Shown here: one piece after another, positions 1 to 64,000 of the stretch
Numbering within the stretch: the stretch's first letter is position 1
Layout: every line of letters begins with the position of its first letter
Assembly: GCF_002735925.1 (NCBI RefSeq)
Contig: NZ_PEDL01000005.1
Location: forward strand, 62,001-126,000
Length of the DNA: 64,000 nucleotides
DNA from: Sporanaerobium hydrogeniformans
Lineage (GTDB): Bacteria > Bacillota > Clostridia > Lachnospirales > Cellulosilyticaceae
Direction: 5' to 3'
The notes under the pieces: model-generated
What the model was told of the DNA's origin: nothing
What the model saw: only the letters and a program-made list of their open reading frames with translations
The model's database searches: none
Made by a program: the position numbers and the translations under genes

Positions 1-656
1 TGGGACGAGGGATGCTTTTTCTTGACCTTATACAAGAAGGGAATTTGGGGCTTATCAAAGCTGTTGAAAAATTTGACTATACAAAAGGTTTTAAGTTTAG
101 TACCTATGCGACTTGGTGGATTAGGCAGGCAATCACTCGTGCTATAGCAGACCAAGCGCGTACCATCCGTATTCCTGTGCATATGGTAGAAACCATCAAT
201 AAGTTAATGCGTGTTTCACGTCAACTTCTTCAAGAGTTAGGTCGTGACCCACAGCCAGAAGAAATTGCTAAAGAAATGGAAATGAGTGTAGCTAAGGTAC
301 GTGAAATTATGAAAATTTCTCAAGAGCCTGTTTCGTTAGAAACACCCATTGGAGAAGAAGAAGATAGTCACTTAGGAGATTTTATTCCTGATGAGGATAT
401 TCCTGTACCAGCAGAAGCAGCAGCCTTTACACTTCTTAAAGAGCAGCTTATAGAAGTTTTAGATACCTTAACAGAAAGAGAACAAAAAGTTCTTCGCTTA
501 CGTTTTGGATTAGATGATGGTAGAGCAAGAACTTTAGAAGAAGTCGGCAAGGAGTTTAATGTAACACGTGAGCGTATTCGCCAAATTGAAGCTAAAGCAC
601 TCCGTAAATTACGTCACCCAAGTCGTAGTAAAAAATTAAAAGATTACTTAGAGTAG
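1..656 (+). CDS. rpoD: RNA polymerase primary sigma factor (3' part)
   Basis: This is the C-terminal part of the housekeeping sigma factor (sigA/rpoD); the gene is cut by the left edge and is already open at base 3. The visible 217 or so residues begin in region 2 ([19 protein letters not shown]), continue through the -10 recognition helix ([18 protein letters not shown]) and region 3 ([14 protein letters not shown]), and end with the region 4.2 helix-turn-helix ([20 protein letters not shown]) that reads the -35 box. The ATG at 12 lies inside region 2 and is not the true start. The following trmK and NIF3-like genes are its usual Firmicute neighbours. A hairpin terminator starts on its stop codon. 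Confidence 0.97.
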
Positions 657-682
657 AAGTTGACTTGTCAACTTCTCTTTTT
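655..682 (+). terminator. Intrinsic terminator after rpoD
   Basis: A perfect 10-bp inverted repeat (655-664 AGAAGTTGAC with 667-676 GTCAACTTCT) overlaps the rpoD stop codon. It is followed by CTTTTT at 677-682. It probably ends the sigma factor operon, partly or fully, before trmK. Confidence 0.75.
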
Positions 683-699
683 GATAGAGAGGATAGAAT

Positions 700-1395
700 A
701 TGGAAGTACAATTATCCAAAAGATTACAAGCTATTGCAGATTGTGTACCTGCTGGAAGCCGTGTGGTGGATGTGGGAACAGACCATGGCTATATTCCTAT
801 TTATTTAATTCAAAATCATATTGTGAAGAGTTGTATTGCAACAGATATTAATAAGGGGCCAGTTGCTAATGCCAAAAGGCAAATTGCACGTTTTGGTTTA
901 AAGGATATTGATGTACGATTAGGTAGAGGGCTTGAGCCTATCCGAGAAGGGGAAACGGATGTTCTTATGATTTCAGGTATGGGTGGCTATTTGATTTGTG
1001 ATATTCTTAAAGCAGCACTTCCCTTAGTTAAGAAGAGCTCGCAGCTTATTTTACAACCTCAGCAAGATGTGCCTGTAGTACGCCGTTTTTTACACACCAT
1101 AGGTTTCTGTATAAGTAATGAATGCTTTGTAGAGGATGAAGGGAAATATTATACTATTCTTGTGGCACAACCAGGTAAAGAGTGTTATACAAAAGAATAT
1201 GAGTATACTTATGGCAAATGTCTTATTGAAAAGAGAGATCCTATTTTTAAAGAGTGGCTCCTTTTAAAACAAAAACGGTTGGAAGCTATTGAAGCGCAAT
1301 TAGAAGGGGTAGAGACGCCTACTAGCTTAAAACGCAAAGAAGCTTTAAAAAAAGAAAAATTAATGCATAAAGAGGTAATGGCATGTATATTTTAA
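700..1395 (+). CDS. trmK: tRNA (adenine(22)-N(1))-methyltransferase
   Basis: The 231-residue protein matches TrmK, the SAM-dependent enzyme that methylates N1 of A22 in tRNA. The SAM-binding loop VVDVGTDHGYIPIYL is at about residues 22-36 and the family motif SGMGGYLI at about 91-98. The C-terminal third is charged and probably helical, as in the family. The ATG at 700 follows AGAGAGGATAGAAT, a reasonable ribosome site. The gene lies directly after rpoD and its last 13 bases overlap the NIF3-like gene, suggesting coupled translation. Family assignment is firm; the exact tRNA target is taken from the family. Confidence 0.93.
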   Translation: MEVQLSKRLQAIADCVPAGSRVVDVGTDHGYIPIYLIQNHIVKSCIATDINKGPVANAKRQIARFGLKDIDVRLGRGLEPIREGETDVLMISGMGGYLICDILKAALPLVKKSSQLILQPQQDVPVVRRFLHTIGFCISNECFVEDEGKYYTILVAQPGKECYTKEYEYTYGKCLIEKRDPIFKEWLLLKQKRLEAIEAQLEGVETPTSLKRKEALKKEKLMHKEVMACIF

Positions 1396-2486
1396 AGGAT
1401 ATAATGACTTATTTGGAGCAACTGGCTCCTTTGAAATTGGCTGAAAAATGGGATAATGTAGGACTCATGCTAGGAAGTCGTAGACAGTCTGTTCAAAAGG
1501 TATTATGTGCACTTGATGTGAATGAAGAAGTTGTGGAAGAAGCTATAAAGAGTAGGGTGCAATGTATCATTACACACCATCCCTTTTTCTTTTCAGAGAT
1601 TAAGTGTGTAGATTTAGATACTAAAAAAGGGATGCTCATTGCTCAACTGCTCTCACATTCTATAAGTGTTTATAGTATGCATACGAATTTCGATAGCGCT
1701 CCCTCTGGTCTAAATGATTTCTTATGTACACAGCTAGGTCTAAAAAATTGTCAAGTTCTACAGATAACAGGTCGTGATAGCCTTTACAAGGGGATAGTAT
1801 ATGTACCAGAAACACACTATGAAAAGGTGCGTGAGGCAATTATTACCCATAATCCATATAAGCTAGGTATGTATACTGGTTGTACATTTACAAGTCAAGG
1901 AGAGGGAACTTTTAAGCCACTCGAGGGAAGCCATCCATACATAGGCAAGCAGCAGCAGTTGGAGAAGGTAGCTGAAAAGAAGATTGAGTGGTTATGTAGG
2001 GCGAGTGACCTTCAAGCGCTTTTAGCAGTGGTTCGTGAAGTACATCCTTACGAAGAAGTTGCTTTTGATGTGTATAAGATGCAACATCTTGAAGAAGTCT
2101 ATGGTTTAGGACGTTATGGTGAGTTAGAAAGGCCAGTTACCTTTGAAGCCTTTTTAGAAAAAGTAAAATATGTTTTCAATATTAAACAATTGCGCAGCAC
2201 TCAACTCACCTTTGAAAAACCCATTCAGCGCGTTGCTATTTGCTCAGGAAGTGGAGCGAGTTTTTTAACACGAGCAGCTCAAGTGGCAGACTTATATATT
2301 ACAGGGGATATGAAATTTCATGAAGCACAAGAGGCTAAAAGCCTTGGATTATGTGTATTAGACGTAGGGCACTATGCCTCTGAGAATGGTGCTATGGCTT
2401 ATCTAGGACAAAAGCTTTCGGAGACATTTGAAAATTTAGAGGTTGTGATTTCAAAAGTGCATGCAGAAACCTTGCATATACTCTAA
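1383..2486 (+). CDS. NIF3-like dinuclear metal centre protein (YqfO/DUF34)
   Basis: A 367-residue member of the NIF3/YqfO family, whose members form hexamers with a two-metal site; some have been linked to GTP cyclohydrolase I type 2 activity, but the cell role is unsettled. Metal ligands are visible as THHPFFF at about residues 62-68 and, near the C-terminus, in GDMKFHEAQ (about 308-316) and DVGHYASE (about 326-333). The long central part (about residues 130-240) fits the PII-like insertion found in the long YqfO type. The gene starts inside the end of trmK, so the two are probably cotranscribed. Confidence 0.9.
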   Translation: MYILKDIMTYLEQLAPLKLAEKWDNVGLMLGSRRQSVQKVLCALDVNEEVVEEAIKSRVQCIITHHPFFFSEIKCVDLDTKKGMLIAQLLSHSISVYSMHTNFDSAPSGLNDFLCTQLGLKNCQVLQITGRDSLYKGIVYVPETHYEKVREAIITHNPYKLGMYTGCTFTSQGEGTFKPLEGSHPYIGKQQQLEKVAEKKIEWLCRASDLQALLAVVREVHPYEEVAFDVYKMQHLEEVYGLGRYGELERPVTFEAFLEKVKYVFNIKQLRSTQLTFEKPIQRVAICSGSGASFLTRAAQVADLYITGDMKFHEAQEAKSLGLCVLDVGHYASENGAMAYLGQKLSETFENLEVVISKVHAETLHIL

Positions 2487-2505
2487 CTAAAAAGGGGGAA
2501 ATAAG

Positions 2506-4167
2506 ATGATACAAACAATCAAGGTAACACTTAAGGATGGGCGCATTTTAAGTTATGAAAAACCTGTTTCACTTTATGAAATAGCAGAGACAGTTCAAAA
2601 AGAATACCCCTATCCCATCATGCTAGCCAAAACGCCTACAGGTTTTAAGGAACTCTGCCAAGTTATAAAAGAAGACATACAGGACTTAGAATTTGTAGAC
2701 TTAAGTCAAAAAGATGGCATGCGAGTATATCAACGCAGTGCGACTTTCCTTATGATTGTGGCAGCTAAACGTTTAAAACCAACTTGTAATATCTATATTA
2801 ATCATCATATTACAGGAGGTTATTTTTGTGAATTTGAAGATGCTACCATGTCTAATGAAGCTTTTATTGCACAGATTGAAGATGAAATGAAGCAGATGGT
2901 AGGAGAAGCATTACCTATTTCAAAATATACTTTTTCCACTGATGAAGCCTTAAAACTTTTTGAAAAAGAAAAAATGTTTGATAAAAAAGAACTTTTTAAG
3001 TACCGTAGAACGTCAACCATTAATGTATATGATCTAGATGGATTTAAAAATTATTTCTATGGCTATATGCTGACCAATACAAGGTGGATTACACTCTTTA
3101 AACTCATACCGTATGCACATGGTTTTATCTTACAGTTTCCTAAAGAAAGTGATCCTTCTGTTCTTGCTGATTTCATACCTCAACCCAAGCTTTCGGAAGT
3201 GTTTAGGGAGTCTGAACAGTGGGCAAAGATTATGGGGGTTGATATAGTAGCTTCTCTTAACCGTGTCATTTCTCAGGGGCAAGCAGAGGATTTGATTCGC
3301 ATTTCAGAGGCTCTTCATGAGAAAAAAATCGCTCAAATTGCAGATAAAATTGTAGCTAAAGAAAAGGTAAAGTTAGTTCTTATCGCAGGTCCTTCTTCCT
3401 CAGGAAAAACAACTTTTGCTCAGCGGCTTTGTATCCAACTACGTGTTAATGGAGTAAAGCCACATGTCATATCTATTGATGATTATTTTGTTAACAGGGA
3501 ATTTACGCCACGTGATGAAAGTGGAGCGTATGATTTTGAAGCTTTAGAAGCCATCGACATTGCATTATTTAATGAACACATGAATCGCCTTATCCAGGGT
3601 GAAGAAGTAGAGATTCCTAGCTTTAACTTTGTAACAGGACAAAGGCAATATAAGGGGCATCGTGTACAGCTAGAGGCAGAAGATATACTTGTAATTGAAG
3701 GAATTCATGGTTTAAATGAAAAATTAAGCTATGCAGTACCTAAAGAGAATAAATTCAAAGTGTATGTTAGTTGTCTCACACAGCTAAATATTGATCATCA
3801 TAATCGCATTCCTACAACAGATACTAGGCTTATCCGTCGTATGATTCGAGATAATGAATACCGTGGCATATCACCTGAGCGTACTATTGAGTTATGGGCT
3901 TCTGTAAGAAGAGGTGAAAACAAAAATATTTTTCCTTATCAAGAAGAAGCAGACGTGATGTTTAATACCGTATTAATTTATGAATTAGCTGTTTTAAAGC
4001 AAAAAGCTGAAGCCTTACTTTTTGGAGTGGATCGCCAATCTCCTTATTATCCTGAGGCAAAACGAATGCTAAAGTTTTTAGAATATTTCTTGGGAATGGA
4101 TACAACCTGTATCCCAACAACATCTATTATTCGTGAATTTATTGGTGGTAGCTCCTTACATTCCTAA
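2506..4167 (+). CDS. Two-part nucleoside (uridine) kinase with ThrRS-like N-terminus
   Basis: A 553-residue protein. The C-terminal half is a uridine kinase/phosphoribulokinase-type P-loop kinase: Walker A GPSSSGKTTFAQ at about residues 295-306, then ISIDDYFVNR and the lid region around DTRLIRRMIRDN. It should phosphorylate a nucleoside, most likely uridine, in salvage. The first 60 or so residues resemble a TGS domain, and the segment with INHHITGGYFCEF (about 96-108) resembles the second additional domain of threonyl-tRNA synthetase. This architecture recurs in clostridia as a nucleoside kinase; the job of the N-terminal part is not known. The ATG at 2506 has a GGGGGAAATAAG ribosome site. 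The RNase P RNA promoter begins right at its stop codon. Confidence 0.85.
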   Translation: MIQTIKVTLKDGRILSYEKPVSLYEIAETVQKEYPYPIMLAKTPTGFKELCQVIKEDIQDLEFVDLSQKDGMRVYQRSATFLMIVAAKRLKPTCNIYINHHITGGYFCEFEDATMSNEAFIAQIEDEMKQMVGEALPISKYTFSTDEALKLFEKEKMFDKKELFKYRRTSTINVYDLDGFKNYFYGYMLTNTRWITLFKLIPYAHGFILQFPKESDPSVLADFIPQPKLSEVFRESEQWAKIMGVDIVASLNRVISQGQAEDLIRISEALHEKKIAQIADKIVAKEKVKLVLIAGPSSSGKTTFAQRLCIQLRVNGVKPHVISIDDYFVNREFTPRDESGAYDFEALEAIDIALFNEHMNRLIQGEEVEIPSFNFVTGQRQYKGHRVQLEAEDILVIEGIHGLNEKLSYAVPKENKFKVYVSCLTQLNIDHHNRIPTTDTRLIRRMIRDNEYRGISPERTIELWASVRRGENKNIFPYQEEADVMFNTVLIYELAVLKQKAEALLFGVDRQSPYYPEAKRMLKFLEYFLGMDTTCIPTTSIIREFIGGSSLHS

Positions 4168-4196
4168 TTGACAATAATGTAAGGTTATGCTATTAT
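4168..4196 (+). promoter_or_regulatory. Promoter of the RNase P RNA gene
   Basis: A consensus -35 TTGACA at 4168-4173, a 17-bp spacer and an extended -10 (TGC plus TATTAT at 4191-4196) place the transcript start near 4203, matching the 5' end expected from the RNA fold. Confidence 0.85.
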
Positions 4197-4204
4197 TGAA
4201 AAGT

Positions 4205-4553
4205 TGTTAAGTAAGTCAGACAGTCGCACGTACCAACTCGAAAGAGGGTGCTTGAGGAACGTCCGGGCTCCATAGAGCAAGGTGCTGGATAACACCCAGT
4301 GGAGGCAACTTTAAGGATAGTGCAACAGAAATAAACCGCCTACTTTGATAGGTAAGGATGGAAAGGCGAGGTAAGAGCTCACCGTCCCTTAGGTGACTAA
4401 GGGAGCCCTGTAAACCCCACCTGGAGCAAGACCGTACAAAAGACATATAGTTGCTCGCTAGTCTTTGGGTAGGTCGCTAGAGCCATTTGAGGTAACTCTT
4501 GGCGTAGATAGATGACTGTTTGATACAGAACCCGGCGTATAGACTTGGTTAAC
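4205..4553 (+). ncRNA. rnpB: RNase P RNA (bacterial class A-like)
   Basis: This is the catalytic RNA of RNase P, which trims the 5' leader of tRNA precursors. The 5' end GTTAAGTAAGTC (4205-4216) pairs with GACTTGGTTAAC (4542-4553) as helix P1, with one mismatch and one G-U pair. The conserved core is plain: GAGGAACGTCCGGGCTCC at 4254-4271, a run around GGTGCTGGATAACACCCAG, ACAGAAATAAACCGCC near 4324, and ACAGAACCCGGC near 4525. The length of about 350 nt is usual. The long minus-strand open frame across it (4216-4446) is only a shadow. It has its own promoter and terminator. Confidence 0.97.
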
Positions 4554-4572
4554 AACCTGATAAAGTATAGAG

Positions 4573-4613
4573 AGTCAACAGATTACACCTTTTAGTGTAC
4601 TGTTGACTTTTTG
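4573..4613 (+). terminator. Terminator of the RNase P RNA gene
   Basis: AGTCAACAG (4573-4581) pairs with CTGTTGACT (4600-4608), with an inner TACAC/GTGTA stem and a TTTTTG tail from 4608. The position just after the RNA's 3' end fits. Confidence 0.85.
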
Positions 4614-4721
4614 ATTTAAATAACAAACTATAAAAATCAAAGAAGGTATGGGATTTTAAATCTATTTGGACTATACTGTAAAGGAAACAAGTGAGGAATA
4701 TAAAAATAGGAGCTGAACAGA

Positions 4722-5177
4722 GTGGAAAGAGAAATTATTGTTTATACAGATGGTGGTGCTCGTGGAAATGGAAGTAAGGATTGTGCATCGGCTTGGGCGT
4801 ATACATTAAGTTATGGTTCTCACTATAAAGAAGATAAGGGAGCTATTCGTGGTGCAACAAATAATCAAATGGAGATGACAGCTATTATTGAAGCTTTAAA
4901 AGCTATTAAAAATAAAAGTTTACCTATTCGTGTACACAGTGACTCTGCATATTGTATCCAGGGGATTACCTCATGGATTCACAACTGGAAAAAAAAGGGT
5001 TGGATCAACTCTAAAAAAGAACCTGTAGAAAATAAAGACCTTTGGTTAATGATGGATGCTTTAGTCACACAATGTACAGATATTCAATTTATTAAGGTGA
5101 AGGGGCATGCCGATGTAGCAGGAAATATTCGTGTAGATGCTCTTGTAAATGAGGCAATGGATGAACTAGAAGGATAG
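4722..5177 (+). CDS. rnhA: Ribonuclease HI
   Basis: A 151-residue RNase HI, which cuts the RNA strand of RNA-DNA hybrids. The four acidic catalytic positions are visible: D in IVYTDGGARGNG (residue 10), E in NNQMEMTAIIEAL, D in VHSDSAYCI and D in IRVDALVNEAMDE; the GHADVAGN segment carries the usual basic/His region. The start is a GTG at 4722 behind AGGAGCTGAACA; this start fits the short N-terminus of the family. It lies between the RNase P RNA terminator and its own strong terminator, so it is probably monocistronic. Confidence 0.94.
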   Translation: MEREIIVYTDGGARGNGSKDCASAWAYTLSYGSHYKEDKGAIRGATNNQMEMTAIIEALKAIKNKSLPIRVHSDSAYCIQGITSWIHNWKKKGWINSKKEPVENKDLWLMMDALVTQCTDIQFIKVKGHADVAGNIRVDALVNEAMDELEG

Positions 5178-5215
5178 GTTTTTAAATAGATAAATGAGAA
5201 GGAAATAGAGGAAGA

Positions 5216-5251
5216 CAAAAGAGGTAACAGGAGTTGTTACCTCTTTTTTTT
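5216..5251 (+). terminator. Terminator after rnhA
   Basis: GAGGTAAC (5221-5228) pairs with GTTACCTC (5236-5243) around a short loop. A run of A on the left and T at 5244-5251 on the right make a strong intrinsic terminator. Confidence 0.92.
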
Positions 5252-5464
5252 ATGGGGGAAACTCAGCATCATAAAATTTTAATATCCTAGCTATGACTTT
5301 TACTAAAATATCTAATACATTAACAAGTTTTTGGTAATAATTAAAGAGAGTTGTTTTAGTGATAGCTACTTAGCATAAAAAATAAAAAGCATATGGAATA
5401 GGATAAAATTATTTGTATAAAATAAACAAAAAGAATAAAGAGAATAAGTAAATTTAAACAAAGT
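5252..5464. other. AT-rich intergenic stretch
   Basis: Between the rnhA terminator and the operator/promoter region of the nucleoside locus I see only AT-rich DNA, with no convincing gene, RNA or repeat. Confidence 0.5.
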
Positions 5465-5465
5465 G

Positions 5466-5480
5466 GTTAAACGTTTTAAC
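5466..5480. promoter_or_regulatory. Upstream LacI-type operator (O1)
   Basis: The site GTTAAACGTTTTAAC contains a perfect AAACGTTT core at 5469-5476, the usual CG-centred half-site pattern of LacI/GalR-family operators. It lies just upstream of the -35 box. An almost identical second copy lies 65 bp downstream, and a LacI-type regulator gene closes the locus at 10959. Confidence 0.75.
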
Positions 5481-5487
5481 AATTTTA

Positions 5488-5517
5488 TTGACTTAGGAAT
5501 AAAAAATGTGATATTTT
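5488..5517 (+). promoter_or_regulatory. Promoter of the nucleoside-salvage locus
   Basis: The -35 is TTGACT at 5488-5493 and the -10 is TATTTT at 5512-5517, an 18-bp spacer. It lies between the two operator copies, so that a repressor bound to either or both, possibly with looping, would block it. Confidence 0.7.
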
Positions 5518-5530
5518 ATATTTGAAGAAG

Positions 5531-5545
5531 GTTAAACGTTTTATC
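5531..5545. promoter_or_regulatory. Downstream LacI-type operator (O2)
   Basis: GTTAAACGTTTTATC carries the same AAACGTTT core (5534-5541) as O1 and lies about 10 to 20 bases past the expected transcript start. Its first 13 bases equal those of O1. Confidence 0.75.
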
Positions 5546-5582
5546 AACAACTCAGTATATTTATAAGAAAAGGAGAAAAGAT

Positions 5583-6938
5583 ATGATAGAAGTTATTATT
5601 TCAATTGTAGCAATAATATTACTGTCAGTGCTAATTGTAAAAAAATACAATACCACAATTGCGTTACTATTTTGCGGCATTCTTTTATTAGCGGTAGCCG
5701 TTATTTTAGGACATCCTGTTCTAGATAATGAAACCACTACAGGGCTTGCCCTACTGGATATTTTTAAAAATATCGAAACAGCATTTCTGAGCCAGTTAGG
5801 GAATATTGGTTTAACACTGATGTCCTTAATGGGATATTCAACTTATATGACTTATATAGGTGCAAATGATAAAACTGTTCAAGTTATGTTAAAACCTTTA
5901 GGAAAAGTTAAATCCAAATATGTTTTAGTACCGATTATTTTTATATTAGGAAACCTACTATCATTAGTAGTTCCAAGTGCTTCAAGTTTAGGTGTATTAT
6001 TGATGGCTACACTATTTCCTATTCTTACAAGGGTGGGGATGAGTCCACTAACAGCAGCAGGTATTATAGCTACTACTGCTACTATTATGCCGACTCCCCT
6101 TGGAGCTGACAATGTAATCGCAGCTGAAACGTTTGGTATGACTATACTTGACTATGTTGGCAAACATGCTGCTATTTCTATTCCTTCTCTGCTTCTTATG
6201 GCTATTGCCCATTATTTTTGGCAAAAATATTGTGATAAAAAAGATGAAACAAAGGGTATAGCTTTTAAGACAGAGTTAAAGGGTTTACGTGAAAATCTTC
6301 CTCCCACTTTCTATGCATTATTACCTGTTTTACCTTTGGTTTTAGTAATAGTTATTAATTTAGGATTTCCTTCATTAAAGGTTGGACTAGTAACTATTAC
6401 CTTTATCAGTTTGATTGTTACCATTATCTGTGAGGCTTTAAGAACACGAAATATTGTTAATGTTACTCAAGATGTTCAGGAGTTCTTTAAAGGTATGGGA
6501 ACAGGTTTAGCTTCTGTAGTATCTATAATGGTTGCAGCAACTGTTTTTGTAAATGGTTTAAAAGCTTTAGGGATTGTTGATATGTTGATGAATTCTGCTA
6601 AAGGTTTAGAAGGTGCAGGGATTATCATGATGTTAGCGTTTAGTGGTATTACCTTTATTATTGGTTTGATTAGTGGTAATGGCCTATCCGTATTTTATGC
6701 AACTGTTGGTTTAATTCCTAGTGTGGCAGCTGCAGCGGGTGTATCACCAGCCATGATTGGTTTGCCTATGCAGATGATTGCTAACCTTGTACGCTCTATC
6801 TCACCTGTAGCGGCTGTAATTGTTATTGTTGCATCTTCAACTGGAGCTACACCAGTTCAGTTAGTAAAAAGGACAAGTATACCTATACTAATTGGAATTA
6901 TAAGCTGTTTGGTACTATCTTTTGTATTGTTATTTTAA
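5583..6938 (+). CDS. DcuC-family membrane carrier, copy 1
   Basis: A 451-residue membrane protein with about 12 hydrophobic segments. It matches the DcuC (C4-dicarboxylate uptake C) family along its length: an early GHPVL, then MGYSTYMTYIGAND, LGNLLSLVVPSASSLG and the paired re-entrant-like stretches TATIMPTPLGADNV and, near the end, NLVRSISPVAAVIVIVA. The named family moves dicarboxylates, but this gene is the first of a nucleoside-breakdown locus, so its substrate is more likely a nucleoside, base or sugar (inference). The ATG at 5583 follows AAGGAGAAAAGAT. A second family member is encoded at 9481. A hairpin follows the stop codon. Confidence 0.8.
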   Translation: MIEVIISIVAIILLSVLIVKKYNTTIALLFCGILLLAVAVILGHPVLDNETTTGLALLDIFKNIETAFLSQLGNIGLTLMSLMGYSTYMTYIGANDKTVQVMLKPLGKVKSKYVLVPIIFILGNLLSLVVPSASSLGVLLMATLFPILTRVGMSPLTAAGIIATTATIMPTPLGADNVIAAETFGMTILDYVGKHAAISIPSLLLMAIAHYFWQKYCDKKDETKGIAFKTELKGLRENLPPTFYALLPVLPLVLVIVINLGFPSLKVGLVTITFISLIVTIICEALRTRNIVNVTQDVQEFFKGMGTGLASVVSIMVAATVFVNGLKALGIVDMLMNSAKGLEGAGIIMMLAFSGITFIIGLISGNGLSVFYATVGLIPSVAAAAGVSPAMIGLPMQMIANLVRSISPVAAVIVIVASSTGATPVQLVKRTSIPILIGIISCLVLSFVLLF

Positions 6939-6943
6939 AGTAT

Positions 6944-6973
6944 AAAAATGAGCGCTTATTAGCGTTCATTTTT
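6944..6973. terminator. Hairpin after carrier 1
   Basis: A 13-bp stem (6944-6956 with 6961-6973, one G-U pair) has a run of five A on the left and five T on the right. It could end part of the transcripts so that the carrier is made in excess over the enzymes, or protect the 3' end of the carrier mRNA. Confidence 0.65.
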
Positions 6974-7066
6974 ATAGTAAAAGAGGTGGCCATAGATAGG
7001 AGAAAAAATAATAAGATCTACTTGATGGATATCAATAAAGGAATATTAAATGATATAGGTGGTAGG

Positions 7067-7483
7067 ATGAAAATAGAGATTGTTGACAATGCATTAACAC
7101 CAGAAATATATATAGCTGTTAGAAAACAAGTAAATTTTAAATATTATCCGTATGAGGATGTAAAAGTTGCGCTAAAAAATTCTCTCTATACAGTAGTTAT
7201 CTATGATGAAGGTAAGCCTATAGGAATATCAAGAATCGTTGGTGATGGAAAGATTGTCTTTTTTATAAAAGATGTGGTGGTTATTCCTGAATATCAAAAA
7301 CAAAATATCGGCTCTATGCTGATGGACAGGATACAGCAATATATTTCAACAGTAGCATGCGAAGGAGCCTATATTGGACTTATGTCAACACCTGGACTTA
7401 CTAATTTTTATAAAAAGTTTGGATTTATTGAAAGACCTACAGCCGAACTTGGACCCGGTATGGTGAAATTTTATAATACATGA
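7067..7483 (+). CDS. GNAT-family N-acetyltransferase
   Basis: A 138-residue GNAT protein. The acetyl-CoA-binding motif A is at about residues 63-85: KDVVVIPEYQKQNIGSMLMD, with the Q-x-x-x-G-S pyrophosphate loop. The C-terminal strand region (LMSTPGLTNFYKKFGFIERP) is typical. I chose the ATG at 7067, giving MKIEIVDNAL, because it follows GGTGGTAGG; a longer in-frame GTG start at 6986 would add 27 residues that overlap the hairpin region and are unlike the family. The substrate is unknown; placement inside the nucleoside locus suggests a small-molecule target related to it, but this is inference only. Confidence 0.82.
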   Translation: MKIEIVDNALTPEIYIAVRKQVNFKYYPYEDVKVALKNSLYTVVIYDEGKPIGISRIVGDGKIVFFIKDVVVIPEYQKQNIGSMLMDRIQQYISTVACEGAYIGLMSTPGLTNFYKKFGFIERPTAELGPGMVKFYNT

Positions 7484-7569
7484 CCGATTAAAAGGTTAAG
7501 AGTTATTTGGATAGTTTTAGAACATCTATAGAGGTGAAGGTTTTTGGAAGGAAAGAGGTGTACCTGATA

Positions 7570-8496
7570 ATGAAAAAATTAATCGTATTAGGCAGTCTGA
7601 ATATGGATATTTCAATTCAAAGTGATTATTTACCCAAAAGTGGTGAAACCATTAATGGCTATGAATTCCTTATGAACTCAGGAGGTAAGGGAGGGAATCA
7701 GGCAGTATCAGCAGCCAAGCTTGGGACAGAAGTAGAAATGATTGCAAAAGTAGGAAATGATGCCTTTGGAAGACAATTAATAGATGATTTAAGAAGTTAT
7801 GGAGTAAATGTTTCAAATATTGAAATTTCAAAGGATATTTCATCTGGAGTAGCTGTGATTACAAGATGTAATAATGATAATAGAATTATATTAAGTAACG
7901 GAGCTAATCATACTTTAGATATAAAAACGATAAAAGATAAATTAAAAAAGATAGCTAATAAAGGTGATATTTTCTTAACACAACTAGAGAATGATTTTGA
8001 AATTGTAAAAAAAGCAATTAAATATGCTAAAGAATTAGGTCTATATACCATTCTAAATCCTGCACCTGCAAGAGAAATTGAGGAGGAGTTCTATCAATAT
8101 TTAGATTTGGTTATTGTTAATCAAAGTGAATGTGAATTATTGACAGGTATTTATCCTCATGAACAAAGTACTTATGAAAGTGTATTAAAGGCATTTAGTG
8201 ATAAGGGAGTACATGTAATTGTTACCCTTGGTACGGAGGGAAGTATAACCAATTATACAGGTAGTTTGGAGTATATTGCATCAAGGAAGGTAAAAGTAGT
8301 TGATACAACAGCAGCAGGAGATTCTTATATTGGTGCTTTGTGTCGTTATTTAATAAAGGATAAAGATTTTATAGAAGGATTAAAATTTGCCTCAGATGTG
8401 GCAGCTTTAACTGTCACTAAGAAGGGTGCCCAAGTTTCAATACCTTATTTCGATGAAGTAAAAGCATATTATAAGGAGGATAGAAATTATGAATAA
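7570..8496 (+). CDS. Ribokinase-like PfkB-family sugar kinase
   Basis: A 308-residue PfkB-family kinase closest to ribokinase: it should make ribose 5-phosphate from the ribose freed by the hydrolase next door. The N-terminal signature GSLNMDISIQ, the sugar-binding loop NSGGKGGNQAVSAAKLG (about residues 38-54) and the C-terminal anion hole/catalytic Asp DTTAAGDSYIGAL (about 246-258) are present. The ATG at 7570 follows AGAGGTG at 9 bases; an upstream in-frame TTG at 7507 would add a 21-residue tail not seen in the family. Its last 8 bases overlap the nucleoside hydrolase gene, implying coupled translation. Other PfkB substrates (for example nucleosides) are possible. Confidence 0.87.
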   Translation: MKKLIVLGSLNMDISIQSDYLPKSGETINGYEFLMNSGGKGGNQAVSAAKLGTEVEMIAKVGNDAFGRQLIDDLRSYGVNVSNIEISKDISSGVAVITRCNNDNRIILSNGANHTLDIKTIKDKLKKIANKGDIFLTQLENDFEIVKKAIKYAKELGLYTILNPAPAREIEEEFYQYLDLVIVNQSECELLTGIYPHEQSTYESVLKAFSDKGVHVIVTLGTEGSITNYTGSLEYIASRKVKVVDTTAAGDSYIGALCRYLIKDKDFIEGLKFASDVAALTVTKKGAQVSIPYFDEVKAYYKEDRNYE

Positions 8497-9409
8497 AAGA
8501 CCTATTATTATTGATACAGATCCTGGTATAGATGATGCCTTAGCTATTGCAATTGCATTATATTCCAATGAACTAGATGTGAAGTTAATTACTACCGTAG
8601 CTGGTAATGTAGGAATTGATAAAACAACCTACAATGCGTTACGTTTATTAAAGTTTTTTCAGAAAGAAAATGTTCCTGTTGCAGTAGGTGCAGATAGGCC
8701 TCTTATCAGATCTTACGAAGATGCTAGCTCTGTACATGGAAAAAGTGGTATGGAAGGCTATGATTTTGAGCCGCCAACTCAAATACCTATTGAAGAAAAT
8801 GCAGTAAATGCTATGCGTAGAGTTATAATGGAAAGCAAAGAGGCCATCACTATTGTGGCAATTGGGCCATTAACCAATATTGCACTTTTGCTTAAAATTT
8901 ATCCAGAAGTAAAGAAAAACATAAAAGAAGTTGTTATGATGGGGGGAAGTGCAAGCCGTGGCAACATGGGAGTTATGTCAGAATATAATGTAGGCGTTGA
9001 TCCTGAGGCAGCCTATATTCTTTTCCATAGCGGGCTAGAAATAGCCATGGTAGGTTTAGATGTCGGTTTTAAGGCATTGGTTTTTCCAGAGGATAGTGAG
9101 GCCATTAGAACGATGAATAAAACAGGAGAAATGGCATATTGTCTGTTTAAGAAATATCGTGGTGGAAGCTTTAATACAGGCTTGAAAATATATGATAGTA
9201 CAGCTTTAGCTTATTTGCTTGCCCCTCAAATATATGAAATCGTAGAAACCTATGTTGATGTGGAACTTGCTGGTTCTATGACAGCAGGCTGTACATTAGT
9301 TGACCTAAAAGGTTATTTGAAACAACCACATAATGCTAAAGTCTGTATAGATATAAATCAGGAAAAATTCCGCGAATGGTTTAAAGAATCTATTCGTAAA
9401 TGTATTTAA
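8489..9409 (+). CDS. Inosine-uridine-type nucleoside hydrolase
   Basis: A 306-residue nucleoside hydrolase, which splits the N-glycosidic bond of nucleosides into base and ribose in the cytoplasm. The Ca2+/ribose-binding N-terminus DTDPGIDDALAIAIA is at residues 9-23, followed by GPLTNIALLL and the MMGGSASRGN ... EYNVGVDPEAA block. Near the C-terminus the motif usually read as HD-P-L-A appears as IYDSTALAYLLAP: the Asp is kept, but the His that commonly acts as proton donor is Tyr. Start ATG at 8489 lies in the end of the kinase gene behind AAGGAGGATAG. A 34-bp perfect palindrome spans its stop codon. Confidence 0.9.
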   Translation: MNKRPIIIDTDPGIDDALAIAIALYSNELDVKLITTVAGNVGIDKTTYNALRLLKFFQKENVPVAVGADRPLIRSYEDASSVHGKSGMEGYDFEPPTQIPIEENAVNAMRRVIMESKEAITIVAIGPLTNIALLLKIYPEVKKNIKEVVMMGGSASRGNMGVMSEYNVGVDPEAAYILFHSGLEIAMVGLDVGFKALVFPEDSEAIRTMNKTGEMAYCLFKKYRGGSFNTGLKIYDSTALAYLLAPQIYEIVETYVDVELAGSMTAGCTLVDLKGYLKQPHNAKVCIDINQEKFREWFKESIRKCI

Positions 9410-9424
9410 ATACATTTACGAATA
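9391..9424. repeat. 34-bp perfect palindrome over the hydrolase stop codon
   Basis: The 17 bases at 9391-9407 are exactly the reverse complement of 9408-9424. The centre is ATTTAAAT and the ends are TATTCGTAAATG and CATTTACGAATA. It covers the last codons and stop of the nucleoside hydrolase. No T-run follows, so it is not a typical terminator. Confidence 0.9.
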
Positions 9425-9480
9425 ATATGTTAAGCAACCATCAAGCTTGATATACCACAGTAGGAAGGAGGTCATTTCAT

Positions 9481-10890
9481 ATGAATAACTTTATAATGTA
9501 TAGTATTGCATTCTTATCAGTTATTGCTGTCATAGTTATGTTGATAAAAAAAATGGATTTAAAGATTACTTTATTTGCAATGGGTGTTGTATTAATGTAT
9601 ATTGCAGTATTCATGGGAAATACCATTGGTGGTGATAATTTTAAATCTTCAGGATTAACAGTTTTAGATCCCTTATTAATAGTAATTAATGAATTTAAAG
9701 CCTCATTTAATTCAGCTGGGTTTATTATTATGATTTTAGGTGGATATACTTCGTATATGTCAGCAATCAACGCCAATGAGGTTACTGTTAATACTCTGAC
9801 AAAACCCATAAAAAAGATAAAATCAGTTTATATTTTAGTTCCTGCTGTATTCTTAATAGGCAATTTGCTTTCGCTAGTTATACCAAGTGCATCGAATCTA
9901 GCTATTATTTTATTAGCTACGTTATATCCAGTACTTCGTCAAGTAGGAATGACGCCCCTTACTACAGCTGCTGTGATTGCCACAACAGCAACAGTGATGC
10001 CTACTCCTTTAGGAGGAGATAATGTAGCTATTGCTAGTGAGCTTGCTAAATATGCTGCATTTTCTGGACTAACAGTGTCTGATTATGTCTTAAAGTATCA
10101 TGCTGCTGTATCTGTACCTACCTTAATTGTTATGGCAGTAGTACATTTCTTCTGGCAAAAGTATATGGATAAAAGGACGAGAAAGCTTAATAAAGATGAG
10201 ATTGTAGTAGATGCAGTAAAAGAAATAAAGGGAGGTATATTTTTTCGTATAATATACACTCTCTTACCCATATTTCCTATTTTACTATTAATAGCTATCT
10301 ATTTACTAGATGCCTTTAGAGATGTCACAGTAAATATTAGTGTCGAACTTGCAGTGGTAGTTTCTTTTGTAGTTGCTATTATCTGTGAAGCAATCCATAA
10401 AAAGAGTATAGTTTCAGCACTTAGTAAGACGGATTTCTTTTTTAAAGGCATGGGTACTTCAATGGCAACTGTTGCTCTATTAGTGGCAGCCACAGTTTAT
10501 GTTTCAGGTCTTAAATCTATTGGGTTAATTTCATCATTACAAACTACCATGTTTGAGATTCAAGGTTCAGGATTTATACTACCACTAATTCTAGTTTGTT
10601 TAACACTATTAATTGTGTTGTTAAGTGGAAGTGGAACGGCATTATTCTATGCCTTAGTTCCTTTAATGATGCCATTAGCTATGGCGGCAAATATAAATGC
10701 TTTAGCGATAACAATACCTATGGCATTAGCAGGAAATATTATAAGGGCAGTATCTCCTGTAGCAGCAGTTATTATGATTGTTGCAGGTACTGTTAAGATT
10801 AGTCCTCTAGATCTTGTTAAACGGACTTCAGTGCCAATGATTACTGGTATTCTATTTATGTTTGTTTTATCCATGATCTTATTTTTATAG
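9481..10890 (+). CDS. DcuC-family membrane carrier, copy 2
   Basis: A 469-residue membrane protein homologous to the carrier at 5583. Shared segments include GNLLSLVIPSASNLA, TTATVMPTPLGGDNV and NIIRAVSPVAAVIMIVAG. It is slightly longer, mainly around residues 180-195. It begins 71 bases after the hydrolase, behind a strong GGAAGGAGGTCATTTCAT ribosome site. Two diverged carriers in one locus could divide nucleoside uptake and base export, or take different substrates; the sequence does not decide. The dicarboxylate specificity of the family name should not be assumed here. Confidence 0.8.
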   Translation: MNNFIMYSIAFLSVIAVIVMLIKKMDLKITLFAMGVVLMYIAVFMGNTIGGDNFKSSGLTVLDPLLIVINEFKASFNSAGFIIMILGGYTSYMSAINANEVTVNTLTKPIKKIKSVYILVPAVFLIGNLLSLVIPSASNLAIILLATLYPVLRQVGMTPLTTAAVIATTATVMPTPLGGDNVAIASELAKYAAFSGLTVSDYVLKYHAAVSVPTLIVMAVVHFFWQKYMDKRTRKLNKDEIVVDAVKEIKGGIFFRIIYTLLPIFPILLLIAIYLLDAFRDVTVNISVELAVVVSFVVAIICEAIHKKSIVSALSKTDFFFKGMGTSMATVALLVAATVYVSGLKSIGLISSLQTTMFEIQGSGFILPLILVCLTLLIVLLSGSGTALFYALVPLMMPLAMAANINALAITIPMALAGNIIRAVSPVAAVIMIVAGTVKISPLDLVKRTSVPMITGILFMFVLSMILFL

Positions 10891-10958
10891 AATAGACTTT
10901 TCTTGTATTTGCGTGTTAATATATATTGTAAAGGGTTTTAAATTTGGAGGTTGCACAA

Positions 10959-11972
10959 ATGAAGGTTACAATTAAAGATATTGCACGAGAAGCAGGAGTG
11001 AGTGTAGCAGCAGTTTCTTTGGTACTAAACCAAAAGGATTGTAGAATTGCTGAAGAAACAAAGAAAAGGATAATAGAGGTTGCAAGAAAATACAATTATA
11101 CAGTTAATCAACAAGCGAGAAGTTTAGTGACAAAAAAATCAAATGTAATTGGCTTAATTATTCCAGATATAGAAAACATATTCTTTTCATCCTTGTCTAA
11201 GAAAATAGAAGAATATTGTCGTAGAAAAGGGTATGCTATAATGATTGTAATCTCTGATGAAAATCCAAAGGAAGATATTGAATTATTACATTTACTTGTT
11301 TCTAGGGGTGTAGATGGTATTCTTTATACACCCAGTAATGGGAATGAGCAGGATTATGAAAAAATTAGAAAGTATTTAAGTTCACTTCCTATTCCTTATG
11401 TAATGGTAGATCGATATTTAGATAATATAGAGTGCAATAAAGTGTATATTGATAATATAAATGGTTCTTTACAAGCAATAGAGATGCTAATAAAAAATGG
11501 ACATACAAAAATTGGGTGTATAGGTTATGCAGTTTCCAAATCTGTTACTTATTCACGTGTTACAGGCTATAAAGAGGCCATGAAACAATTCGGTTTGCCT
11601 GTGAATGAAAAATATATTTATGATGGGCAATATAAAGTTATTGGTGGGTATCATGCAGGTAAGGAGATTGTGAATAGTGATTTAACCGCTGTATTTATTT
11701 GCAACGATATGATGACACTTGGTTTTTTGAAATATTTAAGTGAATGTGGCAAAAAAGTTCCTAATGATTATTCTATTATTAGCTATGATAATACGCTACA
11801 TAATTTTGTAGTATCCCCTAAAATTACAACAATAGATCAAGATTTAGGTGAGTTAGCAAAAAACGCATGTCAATTATTATTTAAAAATATTAGTAATAAA
11901 AATACGAATCCAGAAGTTATTTGCTTATATCCTCAATTACTTATAAATGAAAGTGTGAAAAAGATAAATTAA
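10959..11972 (+). CDS. LacI/GalR-family transcriptional regulator
   Basis: A 337-residue LacI-family repressor. The N-terminal helix-turn-helix TIKDIAREAGVSVAAVSLVL (residues 3-22) is followed by the hinge and a periplasmic-binding-protein-like ligand domain (NVIGLIIPDIENIFFSSL; IGCIGYAVSKSVTYSRVTGY; TTIDQDLGELAKNA). The ATG at 10959 has GGAGG at 10947; the in-frame TTG at 10944 overlaps that ribosome site and is rejected. It is the last gene of the nucleoside locus and the obvious candidate to bind the two AAACGTTT sites at 5466 and 5531, with ribose or a nucleoside as inducer (inference). Confidence 0.93.
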   Translation: MKVTIKDIAREAGVSVAAVSLVLNQKDCRIAEETKKRIIEVARKYNYTVNQQARSLVTKKSNVIGLIIPDIENIFFSSLSKKIEEYCRRKGYAIMIVISDENPKEDIELLHLLVSRGVDGILYTPSNGNEQDYEKIRKYLSSLPIPYVMVDRYLDNIECNKVYIDNINGSLQAIEMLIKNGHTKIGCIGYAVSKSVTYSRVTGYKEAMKQFGLPVNEKYIYDGQYKVIGGYHAGKEIVNSDLTAVFICNDMMTLGFLKYLSECGKKVPNDYSIISYDNTLHNFVVSPKITTIDQDLGELAKNACQLLFKNISNKNTNPEVICLYPQLLINESVKKIN

Positions 11973-11984
11973 GAATTTATATAT

Positions 11985-12032
11985 ATAAGGGAGTATAGAA
12001 AACGAATCAGCTCGTTTTTTATACTCCCTTAT
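11985..12032. terminator. Long hairpin terminator after the LacI gene
   Basis: A 21-bp stem with one G-U pair (11985-12005 with 12012-12032) closes on loop ATCAGC. The right arm contains TTTTTT. It lies between convergent genes and probably stops transcription from the nucleoside locus; the inner part alone (AAAACGA/TCGTTTT plus TT) also looks like a terminator. Confidence 0.75.
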
Positions 12033-12106
12033 GTTATATTATTATATTCCCACTTTAGTAACTAGTCTTATAAATAAAGGCCTTAAAAAAGCTTAATGAT
12101 AGGAAT

Positions 12107-13345
12107 CTATGGGGTAGACTGTTTTTGACAATAGCAATCAATGGCGTGAGCGACACGCTTAGCCGCTACCACTGCATCAATAACGGTTTTAGCGCCACTA
12201 ACTACATCTCCACAGGCAAAGACACCTTCTTTAGTGGTATGCCCTACTTCATCGGTAACTAAAAGACCATAGCGCGTTTGAAGTGAAGAAGAAGTAGAAA
12301 CAATATTAGTTTGAGGAACCTGGCTGATAGCAATAATAATGGTATCACAAGTGAAAAGTTTTTCAGAATGAAGGATTTGTTCCAAAACAAACGACCCATC
12401 TTCTTGTAACACTTCCCGAGTGTCTGCTAGGATAATTCCTTTATCTGTAATTTCTAAAGGCGTTTTATAAAAGTTAAAATGTACCCCGTCTTGTTTGGTA
12501 TGGGTAATCTCAGCTTGTGTAGCCGTCATAGTTTCCTCACCACGACGATAACAAATAGTAACTTCTGAAGCACCATAATATTTTGCGCTACGAGCAGCAT
12601 CCATAGCTACATTACCTGCACCAATAACACAAACTTTTTCACCTAAATGATAGGTAGATGGATTTTTTAAATAGTCAATGGCATAGAGGGCGTTGCCAAG
12701 GGTTTCTCCTTTAATACCTAATGTCTTTGGATTCCAAACACCTGTACCAATAAAAATAGCATTATATCCATCAAAAAGGAGTTTATCCAGTGTGATAATA
12801 GGCCCTACTAAGGTATTATGTTTGATTTTAACACCTAATTGAAGAAGCTTTTGCTCAAGTTGCTCAATAAGAGTGCGAGGCAAGCGAAATTCGGGTATAC
12901 CATAGGTTAGCACGCCACCGATACGATCACGCATTTCAAAAAGAGTAATATCATAACCTTTTTGAGCTAATGTGATAGCAATAGTAAGTCCAGCAGGTCC
13001 AGAGCCAACGATGGCTATTTTAAAACCATTTTTAGGTGCGCGTGTTATAGTAAGTTCTTCTAAATAGCGCTTAGAAATGAATTCTTCAATAGTGTGGAAG
13101 GCAACAGGCTCACCTTTAATACCTTTAATGCAAGCTCCTTTACATTGATGTTCATGGGGGCAAACAATAGCACAAATAGCCGAGAGAGGATTGTTATTGA
13201 AAAGAAGTTCACCTGCTTCATGAATCTGTCCTTCTTGGAACAAATGAATAATCTCTGGAATAGGTGTACGAATAGGGCAGTGTATCTGACAACGGGCATT
13301 TTTACATTTTAAACAACGGTTAGCTTCAGTAGATAAATTAATCAT
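12107..13345 (-). CDS. GltD-like FAD/NADPH oxidoreductase with Fe-S N-terminus
   Basis: A 412-residue flavoprotein like the small subunit of glutamate synthase and related NADPH-dependent subunits. Two Cys clusters at the N-terminus (CLKCKNARCQIHCP, residues 11-24; CAIVCPHEHQCKGAC, about 58-72) should hold [4Fe-4S] centres. Next come the FAD Rossmann motif VGSGPAGLTIA (about 113), RIGGVLTYGIPEFRLP, and the NADPH motif VIGAGNVAMDAARSA (about 232-246). CGDVVSGAKTVIDAV near the end closes the FAD site. No large glutamate-synthase subunit or other partner lies nearby, so the physiological acceptor is unknown. Start ATG follows AAAGGAGAC; a consensus promoter lies upstream. Confidence 0.88.
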   Translation of the reverse strand: MINLSTEANRCLKCKNARCQIHCPIRTPIPEIIHLFQEGQIHEAGELLFNNNPLSAICAIVCPHEHQCKGACIKGIKGEPVAFHTIEEFISKRYLEELTITRAPKNGFKIAIVGSGPAGLTIAITLAQKGYDITLFEMRDRIGGVLTYGIPEFRLPRTLIEQLEQKLLQLGVKIKHNTLVGPIITLDKLLFDGYNAIFIGTGVWNPKTLGIKGETLGNALYAIDYLKNPSTYHLGEKVCVIGAGNVAMDAARSAKYYGASEVTICYRRGEETMTATQAEITHTKQDGVHFNFYKTPLEITDKGIILADTREVLQEDGSFVLEQILHSEKLFTCDTIIIAISQVPQTNIVSTSSSLQTRYGLLVTDEVGHTTKEGVFACGDVVSGAKTVIDAVVAAKRVAHAIDCYCQKQSTP

Positions 13346-13392
13346 AAAGTGTGTCTCCTTTGATGTCTCTTATGAATGTCTAAGTTGGGTTT

Positions 13393-13421
13393 ATTATAAG
13401 GGGGAACAGATAAATGTTCAA
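13393..13421 (-). promoter_or_regulatory. Promoter of the GltD-like gene
   Basis: On the minus strand -35 TTGAAC (13421-13416), a 17-bp spacer and -10 TATAAT (13398-13393) form a near-consensus sigma-A promoter about 50 bases before the start codon. Confidence 0.75.
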
Positions 13422-13471
13422 GAATTGATAATTATTAAACAGAGTTTTTTTCATTTTTTAGGGGCGAATGC

Positions 13472-16400
13472 TTGTTATCTCTCTTAAAAACACATACAAT
13501 AAAAGAAATAGACACAAGTAAGTACATGGAAGATATGTGGGTGAAAAAGATGGAAGTTGTAGCAAAAGCTTTTTTTGAAGTATTAACAGAATTAAAGGTA
13601 AAAGAAGACTTAGGAAATCTCTTTAAGCAAGTAGAGGTGGAGGAAGTCTTTTTAAATCAAAGTGAAAGGGCTCTTACTTTTAGGCTATGTAGTAAACACC
13701 TTATTCATCAAAAGCAAGTTAAAAAAATGGAGGCACAAATTAAAAAACAAGTTTTTCCAACTACTCCCATTTGCATTCACCTTTTAATGCAATACAATTT
13801 GCCAAAGGAAATGTCACTTGAGGGAATCATAGAAGATTATAAAGAAAGCTTGCTTTTTGAAATTATGGAATATAGTCCCTCTGTTTATATGATTATTAAA
13901 AATGCCAAATGGGTAGTAAGCAGTAATACTCTGCAGCTTACTTTGGAGGAAAGCCTATGGGCACGCAAAAAGTCTCAAGGAGTACGCCAGTTTTTAGAAG
14001 AGATATTTGAAACCCGGCTAAGACGTTCACTTAATGTACAATTTGAATATTGTGTGGGAAAAGGTCCCTCTCTTATACAAGAAAATGAAGTGCGCTTAAG
14101 AAAAGAAGTAGGAAATTTAATGCAAAATTTACCCTCCAAAGAACAAGCGCTTAAAGAAGAAAAAATTCAAGAAATACCACAAGCAGCATCCAAGATGCAG
14201 CGTAGGCCAGCAGCAGATCCAGAAGTTTTCTATGGACGCAACTGTGAAGGAGCTATTACACCCATTAGTGAGATACAAGATGCTATTGGGGAGGTTGTTG
14301 TAAAAGGGAAGATTCTTGCTTTAGATACGCGTGAAATTCGCAATGAAAAAACAATTATTATCTTTGACATTACCGATTTTACAGATACCATTACTGCTAA
14401 ATGTTTTGTGAAAAATGAAGAACTTCCAGATATTTTAGAGCAACTTAAAAAAGGGAGTTTTTATTTAGTAAAAGGTGTAGCACTTTTAGATAACTTTGAT
14501 AAAGAAATTAGTTTGGGCTCTATTCAAGGCATTAAGGCCATCGCAGACTTTACTACTAAGCGGATGGATAGAAGTCCTATTAAACGTGTCGAACTGCATT
14601 TACATACAGTAATGAGCGACATGGATGCGGTGGTAGATATTCATAAAGTCATTAATCGAGCGAAGGAATGGGGGATGCCAGCTCTTGCCATTACTGATCA
14701 TGGATGTTTACAAGCTTTTCCTATTGCCAATCACTGTGTAAAAAAAGACGAGCCTTTTAAAGTGATTTATGGGGTAGAAGGTTATTTTGTAGATGATTTA
14801 AAACAACTAGTCATTGCTTCTAATAATCAAAGTTTACAAGATACTTACGTAGTGTTTGATTTAGAGACTACAGGGTTCAGTCCCACTCATCATCAGATTA
14901 TTGAGATTGGGGCAGTGAAAGTTATACAAGGAGAGATTGTAGACAGATTCAGTGCATTTGTTAATCCGAAGAGAGCTATTCCTTATGTGATTCAAGAGCT
15001 TACAGGAATTTCAGATAAGATGGTACAAGATGCCTTACCTATTGAAAATGTGTTGCCTGAGTTCTTAGACTTTTGTGAAGGAGCTGTGTTAGTAGCACAT
15101 AATGCTGATTTTGATTATAGTTTCATAGAGGTGAATGCTAAGAAACAAGGTCTTTGTGCTACCTATACAGTTGTAGATACGGTCTCCTTAGCGCGTATAC
15201 TTTTACCTAATCTTAGTAATTTTAAATTAAATACAGTGGCTAAGGCACTTGAAGTAAGTTTAGAAAATCATCATCGAGCAGTTGACGATGCCACTGCTAC
15301 AGGTGAAATATTTGTTAAATTTATAGAGAAACTTGAAGCAAAAGGAATACAAACACTGGATGAGTTAGAGCGATTAGCAAAGGCTTCACCTGAGGCAATT
15401 AAGAAAATGCCTTCTTATCATGGGATTATTTTAGTTAAGAATGAGGTAGGAAGGGTGAATCTAAATCGTCTTGTTTCAGCCGCTCATCTGGATTATTTTA
15501 ATAGGCGGCCACGTATGCCCAAGAGTTTGATTGAAAAATATCGAGAAGGGCTTATTATTGGTTCAGCCTGTGAAGCAGGTGAGCTTTTTCAGGCACTTAT
15601 TAAGGAAAAAGATGAAGCAGAATTAAGGCGTATTGTTAATTTTTATGACTATCTTGAAATTCAGCCTATTGGAAATAATAAATTTATGTTAAAAACAGAT
15701 AAATACCCTGCTGAAACAGAGGAAGATTTACGTGATTATAATCGACGGATTGTAGAATTAGGTGAAAAGTATCATAAACCTGTTGTAGCTACTTGTGATG
15801 TGCATTTTGTGGATCCAGAAGATGAAGTATATCGTCGTATTATGATGGCAGGCAAGGGCTTTAAGGATGCAGATGAACAAGCACCTTTGTATTTACGAAC
15901 TACAGATGAAATGTTAGAGGAGTTTAGTTATTTAGGAGAGGCAAAGGCAGAAGAGGTGGTCATTACCAATACGTTACTAATTAATGAACAAATTGAAAAA
16001 ATTTCTCCTGTACTTCCTGATAAATGTCCGCCTGAAATATCAGATTCAGATGCCACTTTAAAGAAAATTTGTTATGATAAAGCCCATGAAATTTATGGTC
16101 CTGATTTACCACAAGTAGTAGTCGAACGATTGGAAAGAGAGCTTAACTCCATTATTTCCAATGGCTTTGCTGTCATGTATATCATTGCACAGAAGCTTGT
16201 ATGGGATTCCAATGCACACGGTTATTTAGTTGGTTCCCGTGGCTCTGTGGGGTCTTCTTTTGCAGCAACCATGGCAGGAATTACAGAGGTTAATCCTCTT
16301 GCACCACATTATATTTGTCCAGCGTGTTATTATTCTGATTTTGACTCAGAAGCTGTTAAAGCTTATGCAGGTCGTTCGGGATGTGATATGCCCGATGCTA

Positions 16401-17929
16401 AGTGCCCAAAATGTGGACAGGATCTTTTAAAGGAAGGACATGATATTCCTTTTGAGACCTTCCTTGGCTTTGAAGGAGATAAAGAACCGGATATTGACCT
16501 AAATTTCTCAGGAGATTATCAGGCTAAAGCCCATAAATATGTAGAGGTTATTTTTGGAGAAGGTAAGGCATTCCGTGCCGGAACGATTGGTACCATGGCA
16601 GAAAAAACAGCTTTGGCTTATGTTTATAAATATTTTGAAGAACGCAATGAAACCAAGAGAAGAGCAGAGATGCGCCGATTAGCAGAAGGGTGCACAGGTG
16701 CTAAGCGAACGACTGGACAGCATCCAGGAGGAATTATTGTTGTACCACATGATAGAGAAATTTACGAATTTACAGCTATTCAGCATCCAGCAAACGATAT
16801 GAATACGCCTATTATAACGACTCACTTTGAATATCATTCCATTGACCATAACCTCTTAAAACTTGATATTTTAGGACATGATGATCCTACTATTATTCGT
16901 CGTTTAGAAGATATCACAGGAATTAATGCCAAAACAATTAAACTTGATGATAAGGATGTGATGTCTTTATTCCATAGTACGGAAGCTTTAAAAATTAACC
17001 CTAAAGACATTGGGGGCATTCCTTTAGGGTGTTTAGGTATTCCGGAGTTTGGAACAGACTTTGTTATCCAGATGCTTTTAGATGCTAAACCTCAAAGTTT
17101 TTCAGATTTGGTACGTATTTCAGGACTTTCTCATGGAACCGACGTGTGGCTAGGAAATGCTCAAACTTTAATAGAAGAAGGAAAAGGGACAATTTCCTCT
17201 GTTATTTGTACGCGTGATGATATTATGACCTATCTTATTAATCAGGGAATGGATAAGGGGCTTTCCTTTACCATTATGGAGAGTGTACGTAAAGGTAAGG
17301 GATTAAAACCTGAATGGGAAAAAGCTATGTTAGAAAAGGATGTACCAGATTGGTATATTTGGTCGTGTAAAAAAATTAAATACATGTTCCCAAAGGCTCA
17401 TGCTGCAGCCTATGTTATGATGGCGTGGCGTATTGCTTGGTATAAGATTTTCTATCCACTTGCTTATTATACAGCCTTCTTTAGTATTCGTGCATCTGCT
17501 TTTTCCTATGAATTAATGTGTCAAGGAAAGGAGCATCTAGAGTACCACATGAAGGAACTTATGAGTAAGGGAAAAGAAAATCAGACAGCAAAGGAACAAG
17601 ATACTCTAAAAGATATGCGCTTAGTGCAAGAGATGTATGCAAGAGGTTTTGAATTTGCACCTATTGATTTGGAAAAAGTAGATGATAAGCGTTTTCAAAT
17701 TATAGATGGTAAAATTATGCCTTCTCTAAGTGCGATTGATGGCTTAGGTGAAAAGGCAGCAGAAGCTATCGTACAAACTATTAAAGAGGGGCCCTTCTTA
17801 TCCAAAGATGATTTTAGGGCCCGTACAAAGGTAAGTAAAACAGTAACAGATAAAATGAGTGAACTTGGTATATTGAGTCATTTATCAGAATCGAATCAAC
17901 TTGATTTATTGGAATCATTTGGTTTTTAA
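13472..17929 (+). CDS. polC: DNA polymerase III alpha subunit, PolC type
   Basis: The 1485-residue replicative polymerase of low-GC Gram-positives. Order of parts: N-terminal domains (1-230), OB fold (about 265-365, VVVKGKILALDTREI), PHP domain start HLHTVMSDMDAVVD (about 376), inserted DEDDh proofreading exonuclease VVFDLETTGFSP (about 460) to HHRAVDDATAT, rest of PHP, zinc finger CPAC...CPKCGQD (about 950-985), polymerase core with PDIDLNFSGDYQ (about 1007) and helix-hairpin-helix near the end. The length is slightly above B. subtilis PolC. The start is TTG at 13472 with AGGGGCG upstream; the ATG at 13468 is out of frame. An uncharacterised gene follows after 17 bases. Confidence 0.96.
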   Translation: MLSLLKTHTIKEIDTSKYMEDMWVKKMEVVAKAFFEVLTELKVKEDLGNLFKQVEVEEVFLNQSERALTFRLCSKHLIHQKQVKKMEAQIKKQVFPTTPICIHLLMQYNLPKEMSLEGIIEDYKESLLFEIMEYSPSVYMIIKNAKWVVSSNTLQLTLEESLWARKKSQGVRQFLEEIFETRLRRSLNVQFEYCVGKGPSLIQENEVRLRKEVGNLMQNLPSKEQALKEEKIQEIPQAASKMQRRPAADPEVFYGRNCEGAITPISEIQDAIGEVVVKGKILALDTREIRNEKTIIIFDITDFTDTITAKCFVKNEELPDILEQLKKGSFYLVKGVALLDNFDKEISLGSIQGIKAIADFTTKRMDRSPIKRVELHLHTVMSDMDAVVDIHKVINRAKEWGMPALAITDHGCLQAFPIANHCVKKDEPFKVIYGVEGYFVDDLKQLVIASNNQSLQDTYVVFDLETTGFSPTHHQIIEIGAVKVIQGEIVDRFSAFVNPKRAIPYVIQELTGISDKMVQDALPIENVLPEFLDFCEGAVLVAHNADFDYSFIEVNAKKQGLCATYTVVDTVSLARILLPNLSNFKLNTVAKALEVSLENHHRAVDDATATGEIFVKFIEKLEAKGIQTLDELERLAKASPEAIKKMPSYHGIILVKNEVGRVNLNRLVSAAHLDYFNRRPRMPKSLIEKYREGLIIGSACEAGELFQALIKEKDEAELRRIVNFYDYLEIQPIGNNKFMLKTDKYPAETEEDLRDYNRRIVELGEKYHKPVVATCDVHFVDPEDEVYRRIMMAGKGFKDADEQAPLYLRTTDEMLEEFSYLGEAKAEEVVITNTLLINEQIEKISPVLPDKCPPEISDSDATLKKICYDKAHEIYGPDLPQVVVERLERELNSIISNGFAVMYIIAQKLVWDSNAHGYLVGSRGSVGSSFAATMAGITEVNPLAPHYICPACYYSDFDSEAVKAYAGRSGCDMPDAKCPKCGQDLLKEGHDIPFETFLGFEGDKEPDIDLNFSGDYQAKAHKYVEVIFGEGKAFRAGTIGTMAEKTALAYVYKYFEERNETKRRAEMRRLAEGCTGAKRTTGQHPGGIIVVPHDREIYEFTAIQHPANDMNTPIITTHFEYHSIDHNLLKLDILGHDDPTIIRRLEDITGINAKTIKLDDKDVMSLFHSTEALKINPKDIGGIPLGCLGIPEFGTDFVIQMLLDAKPQSFSDLVRISGLSHGTDVWLGNAQTLIEEGKGTISSVICTRDDIMTYLINQGMDKGLSFTIMESVRKGKGLKPEWEKAMLEKDVPDWYIWSCKKIKYMFPKAHAAAYVMMAWRIAWYKIFYPLAYYTAFFSIRASAFSYELMCQGKEHLEYHMKELMSKGKENQTAKEQDTLKDMRLVQEMYARGFEFAPIDLEKVDDKRFQIIDGKIMPSLSAIDGLGEKAAEAIVQTIKEGPFLSKDDFRARTKVSKTVTDKMSELGILSHLSESNQLDLLESFGF

Positions 17930-17946
17930 GAAAGGAAAGAAAGAGA

Positions 17947-18438
17947 TTGGAAGCATTTTATTTTAAAAAGTATCCCGAAGATAGCTATGACTTAGAAGGC
18001 CTACTTTGTCTTGCAGAAAATGAGGAAGCACCCCTTGTATTTATGCTAAAAGATGAGGATGAATTAAATTATATTCGGAACCGTTATACCATCTTAAATT
18101 ATGAAAGAGGATGGCAACATACCTTAAAGTGGATTAAGCAGTATTTAGAGCAAGACGAAATGCAGAGTCTATTTATAGGTTTTGCTGCTCTTTATCAAGG
18201 GAAAATTTTGTTTTTAGGTGGAGAATCAGTTAGAGCTTCGGAATGTATGGAGGCTGATATGGAGTTGACAGAAAATCAAGTTTATGGCGTTTGTGTGTCC
18301 TTAAGAAAAGGAGAATATGTATTTGAGGAAGTTCTCTATTATGATGGGCAAGAAAAAGAGCAATCTGTTGCTTTTCCTTTACAAGAAACAGGTGAATTAG
18401 GTAATCGTTTAAGTACTTTTATTGATCAATATGAATAA
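17947..18438 (+). CDS. Hypothetical acidic protein downstream of polC
   Basis: A 163-residue protein that I do not recognise. It is acidic (many Glu/Asp), cytosolic by appearance (no signal peptide or membrane segment), and rich in aromatic residues (FYFKKYPEDSYDLEGLL at the start, YVFEEVLYYDG near the end). It starts at a TTG behind AAGGAAAGAAAGAGA, 17 bases after polC, so it is probably cotranscribed. No motif suggests an activity. A weak hairpin with a T-run follows. Confidence 0.7.
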   Translation: MEAFYFKKYPEDSYDLEGLLCLAENEEAPLVFMLKDEDELNYIRNRYTILNYERGWQHTLKWIKQYLEQDEMQSLFIGFAALYQGKILFLGGESVRASECMEADMELTENQVYGVCVSLRKGEYVFEEVLYYDGQEKEQSVAFPLQETGELGNRLSTFIDQYE

Positions 18439-18445
18439 TACTATT

Positions 18446-18485
18446 AAAAATCCCCTATGGCATATTGTAAAAACCATAGATTTTT
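18446..18485 (+). terminator. Probable terminator after the polC operon
   Basis: CTATGG (18455-18460) pairs with CCATAG (18474-18479), with AAAAAT before and ATTTTT after. The stem is short, so strength is uncertain. Confidence 0.5.
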
Positions 18486-18512
18486 AGGATCATAACGGAT
18501 GAATAACACATG

Positions 18513-19751
18513 TTAAAAAAGAGGAATGTACGTAGCAGAACGAATGGAAATAACTTTCTGAGCCTCATCCCAATCAACTTGTAAGTTAAGAGCTTCAGCA
18601 ATAAAACGAATAGGTACCATAGTAGTTCCTTCTAAAATAAAAGGAGCTAGGGTAAGTGTAGTTGGAAAACCATCCACATAAGCCAAAGTGCTATCAAGAG
18701 TAAGTTCTAAGACATGCTCACCTTTTAAGGTGATTTTTTTTGTTTGAGGCTCATAGTAGAGGATAATGTCTAAATGCTCAGGAATGAGATGCAAAGGAAT
18801 GAACGTAGTTCCTTCGCTAATATAAGCAGGGACAGGTGTTGATACAAAATGATCATTAATCCGAAGCGAAACATTTTGAGATAAAAGAGGATGATTTGCG
18901 TAAGTAATAGTAGATGGCATAAGCCAATCTGTATAAAAACCATAAATCCCTTTGGCTTGTTGTTTAACCACTTCGTCAGTTGTATTAACTGTATGGGTAA
19001 AGACTTTTACATTACATTCTTGGGCCATTTTGAGAAGTGCATCATTCACAAGAGAAGAGGGCATGGTAAGAACACGATAGTTATGCTTTAAAAGTGTTGC
19101 TTTTACTTTTTGCGCATCATAGCGATCAGGGGATGTATAAAGCGTATAAATGACATTTTTAAAAGGATATACTTCCTCTAGTGCGGTTGCAGTTGCTTCA
19201 TCATAAACTTGAATAATTAAACGATCAATAATGGTAGAATCAATTTGTTGAGCTGCTTCTAATAAACGACGCATTTGAAGCTTAAAAAGCTCAGGTTCAA
19301 TGGTCTTTGTATCTGTTACTAAATACATATCTGAATGATTTTTTAAAAGGGTAAGTAGGTCAAATACAGATAAAGTTGTATATTTTCCTTGAATTTGTTG
19401 TGCATTATAGCGCTCAAAGCTAGTCGCACCTCCTAAAATTCCTTTGCCTATTGTAAGCCCCCAAAAGGTATTCCAATCATGCAGGAAAACAAGTTGATCA
19501 TCTGTAGATAAAGCCATATCCACCTCAAATACACGAAACCCCTTTTCATAATTTTGCTTAAAGGCTTCAAGGCAGTTGGTATAGTTGATGCCATCAATAC
19601 GTCCCAGTGCGTGGGCGATGACTTGATGCTCATCTTCCCAATAAAAACTTTCCTCTAGTTGGGGAATATAAAAGGTAGAAGCAAAAGAAGAAATTGGAAG
19701 AAGAGTAAAGAGGACAAAGCTTAAGATAAGTAGAGGTTTTGGTAGTTTCAT
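18513..19751 (-). CDS. Exported GDPD-like phosphodiesterase with copper-amine-oxidase-type domain
   Basis: A 412-residue exported protein. A signal peptide (MKLPKPLLILSFVLFTLLP, cut near SSFAS) is followed by a TIM-barrel resembling glycerophosphodiester phosphodiesterase / PI-PLC-like enzymes: VIAHALGRIDGINYTNCLEAF, FEVDMALSTDDQLVFLHDW. The usual HRG is HAL and the usual ENT is TNCLE, so it belongs to a divergent subgroup whose substrate is uncertain. From about residue 295 there is a copper-amine-oxidase N-terminal-type domain (EGTTMVPIRFIAEALNLQVDWD), a common surface module in clostridia that need not bind copper. The ATG at 19751 has AAGGAG at good distance; a TTG two codons upstream is rejected. 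It lies after the mscS-like gene. Confidence 0.8.
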   Translation of the reverse strand: MKLPKPLLILSFVLFTLLPISSFASTFYIPQLEESFYWEDEHQVIAHALGRIDGINYTNCLEAFKQNYEKGFRVFEVDMALSTDDQLVFLHDWNTFWGLTIGKGILGGATSFERYNAQQIQGKYTTLSVFDLLTLLKNHSDMYLVTDTKTIEPELFKLQMRRLLEAAQQIDSTIIDRLIIQVYDEATATALEEVYPFKNVIYTLYTSPDRYDAQKVKATLLKHNYRVLTMPSSLVNDALLKMAQECNVKVFTHTVNTTDEVVKQQAKGIYGFYTDWLMPSTITYANHPLLSQNVSLRINDHFVSTPVPAYISEGTTFIPLHLIPEHLDIILYYEPQTKKITLKGEHVLELTLDSTLAYVDGFPTTLTLAPFILEGTTMVPIRFIAEALNLQVDWDEAQKVISIRSATYIPLF

Positions 19752-19824
19752 TAGCAAAACTCCTTTTTATGTATAGTTTGATTTTTTGTAATCGTTGAAT
19801 ATGTAAAAAGACATACTCTATCAT

Positions 19825-19849
19825 GTCACTCCTAAGAGGAGTGAACATG
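19825..19849 (-). repeat. Hairpin on the MscS-like stop codon
   Basis: CACTCC and GGAGTG form a stem around a 5-base loop, flanked by further pairing CATG/CATG. It covers the stop codon. No T-run follows directly, so partial termination or mRNA protection between the two minus-strand genes is possible. Confidence 0.5.
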
Positions 19850-20947
19850 GAGTGTTTGAGTAGGAAAAGCAATTTGAATGGTTTCTTTTTCACAAATCTC
19901 TAAAATACGTAGGTTAATTGTTTCTTTTATTTTTAAGTAAGAAGCATAATCTGTAGCAAGAGAAAAATACAATACCTGAATGTTAAGCGAGTAGTCACCT
20001 AAGCTTTCAAGACCAACTAAGAAAGATCCCTGCTCAATAGTAGGGTGAGCACTTAAAAGGCAATTGATTTGCTGGATACAGGTATGGATTTTATCAAGAG
20101 GAGTATGGTAGGGTAAGGTAAGGTTAAACTTAACACGACGCTTTTCCATACGGGACCAGTTAATGATATTTTCATTACCTATTTTAGCATTAGGGATAAC
20201 CACTACCCCTTGTGTAAAGGTACGAATGCGTGTACTGCGAAAACTAATGTCTTCAATGATTCCTTCTATGCCAGAAACTTCTACCCAGTCGCCTATTATA
20301 AAGGGTTTGTCCATCATCAAAAGTGCCCCTGATAAAATATTAGAAAGGGCATCTTTAGAAACGAAAGCAAAGGCAACACCACCGAGACCTACTCCTGTAA
20401 TAATGCCCCCTATGTCACCAAAAAGAAGAGAAAGGACGATAGCACCACCTATTAAAAGGGTAAAAAAACGAATTAACTTAGAAGTAAAACGGATAAGAAG
20501 GGTGTTATCAGTAATGCCCAACTTAGCATTAAGATCAGAAAGCACCATTTCATAAACGACTTCAAGATTATAAATTCCCCAAGTGGCTATACTAACAAAG
20601 ACAACGGTATATAAAGTTGTTACACTTTCAAAAGGAATAAAATCTAGAGAAAATACTGCTTCAGAAGACCAAAAGGAATTGCTACTAATCTCTTTATAAC
20701 GTATGAGAGGGGAAATACAAAGGGCACCCCAGATACCTGTAAATAGGAATAAATAATCAAGGGGTTTTTGTAAGGCTTCAGTAAGCTTAGAACCAAGTGC
20801 TAGTTTCTTGATAGAAATTTTAGATAAAAGACCGATAGTAAATTTACGAAGGAGCTTTCTAAAAAGTAAAAAGAAAAGTAGAAAAGCAAAAGCACCTATT
20901 AAACGTATAATAAAGGGATTCCAGTCCAAGTTTTTTAAGTAAATCAT
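19832..20947 (-). CDS. MscS-family mechanosensitive channel
   Basis: A 371-residue small-conductance mechanosensitive channel homologue that should release solutes on osmotic downshock. Hydrophobic segments lie at about residues 11-30, 70-88, 112-135 and 160-185, followed by the pore helix GVGLGGVAFAFVSKDALSNILSG and the beta domain KPFIIGDWVEVSGIEGIIEDI ... TRIRTFTQGVVVIPNAKIGN. The C-terminal alpha/beta cage completes the fold. It is probably cotranscribed with the GDPD-like gene 80 bases downstream on the minus strand. Confidence 0.92.
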   Translation of the reverse strand: MIYLKNLDWNPFIIRLIGAFAFLLFFLLFRKLLRKFTIGLLSKISIKKLALGSKLTEALQKPLDYLFLFTGIWGALCISPLIRYKEISSNSFWSSEAVFSLDFIPFESVTTLYTVVFVSIATWGIYNLEVVYEMVLSDLNAKLGITDNTLLIRFTSKLIRFFTLLIGGAIVLSLLFGDIGGIITGVGLGGVAFAFVSKDALSNILSGALLMMDKPFIIGDWVEVSGIEGIIEDISFRSTRIRTFTQGVVVIPNAKIGNENIINWSRMEKRRVKFNLTLPYHTPLDKIHTCIQQINCLLSAHPTIEQGSFLVGLESLGDYSLNIQVLYFSLATDYASYLKIKETINLRILEICEKETIQIAFPTQTLHVHSS

Positions 20948-21111
20948 AAAATGTATCCTTTCTAAAAGCTATAAATTTCTACAAATCTACCTAGTATTAT
21001 ACAATAGAAAGGCATATAATTAAAGGAATTTATGGTCAAATACCACGAACAATGGTATACTTAAAGACATAAAGAACAAAATAAGAATGTGTACTCGAGG
21101 AATAAAAGCCA

Positions 21112-21402
21112 ATGAAAGTATCAAAAGACCTATGGATTGAAAAGGGTGTGCGTCGTAGTAGCATACGTGCAATAAAACAAAATAAAAAAAGTAGACAAAA
21201 GGTTTATGTATTATGCACCTCTTATCATCAAGATGCCCTTTTTGAGGTAGTGGAAAGTCGATTTATCTCCTCAAGGTATGAACATAGCTCTGTCTTAGCC
21301 ATTACCCTCACTAAGACCAAGGCATTTGAAAGAGTTTATTTGCTTATTAATGCTTTATACAATGAACAAACAACAAGCTATGAGTCTTTACAAGCAGAGT
21401 AA
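21112..21402 (+). CDS. Hypothetical basic 96-residue protein
   Basis: I do not recognise this small protein. The first 30 residues are strongly basic (WIEKGVRRSSIRAIKQNKKSR), followed by a compact alpha/beta-looking part (VYVLCTSYHQDALFEVVESR; AFERVYLLINALYNEQT). No membrane segment is seen. It precedes the DUF2953-gerW pair by 12 bases and is probably in the same operon, so a link to sporulation or the spore is possible but unproven. The ribosome site GAGGAAT is weak and distant; the ATG at 21112 is the most upstream in-frame candidate. Confidence 0.65.
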   Translation: MKVSKDLWIEKGVRRSSIRAIKQNKKSRQKVYVLCTSYHQDALFEVVESRFISSRYEHSSVLAITLTKTKAFERVYLLINALYNEQTTSYESLQAE

Positions 21403-21414
21403 GGGAGGTTAGGT

Positions 21415-22167
21415 ATGGCAATCTTGGGAGTTGTATTAAAAATAATAGCTAGTTTTTTAGTGCTTCTTATGGGATTACTATTAGCAATACTTTTGCTTCT
21501 TTTATTAGGTCCTATTACTTATAAAGGTTATACAGCATATTATGAGTCAGCAGAAGGTGAATGGGAGATTACTCTATTTCATTTATTTCGTGTGAGGTTT
21601 CAAATGCTGGAAGGAAAGGTAAAGGGAGAGGTGAAATTATTAGGAGTAAATGTTCGTGCTTTTTCTCCTGATGAATTAGAGACTCTTACAAAAGACGTAG
21701 AGGCTGATTTAAAAGGAGATATGCTTGTAGTAGAGCCATCTAAGACTAAGACTAAGAAAAAGATTGCAAAAAAAGAAAAGGTTAGTCCTTTTAAGGCAAA
21801 ATGGGGAAGACTAAAGGCTATAACAACAGATCCTGCTTTAAAACCTTTTATAAAACATTCTATAGAGACATTGGGAAAAATAATAAAGGTTTTAAAACCA
21901 AAAGTTTTTCATTTTCACTTATTACTAGGTAAAGAAGATGTAGCCAAGACAGGAGAACTATTAGCTGGACTAACCTTATTATTTCCTTGGTATTATCCTT
22001 ATGGAACCATAGAGGGAAATTTTGAAGCAGCAGGTATAGGGGGAGAGATCTATTTGCAGGGAAGCTTTAGACTTGTCCAGTTTTTTAAAATAGGGCTTTG
22101 GTGGCTACTTCATAAAGACACGAGACAGATGCTAAGTCGAATACTATATAACAGAGAGGAAGAATAG
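21415..22167 (+). CDS. DUF2953 membrane-anchored protein (YtfI-like)
   Basis: A 250-residue protein with one long N-terminal membrane segment (LKIIASFLVLLMGLLLAILLL) and a mostly soluble remainder with a Lys-rich linker at about residues 105-130. This matches DUF2953 proteins (B. subtilis YtfI), which lie next to ytfJ/gerW in spore formers, as here. The function is not known. The ATG at 21415 follows GGGAGGTTAGGT. The next gene starts 2 bases after its stop. Confidence 0.8.
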   Translation: MAILGVVLKIIASFLVLLMGLLLAILLLLLLGPITYKGYTAYYESAEGEWEITLFHLFRVRFQMLEGKVKGEVKLLGVNVRAFSPDELETLTKDVEADLKGDMLVVEPSKTKTKKKIAKKEKVSPFKAKWGRLKAITTDPALKPFIKHSIETLGKIIKVLKPKVFHFHLLLGKEDVAKTGELLAGLTLLFPWYYPYGTIEGNFEAAGIGGEIYLQGSFRLVQFFKIGLWWLLHKDTRQMLSRILYNREEE

Positions 22168-22169
22168 AG

Positions 22170-22655
22170 ATGGAAAACAAGGCAAATCAAAACATGGATG
22201 ATTTAATGGCAAAGTTAGAAAACTTTATTACAACTAAAACAGTAGTAGGTGAGCCCATACACATTGAAGATACGATTCTTGTTCCGTTAGTAGATGTGAG
22301 TTTTGGTGTAGCAGCAGGTTCTACTGCAAGCTCCAAATTTTCAGAACGAAAAAAGGAAACAGAACGTAAAGTAGATGGAGGGACAGATGCAGGGGCTGGT
22401 GGTTTAGGTGCACGTATGACACCAAGTGCTATGTTAGTGATTCAAAATGGTACGACACAGCTTATTTCCATTAAAGGGCAAGATAGTGTAACCAAATTAA
22501 TTGATATGATTCCAGGACTTCTTGCTAAAGTACCTGATTTAGTTACAAAGTTTACGCATGAGGGGGCAACTGCTAAGGAGAAAAAGGCTCCTAAAAATCA
22601 AACAGAAACTGCTGTGGCAGATAAGTATCATACTTTAGATGAAGAGAATGAGTAG
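22170..22655 (+). CDS. gerW: GerW/YtfJ-family sporulation protein
   Basis: A 161-residue member of the GerW (YtfJ) family, which in Bacillus is needed for normal spore germination. Family marks: TTKTVVGEPIHIEDTILVPL, DVSFGVAAGSTASS, a Gly-rich stretch GGTDAGAGGLGARMTPSA (about residues 71-88) and MLVIQNGTTQLISI. The C-terminal 25 residues are a charged tail. The protein is cytosolic by appearance. It is coupled to the DUF2953 gene, and a hairpin terminator follows. Confidence 0.9.
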   Translation: MENKANQNMDDLMAKLENFITTKTVVGEPIHIEDTILVPLVDVSFGVAAGSTASSKFSERKKETERKVDGGTDAGAGGLGARMTPSAMLVIQNGTTQLISIKGQDSVTKLIDMIPGLLAKVPDLVTKFTHEGATAKEKKAPKNQTETAVADKYHTLDEENE

Positions 22656-22661
22656 TGCATC

Positions 22662-22701
22662 ATAAAAGCAGGTAATTGGTTTTTCCAATTACTGCTTTTA
22701 T
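22662..22701 (+). terminator. Terminator after gerW
   Basis: A 17-bp stem with one bulged base (22662-22679 with 22685-22701) has loop TTTTT. The right arm ends CTTTTAT. It ends the DUF2953-gerW operon. Confidence 0.75.
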
Positions 22702-22804
22702 AGTAAGAGGAGGTATGTACTTACTAGCCTTTAGTCACAACAAATGCTAAGATAAAAAAAAGCACTTTATTGAAAGAAGTGAAATAAATAAAGGAGGAGA
22801 AATA

Positions 22805-23749
22805 ATGGGGGAGAAAAAGGGTGATCAAAAGGTAAATATTGGAATCATTGGCGTAGGTGGTGTAGGTGGTTATTTTGGGGGAAAGTTAGCACAGGCCTTT
22901 CAAGGAGACGATAGGTATAACATCTATTTTATTGCAAGAGGTACACATCTAGCTAAAATAAAGGAACAAGGGTTAATTTTAAAAACACATCAGGAAGGTG
23001 AGCTAAGATGTATTCCTACTTTGGCAACTGAAGAGATAAGTCAGTTACCACCTCTAGACATTTGTTTAATATGTGTTAAAAGTTATGATTTGCAGCAAGT
23101 ACTTCTTGCATTAAAACCTAAGCTAAAGGCAACATGTCATATTCTTCCTTTACTAAATGGGGTAGATATTTATGACCGTATTAGAAAGGTAGTTTTTCAA
23201 GGAAACGTATATCCAGCTTGTGTATATGTTGGGACGCATATTTTAGAACCAGGGGTGATAGAACAAACGGGAGGAACTTGTAAAATTATCCTAGGTAAGG
23301 ATCCTCAAAAAGAAGATGAGGCAACCCTATTAAAAGAAGTGTTGAAAAAAGCTAATATTACTTTTGAGTGGACAAAAGAATATTGGGAGGAAATTTGGAG
23401 TAAATATATGTTTATTGCTTCATATGGTTTAATAACAACTATTTATAATAAAACCATTGGAGGGGTATATAAAGACCCTGAATTAAGTGAACAAGTAAAA
23501 TATTTGATGCAGTATATTAAAGAATTAGCATTGTTAGAAGGTATTCATTTGAAAGAAACGAGTATAGAGGAGTCTTATCACAAAGCCAGTACCTTTCCTT
23601 ATGAGACAAAAACATCCTTTCAAAGAGATTATGAGAAAGGAACTGGAAGGGATGAAAGAGAAATATTTGGGGCGACACTTCTTCGACTAGGTAAAAAGCA
23701 TGGATTATCAGTAGTAGGTATAGAAAAAATTTATAATCAATTAGTGTAA
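22805..23749 (+). CDS. panE: 2-dehydropantoate 2-reductase family protein
   Basis: A 314-residue ApbA/PanE-family NADPH-dependent ketopantoate reductase, which makes pantoate for coenzyme A synthesis. The N-terminal Rossmann loop NIGIIGVGGVGGYFGGKLA is at residues 11-29. ICVKSYDL carries the conserved Lys, the hinge LLNGVD is intact, and the C-terminal helical domain contains EIWSKYMFIASYG and SFQRDYEKGTGRDEREIF. Start ATG at 22805 follows AAGGAGGAGAAATA. It is alone between two terminators; no panB/panC is nearby, so a role with another 2-keto acid cannot be excluded. Confidence 0.87.
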   Translation: MGEKKGDQKVNIGIIGVGGVGGYFGGKLAQAFQGDDRYNIYFIARGTHLAKIKEQGLILKTHQEGELRCIPTLATEEISQLPPLDICLICVKSYDLQQVLLALKPKLKATCHILPLLNGVDIYDRIRKVVFQGNVYPACVYVGTHILEPGVIEQTGGTCKIILGKDPQKEDEATLLKEVLKKANITFEWTKEYWEEIWSKYMFIASYGLITTIYNKTIGGVYKDPELSEQVKYLMQYIKELALLEGIHLKETSIEESYHKASTFPYETKTSFQRDYEKGTGRDEREIFGATLLRLGKKHGLSVVGIEKIYNQLV

Positions 23750-23774
23750 GAAAAAATAGAGTGATAAAAAAGAT

Positions 23775-23808
23775 AAAGAGCTACTGGAAACTCCAATAGC
23801 TCTTTTTG
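23775..23808. terminator. Two-way terminator between panE and ychF
   Basis: GAGCTA (23778-23783) pairs with TAGCTC (23797-23802), extended by TGG/CCA after one mismatch and by AAA/TTT outside. The T-run 23803-23807 serves the plus strand, and the A-run near 23766-23771 gives a T-run on the minus strand. Confidence 0.85.
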
Positions 23809-24903
23809 TTAAACATTAAAACGGAAAAGGATAATATCACCGTCTTGTACTACATATTCTTTGCCTTCTAAACGAACAAGTCCTTTTTCTTTTGCAGCTG
23901 TATAAGAACCGCAACTCATTAAATCATCAAAATTAACAATTTCTGCCCGGATAAAACCTCTTTCAAAATCTGAATGAATTTTTCCAGCAGCACCAGGTGC
24001 TTTTGTACCTTTAGTAATGGTCCAAGCACGTACTTCTTGCTCACCAGCTGTTAAGTAACTAATAAGTCCAAGAAGCTTGTAGCTAGCTGAAATAAGTGTA
24101 TCAAAACCTGTGCAACTAAGATCTAAGTCCTGAAGGAAAATGGCACGTTCTTCTTCTGAAAGCTCAGAGAGCTCTTGTTCAATTTGAGCACATACTGTAA
24201 ATGTATCAGATCCCTCTTGGTTAGCAAAATCACGAACAGCTTGAACATAAGCATTTTCTACTTTACCTACAAGATCATCTTCAGAAATATTAGCCGCATA
24301 TAAAACAGGTTTAGCTGTAATGAGGCCTAGAGAGGCAATAAATATATCTTGTTCTTCCTCTTCACCTAGTAATTGACGAGCAGAATGCCCATTTTCTAGA
24401 GTTTTGTAAACCTTTTGAAGAATTTCTAGTTCTTTAGCAAGTGCTTTGTCTGCCTTAGCACCTTTTACTGTTTTAGCAATACGACGTTCAAGAACTTCCA
24501 TATCTGCAAAGATAAGTTCGAGATTAATGGTTTCAATATCTCTTAAAGGATCAACAGTCTTATCTACGTGAACAATGTTTTCATTTTCAAAGCAACGTAC
24601 AACTTGAACGATGGCATCTACTTCACGAATATGTGAGAGGAATTGGTTCCCTAAACCTTCACCTTTGCTGGCTCCTTTAATAAGTCCTGCAATATCCACA
24701 AATTCTACGATAGCAGGTACAACACGTTTAGAGTTATACATTTGACGCAATTTTTCAAGGCGTGGGTCGGGAACAGCTACGACACCTACATTAGGTTCAA
24801 TTGTACAAAAAGGGTAGTTTGCAGATTCGGCACCTGCTTTTGTTAATGCATTAAATAAGGTACTTTTACCTACGTTAGGTAATCCAACGATACCTAATTT
24901 CAT
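23809..24903 (-). CDS. ychF: Redox-regulated ATPase/GTPase YchF
   Basis: A 364-residue Obg-related P-loop protein, YchF, which associates with ribosomes and hydrolyses ATP. Motifs: G1 [14 protein letters not shown] (residues 6-19), [12 protein letters not shown]3 [20 protein letters not shown], a coiled-coil insertion near residues 130-200, and the C-terminal TGS domain ([25 protein letters not shown]). The length is normal. The ATG at 24903 follows AAGGAAGGATG. It is separated from panE by a two-way terminator. Confidence 0.96.
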
Positions 24904-25097
24904 AATTTTTCATCCTTCCTTAAGTAAAATCTATGAGACAATCCTGTTATTACACTATTAAAAAAACAGCAAGGTAGTAACTCGTCTATTTATAACCCTT
25001 TCTATATTAACGTATAATGACCTAAACTGCAATAAAATGCAGTCTTATTATGTATAAAACATAAGAAGTTTATACGAGCAGAACTTTAGAGCAGGCG

Positions 25098-25126
25098 TTT
25101 ACAGTCTTAGATAAATATTCTATAAT
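25098..25126 (+). promoter_or_regulatory. Promoter of lgt
   Basis: -35 TTTACA (25098-25103), a 17-bp spacer and -10 TATAAT (25121-25126) precede the lgt start by about 25 bases. Confidence 0.7.
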
Positions 25127-25151
25127 GAAAAGATAATAAAGGAGGAATGTT

Positions 25152-26003
25152 ATGCCAAATATTTATTTTCCCTATTTAAATCTTAAATTCTATATTGATC
25201 CTATTGCTTTTGAACTATTTGGTCTACCTGTTTATTGGTATGGCATTATTTTGACATCTGGTATTATCTTAGGGACTTTACTTGCCATGCAAATAGCAAA
25301 AAAAGAAGGACTAAACCCAGATTTAATCATTGATTTTATTCTTTATGATATCATTTTTGCGTTATTAGGTGCGCGTACTTATTATGTATTGTTTAATTGG
25401 GACTATTATAAAGATCATTGGGTGGAGATTTTCAATTTGCGCCAAGGGGGGATTGCCATTTATGGAGCAGTACTTGCTTCGATAGTGGTTGCCATTATAT
25501 TTACTAGGGCTAAGAAAATTAACTTTTTGCAGTTTGCTGATGTAGCTGTTTTTGGTCTAACTTTAGGACAAATTATTGGTCGTTATGGTAACTTTGTTAA
25601 TATGGAAGCTTTTGGTGATTATACCAACAGTAAGTGGGCAATGCGCCTACTTAAAAGTCAAGCAAAACCACCTTTTTCGGAAAATGTTCTTCAAAATATA
25701 CAGTCGGCTTTTGGAGCAGAATATATTCAAGTTCATCCTACTTTCTTTTATGAATCAACATGGAATGTTGTGTTATTAATCCTCCTTTTTGTACTTCGTA
25801 AGCATAAAAAATATCATGGACAACTATTTTTCATGTACCTTATTGGTTATGGGATTGGCCGTTATTGGGTAGAAGGATTACGTACCGACCAATTACTTTT
25901 GCCTATTCTTCATTTTCCCGCGTCACAATTAGTTGCCATTTTATCCATAATAATGGGAATAATTGGAATTATAATGTGTCGAAAGTCCGATAAGACCGCC
26001 TGA
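25152..26003 (+). CDS. lgt: Prolipoprotein diacylglyceryl transferase
   Basis: A 283-residue integral membrane enzyme that moves diacylglyceryl from phosphatidylglycerol to the lipobox Cys of prolipoproteins, the first step of lipoprotein maturation. The family signature GRYGNFVNMEAFGD is at about residues 147-160 and the conserved YWYGI is near residue 29. About seven membrane segments are seen, and the C-terminal GYGIGRYWVEGLRTDQLLL is typical. Start ATG follows AAAGGAGGAATGTT. It is probably monocistronic. Confidence 0.96.
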   Translation: MPNIYFPYLNLKFYIDPIAFELFGLPVYWYGIILTSGIILGTLLAMQIAKKEGLNPDLIIDFILYDIIFALLGARTYYVLFNWDYYKDHWVEIFNLRQGGIAIYGAVLASIVVAIIFTRAKKINFLQFADVAVFGLTLGQIIGRYGNFVNMEAFGDYTNSKWAMRLLKSQAKPPFSENVLQNIQSAFGAEYIQVHPTFFYESTWNVVLLILLFVLRKHKKYHGQLFFMYLIGYGIGRYWVEGLRTDQLLLPILHFPASQLVAILSIIMGIIGIIMCRKSDKTA

Positions 26004-26028
26004 TTAATCCAAAAATTAAGAATAATTG

Positions 26029-26057
26029 TTGATTTTTTCCAAAATAGGTATTATAAT
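26029..26057 (+). promoter_or_regulatory. Promoter of the Spo0E-like gene
   Basis: -35 TTGATT (26029-26034), a 17-bp spacer and -10 TATAAT (26052-26057) lie about 55 bases before the start codon of the small gene. Confidence 0.7.
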
Positions 26058-26110
26058 TTAAACTATAGAGAAAAGATAAATTATTTTTAATTTTTTAAGG
26101 GGGATTTGAT

Positions 26111-26272
26111 ATGGAAAGTATGCGTAAAAGTATATTAGTACTGCAATCTGATTTGAATAGGCAGCTCATAAGTGGAAAACCAGGACTATTTAATAACAAA
26201 GCAGTTTATTCCCTTAGCTTGAAGTTGGACAAGGAGATTGTAAAATACTATAAAAAAGTTATGAATCATTAA
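26111..26272 (+). CDS. Spo0E-like aspartyl-phosphate phosphatase (53 residues)
   Basis: A short gene with a strong ribosome site (AAGGGGGATTTGAT before ATG), its own promoter and a strong terminator. The 53-residue product begins MESMRKSILVLQSDLNRQL and ends SLSLKLDKEIVKYYKKVMNH. The SxxxD motif (S-L-K-L-D) in a second helix followed by I-x-x-Y is the mark of Spo0E family proteins, which dephosphorylate Spo0A~P and hold back sporulation. The first helix also fits. Identification rests on this short motif and the size, so some caution is due. Confidence 0.72.
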   Translation: MESMRKSILVLQSDLNRQLISGKPGLFNNKAVYSLSLKLDKEIVKYYKKVMNH

Positions 26273-26302
26273 GAATAAAGGAATAAAGCCTAATAACAGA
26301 GA

Positions 26303-26335
26303 AGAAGACCAAAGATTCTATTTGGTCTTCTTTTT
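26303..26335 (+). terminator. Terminator after the Spo0E-like gene
   Basis: A perfect 10-bp stem GAAGACCAAA / TTTGGTCTTC (26304-26313 with 26321-26330) is followed by TTTTT. Confidence 0.92.
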
Positions 26336-26382
26336 ATGTCTTTAGTTTTAGAAAATTAATTTCTCTTTATCTTATATTCTAC

Positions 26383-26411
26383 TTGAAATTTTTAGGGAAA
26401 ACGCATAAAAT
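26383..26411 (+). promoter_or_regulatory. Promoter of the division and cell-wall cluster
   Basis: -35 TTGAAA (26383-26388), a 17-bp spacer and -10 TAAAAT (26406-26411) put the transcript start near 26418, at the first MraZ box. Confidence 0.75.
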
Positions 26412-26417
26412 ATAAGA

Positions 26418-26453
26418 AAGTGGTATGAAGTGGGGACAAGTGGGGTGAAGTGG
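26418..26453 (+). promoter_or_regulatory. Four MraZ boxes at 10-bp spacing
   Basis: AAGTGG occurs at 26418, 26428, 26438 and 26448, that is, four direct copies exactly 10 bp apart, running from the expected transcript start to the ribosome site of mraZ. MraZ is known to bind repeated TGG-type boxes before its own gene and so repress the dcw cluster. Here the boxes take up the whole short leader. Confidence 0.85.
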
Positions 26454-26456
26454 TAG

Positions 26457-26886
26457 ATGTTTATAGGTGAATATAAACACAGCTTAGATGAAAAGGGAAG
26501 AGTGATTGTGCCTGCTAAATACCGTGAACAACTGGGCGACACCTTTATTTTAACAAAGGGTTTGGATGGCTGTTTGTTTATTTATCCTGTTTCAGAGTGG
26601 GTTATTTTTGAACAAAAGCTCAAAGACCTTCCACTGACTAATACCAATGCAAGAAAGTTTGTTCGTTTTTTTTTTATCAGGTGCAGTTGAATGCAGTGCG
26701 GACAAGCAAGGTAGAATACTGATTCCAAGTCAGTTAAGAGTATATTCTACCATTGAAAGAGACATAGTATTTATTGGCATGAGTAATCGTATTGAAGTTT
26801 GGAGCCATGAGAAGTGGGATGCTTATAACGCAGAAGAATTTGATGCAGATACAATTGCACAACAAATGGAAGAATTAGGAATATAA
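26457..26886 (+). pseudogene. mraZ: MraZ transcriptional regulator, frameshifted at T10
   Basis: MraZ is the DNA-binding regulator at the head of the dcw cluster. The first frame gives [20 protein letters not shown] to ...[10 protein letters not shown] and then stops at 26690. The rest of the protein ([20 protein letters not shown] ... NRIEVWSHEKWDAYNAEEF) is in the +1 frame up to 26886. The break lies in a run of ten T at 26666-26675; nine T would give a normal uninterrupted 142-residue MraZ with both SpoVT/AbrB-like halves. Both halves are well conserved, so this may be a sequencing error, a recent mutation, a switchable homopolymer or transcriptional slippage. The start ATG lies right after the last MraZ box. 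Confidence 0.88.
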
Positions 26887-26897
26887 AGGTGACTAAA

Positions 26898-27833
26898 ATG
26901 AAATTTGAACATGTATCCGTTTTATTAGAAGAATGTTTAGAAGGTCTTCAGATTAAATCAAACGGCATCTATGTAGATGGTACGTTAGGTGGAGCCGGAC
27001 ACTCTAGTGAAATTTGTAAGCGTCTTTCTAAAGAAGGACATCTTATTGGCATAGATCAAGATAATAATGCTTTGGCAGTGTCAAGGGAACGTTTAAAAGA
27101 TGTTTTTCCTAAGGTAAGCATTGTAAAAAGTAATTTTGAACAAGTCGATGAAGTACTTAACCAATTAGGCATTGAAAAAATTGATGGCATGTTGATAGAC
27201 TTAGGGGTTTCATCCCATCAACTTGATGAAGCATCCAGAGGTTTTTCCTATATGCAGGATGCACCTTTAGATATGCGTATGAATCAAGAAAATGCCTATT
27301 CAGCATATGAAGTCGTTAACGCATTAAGTGAAGAAGTATTATACACGCTTATTCGTGATTATGGTGAAGAAAAGTGGGCAAAACGCATTGCACAGTTTAT
27401 TGTAAAAGAGCGTCAACAAAAACCTATTCAGACAACCTATGAATTAGTAGAGGTCATTAAAAAGGCTATTCCTCATGGTGCAAGAAAGGATGGTCCACAT
27501 CCTGCCAAAAGAACGTTTCAGGCAATTCGCATTGAGGTGAATCGTGAATTAGATATTATTGAACCCACTATTCGAAAGATAGTAGAACGATTAGCAATAG
27601 GAGGGAGGTTATGTATTATTACGTTTCACTCTTTAGAAGATCGTATAGTGAAACAGACTTTTAAACAATTGGAAGATCCTTGTACATGTTCAAAGAGTTT
27701 TCCAATCTGTATATGTGGTAAAGTATCAAAAGTGAAAGTGATTTCACGTAAACCCATTCTTCCTTCAGAAGAGGAGATTGAATGGAATCCACGATCCAGA
27801 AGTGCTAAATTAAGAATTATAGAGAGAATTTAG
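26898..27833 (+). CDS. rsmH: 16S rRNA (cytosine(1402)-N(4))-methyltransferase
   Basis: A 311-residue RsmH (MraW), which methylates N4 of C1402 in 16S rRNA. The SAM loop [14 protein letters not shown] is at about residues 22-35, the catalytic region [19 protein letters not shown] at about 103-121, and [16 protein letters not shown] and [12 protein letters not shown] follow. I chose the ATG at 26898, which has AAAGGTG at proper distance; a GTG at 26889 would add three residues. It is the second gene of the dcw cluster. Confidence 0.96.
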
Positions 27834-27863
27834 TAGAAAGAGTTAGAAGAGGAGGAAGAGCGG

Positions 27864-28307
27864 GTGGAAGAAAGATTTGAACAAAAGTATAGTTATCAGT
27901 ATGGCAGTGTTGTTAGAAACTTATATGAAGCAGAACCTATATCACCTAGAAAATATCCTCAGCAAAATCCACAGCCTCAAAGTATCCCACAAGTTCGTCC
28001 AAACGTAGATAGAGTCTTAGCGCTTAAGTTAAGTCTATGCGGTCTCTTTGTTTTTGTATGTACCTTTATGTACGTACATATTTACTCAACATTAGCAACA
28101 GCGCAAGCTGAGCTTAAAACAGTTAAAAATCAAATCCGAGAAACACGAAGTACTATTAGTTATACACAAGCACATATTTCAGAGAAGTTAAATCTTGATT
28201 ATATTCGTCAGCGTGCTTCAAGGGAGCTAGGAATGGCAGAACCTTTGCCTTATCAAATTGTATATGTAGAATTACCTAAGCAGAGTTATACCTTATCGAG
28301 CAAATAA
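27864..28307 (+). CDS. ftsL: FtsL-like division protein
   Basis: A 147-residue bitopic protein. About 50 cytosolic residues rich in Pro/Gln (SPRKYPQQNPQPQSIPQ) are followed by one membrane helix (LKLSLCGLFVFVCTFMYVHI, about residues 53-72) and a short extracytoplasmic coiled coil (TAQAELKTVKNQIRETRST) that ends in the LGMAEP region typical of FtsL. Sequence conservation in FtsL is low, so the call rests on shape plus position between rsmH and pbpB. Start GTG at 27864 follows GAGGAGGAAGAGCGG. It should form the FtsL-DivIC-FtsQ complex at the septum. Confidence 0.82.
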   Translation: MEERFEQKYSYQYGSVVRNLYEAEPISPRKYPQQNPQPQSIPQVRPNVDRVLALKLSLCGLFVFVCTFMYVHIYSTLATAQAELKTVKNQIRETRSTISYTQAHISEKLNLDYIRQRASRELGMAEPLPYQIVYVELPKQSYTLSSK

Positions 28308-28320
28308 AGTAGGAGTTAAG

Positions 28321-30492
28321 ATGGAAAGACGACAACAATCAGTTAAAAAAAATCAAAATACCCTTTCTAAGACGCGCCTAAATAGGCGCATCTTTATTAT
28401 AGCCCTTTTTTTTATAGTTTTTATTATTTATATGATCTACCAAGTTACTTACATTAAATTCATACATGGTGAAGAGTATCAAAAGCAAGTTTATAGTCGG
28501 CTTATGAGTAGAGAAAGCCCTATCAATCCTCAACGAGGAAATATTTTAGATCGTAATAACAATACACTCGCAACAAGCTTTTTGACGTATGATATTACCT
28601 TATCACCTAAGGAAATTATGGAAGAGGAAGAGACGGATAGATATGTAATCTATGAAGCATTGGCTGAGGCAGTAGATAAAAAAGCGGAAGAAATTCAAGC
28701 TTTAGTTGAAAAGAATCCATCTTCTCAATATGCTCTTCTTGCTAAAAATGTAGCTAATGAAAAGGTAGAGGTTTTAAAAGAAAAAAAAATAAATGGAAAA
28801 GCTTTAACAGGTGTTTGGTATGATAAGAGTTTTATTCGAAGCTATCCAAAAAGTGAATTAGCTGCTCAACTTTTAGGGTTCTATAATAAAGATGGGCAAG
28901 GTCAATATGGTATTGAACAACAGTATAACGAGTATTTGGTAGGAGAAGCAGGTCGTATTTTCTCACAGTTTCAAGATGAACAAATCATTACAACAGAAAT
29001 GAAAGCAGTAGAAAATGGTGCCAACATACGCTTGACCATAGATGAAGTTATTCAGCAATATGTAGAAACAACCATGAAGAAATATATTAAGGAGTATAAT
29101 CCTGTTAATGCAGCAGCGATTATTGCCAATCCTAACACCGGCGAAATTTATAGTATGTACTCTTATCCAAGCTTTGACCCTAATCATTACAATAATCTTG
29201 AGGAGCAGTTGGGAAAAGAAGTATGGAATGGTTTAAATGAACAAGATAAAACGACAGCTCTTTATAGTGCATGGCGAAATTTTACTACACAGAATCCTTA
29301 TGAATTAGGTTCTACTTTTAAGCCTCTTTTGATAGCATTGGCCATCGATGAACATGCCATTGACTTAAATGATACCTATCTATGTCATGGGTCTATGCAA
29401 GTAGCTGATCGTTTAATTCATTGTTGGAAAACATCTGGACATGGTGAACAAACAGTAGAACAAGCTTTGGCTAATTCATGTAATATGGCCATGATTCAAA
29501 TTGCTGAAAAGATTGACTATGACTTGTTTTTATCTTATATGGATAAATATGGTTTTGGTGAGAGGACAGGTATAGCTTTGCCGGGTGAAGAAACAGGGCT
29601 TTTACATAACAAGCTAGGTCCTGTAGAGCGTGCAACTTATTCCATGGGGCAAACTTTTACAGCCACACCTGTTCAATTAATAAGTGCTTTTTCAGCTGTT
29701 ATTAATGGGGGCTACTTACTTGAACCGCTTGTTGTTTCAGATATTGTTGATGAACGAGGAGAAGTTCTTTATCATGCTAAACCAGTTATAAGAAGACAAG
29801 TCATATCAAAGGAAACTTCAGAACTTGTGAGACGCTATCTTGGTAAGGTAGTTGATGAGGGAGGAACAGGAGTTAATGCTCATATAAGTGGATATAAGAT
29901 TGGTGGAAAGACGGGAACAGCAGAAAAGGGAGAACGTGGAAATGAGAAATATATTGTTTCTTTTGTTGGTTACGCGCCGCTAGAAAATCCAGAAGTTATT
30001 GCCCTTGTTATTTTTGATGAAGCACCTGAAAAGAGTGGTGCTCCTACTAAGGCTTTTAAAGAGATGATGGGAAAAATCTTACCTTACTTACAGATTGAAA
30101 CAACTTCTAATATGCAAGAAACAAAAGAAGAACAAGGAGAAGTGCCTTCTCTTATAGGTAAGAATTTATATGAAGCTACGAGTTTATTACAAGCTCAGGG
30201 ATTAACGTATCAAAGTATAGGGGTAGGAACTCAAATAAAAAGTCAATATCCTAAGGAAGGAACGCTTTTGCCAAAAGGCTCAAGTGTACGCTTATATATG
30301 CAAGCAGAAAATCCAGGAGCATTGTTGGAAGTACCTAACTTAATCGGTATGAGTATTGAACAAGCACAGAGTTTGGTAGGGGAGGATTTTACTTTGTCAG
30401 GAAATGGGAGTGGTGAAATCACAAATCAAGTACCGAAAGCTGGAGCTAAAATAGAAAAAAAAGCACAAATAGTTGTACAAACATATCAATAA
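28321..30492 (+). CDS. pbpB: Septal class B penicillin-binding protein with two PASTA domains
   Basis: A 723-residue transpeptidase of the FtsI/PBP2B type that cross-links septal peptidoglycan. One N-terminal membrane helix (RRIFIIALFFIVFIIYMIYQ) precedes a dimerisation domain and the transpeptidase domain with S-x-x-K in ELGSTFKPLL (about residue 330), S-x-N in ANSCNMAMI and KTG in GGKTGTAEKG (about 531). Two PASTA domains close the protein (VPSLIGKNLYEATSLLQ; VPNLIGMSIEQAQSLV). The two-PASTA form in first position followed by a one-PASTA gene mirrors pbpB-spoVD of B. subtilis. Confidence 0.93.
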   Translation: MERRQQSVKKNQNTLSKTRLNRRIFIIALFFIVFIIYMIYQVTYIKFIHGEEYQKQVYSRLMSRESPINPQRGNILDRNNNTLATSFLTYDITLSPKEIMEEEETDRYVIYEALAEAVDKKAEEIQALVEKNPSSQYALLAKNVANEKVEVLKEKKINGKALTGVWYDKSFIRSYPKSELAAQLLGFYNKDGQGQYGIEQQYNEYLVGEAGRIFSQFQDEQIITTEMKAVENGANIRLTIDEVIQQYVETTMKKYIKEYNPVNAAAIIANPNTGEIYSMYSYPSFDPNHYNNLEEQLGKEVWNGLNEQDKTTALYSAWRNFTTQNPYELGSTFKPLLIALAIDEHAIDLNDTYLCHGSMQVADRLIHCWKTSGHGEQTVEQALANSCNMAMIQIAEKIDYDLFLSYMDKYGFGERTGIALPGEETGLLHNKLGPVERATYSMGQTFTATPVQLISAFSAVINGGYLLEPLVVSDIVDERGEVLYHAKPVIRRQVISKETSELVRRYLGKVVDEGGTGVNAHISGYKIGGKTGTAEKGERGNEKYIVSFVGYAPLENPEVIALVIFDEAPEKSGAPTKAFKEMMGKILPYLQIETTSNMQETKEEQGEVPSLIGKNLYEATSLLQAQGLTYQSIGVGTQIKSQYPKEGTLLPKGSSVRLYMQAENPGALLEVPNLIGMSIEQAQSLVGEDFTLSGNGSGEITNQVPKAGAKIEKKAQIVVQTYQ

Positions 30493-30505
30493 AGAGAATA
30501 ATGAC

Positions 30506-30557
30506 TCCTCCTTTAAAATAAACTTTAGGTAAGACAACTTTTAAAGGAGGAATTTTT
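30506..30557 (+). promoter_or_regulatory. Hairpin that buries the spoVD ribosome site, with T-run
   Basis: TCCTCCTTTAAAA (30506-30518) pairs perfectly over 13 bp with TTTTAAAGGAGGA (30539-30551). The right arm contains AAAGGAGG, the Shine-Dalgarno sequence of the gene at 30560. TTTTT (30553-30557) follows at once, so the same hairpin can act as an intrinsic terminator and as a lid on the ribosome site. Confidence 0.8.
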
Positions 30558-30559
30558 GT

Positions 30560-32509
30560 ATGCAAAAAGAGGTTTCTGTTCGTGTGCAACGTCGTATTCT
30601 TATCCTTATTCTTTGCTTTGTTATAGGAATAGGGGGAATGTCTATACGTCTTGCATATGTACAAATAATAGAAGGTACTATGCTTCAAGAAAAAGCACTC
30701 GAGCAACATACAAGAGACCGTTTGATAGCACCTACTCGTGGGATTATCTATGATCGGAATTTAGAGATTCTTGCTCAAAGTGGTTCTGTTGCAACGGTAG
30801 GTGTTGTGAATGCTCAAATTAAAGATCCAGAAGGAGTCGCCAAAATTTTAGCAGAACGCTTAAAAATTGATTATGAAAAGGTATACCAAAAAGTGACCAA
30901 ACATGTGGCTTTTGAACGTATTGCTACGAAGGTGGATAAGGAGATAGCAGACGAAATTAGAAATTTAAACTTAGCAGGTGTAAAAGTAGATGAAGACTCG
31001 AAGCGTTTTTATCCTTATAATGAATTAGCGGCACAAACTATTGGTTTTGTAGGAAAAGATAATCAAGGAATTGTAGGTTTAGAAGTGAAGTATGATTCTT
31101 ATTTAAAGGGGATTCCAGGGAAAATTTTAATGGAAACCAATGGAAAAGGGCAGAGGAGAGAAGAAGAAGCAGAAGTACGTATGAATCCTATTCCAGGCGA
31201 TAATTTAGTTTTAACTTTAGATGTGACATTACAACAATATGCTGAACAAGCCTTAGAAAAGGTAGTTGAAATGAAGGGAGCAAAGAGAGGTTCACTTATT
31301 TTAATGAATCCTCAAAATGGTGAAATTTATGCGATGGCCAATAAGCCAGATTTTGATTTAAATGTTCCTTTTACTATTAATGATGAAACTTTAGCAAATG
31401 AATGGAATTTATATAGTATAAAGGAACAACAAGATTTACTTAATCAAATGTGGCGTAATTTTACAATTAATGACACCTATGAGCCAGGTTCTACTTTTAA
31501 GATATTTACTTCTGCTATGGGATTAGAAGAAAACGTAGTAACAGAAAATAGCCCTTTTAACTGTGGGGGTTCACGTATTGTAGCAGGAAGAACGATTAAA
31601 TGTTGGCGTAGCCCACGTTCTCATGGTGCACAAAACTTTGTACAAGGTGTACAAAACTCATGCAATCCCGTATTTATGGAAGTAGCTGAACGTGTAGGAG
31701 CGAATAAGTTTTATGACTATATGATTAAGTTTGGCTTTAAATCTAAAACACAAATTGATTTACCTGGTGAGGCTGTAGGGATTTTACATAATAAAAATAA
31801 AATTGGCCCAGTAGAACTGGCAACGATGTCTTTTGGACAGTCCTTTCAAATAACACCACTTCAGCTATTAGCAGGTGCAGCTTCAGTAGTGAATGGAGGT
31901 TATCAAATTACTCCTCATCTAGGTAAAGAAATTATTGATAATAAAGGAAATGTCGTAGAGGTTTTTGATTATCCTAAAGGGGAGCAGATTATAACAACTG
32001 AAACGAGCGAACGCATGAAAAAAATTTTAGAAAGTGTTGTTGCAGAGGGAACTGGAAATAAGAGCTATATTCCAGGATATCGCATTGGTGGGAAAACAGC
32101 TACATCTCAAAAGTTACCTCGTGGTTCTGGTAAATACATAGCATCTTTTCTTGCTTTTGCTCCGGCTGAAAATCCAGTAATAATGGGGATTGTTATTATT
32201 GATGAACCACAAGGTGTTTATTATGGTGGAACAGTAGCAGGACCTGTTATGCAGGAAGTATTGGCTAATGCCTTACCCTATTTGAATATTGAGCCTATCT
32301 ATAATGAAAAGGAACAGGCTTTAAGAGAAGTACAAACCTTAGTTGTTCCTAACTTTGAGACACTCTCTCTAAAAGAAGCTAGGCTGTGGGCAAAAGAGAA
32401 AAATATCATTCTCCAGATTGAAGGAACAGGAGAAAGAATAGTTGCACAATTTCCAATGCCAAATGAAGTAATTAATTTAACAACTAAAATTATACTTTAT
32501 ACGCAGTAG
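30560..32509 (+). CDS. spoVD: SpoVD-like class B penicillin-binding protein with one PASTA domain
   Basis: A 649-residue class B PBP. An N-terminal membrane helix (ILILILCFVIGIGGMSIRLA) is followed by the dimerisation domain and the transpeptidase domain: S-x-x-K in EPGSTFKIF (about residue 310), S-x-N in VQNSCNPVFM (about 365) and, at about residue 512, GGKTATSQK, where the third motif reads KTA rather than KTG. One PASTA domain ends the protein (VVPNFETLSLKEARLWA). Position and the single PASTA domain point to SpoVD, which makes spore cortex peptidoglycan; a vegetative role is not excluded. Its ribosome site is inside a strong hairpin. Confidence 0.85.
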   Translation: MQKEVSVRVQRRILILILCFVIGIGGMSIRLAYVQIIEGTMLQEKALEQHTRDRLIAPTRGIIYDRNLEILAQSGSVATVGVVNAQIKDPEGVAKILAERLKIDYEKVYQKVTKHVAFERIATKVDKEIADEIRNLNLAGVKVDEDSKRFYPYNELAAQTIGFVGKDNQGIVGLEVKYDSYLKGIPGKILMETNGKGQRREEEAEVRMNPIPGDNLVLTLDVTLQQYAEQALEKVVEMKGAKRGSLILMNPQNGEIYAMANKPDFDLNVPFTINDETLANEWNLYSIKEQQDLLNQMWRNFTINDTYEPGSTFKIFTSAMGLEENVVTENSPFNCGGSRIVAGRTIKCWRSPRSHGAQNFVQGVQNSCNPVFMEVAERVGANKFYDYMIKFGFKSKTQIDLPGEAVGILHNKNKIGPVELATMSFGQSFQITPLQLLAGAASVVNGGYQITPHLGKEIIDNKGNVVEVFDYPKGEQIITTETSERMKKILESVVAEGTGNKSYIPGYRIGGKTATSQKLPRGSGKYIASFLAFAPAENPVIMGIVIIDEPQGVYYGGTVAGPVMQEVLANALPYLNIEPIYNEKEQALREVQTLVVPNFETLSLKEARLWAKEKNIILQIEGTGERIVAQFPMPNEVINLTTKIILYTQ

Positions 32510-32534
32510 ATGACTTTTTAATCCCTAAGACTCA

Positions 32535-32543
32535 TGTTATAAT
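32535..32543 (+). promoter_or_regulatory. Extended -10 promoter before murE
   Basis: TGTTATAAT (TG at 32535-32536 and TATAAT at 32538-32543) lies 30 bases before murE; no good -35 is present at standard spacing. It would allow mur genes to be expressed apart from the spoVD gene. Confidence 0.5.
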
Positions 32544-32572
32544 AACAAAGAAATAAAGTTAGGAGGATGACA

Positions 32573-34024
32573 ATGAAGCTGAAAGACTTAATGGTTGGAT
32601 TAGAATATAATTGCACTATAGGTAATATGGAACAAGATATTGACATGATTATTTATGATTCGCGTATTAAAACAAAAAGTGGATTATTTATAGCGATAGA
32701 AGGTTTTAAGACAGATGGTCATCAGTATATTCAGGCAGCAATTGAAAATGGGGCAAAGGCATTACTTGTCCAAAAGGATATTGGGGTAGAAATAAAGGGT
32801 ATGACAGTCATTCAAGTAGAAGATACAAGAAAAGCAATGGCGATTGTAGCGAATAATGCATTTAAACATCCTTCTTCTAAAATACAAGTAGTAGGAGTAA
32901 CGGGTACTAATGGAAAAACCAGCATTACTTATTTGCTAGGGCAAGTTTTAGAAGCCTATAAGCAAAAAATAGGAATTATTGGTACTATTGAAAATCGCAT
33001 TGGCAATACTATACTTAAAGCAGAACGTACTACTCCTGAATCTCTTGATTTGCAAGGACTTTTTAATAAAATGGTGGATGAAGAGGTAGATTATGCCCTT
33101 TTAGAAGTTTCTTCCCACGCTTTAGAGTTGAGTCGTGTAGCAGGTGTTGATTTTAATATTGGTATTTTTACTAATTTAACACAAGATCATTTAGACTTTC
33201 ATGGAACAATGGAGAACTATGCATATGCTAAGGCTAAGTTGTTTTCAATGTGTGAAGTAGGAGTGATTAATGCAGATAGTCCATATGCACACATTATGAC
33301 TGAAAAGGCAACATGTGAGCTTATAACTTATGGTATTTATAATGAGGCAACTTATAAAGCCTCGGATATACACATTACAGCAGAAGGTGTACGCTATACC
33401 TTATGTGCACCTGAAGGTGTTTTTGAAGTAGTAGTACCTATTCCTGGACAATTTACAGTGTATAATACTTTGGCAGTTATTGGAGCAGCTTCTTCACTTC
33501 AAGTACCAATGCCACATATTATTGACACACTTGCTCAGGTAAAAGGGGTACCTGGTCGTGTACAATCCTTTACTTCAGCAAAGGGTTATAGTGTTTTAGT
33601 GGATTATGCACATACACCTGATGGGCTTCAAAATGTACTTGAGACAATTAAGGAGTTTGCGAAAGGTGAGATAATAACAGTCTTTGGCTGTGGTGGTGAT
33701 CGTGATAAAACCAAGCGTCCACTAATGGGTGAAATTGCAGCACGCTATTCTACACACGTTATTATTACTTCGGATAATCCACGTACGGAAGATCCACTTA
33801 GTATTTTGGATCAAGTAGAAAAAGGTGTAAAACAACATAAAGTGTCTTATAGTAAAATGGTAGACCGTAAAGCTGCTATATTAGAAGCACTTCAACAGGC
33901 AAAAGCAAAAGATGTCATTTTAATTGCAGGTAAAGGACATGAAAACTACCAAATTCTTAAAGACCGTATTATCCATTTTGACGACTCTGAAATTGTAAGA
34001 GAGTATATCCAGGGGGAAGAGTAA
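32573..34024 (+). CDS. murE: UDP-MurNAc-tripeptide synthetase
   Basis: A 483-residue Mur ligase that adds the third amino acid to UDP-MurNAc-L-Ala-D-Glu. The N-terminal domain has YDSRIKTKSGLFIAIEG; the ATP loop VTGTNGKTSITYLLG is at about residue 109; ERTTPESLDLQ and VSSHALELSRV follow; the C-terminal domain has VDYAHTPDGLQNVL and SDNPRTEDP. The DNPR motif is the one usually linked to meso-diaminopimelate. The ATG at 32573 is chosen because GGAGG ends only one base before the alternative ATG at 32567. It overlaps murF by one base. Confidence 0.95.
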   Translation: MKLKDLMVGLEYNCTIGNMEQDIDMIIYDSRIKTKSGLFIAIEGFKTDGHQYIQAAIENGAKALLVQKDIGVEIKGMTVIQVEDTRKAMAIVANNAFKHPSSKIQVVGVTGTNGKTSITYLLGQVLEAYKQKIGIIGTIENRIGNTILKAERTTPESLDLQGLFNKMVDEEVDYALLEVSSHALELSRVAGVDFNIGIFTNLTQDHLDFHGTMENYAYAKAKLFSMCEVGVINADSPYAHIMTEKATCELITYGIYNEATYKASDIHITAEGVRYTLCAPEGVFEVVVPIPGQFTVYNTLAVIGAASSLQVPMPHIIDTLAQVKGVPGRVQSFTSAKGYSVLVDYAHTPDGLQNVLETIKEFAKGEIITVFGCGGDRDKTKRPLMGEIAARYSTHVIITSDNPRTEDPLSILDQVEKGVKQHKVSYSKMVDRKAAILEALQQAKAKDVILIAGKGHENYQILKDRIIHFDDSEIVREYIQGEE

Positions 34025-35412
34025 TGAAATTACTTTTGCAAGATATTATAAAAGCTATAGAGGGTGAATGTTTAAATCCTCATCAATTAGAGAAGCAGCT
34101 TATAACAGGTATTTATACGGACTCAAGATGTCATTTAGAGGGGGGATTATTCATTCCTCTTAAAGGAGAGCACTTTGATGGGCATACTTTTATCCCTCAG
34201 CTTAAAGCAAAAGGAGTAGTAGCTACTTTAACGGAGGTACGTGAGGTACTTGACGCTGAACTTTGTACAATTTATGTCCAGGATACGAGAAATGCTTTAT
34301 TGCAATTAGCACGTTACTATAGGCAGCAGTTTAGCTTGCCACTTATTGGCATTACAGGAAGTGTAGGTAAAACGAGTACAAAGGAAATCATTGCAGCTGT
34401 ATTAAGTGGTAAATGGCAGGTTCATAAAACAGAAGGAAACTATAATAATGAAATTGGATTACCCCTCACTCTTTTTAAGTTGGAGCCTTATCATGAAGTG
34501 GCTGTTATTGAGATGGGGATGAACCACTTTGGGGAAATTAGTAGATTAAGCCAGGCAGCACTTCCAGATATAGGAGTAATTACCAATGTCGGAACATCTC
34601 ATATTGAAAATTTAGGAAGTCGAGAAGGGATTCTAAAAGCAAAGCTAGAGATAACTGATGGTTTATCGCCAGAAGGACTTTTGATAGTCAATGGAGATAA
34701 TGATTTATTAGGTAGTTTAGAAAAGCTAACTTATCCCGTTATACGATATGGTTTATCAAAAGAACATCCTTATTATGCAGAAAATATTGTATGTCATGCA
34801 GAATATACAACAGCAACCATTCATACACCCAGTAGAGAATATGCCATTCAAATCGCAGCATTGGGTGAGCATATGATCTATAATACACTGGCGGCTATTG
34901 CTGTTGCTGAGTATTATGGTTTAACGGAAGAAGAAATTAGCCGCGGTATTGCCTCTTACCGTCCGCCTAAAATGCGCATGCATATCACAAACTTACAAGA
35001 AGGTGTGACTCTTATAAATGATGCATATAACGCAAGTCCAGATTCTATGGAGGCAGCACTTAAAGTATTAGAGAACTATCCTTGTAAGGGAAGACGTCTA
35101 GCAGTTTTAGGGGATATGCTCGAAATGGGAGAATATGGTCCGGAACTCCATAGAAGAGTGGGGCAATTTACTTCTGAATGTCAAATTGATGGAGTTTGTG
35201 CAGTAGGTGAATTAGCTAAGTATATTGCAGAAGGTGTATGGAGTAAGGAAGCAATTATGTGGTGTAAGCATTATGAAACAAAGGAAAAATTCAAAGAAGA
35301 AATGAAAAAAATTATACATTCAGAAGATGTGGTACTTTTTAAAGCGTCACGTGGTATGAAGTTTGAAGAACTGATTGATGTGTTAGGAAAGGTGAAGGAT
35401 GATGAAAAATGA
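34024..35412 (+). CDS. murF: UDP-MurNAc-tripeptide D-alanyl-D-alanine ligase
   Basis: A 462-residue MurF, which adds D-Ala-D-Ala to complete the UDP-MurNAc-pentapeptide. IYTDSRCHLEGGLFIPLKG is N-terminal, the ATP loop ITGSVGKTSTKEII is at about residue 112, NYNNEIGLPLTLF and EMGMNHFGEI follow, and NDAYNASPDSMEAAL and LGDMLEMGEYG lie in the C-terminal domain. Its ATG overlaps the murE stop and its end overlaps mraY, typical of tight cell-wall operons. Confidence 0.96.
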   Translation: MKLLLQDIIKAIEGECLNPHQLEKQLITGIYTDSRCHLEGGLFIPLKGEHFDGHTFIPQLKAKGVVATLTEVREVLDAELCTIYVQDTRNALLQLARYYRQQFSLPLIGITGSVGKTSTKEIIAAVLSGKWQVHKTEGNYNNEIGLPLTLFKLEPYHEVAVIEMGMNHFGEISRLSQAALPDIGVITNVGTSHIENLGSREGILKAKLEITDGLSPEGLLIVNGDNDLLGSLEKLTYPVIRYGLSKEHPYYAENIVCHAEYTTATIHTPSREYAIQIAALGEHMIYNTLAAIAVAEYYGLTEEEISRGIASYRPPKMRMHITNLQEGVTLINDAYNASPDSMEAALKVLENYPCKGRRLAVLGDMLEMGEYGPELHRRVGQFTSECQIDGVCAVGELAKYIAEGVWSKEAIMWCKHYETKEKFKEEMKKIIHSEDVVLFKASRGMKFEELIDVLGKVKDDEK

Positions 35413-36355
35413 TGCCTTATATGCGGCTTTAATTGCCTTTTTTTTAAATATTGCAATGAGTCCATTTGTGATTCCACTCTTGCAAAAATTTAAATTTGGT
35501 CAAAATGTAAGAAGTGATGGGCCTAATAGTCACTTGAAAAAATCAGGAACTCCTACTATGGGTGGCGTAATTATTTTAGGGAGTATGGTACTAACAAGCT
35601 TACTTTTTAGTATCAATAATAAGGAACTTCATACTATTTTATTTGTAACAATTGGATTCGGACTTATTGGATTTCTAGATGACTATATCAAAATTGTCAA
35701 AAGACGTTCTTTAGGTCTTACGGCTAGGCAAAAAATTATTGCTCAATTAGTTGTAACAGGGATTTTTGCTTATGCACTTAAAGTCTATTTAGGATTAGAT
35801 ACCAGTATTATTTTACCTTTTAGTGAAGGGAGAGAACTAGATCTTGGTTATCTATTTTGGCCATTTCTTGTTATTGCTGTATTAGGGGTGGTAAATGCTG
35901 TTAATCTTACAGATGGCTTAGATGGTTTAGCATCAGGGGTAACAGTTTTAGTTGCTACTTACTTTGCAGCAATTGCTTGGGCTATGCACAGCAATGTTTT
36001 GCCTATTGCAGCAGCTGCTGTGGGAAGTTTATTAGGCTTTTTATTGTTTAATAGTTATCCTGCTAAAGTGTTTATGGGAGATACAGGTTCTTTAGCACTT
36101 GGAGGGTTTGTAATTGCTACAGCTTTTGTTATGAAAATGCCTCTTTTTATTTTAATTGTAGGTATTATTTATGTTATCGAAAATATATCTGTTATATTAC
36201 AAGTTGCTTATTTTAAGAAAACAAAGAAGCGTTTGTTTAAAATGGCGCCTATTCATCATCATTTTGAGTTATCAGGATGGCCAGAAACAAAAGTGGTCAC
36301 AGTCTTTAGCATTGTGACAGCAATTATGTGTTTAATTGGCTTAGTAGCTTTATAG
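35399..36355 (+). CDS. mraY: Phospho-MurNAc-pentapeptide transferase
   Basis: A 318-residue polytopic enzyme that makes lipid I from UDP-MurNAc-pentapeptide and undecaprenyl phosphate. Seen are LKKSGTPTMGGVIIL, the Asp motif GFLDDYIKIVKRRSLGL, VNLTDGLDGLASG, FMGDTGSLALGG and the His-rich MAPIHHHFELSGWPETKVV. About ten membrane segments are present. The start may be the ATG at 35399 or the next one at 35402; it overlaps the end of murF. Confidence 0.96.
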   Translation: MMKNDALYAALIAFFLNIAMSPFVIPLLQKFKFGQNVRSDGPNSHLKKSGTPTMGGVIILGSMVLTSLLFSINNKELHTILFVTIGFGLIGFLDDYIKIVKRRSLGLTARQKIIAQLVVTGIFAYALKVYLGLDTSIILPFSEGRELDLGYLFWPFLVIAVLGVVNAVNLTDGLDGLASGVTVLVATYFAAIAWAMHSNVLPIAAAAVGSLLGFLLFNSYPAKVFMGDTGSLALGGFVIATAFVMKMPLFILIVGIIYVIENISVILQVAYFKKTKKRLFKMAPIHHHFELSGWPETKVVTVFSIVTAIMCLIGLVAL

Positions 36356-36366
36356 GAGGAAAAAAG

Positions 36367-37740
36367 ATGGATGTAAAAGGGAAAAGTATCCTTATCATAG
36401 GGAATGCACGTAGTGGGATAGCAGCAGCTAAACTTGCTCTTAATCAGGGAGCTCAAGTTTGGATTTATGATGGAAAAGCTTATGAAAAGTGGAATGAAGA
36501 AATACAAAAACACATTCAAGAAATGAAAAAACAAGGGATTGGCTTTATTCTAGGTGAAGAGCCTGAGCTTGAGAACATAGATCTTGTTATTATGAGTCCA
36601 GGGGTACCTCTTGATATACCTTGTGTAAAAAAGGCTAAAACGAAGGGGATTGAAGTAATTGGTGAATTAGAATTTGCTTCTCGCTTTTGTAAAGCACCTA
36701 TTGTTGCGATTACAGGTACAAATGGTAAAACCACTACCACTACCTTAGTAGGCGAAATAATGAAAAGTTATAATCCACAAACCTTTGTTGTAGGGAATAT
36801 TGGCAGGGCATTCAGTGAGGATGTACTTACTATCCCAACAGATGGTATTGTGGTAGCAGAGGTAAGTAGTTTTCAATTAGAAACGGCTCCTACCTTTCAT
36901 CCAGTGGTATCTGCCATTTTAAATATTACGCCGGATCATTTAAATCGCCATCATACCATGGAAAACTACTGTGCTTGTAAATATCAGATTCTGGCAAATC
37001 AAAATACCAGCGATTTTTGTGTTTTAAATAGTCAAGATACGTATTTTAAAGAAGCTAAAGAAAAAGCAAAGGGACAAGTGATTACCTTTAGTTTAAAAGA
37101 GGAGAATTTATCAAGTGTTTTTTTACAAGACGGGAAATTAATAGAAAATATACTAGGAGAAAAAAATAGTATTTGCGAGGTAAATGAGCTTAAGATAAAA
37201 GGGACTCATAATATTGAAAATGCTGCCGCTGCTATTGCTATTTGTAGAGCTTTTGGGGTGCCAATATCCTGTATTAGGGAAGCACTTCTAGCATTTAAAG
37301 GTGTAGAACATCGTACAGAGTATGTAACAACTAAGAAAGGGATAGACTTTTTTAATGATTCCAAGGCAACCAATACAGATGCAGCTATTGCAGGTTTAAT
37401 GGGACTTAGTGTACTAGGTAAACCTATTCGTCTGATAGCAGGAGGGATGGATAAGGAGATCTCCTTTAGACCTTGGACAAAACTTTTTAAAGGGCGAGTA
37501 GCTAAGGTTTATATTATTGGTGAAACAAAAGAACAACTAATGAAAGAATGTGAAGAAGAGGGCTATTACAACTATCAAGGTTTTATAACTTTTGAAGAAG
37601 CGATACATGCAGCTTATAGGGAAAGCCAATCAGGGGAATGTGTTTTGCTTTCGCCTGCTTGTGCAAGCTGGGATATGTTTGAGAGCTATGAACAAAGAGG
37701 AGAATTATTTAAAGAGATTGTAAATCATTTGGAAGGGTGA
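36367..37740 (+). CDS. murD: UDP-MurNAc-L-alanine:D-glutamate ligase
   Basis: A 457-residue MurD that adds D-Glu to UDP-MurNAc-L-Ala. The N-terminal Rossmann part (LIIGNARSGIAAAKLAL), the ATP loop ITGTNGKTTTTTLVG (about residue 114), SSFQLETAPTFHP, LNITPDHLNRHHTMENY and the C-terminal FNDSKATNTDAA and SPACASWDMFESYEQRG are all present. The ATG at 36367 with AGGAGGAAAAAAG upstream is used; an in-frame ATG at 36328 lies inside mraY and has no ribosome site. Confidence 0.96.
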   Translation: MDVKGKSILIIGNARSGIAAAKLALNQGAQVWIYDGKAYEKWNEEIQKHIQEMKKQGIGFILGEEPELENIDLVIMSPGVPLDIPCVKKAKTKGIEVIGELEFASRFCKAPIVAITGTNGKTTTTTLVGEIMKSYNPQTFVVGNIGRAFSEDVLTIPTDGIVVAEVSSFQLETAPTFHPVVSAILNITPDHLNRHHTMENYCACKYQILANQNTSDFCVLNSQDTYFKEAKEKAKGQVITFSLKEENLSSVFLQDGKLIENILGEKNSICEVNELKIKGTHNIENAAAAIAICRAFGVPISCIREALLAFKGVEHRTEYVTTKKGIDFFNDSKATNTDAAIAGLMGLSVLGKPIRLIAGGMDKEISFRPWTKLFKGRVAKVYIIGETKEQLMKECEEEGYYNYQGFITFEEAIHAAYRESQSGECVLLSPACASWDMFESYEQRGELFKEIVNHLEG

Positions 37741-37745
37741 GAAGT

Positions 37746-38948
37746 GTGGCGCAAAAAGGGACGAACCTTACCAAACAAAAGAAAAATGTAAAAAATACAC
37801 CAGATTTCATTTTATTAGCAATAATTGTACTTATCGTTAGCTTTGGAATTATTATGGTATATAGTGCAAGTTTTTACTATGCAACTAATAAAGGTGAAAC
37901 ACCTATTTATTTTGCACTGAAACAATTAATTATAGGTATTGCAGGGATTATACTCATGCTTATTATTACCTTTAAGTTTAATTATCGTATTTTTTCAAAT
38001 ATGTTTTTGGCTAAAGTTTTATATGGGATAAGTATTATTCTTTCAATAAGTGTTATGTTTATAGGTCAAACAGTTAATGGTGCAACACGTTGGCTTAAAA
38101 TGGGTCCCATCCAATTTCAGCCATCAGAAATAGCTAAAATAGCTGTAGTCATTATGCTCTCTTCTTATATTATTAAACATCGTAAAGAAATGAATAAGTG
38201 GAAGTACATAGTAGGAGCATGGGGAATTATTCTCTTTCCTACACTAGTTGTTGCTATTGAAAATCTAAGTTCAGCTATTGTTATTTTCTTTATTGGATTA
38301 ATGATTATGTTTGTATCTAGTCCTAAGGTATGGTACTATTTAGCCTTTATGGGGATTGGAGCATGTTTAGCGGTGGGAGTCTATTTTTTAGCTATTACAA
38401 CAGAACCCAATGAGGAAATTAATATACCTATTGTAAAACATATTTTAAAGCCTTATCGCTTAGATCGTATACGTGTATGGAAAAATCCTTGGCTAGATCC
38501 AAGAGGAAAAGGTTATCAGCCTATACAAGCTCTTTATGCAGTAGGTTCGGGTGGTGTTTTTGGAAGAGGGTTGGGGAAAGGTGTTCAAAAACAAGATTTC
38601 TTACCTGAACCACATAATGACATTATTTTCGCAGTTATTTGTGAGGAACTTGGATTAGTAGGAGCAATCATATTATTATTAGGATACTCCATTTTAGTAG
38701 TTCGTGGACTAAGTATTGCTATAAGGGCTACTGATTATTTTGGAACACTAGTGGCTGTAGGTATATCAACTATGGTAGGTATTCAGGTTCTTATTAACGT
38801 AGCGGTAAATACAAACACCATTCCTACAACAGGTATGCAGCTTCCACTTGTGAGCTATGGTGGGACAGCTTTAGCTATTTTACTTGCTACCTTGGGATTA
38901 TTGCTCAATATTTCTTGTACATCGTCTATTAAAAAGCTTTCGAAGTAA
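37746..38948 (+). CDS. ftsW: FtsW/SpoVE-type lipid II polymerase (SEDS family)
   Basis: A 400-residue SEDS-family glycosyltransferase with about ten membrane segments, which polymerises lipid II with a class B PBP partner. Marks include FGIIMVYSASFYYA, GATRWLKMGPIQFQPSEIAK, DRIRVWKNPWLDPRGKGYQ, AVGSGGVFGRGLGKG, FAVICEELGLVGA and TTGMQLPLVSYGG. I prefer the GTG at 37746, with GGAAGGGTG at good spacing; the GTG at 37737 overlaps that site. The position after murD is that of spoVE/ftsW in other Firmicutes, and one protein may serve both division and sporulation. murG, which often follows, is absent. Confidence 0.92.
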   Translation: MAQKGTNLTKQKKNVKNTPDFILLAIIVLIVSFGIIMVYSASFYYATNKGETPIYFALKQLIIGIAGIILMLIITFKFNYRIFSNMFLAKVLYGISIILSISVMFIGQTVNGATRWLKMGPIQFQPSEIAKIAVVIMLSSYIIKHRKEMNKWKYIVGAWGIILFPTLVVAIENLSSAIVIFFIGLMIMFVSSPKVWYYLAFMGIGACLAVGVYFLAITTEPNEEINIPIVKHILKPYRLDRIRVWKNPWLDPRGKGYQPIQALYAVGSGGVFGRGLGKGVQKQDFLPEPHNDIIFAVICEELGLVGAIILLLGYSILVVRGLSIAIRATDYFGTLVAVGISTMVGIQVLINVAVNTNTIPTTGMQLPLVSYGGTALAILLATLGLLLNISCTSSIKKLSK

Positions 38949-39019
38949 TATGTCACAATTTTCCACTTTAGAGAATAAAATGGTCTTATAGAAGCTTACC
39001 TATAGGAGGTGCTCTCAGA

Positions 39020-40270
39020 ATGAGTAAGTACGTTATTCATGGAGGTAAGCGTCTAGAAGGAGAACTGCGAATTGATGGTAGTAAAAATGCAGTTTTGCCA
39101 ATTATAGCAGCAACCTTATTGACTGGAAAAAAAACATATCTCTATAACTGTCCTAAGATAACAGACGTAGAGATTATGATGGAAATATTAAAACAACTTG
39201 GTTGCGACGTAAAGTGGGATAATAAAACACTGATTATAGATACTAGTACTTTAAAAAGTTATAATATATCAGAAGAGCTAGTAAGAAAGATGCGTTCTTC
39301 TATTATTTTATTAGGAGCTATTATAGGGCGTTTGGGGAAAGCTAAGATTAGTTATCCAGGCGGATGCCCATTAGGTGCGAGACCTATCGACTTGCATCTT
39401 ATGGCTTTTAAAAAAATGGGTATTTTAGTTGAAGAGAAACACGGTTTTATTATTTGTGAAAGCAGATACCTTCGAGGCGCTAAAATCCATCTTGACTTTC
39501 CAAGTGTAGGAGCCACAGAAAATGTTATGTTAGCGGCTACACTTGCATCAGGAACTACAATTATTGATAATGCAGCTAGAGAGCCAGAAATAGTTGATTT
39601 ACAGGATTACCTTAATGCTTGTGGCGCTCAAATAACTGGTGCTGGCTCAGGGACAATTGTTATTCATGGTGTAACAGAATTACACGATGTGACCTATAAG
39701 GTCATTCCAGATAGAATCATGGCAGGAACCTATCTTGTTGCTGCAGCCATTACACGAGGAAATATTATACTGAATGAAGTGAATCCGACTCATCTTAGAG
39801 CCATTACTTCTAAATTAGAAGAGACAGGGTGTACAATTATTGAAGAAAAGCAACGTATTATTTTAGAGACACCTAGGATATTAAAAGGTATAACATTAAC
39901 TACAGAACCCTATCCGGGTTATCCGACAGATATGCAGTCACAAATGATGGCCTTATTATGTACCAGTAAGGAAACAAGTATTATCAAAGAAAATTTGTTC
40001 GAAGCACGTTTTAAACCGGCTTATGAGCTGATACGAATGGGGGCTAATATTAGTGTAGAAGGAAAAATTGCTATTATTAGACCCAGTAAGCAGCTTACTG
40101 GAACGAATGTGCAAGCTGAAGATTTACGGGGAGGCGCGGGGCTTGTACTAGCAGGACTTTGTGCAATAGGGGAAACGAGTGTAGAAAATATTCATCATAT
40201 CAAAAGAGGGTATGAAGATATTGCAAGGGACTTAAGAGAACTTGGAGCTTGTATCGAAGAGAGGGAGTAA
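39020..40270 (+). CDS. murA: UDP-GlcNAc 1-carboxyvinyltransferase
   Basis: A 416-residue MurA, which transfers enolpyruvate from PEP to UDP-GlcNAc, the first committed step of peptidoglycan synthesis. The N-terminal GSKNAVLPIIAATLL, the active loop PGGCPLGARPIDLHL with the fosfomycin-target Cys (about residue 117), SVGATENVMLAA, PYPGYPTDMQSQMMAL and the C-terminal RGGAGLVLAGL are seen. The ATG at 39020 follows ATAGGAGGTGCTCTCAGA. It lies between ftsW and ftsQ, where many clostridia carry murA or murG. Confidence 0.96.
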   Translation: MSKYVIHGGKRLEGELRIDGSKNAVLPIIAATLLTGKKTYLYNCPKITDVEIMMEILKQLGCDVKWDNKTLIIDTSTLKSYNISEELVRKMRSSIILLGAIIGRLGKAKISYPGGCPLGARPIDLHLMAFKKMGILVEEKHGFIICESRYLRGAKIHLDFPSVGATENVMLAATLASGTTIIDNAAREPEIVDLQDYLNACGAQITGAGSGTIVIHGVTELHDVTYKVIPDRIMAGTYLVAAAITRGNIILNEVNPTHLRAITSKLEETGCTIIEEKQRIILETPRILKGITLTTEPYPGYPTDMQSQMMALLCTSKETSIIKENLFEARFKPAYELIRMGANISVEGKIAIIRPSKQLTGTNVQAEDLRGGAGLVLAGLCAIGETSVENIHHIKRGYEDIARDLRELGACIEERE

Positions 40271-40276
40271 TGAAGG

Positions 40277-40993
40277 TTGAGAACAAGAGATAACGTATTT
40301 GCTAAGAAAATAATGTACGCAATAGGAATAGTAAGTATTTTAATGATTACTTTAAGCGTCCTTCCAATTTGGCAGGTAACAAAAATTATAGTGAAAGATA
40401 GCCAATATTATTCAGAAGAAGATATTAAGAAGGTGCTAAAACTAGAAGGTGAACCTCTTTGGGGAATGTCTAAAAAAAAGCTTAAAGAGCAATTAAAGAA
40501 GCTCCCTTATGTAGAGGATAGTCAAATTGATTATAGCTTTCCAGGAAAAATACAAATATGTCTTATTGAAAAAGTGCCTTATGGATATGTTCCTTTTATG
40601 GGAACATATCTTTGCATTGATGAAAAAGGACAAGTTATCGAACAAGTTAATAGTGTTGTTCAAAAGCTTCCTATCATTAGAGGATTAGTCTTTAATGCTT
40701 TTAAAATAGGAGAAGTACTTCCGCTTGAGTCAGAAGATGCACTACTTATAGCAGTAGAACTGATTAATATCTTAAAAAAGTATAATTATACACAAAAAGT
40801 AACTGGAATTGATATTTATAACCTTGAACAAATTCACTTGTATGTTGATAATTTAGATGTTATAATTGGAAATATACAGCATTTTGAAGAAAAGCTTCAA
40901 TGGCTTATAAAAATCCATGAAACACATGATATGGGCGTGTTAAATTTGTCCCAGATACCCAATGGACAAGTTGTTTTAAGCCCCATTGAATAA
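40277..40993 (+). CDS. ftsQ: FtsQ/DivIB-type division protein
   Basis: A 238-residue bitopic protein. A basic N-terminus (MRTRDNVFAKKI) and one membrane helix (about 13-35) are followed by a POTRA domain (VTKIIVKDSQYYSEEDIKKVL ... LKKLPYVEDSQIDYSFPGKI) and the beta domain (VPYGYVPFMGTYLCIDEKGQVIE). This is the FtsQ/DivIB shape. The start is TTG at 40277 with GAGGGAG nine bases upstream; a later ATG at 40313 would cut off the charged tail before the helix. It links FtsL to the divisome. Confidence 0.88.
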   Translation: MRTRDNVFAKKIMYAIGIVSILMITLSVLPIWQVTKIIVKDSQYYSEEDIKKVLKLEGEPLWGMSKKKLKEQLKKLPYVEDSQIDYSFPGKIQICLIEKVPYGYVPFMGTYLCIDEKGQVIEQVNSVVQKLPIIRGLVFNAFKIGEVLPLESEDALLIAVELINILKKYNYTQKVTGIDIYNLEQIHLYVDNLDVIIGNIQHFEEKLQWLIKIHETHDMGVLNLSQIPNGQVVLSPIE

Positions 40994-41038
40994 ACAAATA
41001 TATTAAAAGAATAACTTGAGACGAAAGGGGAGTCTATT

Positions 41039-42148
41039 TTGCTTGAATTATGGGAAAATGAACTACAAGGTGCACAGATAAAAGTAATAGGTGTTGGTGG
41101 GGGTGGTAATAACGCTGTTGACCGTATGATAGAAAAAGGACTTAATGGTGTTGAATTTATTACAGTAAATACAGATCATCAAGCTTTAGCAAGATCAGGA
41201 GCTCCTACTAAAATACAAATTGGCGAAAAGATTACCCGAGGATTAGGTGCAGGTGCAAACCCAGAAATTGGAACGAAGTCAGCAGAAGAGAGTCGTGAAG
41301 AAATTATCCAATCTATTAAAGGAGCAGATATGCTCTTTATTACTGCAGGTATGGGTGGTGGTACTGGAACAGGTGCAGCACCTGTTATTGCAGGTATTGC
41401 TAAAGAACAAGGTATTTTAACCGTAGGTGTAGTAACGAAGCCCTTTAGTTTTGAAGGTAGGAAACGTATGATTAATGCTGAAAAAGGGATAGCTGAATTA
41501 AAGCAAAATGTAGATACTTTAGTTGTTATTCCTAATGATAAAATTCTACATGTTATTGATAAGAAAACAACGATGGTAGATGCTTTTAGTAAAGCAGATG
41601 ATATTTTACAGCAAGGTGTACAAGGTATTACCGATTTGATTTCAAACCCTGGAATTATTAATCTTGATTTTGCAGATGTACGTACCATTATGAATAATAA
41701 GGGTGTTGCACATATGGGTATTGGTCGGGCAACTGGTGAAAGCAGGGCAGAAGAGGCTGTGAAGTGTGCTATTAGTAGTCCGCTGTTAGACACGAGTATT
41801 GAGGGAGCACGTTGTGTCCTTGTTAATATGTGTGGTGGTGAAAGTCTTGGATTAATGGAAGCAAATGTAGGAATGAGCTTGATACGTGAGTCTGTTGATC
41901 CTGATGCTGAAATTATTTTTGGTACGTCTATTAATGAAGAATTAGGTGATGAAATTATTATTACAGTTATTGCTACAGATTTTCAAAATGATGATATAAG
42001 TATTAATAGTTTCCCAAAGGTACAAGTGCCTAAAATGGAAACCAAACAACCTAGTTCAGGCTCTGCAAATTTAAATAGGGAAGAAAAATTCACACCGATT
42101 AAAGATATTCAAGTAGAGATACCACAGTTTTTAAGAAGAAATAGATAG
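41039..42148 (+). CDS. ftsZ: Cell division GTPase FtsZ
   Basis: A 369-residue tubulin homologue that forms the Z-ring. [17 protein letters not shown] (about residues 14-30), the tubulin signature [13 protein letters not shown] (about 107-119), [14 protein letters not shown] and the T7-loop [10 protein letters not shown] are present, and the C-terminal conserved peptide reads [11 protein letters not shown]. The start is TTG at 41039 with AAAGGGGAG at seven bases. No ftsA lies before it. A strong terminator follows, ending the cluster. Confidence 0.97.
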
Positions 42149-42149
42149 T

Positions 42150-42184
42150 AAAAAAAGATACGATAATGTCGTATCTTTTTTTTT
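42150..42184 (+). terminator. Terminator of the division and cell-wall cluster
   Basis: AAAAAAGATACGA (42151-42163) pairs with TCGTATCTTTTTT (42169-42181), loop TAATG, with a T-run to 42184. Confidence 0.93.
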
Positions 42185-42198
42185 ATACTCGTGCTATT

Positions 42199-42232
42199 TT
42201 TTACAAAATTTGTAAAACATTTCTTTTACAAT
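42199..42232 (+). promoter_or_regulatory. Candidate Spo0A-type promoter of spoIIGA
   Basis: A 9-bp inverted repeat (42199-42207 with 42209-42217, TTTTACAAA / TTTGTAAAA) overlaps a possible -35 TTTACA (42200-42205). A -10 TACAAT lies at 42227-42232, giving a long 21-bp spacer. The B. subtilis spoIIG promoter is likewise over-spaced and depends on Spo0A~P. The TGTAAAA half-site resembles the 0A box TGTCGAA in five of seven positions. Confidence 0.45.
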
Positions 42233-42268
42233 AAGGATATTGAAAGAAAAGCTTTGTGAGGTGAGAAG

Positions 42269-43144
42269 GTGTATGTTTTATATTTAGATGTACTTTTTTT
42301 CATTAATTGGATAATGAATAGTATGGTGTTCTTAATAGCTACACTTATGCTCAATGAACCTTTACAGTTGAGACGACTGGGATTGGCTGGAGGGATGGCA
42401 GCAGCACTTTATTGCCTTGTAGTAAGTGTGCCTTTTTTACAAGATATACCAGCCTTAGTTTACACACTGATATTACCTAGTTTATCTATTTTATATTTAT
42501 ATAAACCTCGGCACATAACAATATTTATAAAAAGGTGGTTACTTTGCCAAGGATTAGCCTTTTTATTAGGAGGAACTACGTTTAGTTTATGGTATATGCT
42601 TGGCTATAAAGGAAACTTTGAAGAAATAAGTATTTTATACTTGCTAGGGATTGCAGGCAGTGTAACGTTGGTTATCTATATGAGCTTTTATAGTATTAGA
42701 AAACATTGGATTTTACCTCACTTTGAGTATAGAGTAAAAATGCTTCATCAAGGTAGAATAGGTGAATTCCAAGCTGTTGTGGATACAGGTAATATGCTTT
42801 ATACACCTTTTAAGCATCAAGCAGTTAGCGTTGTTACTTATGCTGCTATAGAAAGTTTATTAACTGAGGAAGAATACTTATTTGTTAAAAACTACATGGG
42901 ACAAAAAAACTGGGAAGAATTAGAGCAAATCCCAAAGGGGATAACACTTATTCCGTTTAATAGCGTGGGGTGTAAAAGTGGTTTTTTGATAGGAATAGAG
43001 ATGGAGGAGATTTATGTTTATAGGCACAACAAAAGGCAAGATTTTAAAAGGTGTATTGTAGGAATTTCACCCACATCTTTTTTTTCAGATAAGGCCTATA
43101 ATACATTGCTTCATCCTGAATTTATAGTTGATAAGGGGGAATGA
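42269..43144 (+). CDS. spoIIGA: Sigma-E processing aspartic peptidase SpoIIGA
   Basis: A 291-residue SpoIIGA, the membrane-bound peptidase that trims pro-sigma-E in the mother cell after a forespore signal. The N-terminal half has five membrane segments beginning [19 protein letters not shown]. The C-terminal half holds the aspartic-peptidase motif [15 protein letters not shown] (D at about residue 171). The GTG at 42269 with GAGGTGAGAAG upstream is the only workable start. The gene runs directly into sigE (2 bases between stop and start), as in all spore formers. Confidence 0.95.
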
Positions 43145-43146
43145 AA

Positions 43147-43899
43147 ATGAAAAAAAGAGTAAAAGTCTTAAACTGGCTTCGTAAGCGTTGGTATAGCTTT
43201 CTTACCTTTCTTTTAAAAAAGGTACCTCAGGCTGTTCATTATATTGGTGGAAGTGAGGTTTTGCCACCACCACTTAGTAGAGAGGATGAGGAAATACTTA
43301 TTCAATGTCTTTCAGATGCAAGTGGTTTTGAGGAAGAAGAAAAACGAATAAAGACGATTTTAATTGAGCGCAATTTAAGGTTGGTTGTTTATATTGCTAG
43401 GAAGTTTGAAAATACAGGAATTCATATGGAAGATCTGATTTCTATTGGTACCATTGGATTGATTAAATCAATTAATACTTTTAAACCGAGTAAAAAGATC
43501 AAGCTAGCTACTTATGCATCACGCTGCATTGAGAATGAGATTCTGATGTTTTTAAGGAGAACCAATAAACTTAAAACAGAAGTATCCATCGATGAGCCTC
43601 TCAATGTAGATTGGGATGGCAATGAACTACTGCTTTCTGATATCTTAGGGACGGAGCCTGACATTATTTATCGTAATATTGAGGAAGAAGTAGATAAAGA
43701 TTTATTGCAGCAAGCTCTTTTAAAACTCTCGGATAGAGAAAGAGAAATTGTAGAATTAAGATTTGGATTTAGTGAACAAGGTAAAGAGAAAACACAAAAA
43801 GAAGTCGCTGATTTATTAGGTATTTCTCAGTCCTATATCTCTCGTTTGGAGAAAAAAATTATATTGAGATTAAAAAAGGAAATTAATAGAATGAGTTAA
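43147..43899 (+). CDS. sigE: Sporulation sigma factor sigma-E (pro-form)
   Basis: A 250-residue pro-sigma-E, the early mother-cell sigma factor. The amphipathic pro-sequence ([19 protein letters not shown]) precedes the family block YYIGGSE-like [17 protein letters not shown], then region 2 ([20 protein letters not shown]) and the region 4 HTH ([20 protein letters not shown]). I prefer the ATG at 43147, eight bases after GGGGG; the ATG at 43141 sits too close. It overlaps functionally with spoIIGA, which cleaves the pro-sequence. Confidence 0.96.
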
Positions 43900-43904
43900 G
43901 GAAC

Positions 43905-43934
43905 TGAATAAATATATGTTTTATGGAAAAAATT
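43905..43934 (+). promoter_or_regulatory. Candidate forespore promoter of sigG
   Basis: TGAATA at 43905-43910 and GGAAAAAATT at 43925-43934, 14 bases apart, resemble the sigma-F/sigma-G -35 (G-Y-ATA / TG-M-ATA) and the sigma-F -10 (GGnnAnAMTR) as known from B. subtilis. sigG is sigma-F dependent there. The match is suggestive only. Confidence 0.35.
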
Positions 43935-43984
43935 ATTTATAGACTTAACAAATGCTGGAAGAGTAGGACTAGGAGGCAGATGAG

Positions 43985-44758
43985 ATGGCTATAAATAAAG
44001 TAGAAATATGCGGAGTAAATACGGCAAAGCTTCCCATACTTACCAATGAGCAAAAAGAAATTCTTTTTAAACTCATTGAGGAAGGGGATCATGTAGCAAG
44101 AGAAGAATATATTCGAGGTAATTTAAGACTTGTACTCAGTGTGATTCAACGCTTTAATAATCGTGGGGAATATGTAGATGATTTATTTCAAGTAGGATGT
44201 ATTGGACTTATAAAAGCAATTGATAATTTTGATGTCACGCAGAATGTTAAATTCTCTACCTATGCAGTTCCTATGATTATTGGAGAAATACGACGTTATT
44301 TAAGGGACAATAATGCAATACGCGTAAGTCGTTCCTTAAGAGATACAGCGTATAAAGCATTGCAAGCTAAAGAAAGGTTAACTCGTAAGAATGCAAAAGA
44401 ACCTAATATCAATGAAATAGCTTCAGAGTTAGGTATTTCTAAAGAGGAGGTAGTTTTTGCACTAGATGCTATCCAAGATCCCATTTCTTTATTTGAGCCA
44501 GTATACCATGATGAAAGTGATACTCTCTATATCATGGATCAAGTAAGTGATGACAAAAATCAGGATGATATTTGGCTAGAGAATATTGCTTTAAAAGAGG
44601 CAATGAAACATTTAAATGATAGGGAAAAACAAATACTTACATTACGTTTTTTTGCAGGGAAAACTCAAATGGAAGTAGCAACAGAAATAGGTATTTCACA
44701 AGCACAAGTATCACGTTTAGAAAAAACAGCTTTAAAGCATATGAAAAAATATATTTAG
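43985..44758 (+). CDS. sigG: Sporulation sigma factor sigma-G
   Basis: A 257-residue sigma-G, the late forespore sigma factor. The N-terminal NKVEICGVNTAKLPIL is specific to sigma-G. Region 2 (NLRLVLSVIQRFNNRGEYVD ... STYAVPMIIGEIRRYLRDN) and the region 4 HTH (KTQMEVATEIGISQAQVSRL) follow. The ATG at 43985 has AGGAGGCAGATGAG upstream. It follows sigE by 85 bases, the conserved order, with a possible forespore promoter between. Confidence 0.97.
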   Translation: MAINKVEICGVNTAKLPILTNEQKEILFKLIEEGDHVAREEYIRGNLRLVLSVIQRFNNRGEYVDDLFQVGCIGLIKAIDNFDVTQNVKFSTYAVPMIIGEIRRYLRDNNAIRVSRSLRDTAYKALQAKERLTRKNAKEPNINEIASELGISKEEVVFALDAIQDPISLFEPVYHDESDTLYIMDQVSDDKNQDDIWLENIALKEAMKHLNDREKQILTLRFFAGKTQMEVATEIGISQAQVSRLEKTALKHMKKYI

Positions 44759-44780
44759 AGGGATATTGGGGGGAATAGTG

Positions 44781-45044
44781 ATGATGCGTATTGCAGATAT
44801 GAAACACAAAGAAGTTATTAATACATTAGATGGTTCACGACTAGGTTATATTTGTGACATTGAATTGGATTGGAATGAAGGAAAGGTGGAGAAGGTGATT
44901 ATTCCTGGACCTAGCAAAATCATGGGTTTGTTTGGAAAAAATTTAGAATATGCAATTCCATGGGATAAGATAAAAAAAATAGGCGAAGACATCATATTAG
45001 TTGAAATGAATACAGAGGAATACTTGAAAGAAAGTGAGTATTGA
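44781..45044 (+). CDS. YlmC/YmxH-family PRC-barrel sporulation protein
   Basis: An 87-residue PRC-barrel protein of the YlmC/YmxH family: MRIADMKHKEVINTLDGSRLGYICDIEL at the start and VIIPGPSKIMGLFGKNLEY in the middle. Such genes lie next to sigG or in sporulation regions of many Firmicutes; the molecular role is unknown. The ATG at 44781 is used because GGGGGG ends seven bases before it; a TTG at 44766 overlaps that site. It is probably cotranscribed with sigG. Confidence 0.85.
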   Translation: MMRIADMKHKEVINTLDGSRLGYICDIELDWNEGKVEKVIIPGPSKIMGLFGKNLEYAIPWDKIKKIGEDIILVEMNTEEYLKESEY

Positions 45045-45102
45045 CAAGGGTGAGAACTATATGCTACTCTCTAAATAATACTAGAATGAGGGGGTAGATA
45101 AA

Positions 45103-45561
45103 ATGAAATGCCCTTACTGTGGTTTTGGTACATCTAAGGTTCTTAATTCACGTCCTGTGAATGAGAATGAAACCATAAGAAGACGTAGGCAGTGTGAGCA
45201 ATGTGAGCGTCGATTTACAACTTATGAAAAGGTTGAGACTATACCTATCATGATTATTAAACGTAATATGACACGAGAACCTTTTGATAGAGAAAAGCTT
45301 TTAAAAGGGATTGTACGTTCCTGTAACAAGCGAAGCATTAGCATAGAACAAATTGAAGGATTAGTAGACGAGATAGAAAATGCTATTAGTACGATGGAGA
45401 CAAAAGAAATTTCTTCTACTACGATTGGTCAAATGACAATGGAGCACCTAAGGAACTTAGATGAAGTTTCATATATTCGTTTTGCTTCTGTCTATAAGCA
45501 ATTTAAGAGTATTGATGAATTTATTACGGAGCTAGAAAATATAAAAAAACAAAAACAATAA
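45103..45561 (+). CDS. nrdR: Transcriptional repressor NrdR
   Basis: A 152-residue NrdR, the (d)ATP-sensing repressor of ribonucleotide reductase genes. The N-terminal zinc ribbon has CPYCGFGTSKVLNSRP and CEQCERRFTTYE (Cys 3, 6, 31, 34). The ATP-cone follows (IIKRNMTREPFDREKLLKGI). The length is standard. Start ATG follows GAGGGGGTAGATAAA. A two-way terminator separates it from comM. Confidence 0.97.
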   Translation: MKCPYCGFGTSKVLNSRPVNENETIRRRRQCEQCERRFTTYEKVETIPIMIIKRNMTREPFDREKLLKGIVRSCNKRSISIEQIEGLVDEIENAISTMETKEISSTTIGQMTMEHLRNLDEVSYIRFASVYKQFKSIDEFITELENIKKQKQ

Positions 45562-45597
45562 AAGGCTACATTTAAGTATCTATAGATGTAGCCTTTT
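45560..45597. terminator. Two-way terminator between nrdR and comM
   Basis: AAAAGGCTACAT (45560-45571) pairs with ATGTAGCCTTTT (45586-45597) around a 14-base loop. A-rich and T-rich ends make it usable on both strands. Confidence 0.85.
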
Positions 45598-45598
45598 A

Positions 45599-47116
45599 TT
45601 ATGCCCAAAATTGACGGTCTAATAAGCGATAATGAAGAGCTTCAGCAAGTTGACTACTATCAATATGAGAAGTATTATCAAAATCTGCGATTGTGAGTGA
45701 AAGGCGAAGAATTTTATCATATGCACGTAAGCTTGAAGCAGTATGCTGAAACCAATTATTAAGTAAGCGTTGTGCTTCAGCTGTAAGTTGACAATAGTCA
45801 TTTAAGCGGTTAGAAGGAATTTGACTATTCCAATGGAAAGATTGATTTTTAAAGCGTTCTTTTTGAAGTTCAAATACTTTTATAACATGAGTATAAAGCA
45901 TTGTTGAGGAAGTAGTAGATGTTTTTTTCATTTCTTCAAGAGTAGGGGAGGGCGCCTCAAGGTGTAAATCCATTCGATCAAGTAGTGGACCAGATAGCTT
46001 ACGAAGATAGTGTTTAATCTCTGTTAAACTACAAGAACATTTTTTAGTATCAGGATAATAACCACAAGGGCAAGGATTAGTAGAAGCAATAAATAAAAAA
46101 TGTGCAGGATAAGTAATACTGGTTTGAGCACGCGAAATAGTAACTTGATGTTCTTCTAAAGGTTGGCGTAATACTTCAAGGGCTGAACGGTTAAATTCTA
46201 AAAGCTCATCAAGAAAGAGAACGCCATGATGAGCGAGACTAATCTCACCTGGCTTAGGATGAGCACCTCCTCCCGTAAGGCCAATAGGTGAGATTGTATG
46301 GTGAGGTGCACGAAAAGGACGCATACGGATGATGCCATGGTGAGGGAGTTTTTGTGCGACACTGTAAATCTTAGTAATATCTAGTGCTTCTTCCAAGGTG
46401 AGAGGAGGTAAAATAGAAGGTAATCTTTTAGCTAACATGGTTTTACCAGATCCGGGAGGTCCTATTAAGATGGCATTATGGTAACCACCAGCAGCTAGCA
46501 TTAGTCCTCGTTTGACATTTTCTTGACCTTTAATATCTGCAAAGTCTAATGGTTCTTTAGGAATAGAACTAGAACAAGTGGTGGGAGGACAAGGTTCTAG
46601 ATTTTTATCTCCTTTTAAAAAAGTAATAACTTGATTTAGATGAGAAGCAAGTAGGATAGGACATTTCTGAATGAGTGAAGCTTCTTCTTGATTGGTAACA
46701 GGTACAATACAATAAGTAAATTGTTGAGGAGAAAGATTACAAAGAATAGGCAAAAGACCTTTGACACTCCTTAGAGAACCATCTAAAGCAAGTTCACCTA
46801 TAAATAATATAGAGGTAAGTATGTTGGTAGGGATTTCGCCCATGCAACCTAAGAGTGCTAAGGCAATGGGTAAATCGTAAAGAGAACCTTCCTTTTTAAT
46901 GTCAGCAGGAGCAAGGTTGATAGTGATTTTACGAGCAGGAAATTTAAAACCACTATTTTTAATGGCACTTTTTACACGTTCTTTAGATTCTTTAACAGCG
47001 CTATCAGGAAGACCTACAATATCAAAGCCTGGTAAGCCATCACTTAGATCAACTTCTACTTCTACAGGTAATGTATCAACACCATTTAATGAAAAACTGT
47101 TTAATTTGCAAAACAT
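45599..47116 (-). CDS. comM: YifB/ComM-family AAA+ ATPase
   Basis: A 505-residue Mg-chelatase-like AAA+ protein (YifB/ComM). In some bacteria ComM is a branch-migration helicase that helps integrate transforming DNA. The N-terminal Lon-protease-like fold (EVEVDLSDGLPGFDIVGLPD) is followed by Walker A GPPGSGKTMLAKRLPSIL (about residue 220), PFRAPHHTIS, Walker B GVLFLDELLEF (about 297), STNPCPCGYYPD with Cys residues and GPLLDRMDLHLE. Start ATG follows AAAGGATAACCGG. It is divergent from dprA, another DNA-uptake-associated gene. Confidence 0.92.
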   Translation of the reverse strand: MFCKLNSFSLNGVDTLPVEVEVDLSDGLPGFDIVGLPDSAVKESKERVKSAIKNSGFKFPARKITINLAPADIKKEGSLYDLPIALALLGCMGEIPTNILTSILFIGELALDGSLRSVKGLLPILCNLSPQQFTYCIVPVTNQEEASLIQKCPILLASHLNQVITFLKGDKNLEPCPPTTCSSSIPKEPLDFADIKGQENVKRGLMLAAGGYHNAILIGPPGSGKTMLAKRLPSILPPLTLEEALDITKIYSVAQKLPHHGIIRMRPFRAPHHTISPIGLTGGGAHPKPGEISLAHHGVLFLDELLEFNRSALEVLRQPLEEHQVTISRAQTSITYPAHFLFIASTNPCPCGYYPDTKKCSCSLTEIKHYLRKLSGPLLDRMDLHLEAPSPTLEEMKKTSTTSSTMLYTHVIKVFELQKERFKNQSFHWNSQIPSNRLNDYCQLTAEAQRLLNNWFQHTASSLRAYDKILRLSLTIADFDNTSHIDSSQLAEALHYRLLDRQFWA

Positions 47117-47228
47117 CCGGTTATCCTTTCTTTAATGAACTTTTTTTAAGTATAGGATAAAAAGATAAAATTTAAACACAGTAGATTAATTTTTTTGAAT
47201 ATTAATAAAACGGTAAGGTGATGAGATA

Positions 47229-48323
47229 ATGGATACAGTTTATAATATTTGGTTGCAACAAACGCCTTTAGTAGCTCGTCAAAAGCAGGAGCTACTGACT
47301 TATTTTGGAGAGGCTAAAAAAGTATATGAGGCTTCTTATGAAGCTTATTTTGAAGCGCATTTAGAAAAAAGGTGTATTGAGAAACTCTTACTAGCAAAGA
47401 AAAGACTTAACGAAGCAGAAAAGATAAAGAATTATTGTGAAAAAGAAGGCATATATATACTAGATAAAACTCATCCTGAGTATCCTTTCTATCTCAAGCA
47501 AATTGTAGATAGCCCTATAGTTTTATTTATTAAAGGACAGCTAGCTAGTTTGCAAAAACCTCTTTTTGCTATTGTAGGTTCTAGAAAATGTTCAGAATAT
47601 GGTTATGAAATGGCGTATCAATTGGCAAGTAACCTAGCTCAAACAGGTATTACTATAGTAAGTGGTATGGCTTTAGGAATTGATGAAGCAGCTCATAAAG
47701 GAGCTTTAAGAAACGGAGATTCTATAGCAGTTTTAGGGACAGGAGTAGATTGTTGCTATCCTAAAAAAAATTATGGAATATATAAGGAAATGTGTCAAAA
47801 AGGGTGTTTGGTAACAGAATATGAACCAGGAATTGAACCGCTACCTTTTCATTTTCCATTAAGAAATAGAATTATCAGTGGTATGACAATGGGAGTATTA
47901 GTTGTGGAAGCAGACATTAGAAGCGGCTCATTAATTACAGCAAATCTTGCATTAGAGTATAATCGTGAAGTATTTGCTGTACCTGGAAATATTACTAGTT
48001 CTTTGAGCTCTGGTACGAATGAATTAATTAAACATGGTGCTAAATGTGTCACTTGTATAGAGGATATTTTGGAAGAATTACCTATAGATTTTTTAAATAC
48101 ATTTGAAGAGAATAAAAAAAATAGTTCTGTAAATCCTTATTATAAACTTGCACAACATGAAACTATAGTATATGCTTATGTAAGTTGGAATCCTATATGT
48201 TTAGAGGAGCTATTATTAAACACAAGGTTACCTTATATGAATTTATTAGAGTGCTTAGTAGGGTTAGAAACTCGTGAACTTATAAAGAGATTACCAGGAG
48301 AAAGATACGTACGTATTAAATGA
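47229..48323 (+). CDS. dprA: DNA-processing protein DprA (Smf)
   Basis: A 364-residue DprA, which loads RecA on incoming single-stranded DNA. The extended Rossmann fold is seen in LFAIVGSRKCSEYGYEMA, IVSGMALGIDEAAHKGAL (about residues 139-156), AVLGTGVDCCYPKKN, FPLRNRIISGM and EADIRSGSLITANLALEYNR. A short winged-helix-like C-terminus follows. An N-terminal helical part precedes the fold. It lies 10 bases before topA, the usual dprA-topA order. Confidence 0.95.
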   Translation: MDTVYNIWLQQTPLVARQKQELLTYFGEAKKVYEASYEAYFEAHLEKRCIEKLLLAKKRLNEAEKIKNYCEKEGIYILDKTHPEYPFYLKQIVDSPIVLFIKGQLASLQKPLFAIVGSRKCSEYGYEMAYQLASNLAQTGITIVSGMALGIDEAAHKGALRNGDSIAVLGTGVDCCYPKKNYGIYKEMCQKGCLVTEYEPGIEPLPFHFPLRNRIISGMTMGVLVVEADIRSGSLITANLALEYNREVFAVPGNITSSLSSGTNELIKHGAKCVTCIEDILEELPIDFLNTFEENKKNSSVNPYYKLAQHETIVYAYVSWNPICLEELLLNTRLPYMNLLECLVGLETRELIKRLPGERYVRIK

Positions 48324-48333
48324 GGAGGTCCAT

Positions 48334-50403
48334 ATGGCTGATAATTTAGTGATTGTAGAATCAGCAGCTAAAGTAAATACAATTAGTAGATTCTTAGGGA
48401 AAAATTATAAAGTAGAGGCATCAATGGGACATGTAAGAGATCTACCTAAAAGTCAATTAGGGATAGATGTAGAAAATAACTATGAGCCTAAATATATTAC
48501 TATTAGAGGAAAAGGGGAATTACTTCAAAAAATAAGAAAGGAAGTAAAAGGTGCTGACAATATTTATTTAGCAACTGACCCAGACCGTGAAGGAGAAGCT
48601 ATTTCATGGCATTTATTTCACACTCTTAAATTACAAGATAAAAATGTATATCGTATTACCTTTAATGAAATCACAGAAAAAGCGGTTAAAGAAGCACTTA
48701 AACATCCAAGAACTATCAATATGGATTTAGTAGATGCGCAACAAGCAAGACGTGTATTAGACCGTTTGGTAGGGTATAAGATTAGTCCAATTTTATGGAA
48801 AAAAGTGCGTAAAGGGTTAAGTGCAGGACGTGTACAATCTGTTACCCTTCGGTTAATTAGTGATCGTGAAAAAGAAATTCGTGAATTTGTAGAAGAGGAA
48901 TATTGGTCCATAGAGGTTCACTTAAGTGCGAATAAGAGTAAGGCTTTTGAGGCAAAACTAGAGAGCAAAGGTGATCAAAAAATAACTATTGCTAATGAAC
49001 AAGAAGCAAAAGCTATTATTGCAGCATGTGAAAAAGGTGAATTCCATGTTATAAGTACTAAAAAAAGTAATCGTATAAAAAATACAGTACTTCCTTTTAC
49101 AACGAGTACAATGCAACAAGAAGCTGCCAAACACCTTGGTTTTTCTACACAAAAGACAATGAATATTGCTCAGCAACTTTATGAAGGGATTAAAGTAGGG
49201 AAAAAAGAAGTGGGTGTTATTACTTATTTACGTACTGACTCTGTACGTATTGCTGACAAAGCCAAAGAGGAAGCAGCACTTTACATCAAAGAAAAATTTG
49301 GTGAAAATTATTTAGGTGAACAAAAAGACAATGGAAAAGCTAAGAAGATTAATATTCAAGATGCACATGAGGCGATTAGGCCCACTTATATGGAATATGA
49401 ACCAAGTGTAATAAAAGAATACCTTTCAAGAGATCAATATCGTCTCTATCATCTGATATGGAATCGCTTTCTAGCAAGTCAAATGGCACCTGCAGAATAT
49501 GAAACTCATTCTATTAAAATTCAAAATGGCGACTATATTTTTAAGACAGCCTATTCAATTACTCTTTTTGAAGGGTTTATGAAAGCTTATAATTTAAATG
49601 AAGAAAAGACCAAGAAAACCAATCTATTACAAGTACAAGAAGGACAAAGTTTACAGTGTGGGAGCATGATTCCTAATCAGCACTTTACGCAACCTCCTGC
49701 GCGTTTTTCAGAGGCAATGCTTGTAAAAACCTTAGAAGAAAATGGAGTAGGGCGCCCTAGTACTTATGCACCTACTATTACGACACTTTTGGCAAGAGGT
49801 TATATTGTAAAAGAAAATAAGATGCTTTATCCTACGGAGTTAGGAGAAGTGGTAAACCATATTATGTTAGAGCAGTTTGATGAGATAGTAGATGTAGAGT
49901 TTACGGCTAATATGGAGCGTATTCTTGATGAAATTGCAGCAGGTAATGTAGAATGGAAAGAAATTATTAAATCTTTCTATCCACATTTTAATCAAACAGT
50001 ATTAAAAGCAGAAGCTGAAGTGCAAAACGTAGATCTTACTGAAAAAACAGATATTCCTTGTGAAAAGTGTGGTACACATCTCATTGTACGTTATGGTAAA
50101 TATGGTAAGTTTTTAGGATGTCCTAGTTTCCCAGAATGTAATTTTACAAAGCCTTGGTATGAAGAAACAGGTATTGTGTGTCCTATTTGTGGTGGTAAGG
50201 TACTTATTAAGAAGACGAAAAAGGGCAGAACTTATTATGGGTGTGAGAACAATGGCGAAAATTGCGAATTTATGTCTTGGGAAAAACCTACAGGTGACAA
50301 GTGTCCTGCATGTGGAGATGTGCTTGTTGAAAAAGGAAATAGTAAAAATAAAAAGACAGTATGTAGAAACACAACCTGTAATTATGGCAAACAGAATAAA
50401 TAA
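48334..50403 (+). CDS. topA: DNA topoisomerase I
   Basis: A 689-residue type IA topoisomerase that relaxes negative supercoils. The Toprim domain opens with LVIVESAAKVNTISRFLG and holds ATDPDREGEAISWHL; the catalytic Tyr is in GVITYLRTDSVRIA (about residue 298); HEAIRPTYM and GRPSTYAPTI follow. Three C-terminal zinc ribbons are seen (CEKCG...CPSFPEC; CPICGG...CENNGENC; CPACGD...CRNTTC). The ATG follows GAGGAGGTCCAT. A hairpin terminator lies about 90 bases downstream. Confidence 0.97.
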   Translation: MADNLVIVESAAKVNTISRFLGKNYKVEASMGHVRDLPKSQLGIDVENNYEPKYITIRGKGELLQKIRKEVKGADNIYLATDPDREGEAISWHLFHTLKLQDKNVYRITFNEITEKAVKEALKHPRTINMDLVDAQQARRVLDRLVGYKISPILWKKVRKGLSAGRVQSVTLRLISDREKEIREFVEEEYWSIEVHLSANKSKAFEAKLESKGDQKITIANEQEAKAIIAACEKGEFHVISTKKSNRIKNTVLPFTTSTMQQEAAKHLGFSTQKTMNIAQQLYEGIKVGKKEVGVITYLRTDSVRIADKAKEEAALYIKEKFGENYLGEQKDNGKAKKINIQDAHEAIRPTYMEYEPSVIKEYLSRDQYRLYHLIWNRFLASQMAPAEYETHSIKIQNGDYIFKTAYSITLFEGFMKAYNLNEEKTKKTNLLQVQEGQSLQCGSMIPNQHFTQPPARFSEAMLVKTLEENGVGRPSTYAPTITTLLARGYIVKENKMLYPTELGEVVNHIMLEQFDEIVDVEFTANMERILDEIAAGNVEWKEIIKSFYPHFNQTVLKAEAEVQNVDLTEKTDIPCEKCGTHLIVRYGKYGKFLGCPSFPECNFTKPWYEETGIVCPICGGKVLIKKTKKGRTYYGCENNGENCEFMSWEKPTGDKCPACGDVLVEKGNSKNKKTVCRNTTCNYGKQNK

Positions 50404-50495
50404 TTAATTTACAATTTGTTAAATATTATTAGTATTAAAGTTTACATTTATATATTGAGTTTTTTGTCAAATGGTGTTACTATTTGTTTATGGGC

Positions 50496-50527
50496 AGACA
50501 AAGTTGCTAAGTCAACTTTGTCTTTTT
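50496..50527 (+). terminator. Terminator between topA and codY
   Basis: AGACAAAGTTG (50496-50506) pairs perfectly with CAACTTTGTCT (50513-50523) around CTAAGT, followed by TTTT to 50527. Confidence 0.9.
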
Positions 50528-50550
50528 AAGTGAATGAATGTATATTTTCT

Positions 50551-50565
50551 AATTTTTTGAACATA
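50551..50565. promoter_or_regulatory. Possible CodY box before codY
   Basis: AATTTTTTGAACATA matches the CodY box AATTTTCWGAAAATT at 12 of 15 positions. It lies 61 bases before codY, so autoregulation is possible; in AT-rich DNA such matches also arise by chance. Confidence 0.35.
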
Positions 50566-50625
50566 CTAAAGTATAGAAAACCTTTAGATTATAACTAAGT
50601 ACAAATGAATTAAGGAGGAGATGTC

Positions 50626-51384
50626 ATGTCTCAAGAATTATTACAAAAAATGCGTAAAGTGAATCGCTTACTTCAAAGATTTGGTTCAGATCGAGTTATC
50701 TTTTCTGATATCTGTGAAGTAATTGGTGATGTAGTTAAATCCAACGCAGTGGTTGTAAGTGCAAAAAGTAAAATATTAGGTGTAAATAGTACAATTCCTC
50801 ATAACTTTGCAAATGCAGAACAATATATGGATTATTCTATCAATGATCAATTCATGACTATTATGGATCTTAAAGAAAATGTAGCATTAGAAAGTATTTT
50901 TACAGAAACACCTAATAGCGCAAATTATATAGCTTGCATTGTACCTATTATTGCAGGTGGACAAAGATTAGGTACTTTCTTACTCTATAAAGAAAAGGGA
51001 GAGGGCAATTTTACAACTGAAGATTTAATTTTAGCAGAATATGGTGCAACCATTGTGGCTGTAGAAATGCTTGGTTCGTTAAAGGATGAAACAGATGAAG
51101 AAGAACGTCGTATTGCTATTGTGAAATCAGCAATTGGCACGCTTTCTTATTCTGAACTTGAAGCTATCTTCCATATTTTTGAAAAACTTGATGGAACAGA
51201 AGGACTTCTCATTGCAAGTAAAATTGCAGATAAAGTAGGGATTACACGTTCTGTTATCGTTAATGCGCTTCGTAAATTTGAAAGTGCAGGTGTCATTGAA
51301 TCTCGTTCGTTAGGTATGAAAGGAACTTATATTAAAGTTCTTAATCCAGCACTTCTTGATGAACTTGCTAAATTACGTAAATAA
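50626..51384 (+). CDS. codY: GTP- and BCAA-sensing global regulator CodY
   Basis: A 252-residue CodY, which represses amino-acid uptake, metabolism and often sporulation genes when GTP and branched-chain amino acids are plentiful. The N-terminal GAF domain (MRKVNRLLQRFGSDRVIFSD to the IVPIIAGGQRLGTFLLYK stretch) precedes the winged HTH with IASKIADKVGITRSVIVNAL (about residues 204-223) and ESAGVIESRSLGMKGTYIKV. The ATG has AAGGAGGAGATGTC upstream. It is monocistronic between two terminators. Confidence 0.97.
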   Translation: MSQELLQKMRKVNRLLQRFGSDRVIFSDICEVIGDVVKSNAVVVSAKSKILGVNSTIPHNFANAEQYMDYSINDQFMTIMDLKENVALESIFTETPNSANYIACIVPIIAGGQRLGTFLLYKEKGEGNFTTEDLILAEYGATIVAVEMLGSLKDETDEEERRIAIVKSAIGTLSYSELEAIFHIFEKLDGTEGLLIASKIADKVGITRSVIVNALRKFESAGVIESRSLGMKGTYIKVLNPALLDELAKLRK

Positions 51385-51415
51385 TAAAAAAGATGACTTA
51401 GGTCATCTTTTTTAT
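51384..51415. terminator. Two-way terminator between codY and ylbJ
   Basis: A 14-bp stem (51384-51397 with 51402-51415) has loop TTAG and A6/T6 ends, so it can stop transcripts from both sides. Confidence 0.9.
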
Positions 51416-51456
51416 ATGTAAAAGATAGTACTATAAGAGACATTTTAAAATAAAAA

Positions 51457-52560
51457 TTAGTGTTTAAGATGGATATTTTTAGTAGCAAACAGAATTGGTT
51501 TTGAAACAAGGCGTTGTGTATTTCCAGCTAAGAAGATAATAAAAAGTAGAAGAGCCCCTAACCAATAAACAGGTAAATAAAATGGAGTTTTTTCAACTTG
51601 CCATTGCCATAAGGGATAAAGACATTTAGTAAGGAGAAAACTTATAAAGCCTTGAGCAAGTTTATAGAAAAAGTAAGGTACTAGAGAAAAAGGTACTTTT
51701 TCAAGGATATAAGAAGTTTGAAATAGAATACAGATTCCTCCAAAGCCTAGAATAAAAGCAATCAGTGGAAGGCTAGTTGCAGGAGGAAGAGCAGATTGGC
51801 ATAATCCACTTACACCATTAGAAAGCTCTAGAAGACCCGAAAGAAATAAAAGCTGAGAAGAAGAAAGCTGAAGATGGTAAGGACTTATAAAAGCAGGTAA
51901 TACAGTGATAAAGAGGCTTACTAGCACGGAAAAGAAAATGATATATGCACCTACATAGACGATAGTATCCATACCGTTCTTAACTGCTTCATTAAAAAGA
52001 TTGGAAAAAGAAGAAGAGGACTGCGTATCATGGTGATTTCTTTTAAAGGAAGAAGCTCTAGCAGGAAAACGGCGTAAACAGATACTGATTAAAAAGGCAG
52101 AAAGAAAGTGGATAAAAAGTAAGAAGTAGCCTAAATGAGTGTTTTGGAGTAGTAGTGTACCTACTGTGCCAACAATAAATAAAGGACCACAGTTATTAGC
52201 AAAGCAAAGTACTTTTTGTGCTTCTGACAGGGAAAGATAATTTTGTTGATAGAGTTCCTTGGTTACTTTTGCCCCCATAGGATAACCTGCTATGAGACCA
52301 AGTATAAAAGCTAGCAAACTACCACCTGGTAGATGCCAGAGTCTTTGTGTCCACTTATTCATAGTGAATTGTAATTTGCCGAGAACATCAGAACCCATTA
52401 AAAGATTGACCAAAATAATAAAAGGAAGCAAAGAGGGAAGTACCTTATTAAACCAAAGAAGGAGTCCTGAGGAAGCAGCTTCAATGCAAAGCTGAGGATA
52501 AAGAAGCATAGTACCTAACAATAGAAAAATGAAAAAGATAAGGGTAATTTTTTTAAACAC
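51457..52560 (-). CDS. ylbJ: Sporulation integral membrane protein YlbJ
   Basis: A 367-residue membrane protein of the YlbJ family (nucleoside-recognition/Gate-type), needed for spore cortex formation in Bacillus. It has about eight to ten hydrophobic segments. Marks are GLLLWFNKVLPSLLPFIILVN, LAGYPMGAKVTKELYQQ and CFANNCGPLFIVGTVG. I chose the GTG at 52560, which has AAGGAGG at six bases; a TTG at 52566 touches the ribosome site. A terminator separates it from ylbM. Confidence 0.88.
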   Translation of the reverse strand: MFKKITLIFFIFLLLGTMLLYPQLCIEAASSGLLLWFNKVLPSLLPFIILVNLLMGSDVLGKLQFTMNKWTQRLWHLPGGSLLAFILGLIAGYPMGAKVTKELYQQNYLSLSEAQKVLCFANNCGPLFIVGTVGTLLLQNTHLGYFLLFIHFLSAFLISICLRRFPARASSFKRNHHDTQSSSSFSNLFNEAVKNGMDTIVYVGAYIIFFSVLVSLFITVLPAFISPYHLQLSSSQLLFLSGLLELSNGVSGLCQSALPPATSLPLIAFILGFGGICILFQTSYILEKVPFSLVPYFFYKLAQGFISFLLTKCLYPLWQWQVEKTPFYLPVYWLGALLLFIIFLAGNTQRLVSKPILFATKNIHLKH

Positions 52561-52630
52561 GTGCAACCTCCTTAGTAAAGCCTACATAATTTAAGACAAG
52601 TCTTTAATTATGTATATGAAAGAACAGATA

Positions 52631-52657
52631 AAAAAATAACAGCCTAAAAGGCTGTTA
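52631..52657 (-). terminator. Terminator of ylbM
   Basis: On the minus strand TAACAGCC pairs with GGCTGTTA around TTTTA (52657-52637) and a run of T follows (52636-52631). It overlaps the ylbM stop codon. Confidence 0.85.
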
Positions 52658-53887
52658 AACTTTAATAAAGGGTTGTGTGTAATCTTGAAAATAAAAAGAG
52701 GGTTTTTTACAAAGGTAATAGTAGAGCTGAGTTGCTCGTATTTCGTAAGTAAGAAGTTTTTGAGCTTCAGGCGAAAGTGTATGCTTTACTTTAGATAGAT
52801 TGGTGATGATTGGAACAGATGCCTTTTGTGTAAGTTTTTTTAAAAGAGGAAAGGCTGTTTTTCTACATCCTAAGACTCGAATATAAGGAATCCAGTCGTG
52901 AGTTTCTAAAGATAACATATCTATTTTTTTAATATCAAGAAGGAGCCTTAAAAAGGCACGTTGTACAGTTGCCCGGGTATATGTTTTTGAGGTAACTGCA
53001 GTAAGAATAGTTTCTAAATCTATGGTTTGAGAAAAGGTATTGTAAATAGAATGCATTAAATCTTTTGGAACATCCCAAATAGAATACAAATCCTCTTTTT
53101 GGGATAACATAAGTTTATATTGGAGCAAACTACCTAAGTCGTCCCATTGTGGAAGTGCTGTAGGTTCTTTAGGAAGAAAAAAGAAGCTACTGGGTGGCAT
53201 GCAGCTTGAAATAGATGTATGGTCACTAGCAAGTAATGCTTGGCGAATAGCAGTAGCAGAGGCAATAGGAGCTGTAATAACTGTTTGATGGTAATCGGCA
53301 ATTTCCCGCTTTAGGGTAGTAGGTATGATAGATGACTCCCATTTAGTTAAGGCTCTTAAATATTCAATCCCTAGTATATTATTAGGAGATTCTAGAATTT
53401 TTTCTAAAGTGCAAGGTGAAAAGCCCAAAGCTGTAAGAGAGTGGATTAAAGCTTTTTGTCTTGCACGAGGAAAGCTTTCACCTTGTTGAAGTGCATGTTT
53501 GAGAGTCTGAGAAAAAAGAGGAGTTTCTTTTGATAGAGTAGAGGCAATTGTTTGGAGAAGCTCTAGATTTCCTACTTCACTACCAAAGGAAAGTGTATGG
53601 GTACAGCCTGTCTTGTGGAGAAGAGAGACAGCTGCTTCTGAAAAACGCTCTGCACTAGCTGTTGCGAAGGGAACAGGTAGTTCAAGAACGAGGTCGATAC
53701 CACTGTGAAGAGCCATTTGAGTACGTGTAAATTTATCTGCAATACTTGGAAGGCCTCTTTGTGTAAAATGACCGCTCATAACAGCTATAACAAAATCTGA
53801 ACCTATTTGTTTTTTGCAATAAGTGAGTTGATACAAGTGCCCATTATGAAAAGGGTTGTATTCGGCAACGATTCCTGTAACGTGCAT
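52655..53887 (-). CDS. tmcAL: tRNA(Met) cytidine acetate ligase (YlbM/TmcAL)
   Basis: A 410-residue nucleotidyltransferase-fold protein of the YlbM/TmcAL family. TmcAL in B. subtilis makes N4-acetylcytidine at the wobble base of elongator tRNA-Met from acetate and ATP. The N-terminal VTGIVAEYNPFHNGHLYQL carries the HxGH nucleotide-binding motif; VIAVMSGHFTQRGLPSIADK and LVLELPVPFATASAERF follow. The ATG at 53887 has GGAGG at six bases; a TTG at 53899 overlaps the site. The adjacent pta-ackA pair makes acetate, the substrate, though this may be chance. Confidence 0.9.
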   Translation of the reverse strand: MHVTGIVAEYNPFHNGHLYQLTYCKKQIGSDFVIAVMSGHFTQRGLPSIADKFTRTQMALHSGIDLVLELPVPFATASAERFSEAAVSLLHKTGCTHTLSFGSEVGNLELLQTIASTLSKETPLFSQTLKHALQQGESFPRARQKALIHSLTALGFSPCTLEKILESPNNILGIEYLRALTKWESSIIPTTLKREIADYHQTVITAPIASATAIRQALLASDHTSISSCMPPSSFFFLPKEPTALPQWDDLGSLLQYKLMLSQKEDLYSIWDVPKDLMHSIYNTFSQTIDLETILTAVTSKTYTRATVQRAFLRLLLDIKKIDMLSLETHDWIPYIRVLGCRKTAFPLLKKLTQKASVPIITNLSKVKHTLSPEAQKLLTYEIRATQLYYYLCKKPSFYFQDYTQPFIKV

Positions 53888-53980
53888 AATTACCTCCAAT
53901 TTAGATGTCGAATAAGCTTTTATTTTTATTGTAACGGAAACTTTTTAAAAAAGAAAGGCGATAAATTTTTGAATTATGTC

Positions 53981-54009
53981 TTGTATACACGAGATACATT
54001 GCATATAAT
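53981..54009 (+). promoter_or_regulatory. Promoter of pta-ackA
   Basis: -35 TTGTAT (53981-53986), a 17-bp spacer and -10 TATAAT (54004-54009) precede pta by about 48 bases. Confidence 0.75.
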
Positions 54010-54056
54010 AAGAAATGAGGGCATAATGAAATTATAATTGAAAGGGGTCATTGTAA

Positions 54057-55046
54057 ATGTCATTTATTGAAGATATTAAAGCAAGAGCAAAAAGTAATAA
54101 AAAAACAATTGTATTACCTGAAACAACAGATATACGTACTTTGAAAGCAGCCCACCTTGTATTGCAAGAAGAGATTGCTAATGTAATTCTCATTGGTGAT
54201 GCAGCTGAAATTCAAGATAAAGCAGAAGGCTTAGATCTTAGCCAAGCGGAAATTATAAATCCTAAAACATTTGAAGAAATGGATACGTATATAACAGAGC
54301 TTGTAAAACTAAGAGAGAAAAAAGGAATGACAATTGAAAAAGCAAATCAACTCTTACATAACGATCCTTTATTCCTAGGCGTTATGATGGTTAAACAAGG
54401 TAAAGCAGATGGGATGGTAGCAGGTGCAATTAATGCAACTGCAGATGTACTTAGACCTTCTCTTCAAATTCTAAAAACAGCACCTAATACAAAACTTGTT
54501 TCAGCTTTCTTTGTAATGGTGGTACCAGACTGTGACATGGGGGCTAATGGTACCTTTATTTTCTCTGATGCAGGCCTTAACCAAAATCCTAATTCAGAAG
54601 AGCTAGCAGCTATTGCGCAAAGTTCAGCTAAAAGCTTTAGTCAGCTTGTAGGACAAGAGCCTGTTGTAGCTATGCTTTCTCATTCTACTTATGGTAGTGC
54701 AAAACATGCAGATGTGGATAAAGTAGTAGAAGCAACTCGTATTGCAAAAATGGAAGCACCTGACTTAAAAGTAGATGGGGAGCTACAATTAGATGCAGCA
54801 ATTGTAGCATCTGTTGGTAAAGCTAAGGCACCATCTAGTTCAGTAGCAGGACAGGCTAATGTCCTTATCTTCCCTGATTTAGATGCAGGTAATATTGGGT
54901 ATAAATTAGTGCAAAGGCTTGCAAAAGCAGAAGCTTATGGACCTATTACACAAGGTATTGCAAAACCTGTTAATGATCTTTCAAGAGGCTGTTCAGCAGA
55001 AGATATTGTAGGTGTTGTAGCGATTACAGCTGTTCAAGCACAATAA
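54057..55046 (+). CDS. pta: Phosphate acetyltransferase
   Basis: A 329-residue short-form Pta, which converts acetyl-CoA and phosphate to acetyl phosphate. The family pattern is clear: KTIVLPETTDIRTLKAA at the start, FLGVMMVKQGKADGMVAGA, FVMVVPDCDMGANGTFIFSD, ARIAKMEAP-like TRIAKMEAPDLKVDGELQLD, and NVLIFPDLDAGNIGYKLVQRL near the end. The start ATG follows AAAGGGGTCATTGTAA. Together with ackA it yields ATP by acetate formation in anaerobic fermentation. Confidence 0.97.
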   Translation: MSFIEDIKARAKSNKKTIVLPETTDIRTLKAAHLVLQEEIANVILIGDAAEIQDKAEGLDLSQAEIINPKTFEEMDTYITELVKLREKKGMTIEKANQLLHNDPLFLGVMMVKQGKADGMVAGAINATADVLRPSLQILKTAPNTKLVSAFFVMVVPDCDMGANGTFIFSDAGLNQNPNSEELAAIAQSSAKSFSQLVGQEPVVAMLSHSTYGSAKHADVDKVVEATRIAKMEAPDLKVDGELQLDAAIVASVGKAKAPSSSVAGQANVLIFPDLDAGNIGYKLVQRLAKAEAYGPITQGIAKPVNDLSRGCSAEDIVGVVAITAVQAQ

Positions 55047-55081
55047 ATTAGTAGATAAAATTAAAGGAGTGGAAACTAAAA

Positions 55082-56275
55082 ATGAACGTATTAGTTGTAA
55101 ACTGTGGGAGTTCTTCCCTTAAATATCAATTATTAAACATGGATAATGAGTCTGTTATTGCAAAAGGAATTTGTGAACGCATTGGTATTGATGGTTCTTT
55201 CATCAAACATACAACAGAAGGGCAAGACTCTGTAAAAGTAGTAGTAGATTTTCCTAATCATAAAGTAGCACTTGAAAAGATGCTTGCTATGTTAACGCAA
55301 GGTGAAACAGCTTGTGTTAAACCAGAAGAGATTAATGTTGTAGGTCACCGTGTTGTACATGGTGGGGAAAAATTCAATGGTTCTGTTATTATTACTGAGG
55401 AAGTTGAGAAAGCAATTGAAGAGTGTAGTTCACTTGCACCCCTTCATAATCCAGCTAACTTACTAGGAATTGACGCGTGCCGCGAACTGATGCCTAATGT
55501 ACCAATGGTAGGTGTATTTGATACAGCCTTTCATCAAACAATGGCGAAAAGTGCTTATATGTATGCTATCCCACAAGAATATTACAAAAAGTATGGTATC
55601 CGTAAATATGGTTTCCATGGAACTTCTCATAAATATGTTTCTGAAAGAGCAGCACAGATGCTTGGTAAACCTCTTGAGGAAACCAAAACTATCGTTTGCC
55701 ATTTAGGAAATGGGGCAAGTATTTGTGCAGTAGATGGTGGAAAATCTGTTGAAACAACAATGGGATTTACACCACTTGCAGGACTTATCATGGGAACACG
55801 TTCAGGGGATATCGATCCAGCTATCGTAACGTTCCTTATGGAAAAAGAAGGTCTATCTGCTAAAGAAATAGATACTATTTTAAACAAAAAGTCAGGTGTT
55901 GAAGCACTTTCTGAGTTATCAAGTGACTTCCGTGAAATTGAAGATGGCGTTGTAGCTGGCGATCCAGCTTGTCGTTTTACAATGGATGCTTATCAACATA
56001 GAGTAGTAGCTTATATTGGTGCTTATGCAGCACTTATGAATGGTGTAGATGCCATTGCCTTTGCAGGTGGACTTGGTGAAAACAATGCTATTATGCGTGA
56101 AGAAATTGCTAATATGCTTACTTGGTTAGGTGTTGAAATTGACCCAGAAAAAAATAAATGCCGTGGGGTAGAAAGAGATTTAACAAAGCCATCTTCAAAA
56201 GTAAAAATGCTTCTTATCCCTACAAATGAAGAGTTAATGATTGCAAGAGATGCTGTGACATTAGTTGCTAAATAA
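55082..56275 (+). CDS. ackA: Acetate kinase
   Basis: A 397-residue acetate kinase, making acetate and ATP from acetyl phosphate. VLVVNCGSSSLKYQLL is at residues 3-18, HRVVHGGEKF and PLAPLHNP-like SLAPLHNPANL follow, GVFDTAFHQTM, YGFHGTSHKYVS, CHLGNGASICAV (about 207), TMGFTPLAGLIMGTRSGDID and FAGGLGENNA complete the ASKHA fold. It lies 35 bases after pta behind AAAGGAGTGGAAACTAAA and is in the same operon. Confidence 0.97.
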   Translation: MNVLVVNCGSSSLKYQLLNMDNESVIAKGICERIGIDGSFIKHTTEGQDSVKVVVDFPNHKVALEKMLAMLTQGETACVKPEEINVVGHRVVHGGEKFNGSVIITEEVEKAIEECSSLAPLHNPANLLGIDACRELMPNVPMVGVFDTAFHQTMAKSAYMYAIPQEYYKKYGIRKYGFHGTSHKYVSERAAQMLGKPLEETKTIVCHLGNGASICAVDGGKSVETTMGFTPLAGLIMGTRSGDIDPAIVTFLMEKEGLSAKEIDTILNKKSGVEALSELSSDFREIEDGVVAGDPACRFTMDAYQHRVVAYIGAYAALMNGVDAIAFAGGLGENNAIMREEIANMLTWLGVEIDPEKNKCRGVERDLTKPSSKVKMLLIPTNEELMIARDAVTLVAK

Positions 56276-56279
56276 GTCA

Positions 56280-56308
56280 TTGACAAATAATCCTAAGCTA
56301 TGTATAAT
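56280..56308 (+). promoter_or_regulatory. Consensus promoter of yceD-rpmF
   Basis: TTGACA (56280-56285), a 17-bp spacer and TATAAT (56303-56308) form a perfect sigma-A promoter just after ackA, fitting strong expression of a ribosomal protein operon. Confidence 0.88.
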
Positions 56309-56338
56309 TACAGAAGTGTTACTTAATGGAGTGAAAAA

Positions 56339-56848
56339 ATGAAGATTGATATCCATGAACTTTTAAACAAGTCGGAAATTGTCTTTAGAGGTGAAGAAGT
56401 CATTAGTCTTCTTGAACACAATTTATCTGACCAAACACATGACTACAAAGTAAATGTGGAAGGAAAAGTGACGAAGCAAGGCAACCGCTACTTGGTCCAA
56501 GGAACATTATCTTCTACATTAAAACTGTTATGTGACCGTTGTATGAAAGAAGTTGAATATCCTATTCATACGGAATTATACAGGGTATTTTCATCTGATT
56601 TGAATGAACAACATCAAGATGAGGATGTTACTCCGTTAACAGAGTCAAGTGTTGATTTGTCAGATGCGATTAACGAAGCAATTGCCTTGGAAATTCCAAT
56701 GAAGGTACTTTGCAAAGAGGATTGTAAAGGGATCTGTCATGCATGTGGACAAGACTTAAATGTGACGTCTTGTACTTGTGAAAAAGCAGACATAGACCCA
56801 AGACTTGAAAAGTTAAAAAATATTTTTCACCCTCAGAGTGAAGAGTAG
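56339..56848 (+). CDS. yceD: DUF177/YceD-family protein
   Basis: A 169-residue DUF177 protein (YceD; YlbN in B. subtilis). Relatives are linked to 23S rRNA accumulation and always lie before rpmF. The Cys-containing middle CDRCMKEVEYPIHTELYRVF is typical, and Cys residues in CKEDCKGICHACGQDLNVTS and CTCEK near the end resemble a metal site. The ATG at 56339 follows ATGGAGTGAAAA. A consensus promoter lies 30 bases upstream; rpmF follows after 20 bases. Confidence 0.9.
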   Translation: MKIDIHELLNKSEIVFRGEEVISLLEHNLSDQTHDYKVNVEGKVTKQGNRYLVQGTLSSTLKLLCDRCMKEVEYPIHTELYRVFSSDLNEQHQDEDVTPLTESSVDLSDAINEAIALEIPMKVLCKEDCKGICHACGQDLNVTSCTCEKADIDPRLEKLKNIFHPQSEE

Positions 56849-56868
56849 TATTAAGAGGAGGTGTTAAT

Positions 56869-57045
56869 ATGGCAGTGCCAAAAAGAAAGACATCGAAAGC
56901 TAGAAGAAATCAAAGACAAGCAAATTGGAAACTTTCTCCACTTAATTTAGTGAAATGCCCTAAATGTGGTGAATTAATGATGCCACACCGTGTATGTAAA
57001 GCTTGTGGTTCTTACGCTAATCGCGTTGTAGTAAAAGTAGATTAA
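56869..57045 (+). CDS. rpmF: Ribosomal protein bL32
   Basis: A 58-residue protein of the large ribosomal subunit. The sequence starts MAVPKRKTSKARRNQRQANW and holds a zinc ribbon with Cys pairs CPKC (residues 30-33) and CKAC (43-46), so this is the zinc-binding form. The start ATG has AAGAGGAGGTGTTAAT upstream. It is cotranscribed with yceD and ends at a strong terminator. Confidence 0.97.
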   Translation: MAVPKRKTSKARRNQRQANWKLSPLNLVKCPKCGELMMPHRVCKACGSYANRVVVKVD

Positions 57046-57051
57046 TTCCCT

Positions 57052-57078
57052 AAAAAGACAGCTTCTAGCTGTCTTTTT
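57052..57078 (+). terminator. Terminator after rpmF
   Basis: A perfect 11-bp stem AAAAAGACAGC / GCTGTCTTTTT (57052-57062 with 57068-57078) around TTCTA. Confidence 0.93.
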
Positions 57079-57136
57079 GTCTATTTAATTTCATGTATAT
57101 TTAATGGATGTAGAGAGAATGATAAGGATGATGCAA

Positions 57137-58138
57137 ATGTCAAGAATAGCTATAGATGTTATGGGTGGGGATAATGCCCCTTATGAAATAATAAAAGGGT
57201 GCGTGGAAGCAAGCAAAAACATTTCTTCTACGTTGGTTCTTGTAGGTAATGAACAAATCATTAGTGAGCAACTTAAGGGTGCTACTTATAATAAAGATAA
57301 AATAGAAATCATTCATGCAGAAGAAGTAATCACAATGGAAGATGCACCCGTACAAGCTATCCGTCAGAAAAAGCAATCTTCTATGGTAATTGGCCTAAAA
57401 CTTTTAAAGGATAAACAAGTGGATGGGTTTATTAGTGCAGGAAGTAGTGGTGCTCTCTTAACAGGAGCTACTTTAATTGTAGGGCGGATTCGTGGAGTGG
57501 ACCGTCCAGCTTTAGCACCGATTATCCCTACTAAGACAGGTTATAGTTTACTTATTGACTCAGGAGCCAATGCAGATGTTAAGCCAGGGTATTTAGTACA
57601 GTTTGCGCGTATGGGTTCTGTTTATATGAAATGCTGTATGGGGGTAGAGAAGCCTAAAGTAGGGCTTATCAATATAGGTGTTGAAGAAGAAAAAGGGAAT
57701 CAACTGACTAAAGAGGCATTTAAACTACTTTCTGAGGATACTCAAATAGCATTTTCGGGAAATATAGAGGCACGAGATATTCCATCAGGTAAAGTAGATG
57801 TTTTAGTGTGTGATGGATTCGTTGGTAATGTGGTATTAAAATTTATGGAGGGCTTTGGAGGCTGGATTTTATCTATGCTTAAAGCGGAATTTATGCGTAA
57901 TTTTAAAACAAAATTTGCTGCATTACTTTTAAAGAAAGGTATTTATACCATTAAAGATAAATTTAGTTATTCTACTAAAGGAGGGGCACCTTTCTTAGGA
58001 GTAAAAGGACTTGTGGTGAAAACACATGGTAGTTCCAAAGCCCAGGAGATTTATAGTACAATTTTTCAAACAGAAGGCTTTATACGTGAAGGGCTTATTG
58101 AAAAGCTAGAAAGTAATTTAAGTGAAAATATAAATTAA
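57137..58138 (+). CDS. plsX: Phosphate acyltransferase PlsX
   Basis: A 333-residue PlsX, which forms acyl phosphate from acyl-ACP for phospholipid synthesis. The N-terminus MSRIAIDVMGGDNAPYEII, DGFISAGSSGALLTGATLIVG, GYSLLIDSGANADVKPGYL and LVCDGFVGNVVLKFMEGFG are typical. I chose the ATG at 57137 with ATAAGG nine bases before it; upstream in-frame ATGs (57104, 57128, 57131) would add a tail not seen in the family. It is followed by acpP, whose product is its partner. Confidence 0.95.
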   Translation: MSRIAIDVMGGDNAPYEIIKGCVEASKNISSTLVLVGNEQIISEQLKGATYNKDKIEIIHAEEVITMEDAPVQAIRQKKQSSMVIGLKLLKDKQVDGFISAGSSGALLTGATLIVGRIRGVDRPALAPIIPTKTGYSLLIDSGANADVKPGYLVQFARMGSVYMKCCMGVEKPKVGLINIGVEEEKGNQLTKEAFKLLSEDTQIAFSGNIEARDIPSGKVDVLVCDGFVGNVVLKFMEGFGGWILSMLKAEFMRNFKTKFAALLLKKGIYTIKDKFSYSTKGGAPFLGVKGLVVKTHGSSKAQEIYSTIFQTEGFIREGLIEKLESNLSENIN

Positions 58139-58141
58139 ATA

Positions 58142-58170
58142 TTGACTAGCTCGTAACTATATAATATTAT
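58142..58170 (+). promoter_or_regulatory. Promoter of acpP
   Basis: TTGACT (58142-58147), a 17-bp spacer and TATTAT (58165-58170) lie about 32 bases before acpP. Confidence 0.7.
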
Positions 58171-58201
58171 CAAACTATAAATATTTATAAGAGGTGTTGA
58201 C

Positions 58202-58438
58202 ATGGTATTAGATAAAGTGAAAGAGATAATTAGTGAGCAATTTAATATTTCACAAGAAGAGGTAACAGCGTATACGTCTTTTACAGATGATTTAAATGCA
58301 GATTCTCTTGACATTTTTCAAATCATAATGGCAATAGAAGAAGAATACGAAATAGAAATTTCCAATGAGGATGCTGAAAAAGTATCTACAGTAGGAGAAG
58401 TTGTAGAATATATTAAAGAACAAACTGGATTAGAGTAA
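58202..58438 (+). CDS. acpP: Acyl carrier protein
   Basis: A 78-residue acidic acyl carrier protein of fatty acid synthesis. The phosphopantetheine Ser is residue 35 in [20 protein letters not shown]. The usual DSLD-x-V/T is DSLDIFQ here, still a normal variant. Four helices are expected. It lies between plsX and rnc, the common Firmicute order, with its own promoter and a hairpin terminator. Confidence 0.95.
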
Positions 58439-58440
58439 TG

Positions 58441-58466
58441 AAAGGGCCTCGCATAGCGAGCTTTTT
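58441..58466 (+). terminator. Terminator after acpP
   Basis: CTCGC (58448-58452) pairs with GCGAG (58456-58460), extended by outer G-U and A-T pairs, followed by CTTTTT (58461-58466). Confidence 0.75.
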
Positions 58467-58502
58467 AGTATATGAAAAGACATAGGATAAGGAGATAAAT
58501 GC

Positions 58503-59225
58503 ATGGGAAGAAAAATAAATCCAGAAAATCAAATACAAGTAATGGAACGCCTACAAGAAGTAATAGGTTACGTATTCAAAGAACCTTTGACTTTGAGAGA
58601 GGCCTTAACACATAGTTCATATGCTAATGAACATCGTCATAAGGGTTTAAAAGATAATGAAAGACTTGAATTTTTAGGCGATGCTATTTTAGACCTTATT
58701 ATTAGTGAGTATTTATTTAGGAAATGCAAGGCAATGCCTGAGGGGGACTTGTCTAAAATAAGAGCTAGTATTGTTTGTGAAGGTTCTCTTGCTCAAACTG
58801 CCAAGATATTGCAGCTAGGAGATTATTTGCAGCTTGGCAAAGGAGAAGAAATGACCGGTGGAAAAACAAGGGCTTCTTTATTGGCAGATGCTTTTGAAGC
58901 ATTAACAGGGGCTATTTTTTTAGATGGTGGGTTTGAGCAGGCTAAAGCTTTTTTGGAAAAGACTCTGGTAAAGGAAGTAGAAAAGTTAGGACCACTAGAG
59001 GATTTATATAAAGATTATAAGACACTTCTTCAAGAGCATATTCAAAAGGAAAGTACGACCCCTCTTATTTATGAAGTGACAGGTGAAGATGGACCGGACC
59101 ATGATAAAAACTTTTATGTAGAGGTTTATCATGATACAATATGTCTTGGAAAGGGTGTCGGTAAAAGTAAAAAAGAAGCTGAGCAGGATGCTGCAAAAAG
59201 GGCTCTTTATACAGTAAGACATTAG
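58503..59225 (+). CDS. rnc: Ribonuclease III
   Basis: A 240-residue RNase III, which cuts double-stranded RNA and processes rRNA. The catalytic signature NERLEFLGDAILDLIISEYL is at about residues 53-72, the second acidic cluster DAFEALTGAIFLDGG at about 125-139, and the C-terminal dsRNA-binding domain (YKTLLQEHIQKES ... GKGVGKSKKEAEQDAAKRAL) at 168-236. The ATG follows AAGGAGATAAATGC. smc starts 9 bases after its stop. Confidence 0.97.
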   Translation: MGRKINPENQIQVMERLQEVIGYVFKEPLTLREALTHSSYANEHRHKGLKDNERLEFLGDAILDLIISEYLFRKCKAMPEGDLSKIRASIVCEGSLAQTAKILQLGDYLQLGKGEEMTGGKTRASLLADAFEALTGAIFLDGGFEQAKAFLEKTLVKEVEKLGPLEDLYKDYKTLLQEHIQKESTTPLIYEVTGEDGPDHDKNFYVEVYHDTICLGKGVGKSKKEAEQDAAKRALYTVRH

Positions 59226-59234
59226 AGGTGGAGT

Positions 59235-62200
59235 ATGTACCTAGATAATATAGAGATTCATGGCTTTAAATCTTTTGGAGATGCCGTGAAATTAAATATT
59301 CCCCATGGAATTACAGGGGTTATTGGTCCGAATGGAAGTGGAAAAAGCAATGTAGCGGATGCTATTAGATGGGTATTAGGGGAACAAAGTGCAAAAAGTT
59401 TACGTGGAAGTAAAATGGAAGATATTATTTTTGCAGGAACCTCAAAGCGTAAATCCTTAGGTTATGCAGAAGTAGCGATGGTTATTAAAAATCCTAATAA
59501 AATCATGTCTATAGATTACTCGGATGTAGTGATCAAAAGACGCATTTACCGTTCAGGGGAGAGCGAATACTTTATTAATGGAAGTCAGTGTCGTTTAAAA
59601 GATATACAAGAACTTTTTATGGATACAGGGGTGGGGAAAGAAGGTTATTCCATTATAGGACAAGGTCAAATTGATAGAGTACTTAGTTCTAAACCAGAAG
59701 AACGTCGTACACTTTTTGAAGAGGCAGCAGGAATTTATAAATACAAGGTAAGACGCCTAGAAGCTGAAAAGAAACTTGACAAAGAAAGAGAAAACTTAAC
59801 ACGTGTAAAAGATATTCTAAGTGAAATTGAAGGACGTTTAGAACCTTTAGAGAAAGAAGCTGAAAAAACAAAGCAATTTTTGCGCCTCAAGGAAGAATTA
59901 AAAACATTAGAGCTTACTATCTTTTTGCATGAGGTAGACCGCTTAGAGCAAGAACTTACTACATTAAAATTAAATAGTAAAAATCTACAAGAAGAAAATC
60001 AACAAGTTACCTTAGAGAAAGAAAACTTAAATATAAAAAATGTGGCTTATAAGAGACAAAAGAGTGAGTTGTATGAAAATATTGAAAAACTTATTGAACA
60101 AATAGCTTTAATTGAAAAAGAAGAAGAAAAAAAGAATAGCCAAATAGAACTCAATAAGGAGCGTATGCTTCATACAGAAAAACTTCTGACTCAGCTTAAA
60201 GAGGACCAGGAGAAGCAGGAAGCTACTCATAAGAATCAGCAAGAAAAAATAGCTTTATTTGAAACCAAAAGTACTGCCTTAGAAATGGAAAAAGCTTCAA
60301 AAGAAGCTGTTTTAAAAGAAGCAGAAGAAGCATTTATGATACTTAATAAAGAGTTAGAAAATATGGAAGGTACTATTGATATATCTAAGGCTGAATTTTA
60401 TAAAAAACTAAGAGAAATGGATGCTTTTAAAGCAGAAATTCAAAAGAATAGTAGTGTGGAAAGTCAGCTTGATTATCGCATAGCTCAAATTACAGAAAAT
60501 ATTGCGATTATGAATAGTGAGATCCAACATGAAGAGGTGCATATCAGCGTACTTGAACAAAAAGTGCAGCAAGTAGATGGGCAAATACGTCTTTCTAAGG
60601 AACGGTTAGTAGAGGAAGAAAGTACTAAAAAAGATCTAGAAATACAATATGAAACGCAAAATCAAAAGACAATTGTCAACGAGCAAAATCTTATGCAAGC
60701 TACTAGACAATTGAAGTGGCTTCAAACTATTAAAGCAGAACACGAAGGCTATTTTGCAAGTGTGAAGCAAGTTTTAAAGCAAGTAGCAGAAGAGCCTAAA
60801 AAGTGGTCAGGCATTATAGGGGTAGTAGGAGAGATTATTGAGGTACCTCAAAAATACGAAACCGCTATTGTCACAGCGCTAGGTGGGGCTATCCAATACA
60901 TAGTGACTGAGACAGAACAAACGGCAAAAAACATGATTAGATTCATGAAACAAAAAAATATTTCAAGAGTGACTTTTTTGCCTAAAGATACAATGGCAAG
61001 TGGAAATGACATTAACGAACCGAGTATGCTACAAGAAGAAGGTTTTTTAGGTGTGGCTAGTCATTTAGTTACTTATGAAAAGAGTTATGATGCCATTATA
61101 CAATCTTTATTAGGACGAATTCTAATAGTTGATAATATGGATAATGCTTCCCGTATTGCTAAGAAATATCACTATAGGTATAAATTAGTGACACTAGAAG
61201 GGGAAATTTTTAATGCAGGTGGAGCTTTAAGTGGAGGTAGCACTAAAAATCAAAGCAATAATATTTTTTCACGTAATCGTGAAATTAAAGGTTTAGAAGA
61301 AAAAGTAAAAGATTGTACAAAAGAAGCAAAACTGTATAAAGAAAGTTTAGAGCAACTTAAGGAGCAGTTATTAAATGTTCAAATGAATTGGGAAAATTGT
61401 AGACAGCATGTGCAAGTATTACAAGAAGAAGCTAATAATATTAATCTTGAACTAGAAAAAAAGAGACATGCCCTAAGGCTTATTAAAGGTAATCAAATTC
61501 AGCTGATAACAGAACGGAATAATTTAGAAGAACAATTAGAAAAATTAAAACAAATAAATGGAACTATTGAAGAAAAATTAGAGTTTTTACAAGAAACGAT
61601 TGGTCAAGAAGAACGTTCTATTACTACTTTAGAAGGTCGCTTAACACAACTTAAAGAACAAAAGGAAAAGGCTTTACAAGAGGTAACAGAAAAGAAAATT
61701 AGTTTATCAGTGACAGAACAAAATAGAATTTATCTTAAACAGCAACTTTTAGATTTGCAGGAACAATTAGTACAACATTCAGCCAAAGAGGTAGAGGTAG
61801 AAGAACTATTAAGAAGCTATGAAGAAGAAAAAGAAAAGCTTTTAAAGGCTAATGAAATGATTAGGATACAAATAACTACCTTAGAAGAGCAAAAGGAAAT
61901 CTGTCATTTCAAACGTCAGGAATACAATGTACTAAAAATAGAGTTAGAGAATCAAGAGCTCGAAATGGAAAAACAAATGGAAATTAATAATGAGCGTTTG
62001 GAAAAGCTAAGGGAAGAAAGATTTCGTTTAGATAACAAAAAAGAAAACTTAGAACTCCAAAAACAAACTTGGGGGAATACTATTTGGGAACAGTATGAAC
62101 TTACTTATAATCATGCACAGGCTTATAGACAGCCCTATACTCATATTGGAGAACTTAAAAAGACGAGTGCAGATATAAAATTTAAAATTAAGCAAATGGG

Positions 62201-62825
62201 AAGTGTAAATACCAATGCTATAGAAGAGTTTTCAGAAATCTCACAACGCTTTCATTTCCTAAATAATCAAAGGTTAGATATAGAAAAAGCAGAAATGACT
62301 CTTTTAGAGATGATTCAAAATCTTACGGAGCAAATGCAAGCTATCTTTAAAGTACAGTTTGAAAGTATTGCAAAAAACTTCTCAGTAGTTTTTAAAGAAC
62401 TATTTGGTGGTGGCGAGGCCTATTTGGAATTAACGAATCCTGAAAATATACTCGAATCAGGCATCGAGATTATTGCTATGCCACCAGGTAAAAAATTACA
62501 AAACATGACATTACTTTCAGGTGGCGAACGTACACTAACAGCTATTTCACTTATATTTGGTATTCTTACCTTAAAGCCATCCCCTTTTTGTGTGTTGGAT
62601 GAAATCGAAGCAGCCCTTGATGATGCTAATGTTATTCGGTTTGCAGACTACTTAAGTCGTCTTTCTCATGAAACTCAATTTATTGTTATTACACACAGAA
62701 AAGGAACAATGGAAAGGGCGAATACTCTTTATGGTGTAACAATGCAAGAACGAGGAGTATCTACTGTTTTATCTATTCAACTAGAAGAAGCAAAGGACTA
62801 TCTTGAAAATAAAAAGACTAGCTAG
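59235..62825 (+). CDS. smc: Chromosome partition protein SMC
   Basis: A 1196-residue SMC ATPase, the core of the condensin-like complex with ScpA and ScpB. Walker A GVIGPNGSGKSNVADAIRW is at about residues 28-46 and the Q-loop/first head runs to about 165. Long coiled coils enclose the hinge (about 505-660; GVVGEIIEVPQKYETAIVTA, GGALSGGSTKNQS). The C-terminal head has LLSGGERTLTAISLIFGIL (about 1093) and Walker B FCVLDEIEAALDDANVIRF. rnc-smc-ftsY is the standard order. Confidence 0.97.
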   Translation: MYLDNIEIHGFKSFGDAVKLNIPHGITGVIGPNGSGKSNVADAIRWVLGEQSAKSLRGSKMEDIIFAGTSKRKSLGYAEVAMVIKNPNKIMSIDYSDVVIKRRIYRSGESEYFINGSQCRLKDIQELFMDTGVGKEGYSIIGQGQIDRVLSSKPEERRTLFEEAAGIYKYKVRRLEAEKKLDKERENLTRVKDILSEIEGRLEPLEKEAEKTKQFLRLKEELKTLELTIFLHEVDRLEQELTTLKLNSKNLQEENQQVTLEKENLNIKNVAYKRQKSELYENIEKLIEQIALIEKEEEKKNSQIELNKERMLHTEKLLTQLKEDQEKQEATHKNQQEKIALFETKSTALEMEKASKEAVLKEAEEAFMILNKELENMEGTIDISKAEFYKKLREMDAFKAEIQKNSSVESQLDYRIAQITENIAIMNSEIQHEEVHISVLEQKVQQVDGQIRLSKERLVEEESTKKDLEIQYETQNQKTIVNEQNLMQATRQLKWLQTIKAEHEGYFASVKQVLKQVAEEPKKWSGIIGVVGEIIEVPQKYETAIVTALGGAIQYIVTETEQTAKNMIRFMKQKNISRVTFLPKDTMASGNDINEPSMLQEEGFLGVASHLVTYEKSYDAIIQSLLGRILIVDNMDNASRIAKKYHYRYKLVTLEGEIFNAGGALSGGSTKNQSNNIFSRNREIKGLEEKVKDCTKEAKLYKESLEQLKEQLLNVQMNWENCRQHVQVLQEEANNINLELEKKRHALRLIKGNQIQLITERNNLEEQLEKLKQINGTIEEKLEFLQETIGQEERSITTLEGRLTQLKEQKEKALQEVTEKKISLSVTEQNRIYLKQQLLDLQEQLVQHSAKEVEVEELLRSYEEEKEKLLKANEMIRIQITTLEEQKEICHFKRQEYNVLKIELENQELEMEKQMEINNERLEKLREERFRLDNKKENLELQKQTWGNTIWEQYELTYNHAQAYRQPYTHIGELKKTSADIKFKIKQMGSVNTNAIEEFSEISQRFHFLNNQRLDIEKAEMTLLEMIQNLTEQMQAIFKVQFESIAKNFSVVFKELFGGGEAYLELTNPENILESGIEIIAMPPGKKLQNMTLLSGGERTLTAISLIFGILTLKPSPFCVLDEIEAALDDANVIRFADYLSRLSHETQFIVITHRKGTMERANTLYGVTMQERGVSTVLSIQLEEAKDYLENKKTS

Positions 62826-62836
62826 GAGGAACAAGT

Positions 62837-64000
62837 GTGAGTTTATTTAAAAAATTATTCGGTAAAAAAGAAGAAATCAAGCCAGAAACAGCTTTAACAG
62901 ACAGGCCTGAAGAAGGAATAGTATCTGCTAAAATAGTTGAAAGTATAGAGGATGGAAAAGACGAAAAGAAGCAGGCCATACTTGAAGAAGTATCTGAACC
63001 TTTATCTAAAGTTTTGGATAAAGAAGAAGGCATTACAAGTGAAAAATTAGAAGAGAGTATTCAAGTAAGAGAGGATGAAAAGGAAGAGGTGATAGGGGCA
63101 CCTAAGCAAGGATTTATAAAAAAATTATTTAGTGGTCTTACTAAAACCCGTGATACCTTATTAAAAGGAGTTGATGAGGTATTAGGTGCTTTTAAACAGA
63201 TCGATGAAGACCTTTATGAGGAATTAGAAGAAGCACTCATCATGGCGGATTTTGGAGTAGATACGACTTTGCACATCATGGAAGAGTTAAGAAGTTATGT
63301 AAAAGCACATAAAATTTCTGAGCCCTCTGCTTTAAAAGAAGCCTTACAAACGATTATTACAGAAATGATTATGGCTCAACCAGAAGATTTAATGGTTCAA
63401 GAAGGGCCTACTGTTGTCCTTGTTATTGGTGTGAATGGAGCAGGTAAAACAACAAGTATAGGAAAACTAGCCCATCTCCTAAAACAAAATGATAAAAAAG
63501 TTCTTTTAGCAGCAGCAGATACTTTCCGAGCAGCAGCTATTAATCAACTTCAAGTATGGGCAGATCGAGCAGGGGTAGACCTCATTAAACATGAGGAAGG
63601 ATCTGATGCGGCGGCAGTAGTATTTGATGCTATTGCAGCAGCTAAATCACGTAAAGTAGATGTGCTGATTTGTGATACAGCTGGACGTCTTCAGAATAAA
63701 GTTAATTTAATGAAGGAACTAGAAAAAATATCTCGTATTATTGAAAAAGAGTATCCAGAAGCCAAAAAAGAAATTTTAATTGTTTTAGATGCTACAACTG
63801 GTCAGAATGCTTTACAACAAGTAAAACTTTTCAAGGAAGTAGCTAATATTAATGGCATTATTTTGACCAAGTTAGATGGGACTGCAAAGGGTGGAGCAAT
63901 TGTAGGGATCTATTCAACCTTCCAAGTACCTGTTAAATATATTGGTGTAGGAGAAAAGATAGATGACCTTCAACCCTTTGATTCTGAAGCTTTTGCTAAA
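62837..64000 (+). CDS. ftsY: Signal recognition particle receptor FtsY (3' end missing)
   Basis: The first 388 codons of FtsY, the SRP receptor GTPase that delivers ribosomes to the membrane; the gene runs off the right edge with only the last few residues missing. The GTG at 62837 follows AGGAGG at seven bases. An acidic, charged A domain (about residues 1-85) begins with SLFKKLFGKKEEI. The N domain starts near GFIKKLFSGLTKTRDTLLKG. The G domain has VIGVNGAGKTTSIGKLA (about 196), AAADTFRAAAINQLQ, CDTAGRLQNKVNLM, TKLDGTAKGGA and GVGEKIDDLQPFD. It lies 11 bases after smc. Confidence 0.96.
   Translation, partial: MSLFKKLFGKKEEIKPETALTDRPEEGIVSAKIVESIEDGKDEKKQAILEEVSEPLSKVLDKEEGITSEKLEESIQVREDEKEEVIGAPKQGFIKKLFSGLTKTRDTLLKGVDEVLGAFKQIDEDLYEELEEALIMADFGVDTTLHIMEELRSYVKAHKISEPSALKEALQTIITEMIMAQPEDLMVQEGPTVVLVIGVNGAGKTTSIGKLAHLLKQNDKKVLLAAADTFRAAAINQLQVWADRAGVDLIKHEEGSDAAAVVFDAIAAAKSRKVDVLICDTAGRLQNKVNLMKELEKISRIIEKEYPEAKKEILIVLDATTGQNALQQVKLFKEVANINGIILTKLDGTAKGGAIVGIYSTFQVPVKYIGVGEKIDDLQPFDSEAFAK

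Follow-up and report, generated by a model that had tools for sequence, protein, structure and literature searches.

A mraZ reading frame split at a run of ten T in a family with scattered loss of mraZ

MraZ and genes interrupted at homopolymeric runs

MraZ acts as a repressor in both M. genitalium and E. coli, and growth of M. genitalium is slower upon its loss (PMC8475190). In N. elongata MraZ acts as an activator, as its deletion lowered the expression of the next genes, and the deletion left the cell shape without significant defects (PMC9395523). In the multicellular Neisseriaceae the natural loss of mraZ has been linked to an altered mode of division (PMC9395523).

Genes that carry a short indel in an A/T run, are otherwise conserved and may be rescued by slippage are described from Blochmannia and Buchnera; there are four to eight such genes per Blochmannia genome, and the shift in dnaX is common to two species (PMC3017870). 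The tssM gene of Citrobacter rodentium contains an A11 run ahead of an early stop codon, and its full-length product requires slippage that adds an A, both products having been shown to be necessary (PMC4256274). With the E. coli RNA polymerase, an out-of-frame reporter is rescued to 10% by deletion at a T8 run, a value which rises with T-run length, and sequenced transcripts contain insertions at a level of 0.75-0.82% at T6-T7 (PMC6260861). Many bacterial genomes, a large share of the total, have been found to avoid long runs (PMC1088944).

The mraZ gene described here is reminiscent of the Blochmannia and Buchnera genes in having a run-associated indel in an otherwise conserved gene, and of tssM in that a run of about ten bases precedes an early stop so that the full-length product would need slippage. 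Unlike in Blochmannia, it is one gene in the sample, it resides in a run-avoiding 3.7-Mb genome and none of the relatives compared shares its shift, and unlike tssM it is known from sequence alone. In contrast to the Neisseriaceae, the loss of mraZ in the present family is scattered over species and comes without a known phenotype. A literature search brought up no recognisable report of a split or homopolymer-bearing mraZ among the matches listed.

The split mraZ locus

The locus lies in the window, which is the whole stretch of 64,000 nucleotides that was analysed, and belongs to a genome of 3.74 Mb in 64 contigs that is 99.66% complete. The family is taken to be Cellulosilyticaceae because the nearest named MraZ loci are those of Cellulosilyticum and other Clostridia assemblies. 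The mraZ gene is split at the T10 run, as the initial annotation had read from the letters; the two ORF halves (Table 1) are offset by one base and both match the MraZ domain PF02381 in a profile search (E 3.1e-21 for the first and 4.4e-19 for the second half; cut-off 23 bits), giving two tandem domains without a single continuous frame. Removal of one T yields 429 nucleotides, that is 142 residues plus a stop codon, in agreement with the length predicted for a T9 version; that the frame has to be corrected by a +1-type change likewise holds. A +1 slip or the loss of one U was correctly named as restoring the frame, to which a -2 ribosomal slip and the insertion of two U have to be added, as these restore it equally. 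A second mraZ copy elsewhere was rejected, since the genome-wide search for MraZ at E <= 0.001 returned two matches which are the two halves themselves.

Table 1. Features of the mraZ locus, with positions in the window
Feature	Position	Strand	Basis and remarks
Promoter-like site TTGAAA-17-TAAAAT before mraZ and the dcw cluster	26383..26411	+	Pattern match
Four putative MraZ boxes	26420..26453	+	GTGG at 26420, 26430, 26440 and 26450; 10-base steps
mraZ, first half	26457..26690	+	77 codons, TGA stop at 26688-26690; PF02381 75.6 bits
T10 run where the mraZ frame switches	26666..26675	+	Direct sequence reading
mraZ, second half (frame one base on)	26671..26886	+	TAA stop; PF02381 68.7 bits
rsmH (mraW), intact	26889..27833	+	PF01795 E 7e-125; next gene in the cluster

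The split gene is flanked by MraZ boxes on its 5' side, which are intact as had been claimed, and by rsmH on its 3' side, which is followed by two penicillin-binding protein genes, these three genes being open. With GTGG as the presumed consensus of the MraZ box, at least two such motifs at 10-base steps precede the intact mraZ in all ten relatives that have one and are found in none of the nine relatives without mraZ; among the eleven relatives that lack an intact mraZ only G023 retains two boxes, which are spaced nine bases apart. The same promoter pattern precedes mraZ in six of the ten relatives with an intact gene, and also occurs in G009, which has no mraZ, and in G016, which has a remnant.

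Several other elements are found in and around the cluster. An A9 run at 28781-28789 of the window lies within a penicillin-binding protein gene of the mraZ cluster that is open over 723 residues; it is one of five gene-internal runs of at least nine in the sample, and slippage could act there too. A small Spo0E-like ORF (26111-26272 of the window; PF09388 17.4 bits, below the cut-off of 23) is situated between mraZ and an ORF that we take to be lgt. A clearer Spo0E-like ORF (29.6 bits) is located directly 5' of rsmH in the mraZ-less G003 (L231), and small ORFs which by eye look similar precede rsmH in G009 and G020. A second, more distant RsmH-like gene is present beside the cluster copy in G000 (C7:61299-62189, L234; PF01795 E 1.8e-76) and likewise in G001, G008, G012 and G015.

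Loss of mraZ across the family

An RsmH match is found in 23 of the 24 family genomes, this one included; for comparisons of rsmH the Met at 26898 was taken as the start. With G010 (no RsmH match) and G018 (RsmH fragments only) excluded, 22 sites before rsmH are readable, and several of these genomes are drafts in which the stretch before rsmH nevertheless lies on one contig in each case. Ten sites hold an intact mraZ, one the split gene of the window, two a remnant (G016, L216; G023, L213) and nine nothing, so that decayed or missing copies are found at the very same place in the relatives. A MraZ match at E <= 0.001 is absent from the whole genome in all eleven of the remnant and mraZ-less genomes. 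In both remnants, as judged from the alignment, most of the first domain is missing and what remains is mainly a decayed second half. Over alignments of approximately 330-450 bases before rsmH, which possibly include non-homologous sequence, the G016 remnant matches G001 at 52% and the G023 remnant matches G022 at 59% and G019 at 60%; each contains 7-8 indels, which measure 1-15 bases and are mostly not multiples of three. Pairs of intact or split genes match at 77-84% with a single indel (G019-G022 84%, G001-G022 79%, G000-G001 77%). The five genomes of genus g8 (L221, L223, L227, L230, L232) have neither mraZ nor a MraZ-box array before rsmH; our guess is that this genus may comprise Epulopiscium-like giant bacteria.

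A losses-only count on the RsmH tree, a single-gene tree of 27 rows with 7 of its 24 inner branches open and with regain assumed to be absent, gives six losses when this genome is left out, and 1000 bootstrap trees give five losses (513 trees), six (399), four (57) or seven (31). This count replaces fewest-changes parsimony, which permits regain and arrives at six with or without this genome. On these counts mraZ appears to have been lost about 5-6 times in the family besides the present genome.

The T10 run and the age of the break

A single frame is maintained over the site in 102 of 103 distinct MraZ sequences, the sole split one being that of the window. The longest T run in the 48 nucleotides about the site measures 1-8 in the 102 others, five of which have T8, and ten in the window. 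One further locus (L017) stands outside this count as it holds one MraZ half only, the two matches of its genome being on two contigs. The shift is thus absent from the 102 other sequences in a set that holds no second genome of the same genus, and a hypermutable run of the kind expected of a phase-variable gene is not conserved at the site in the relatives. Two features that would be expected for rescue by slippage are present, namely an A/T run (about nine or more) where the frame switches and conservation of the remaining gene. Close relatives encode a conserved Arg-Phe-Phe-Leu at the site of the run which, written as CGT TTT TTT TTA, amounts to T9 and is the coding choice most prone to runs; the ancestral mraZ probably had T9.

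Such a run would be exceptional in this genome. A/T runs of at least nine occur five times in 590 predicted genes, as compared to 48 expected from 20 within-gene shuffles of synonymous codons (range 43-55), and eight times in 983 genes of G001 as compared to 69 expected. All five gene-internal runs here have a length of nine and none reaches ten, and the avoidance of runs of eight is weaker here (0.63 of the expectation) than in G001 (0.32). A T9 in mraZ would be a weak spot for both replication and transcription.

The second half of mraZ is free of stop codons and its nonsynonymous divergence (dN) is within the range of intact relatives. Towards four g9 relatives dN is 0.137-0.170, which is below the value of the intact G001 gene for three of these genomes and above it for the fourth (G012, 0.162 vs 0.140). 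Towards three g2 genomes it is 0.167-0.188, as compared to 0.115-0.129 for G001; the higher values are expected because G001 itself belongs to g2. Because many pairs approach saturation at synonymous sites, these figures provide a coarse clock. The promoter, the four MraZ boxes and the sequence past the break are equally undecayed, which leaves three options for the break, namely that it arose very recently, that it is compensated or that it is not real.

Assembly accuracy at long runs

The frame-change control compared approximately 700 kb of this genome, consisting of the window and other stretches (6 kb of L115 overlap the window and are counted twice), with 1.2 Mb of the one-contig relative G001. 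Of the 1049 non-overlapping reference ORFs of G001, 291 were matched at 70 bits or more, and 170 of the 291 had an identity of at least 45%. The search, with mraZ as its positive control, returned mraZ and one pair of 36% identity that has no long run (L128), and mraZ is the sole frame change among the 170 alignments. Two apparent extra splits were judged by eye to be antisense or boundary ORFs and disappeared with the non-overlapping reference set. In the aligned genes 79 A/T runs of 7-9 (61 of seven, 17 of eight, one of nine) and 213 runs of six are read straight through, a count that spans 146 kb at 168 distinct places, with 33 of the alignments on the window. These runs lie within one-frame alignments by construction, so that the test for breaks consists of the frame-change search together with a check for early stops. 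In the latter, 35 ends of the 170 alignments leave at least 15 residues unaligned and five of these are beside a long run, namely mraZ, one locus edge, two which continue in frame and one at 52554 of the window (T7, 46% identity). The roughly 700 kb contain 15 runs of at least nine, four of them in open frames of at least 100 codons, and the signature of a split gene occurs at the mraZ run only. A generally poor assembly is rejected for the sample on these grounds. The long runs of the sampled assembly are clean, but the aligned control contains few of comparable length (a single run of nine and no run of ten), and an isolated error at T10 may have occurred.

Origin and consequences of the split

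The explanation we consider moderately probable is that T10 is a real and very young expansion of T9, the first step of a recurrent loss of mraZ, and probably leaky. Plain loss leads because 11 of the 21 other family genomes with a readable site either lack mraZ or carry a decayed copy, and for the same reason a further loss here is unsurprising. Replication slippage would have added one base to the T9 which encodes Arg-Phe-Phe-Leu where the two MraZ domains meet, and the T10 allele would truncate MraZ after the first domain to leave a one-domain protein. The run would thus be present in the DNA of the cell, and the split gene would show the earliest visible step of a loss repeated in the family.

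Distinctly less likely, yet the most serious competitor, is a sequencing or assembly error, in which case the true genome has T9 and mraZ is intact and working. The initial annotation held error to be the main rival; the other long runs that were sampled weaken this rival without removing it. The T10 run exceeds any run inside the intact genes of the sample, and errors are likeliest in a run of such length, both the MraZ boxes and the second half look maintained, and according to one survey BLAST-validated singleton frameshifts are expected to reflect sequencing errors as opposed to real indels (PMC3711429). Set against this are the unbroken shorter runs in the aligned genes, a frame-change search whose one additional case has no long run, the open frames around four of the 15 longest runs with mraZ alone being split, and an avoidance of gene-internal runs of at least nine that is like that of the one-contig G001, runs of eight being less avoided here. 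The undecayed state of the locus fits an error and a maintained gene equally well.

That the T10 is kept as a recoding or phase switch, in which slippage or changes in run length set the dose of MraZ and the level of the division cluster, is improbable. The length of the run fits slippage, given the T8 rescue by the E. coli polymerase, the second half appears constrained and the boxes are intact, and precedents exist in tssM and in the Blochmannia genes (PMC6260861, PMC4256274, PMC3017870). However, none of the 102 other distinct sequences exceeds eight T at the site, and the on/off or dosage switch that had been proposed finds no support in them; the family moreover tends to lose mraZ outright. 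A programmed +1 ribosomal shift was rejected, as the run carries no stop codon and the RNA fold downstream of T10 is weak (z -1.89, with 9 of 200 shuffles as good). We regard it as similarly doubtful that a retained T10 serves as a rheostat, whereby slippage would supply a fixed minority of full-length MraZ and weaken control of the division cluster, this being a route by which the family moves off MraZ before the gene and boxes vanish. Least probable by far is that the halves act as separate one-domain proteins, with the 77-residue N-terminal half pairing with itself and the C-terminal half starting at an ATG at 26647. Each half is a near full-length match to PF02381 and this ATG is present in the second frame, but by eye no Shine-Dalgarno-like sequence precedes it and many relatives with an intact gene, G001 among them, have the same out-of-frame ATG across conserved codons; the G016 and G023 remnants, in addition, lack most of the N-terminal half and have a decayed C-terminal half.

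If the T10 is a young expansion, RNA polymerase dropping one U would give rise to a minority of full-length MraZ and hence to a leaky allele. Such slippage had been suggested from the sequence and is plausible in view of the 10% rescue at T8, with transcript insertions at T6-T7 remaining below 1%, which makes the true rate uncertain and means that leakiness may be small (PMC6260861). Perhaps a minority of full-length MraZ is left by T10 if the polymerase of the host acts like that of E. coli, and the division cluster would probably be little affected by the split. The assumption that MraZ represses its own cluster is true of M. genitalium and E. coli and fails for N. elongata; because both repressor and activator cases exist, MraZ may act in either direction in this bacterium.

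Taken alone, the split mraZ amounts to a young frameshift of the ordinary kind or to an error, and loss by a young frameshift is a kind of event that is already known. It does call for caution in annotation, as the split may be real. The newer and more useful result is the series of losses across the family, which is graded from an intact mraZ with its boxes, via a single broken frame and then eroded remnants, to a clean absence in which the boxes are gone as well. This series would allow tests of the purpose of MraZ and of how the division cluster is rewired after the loss of its regulator.
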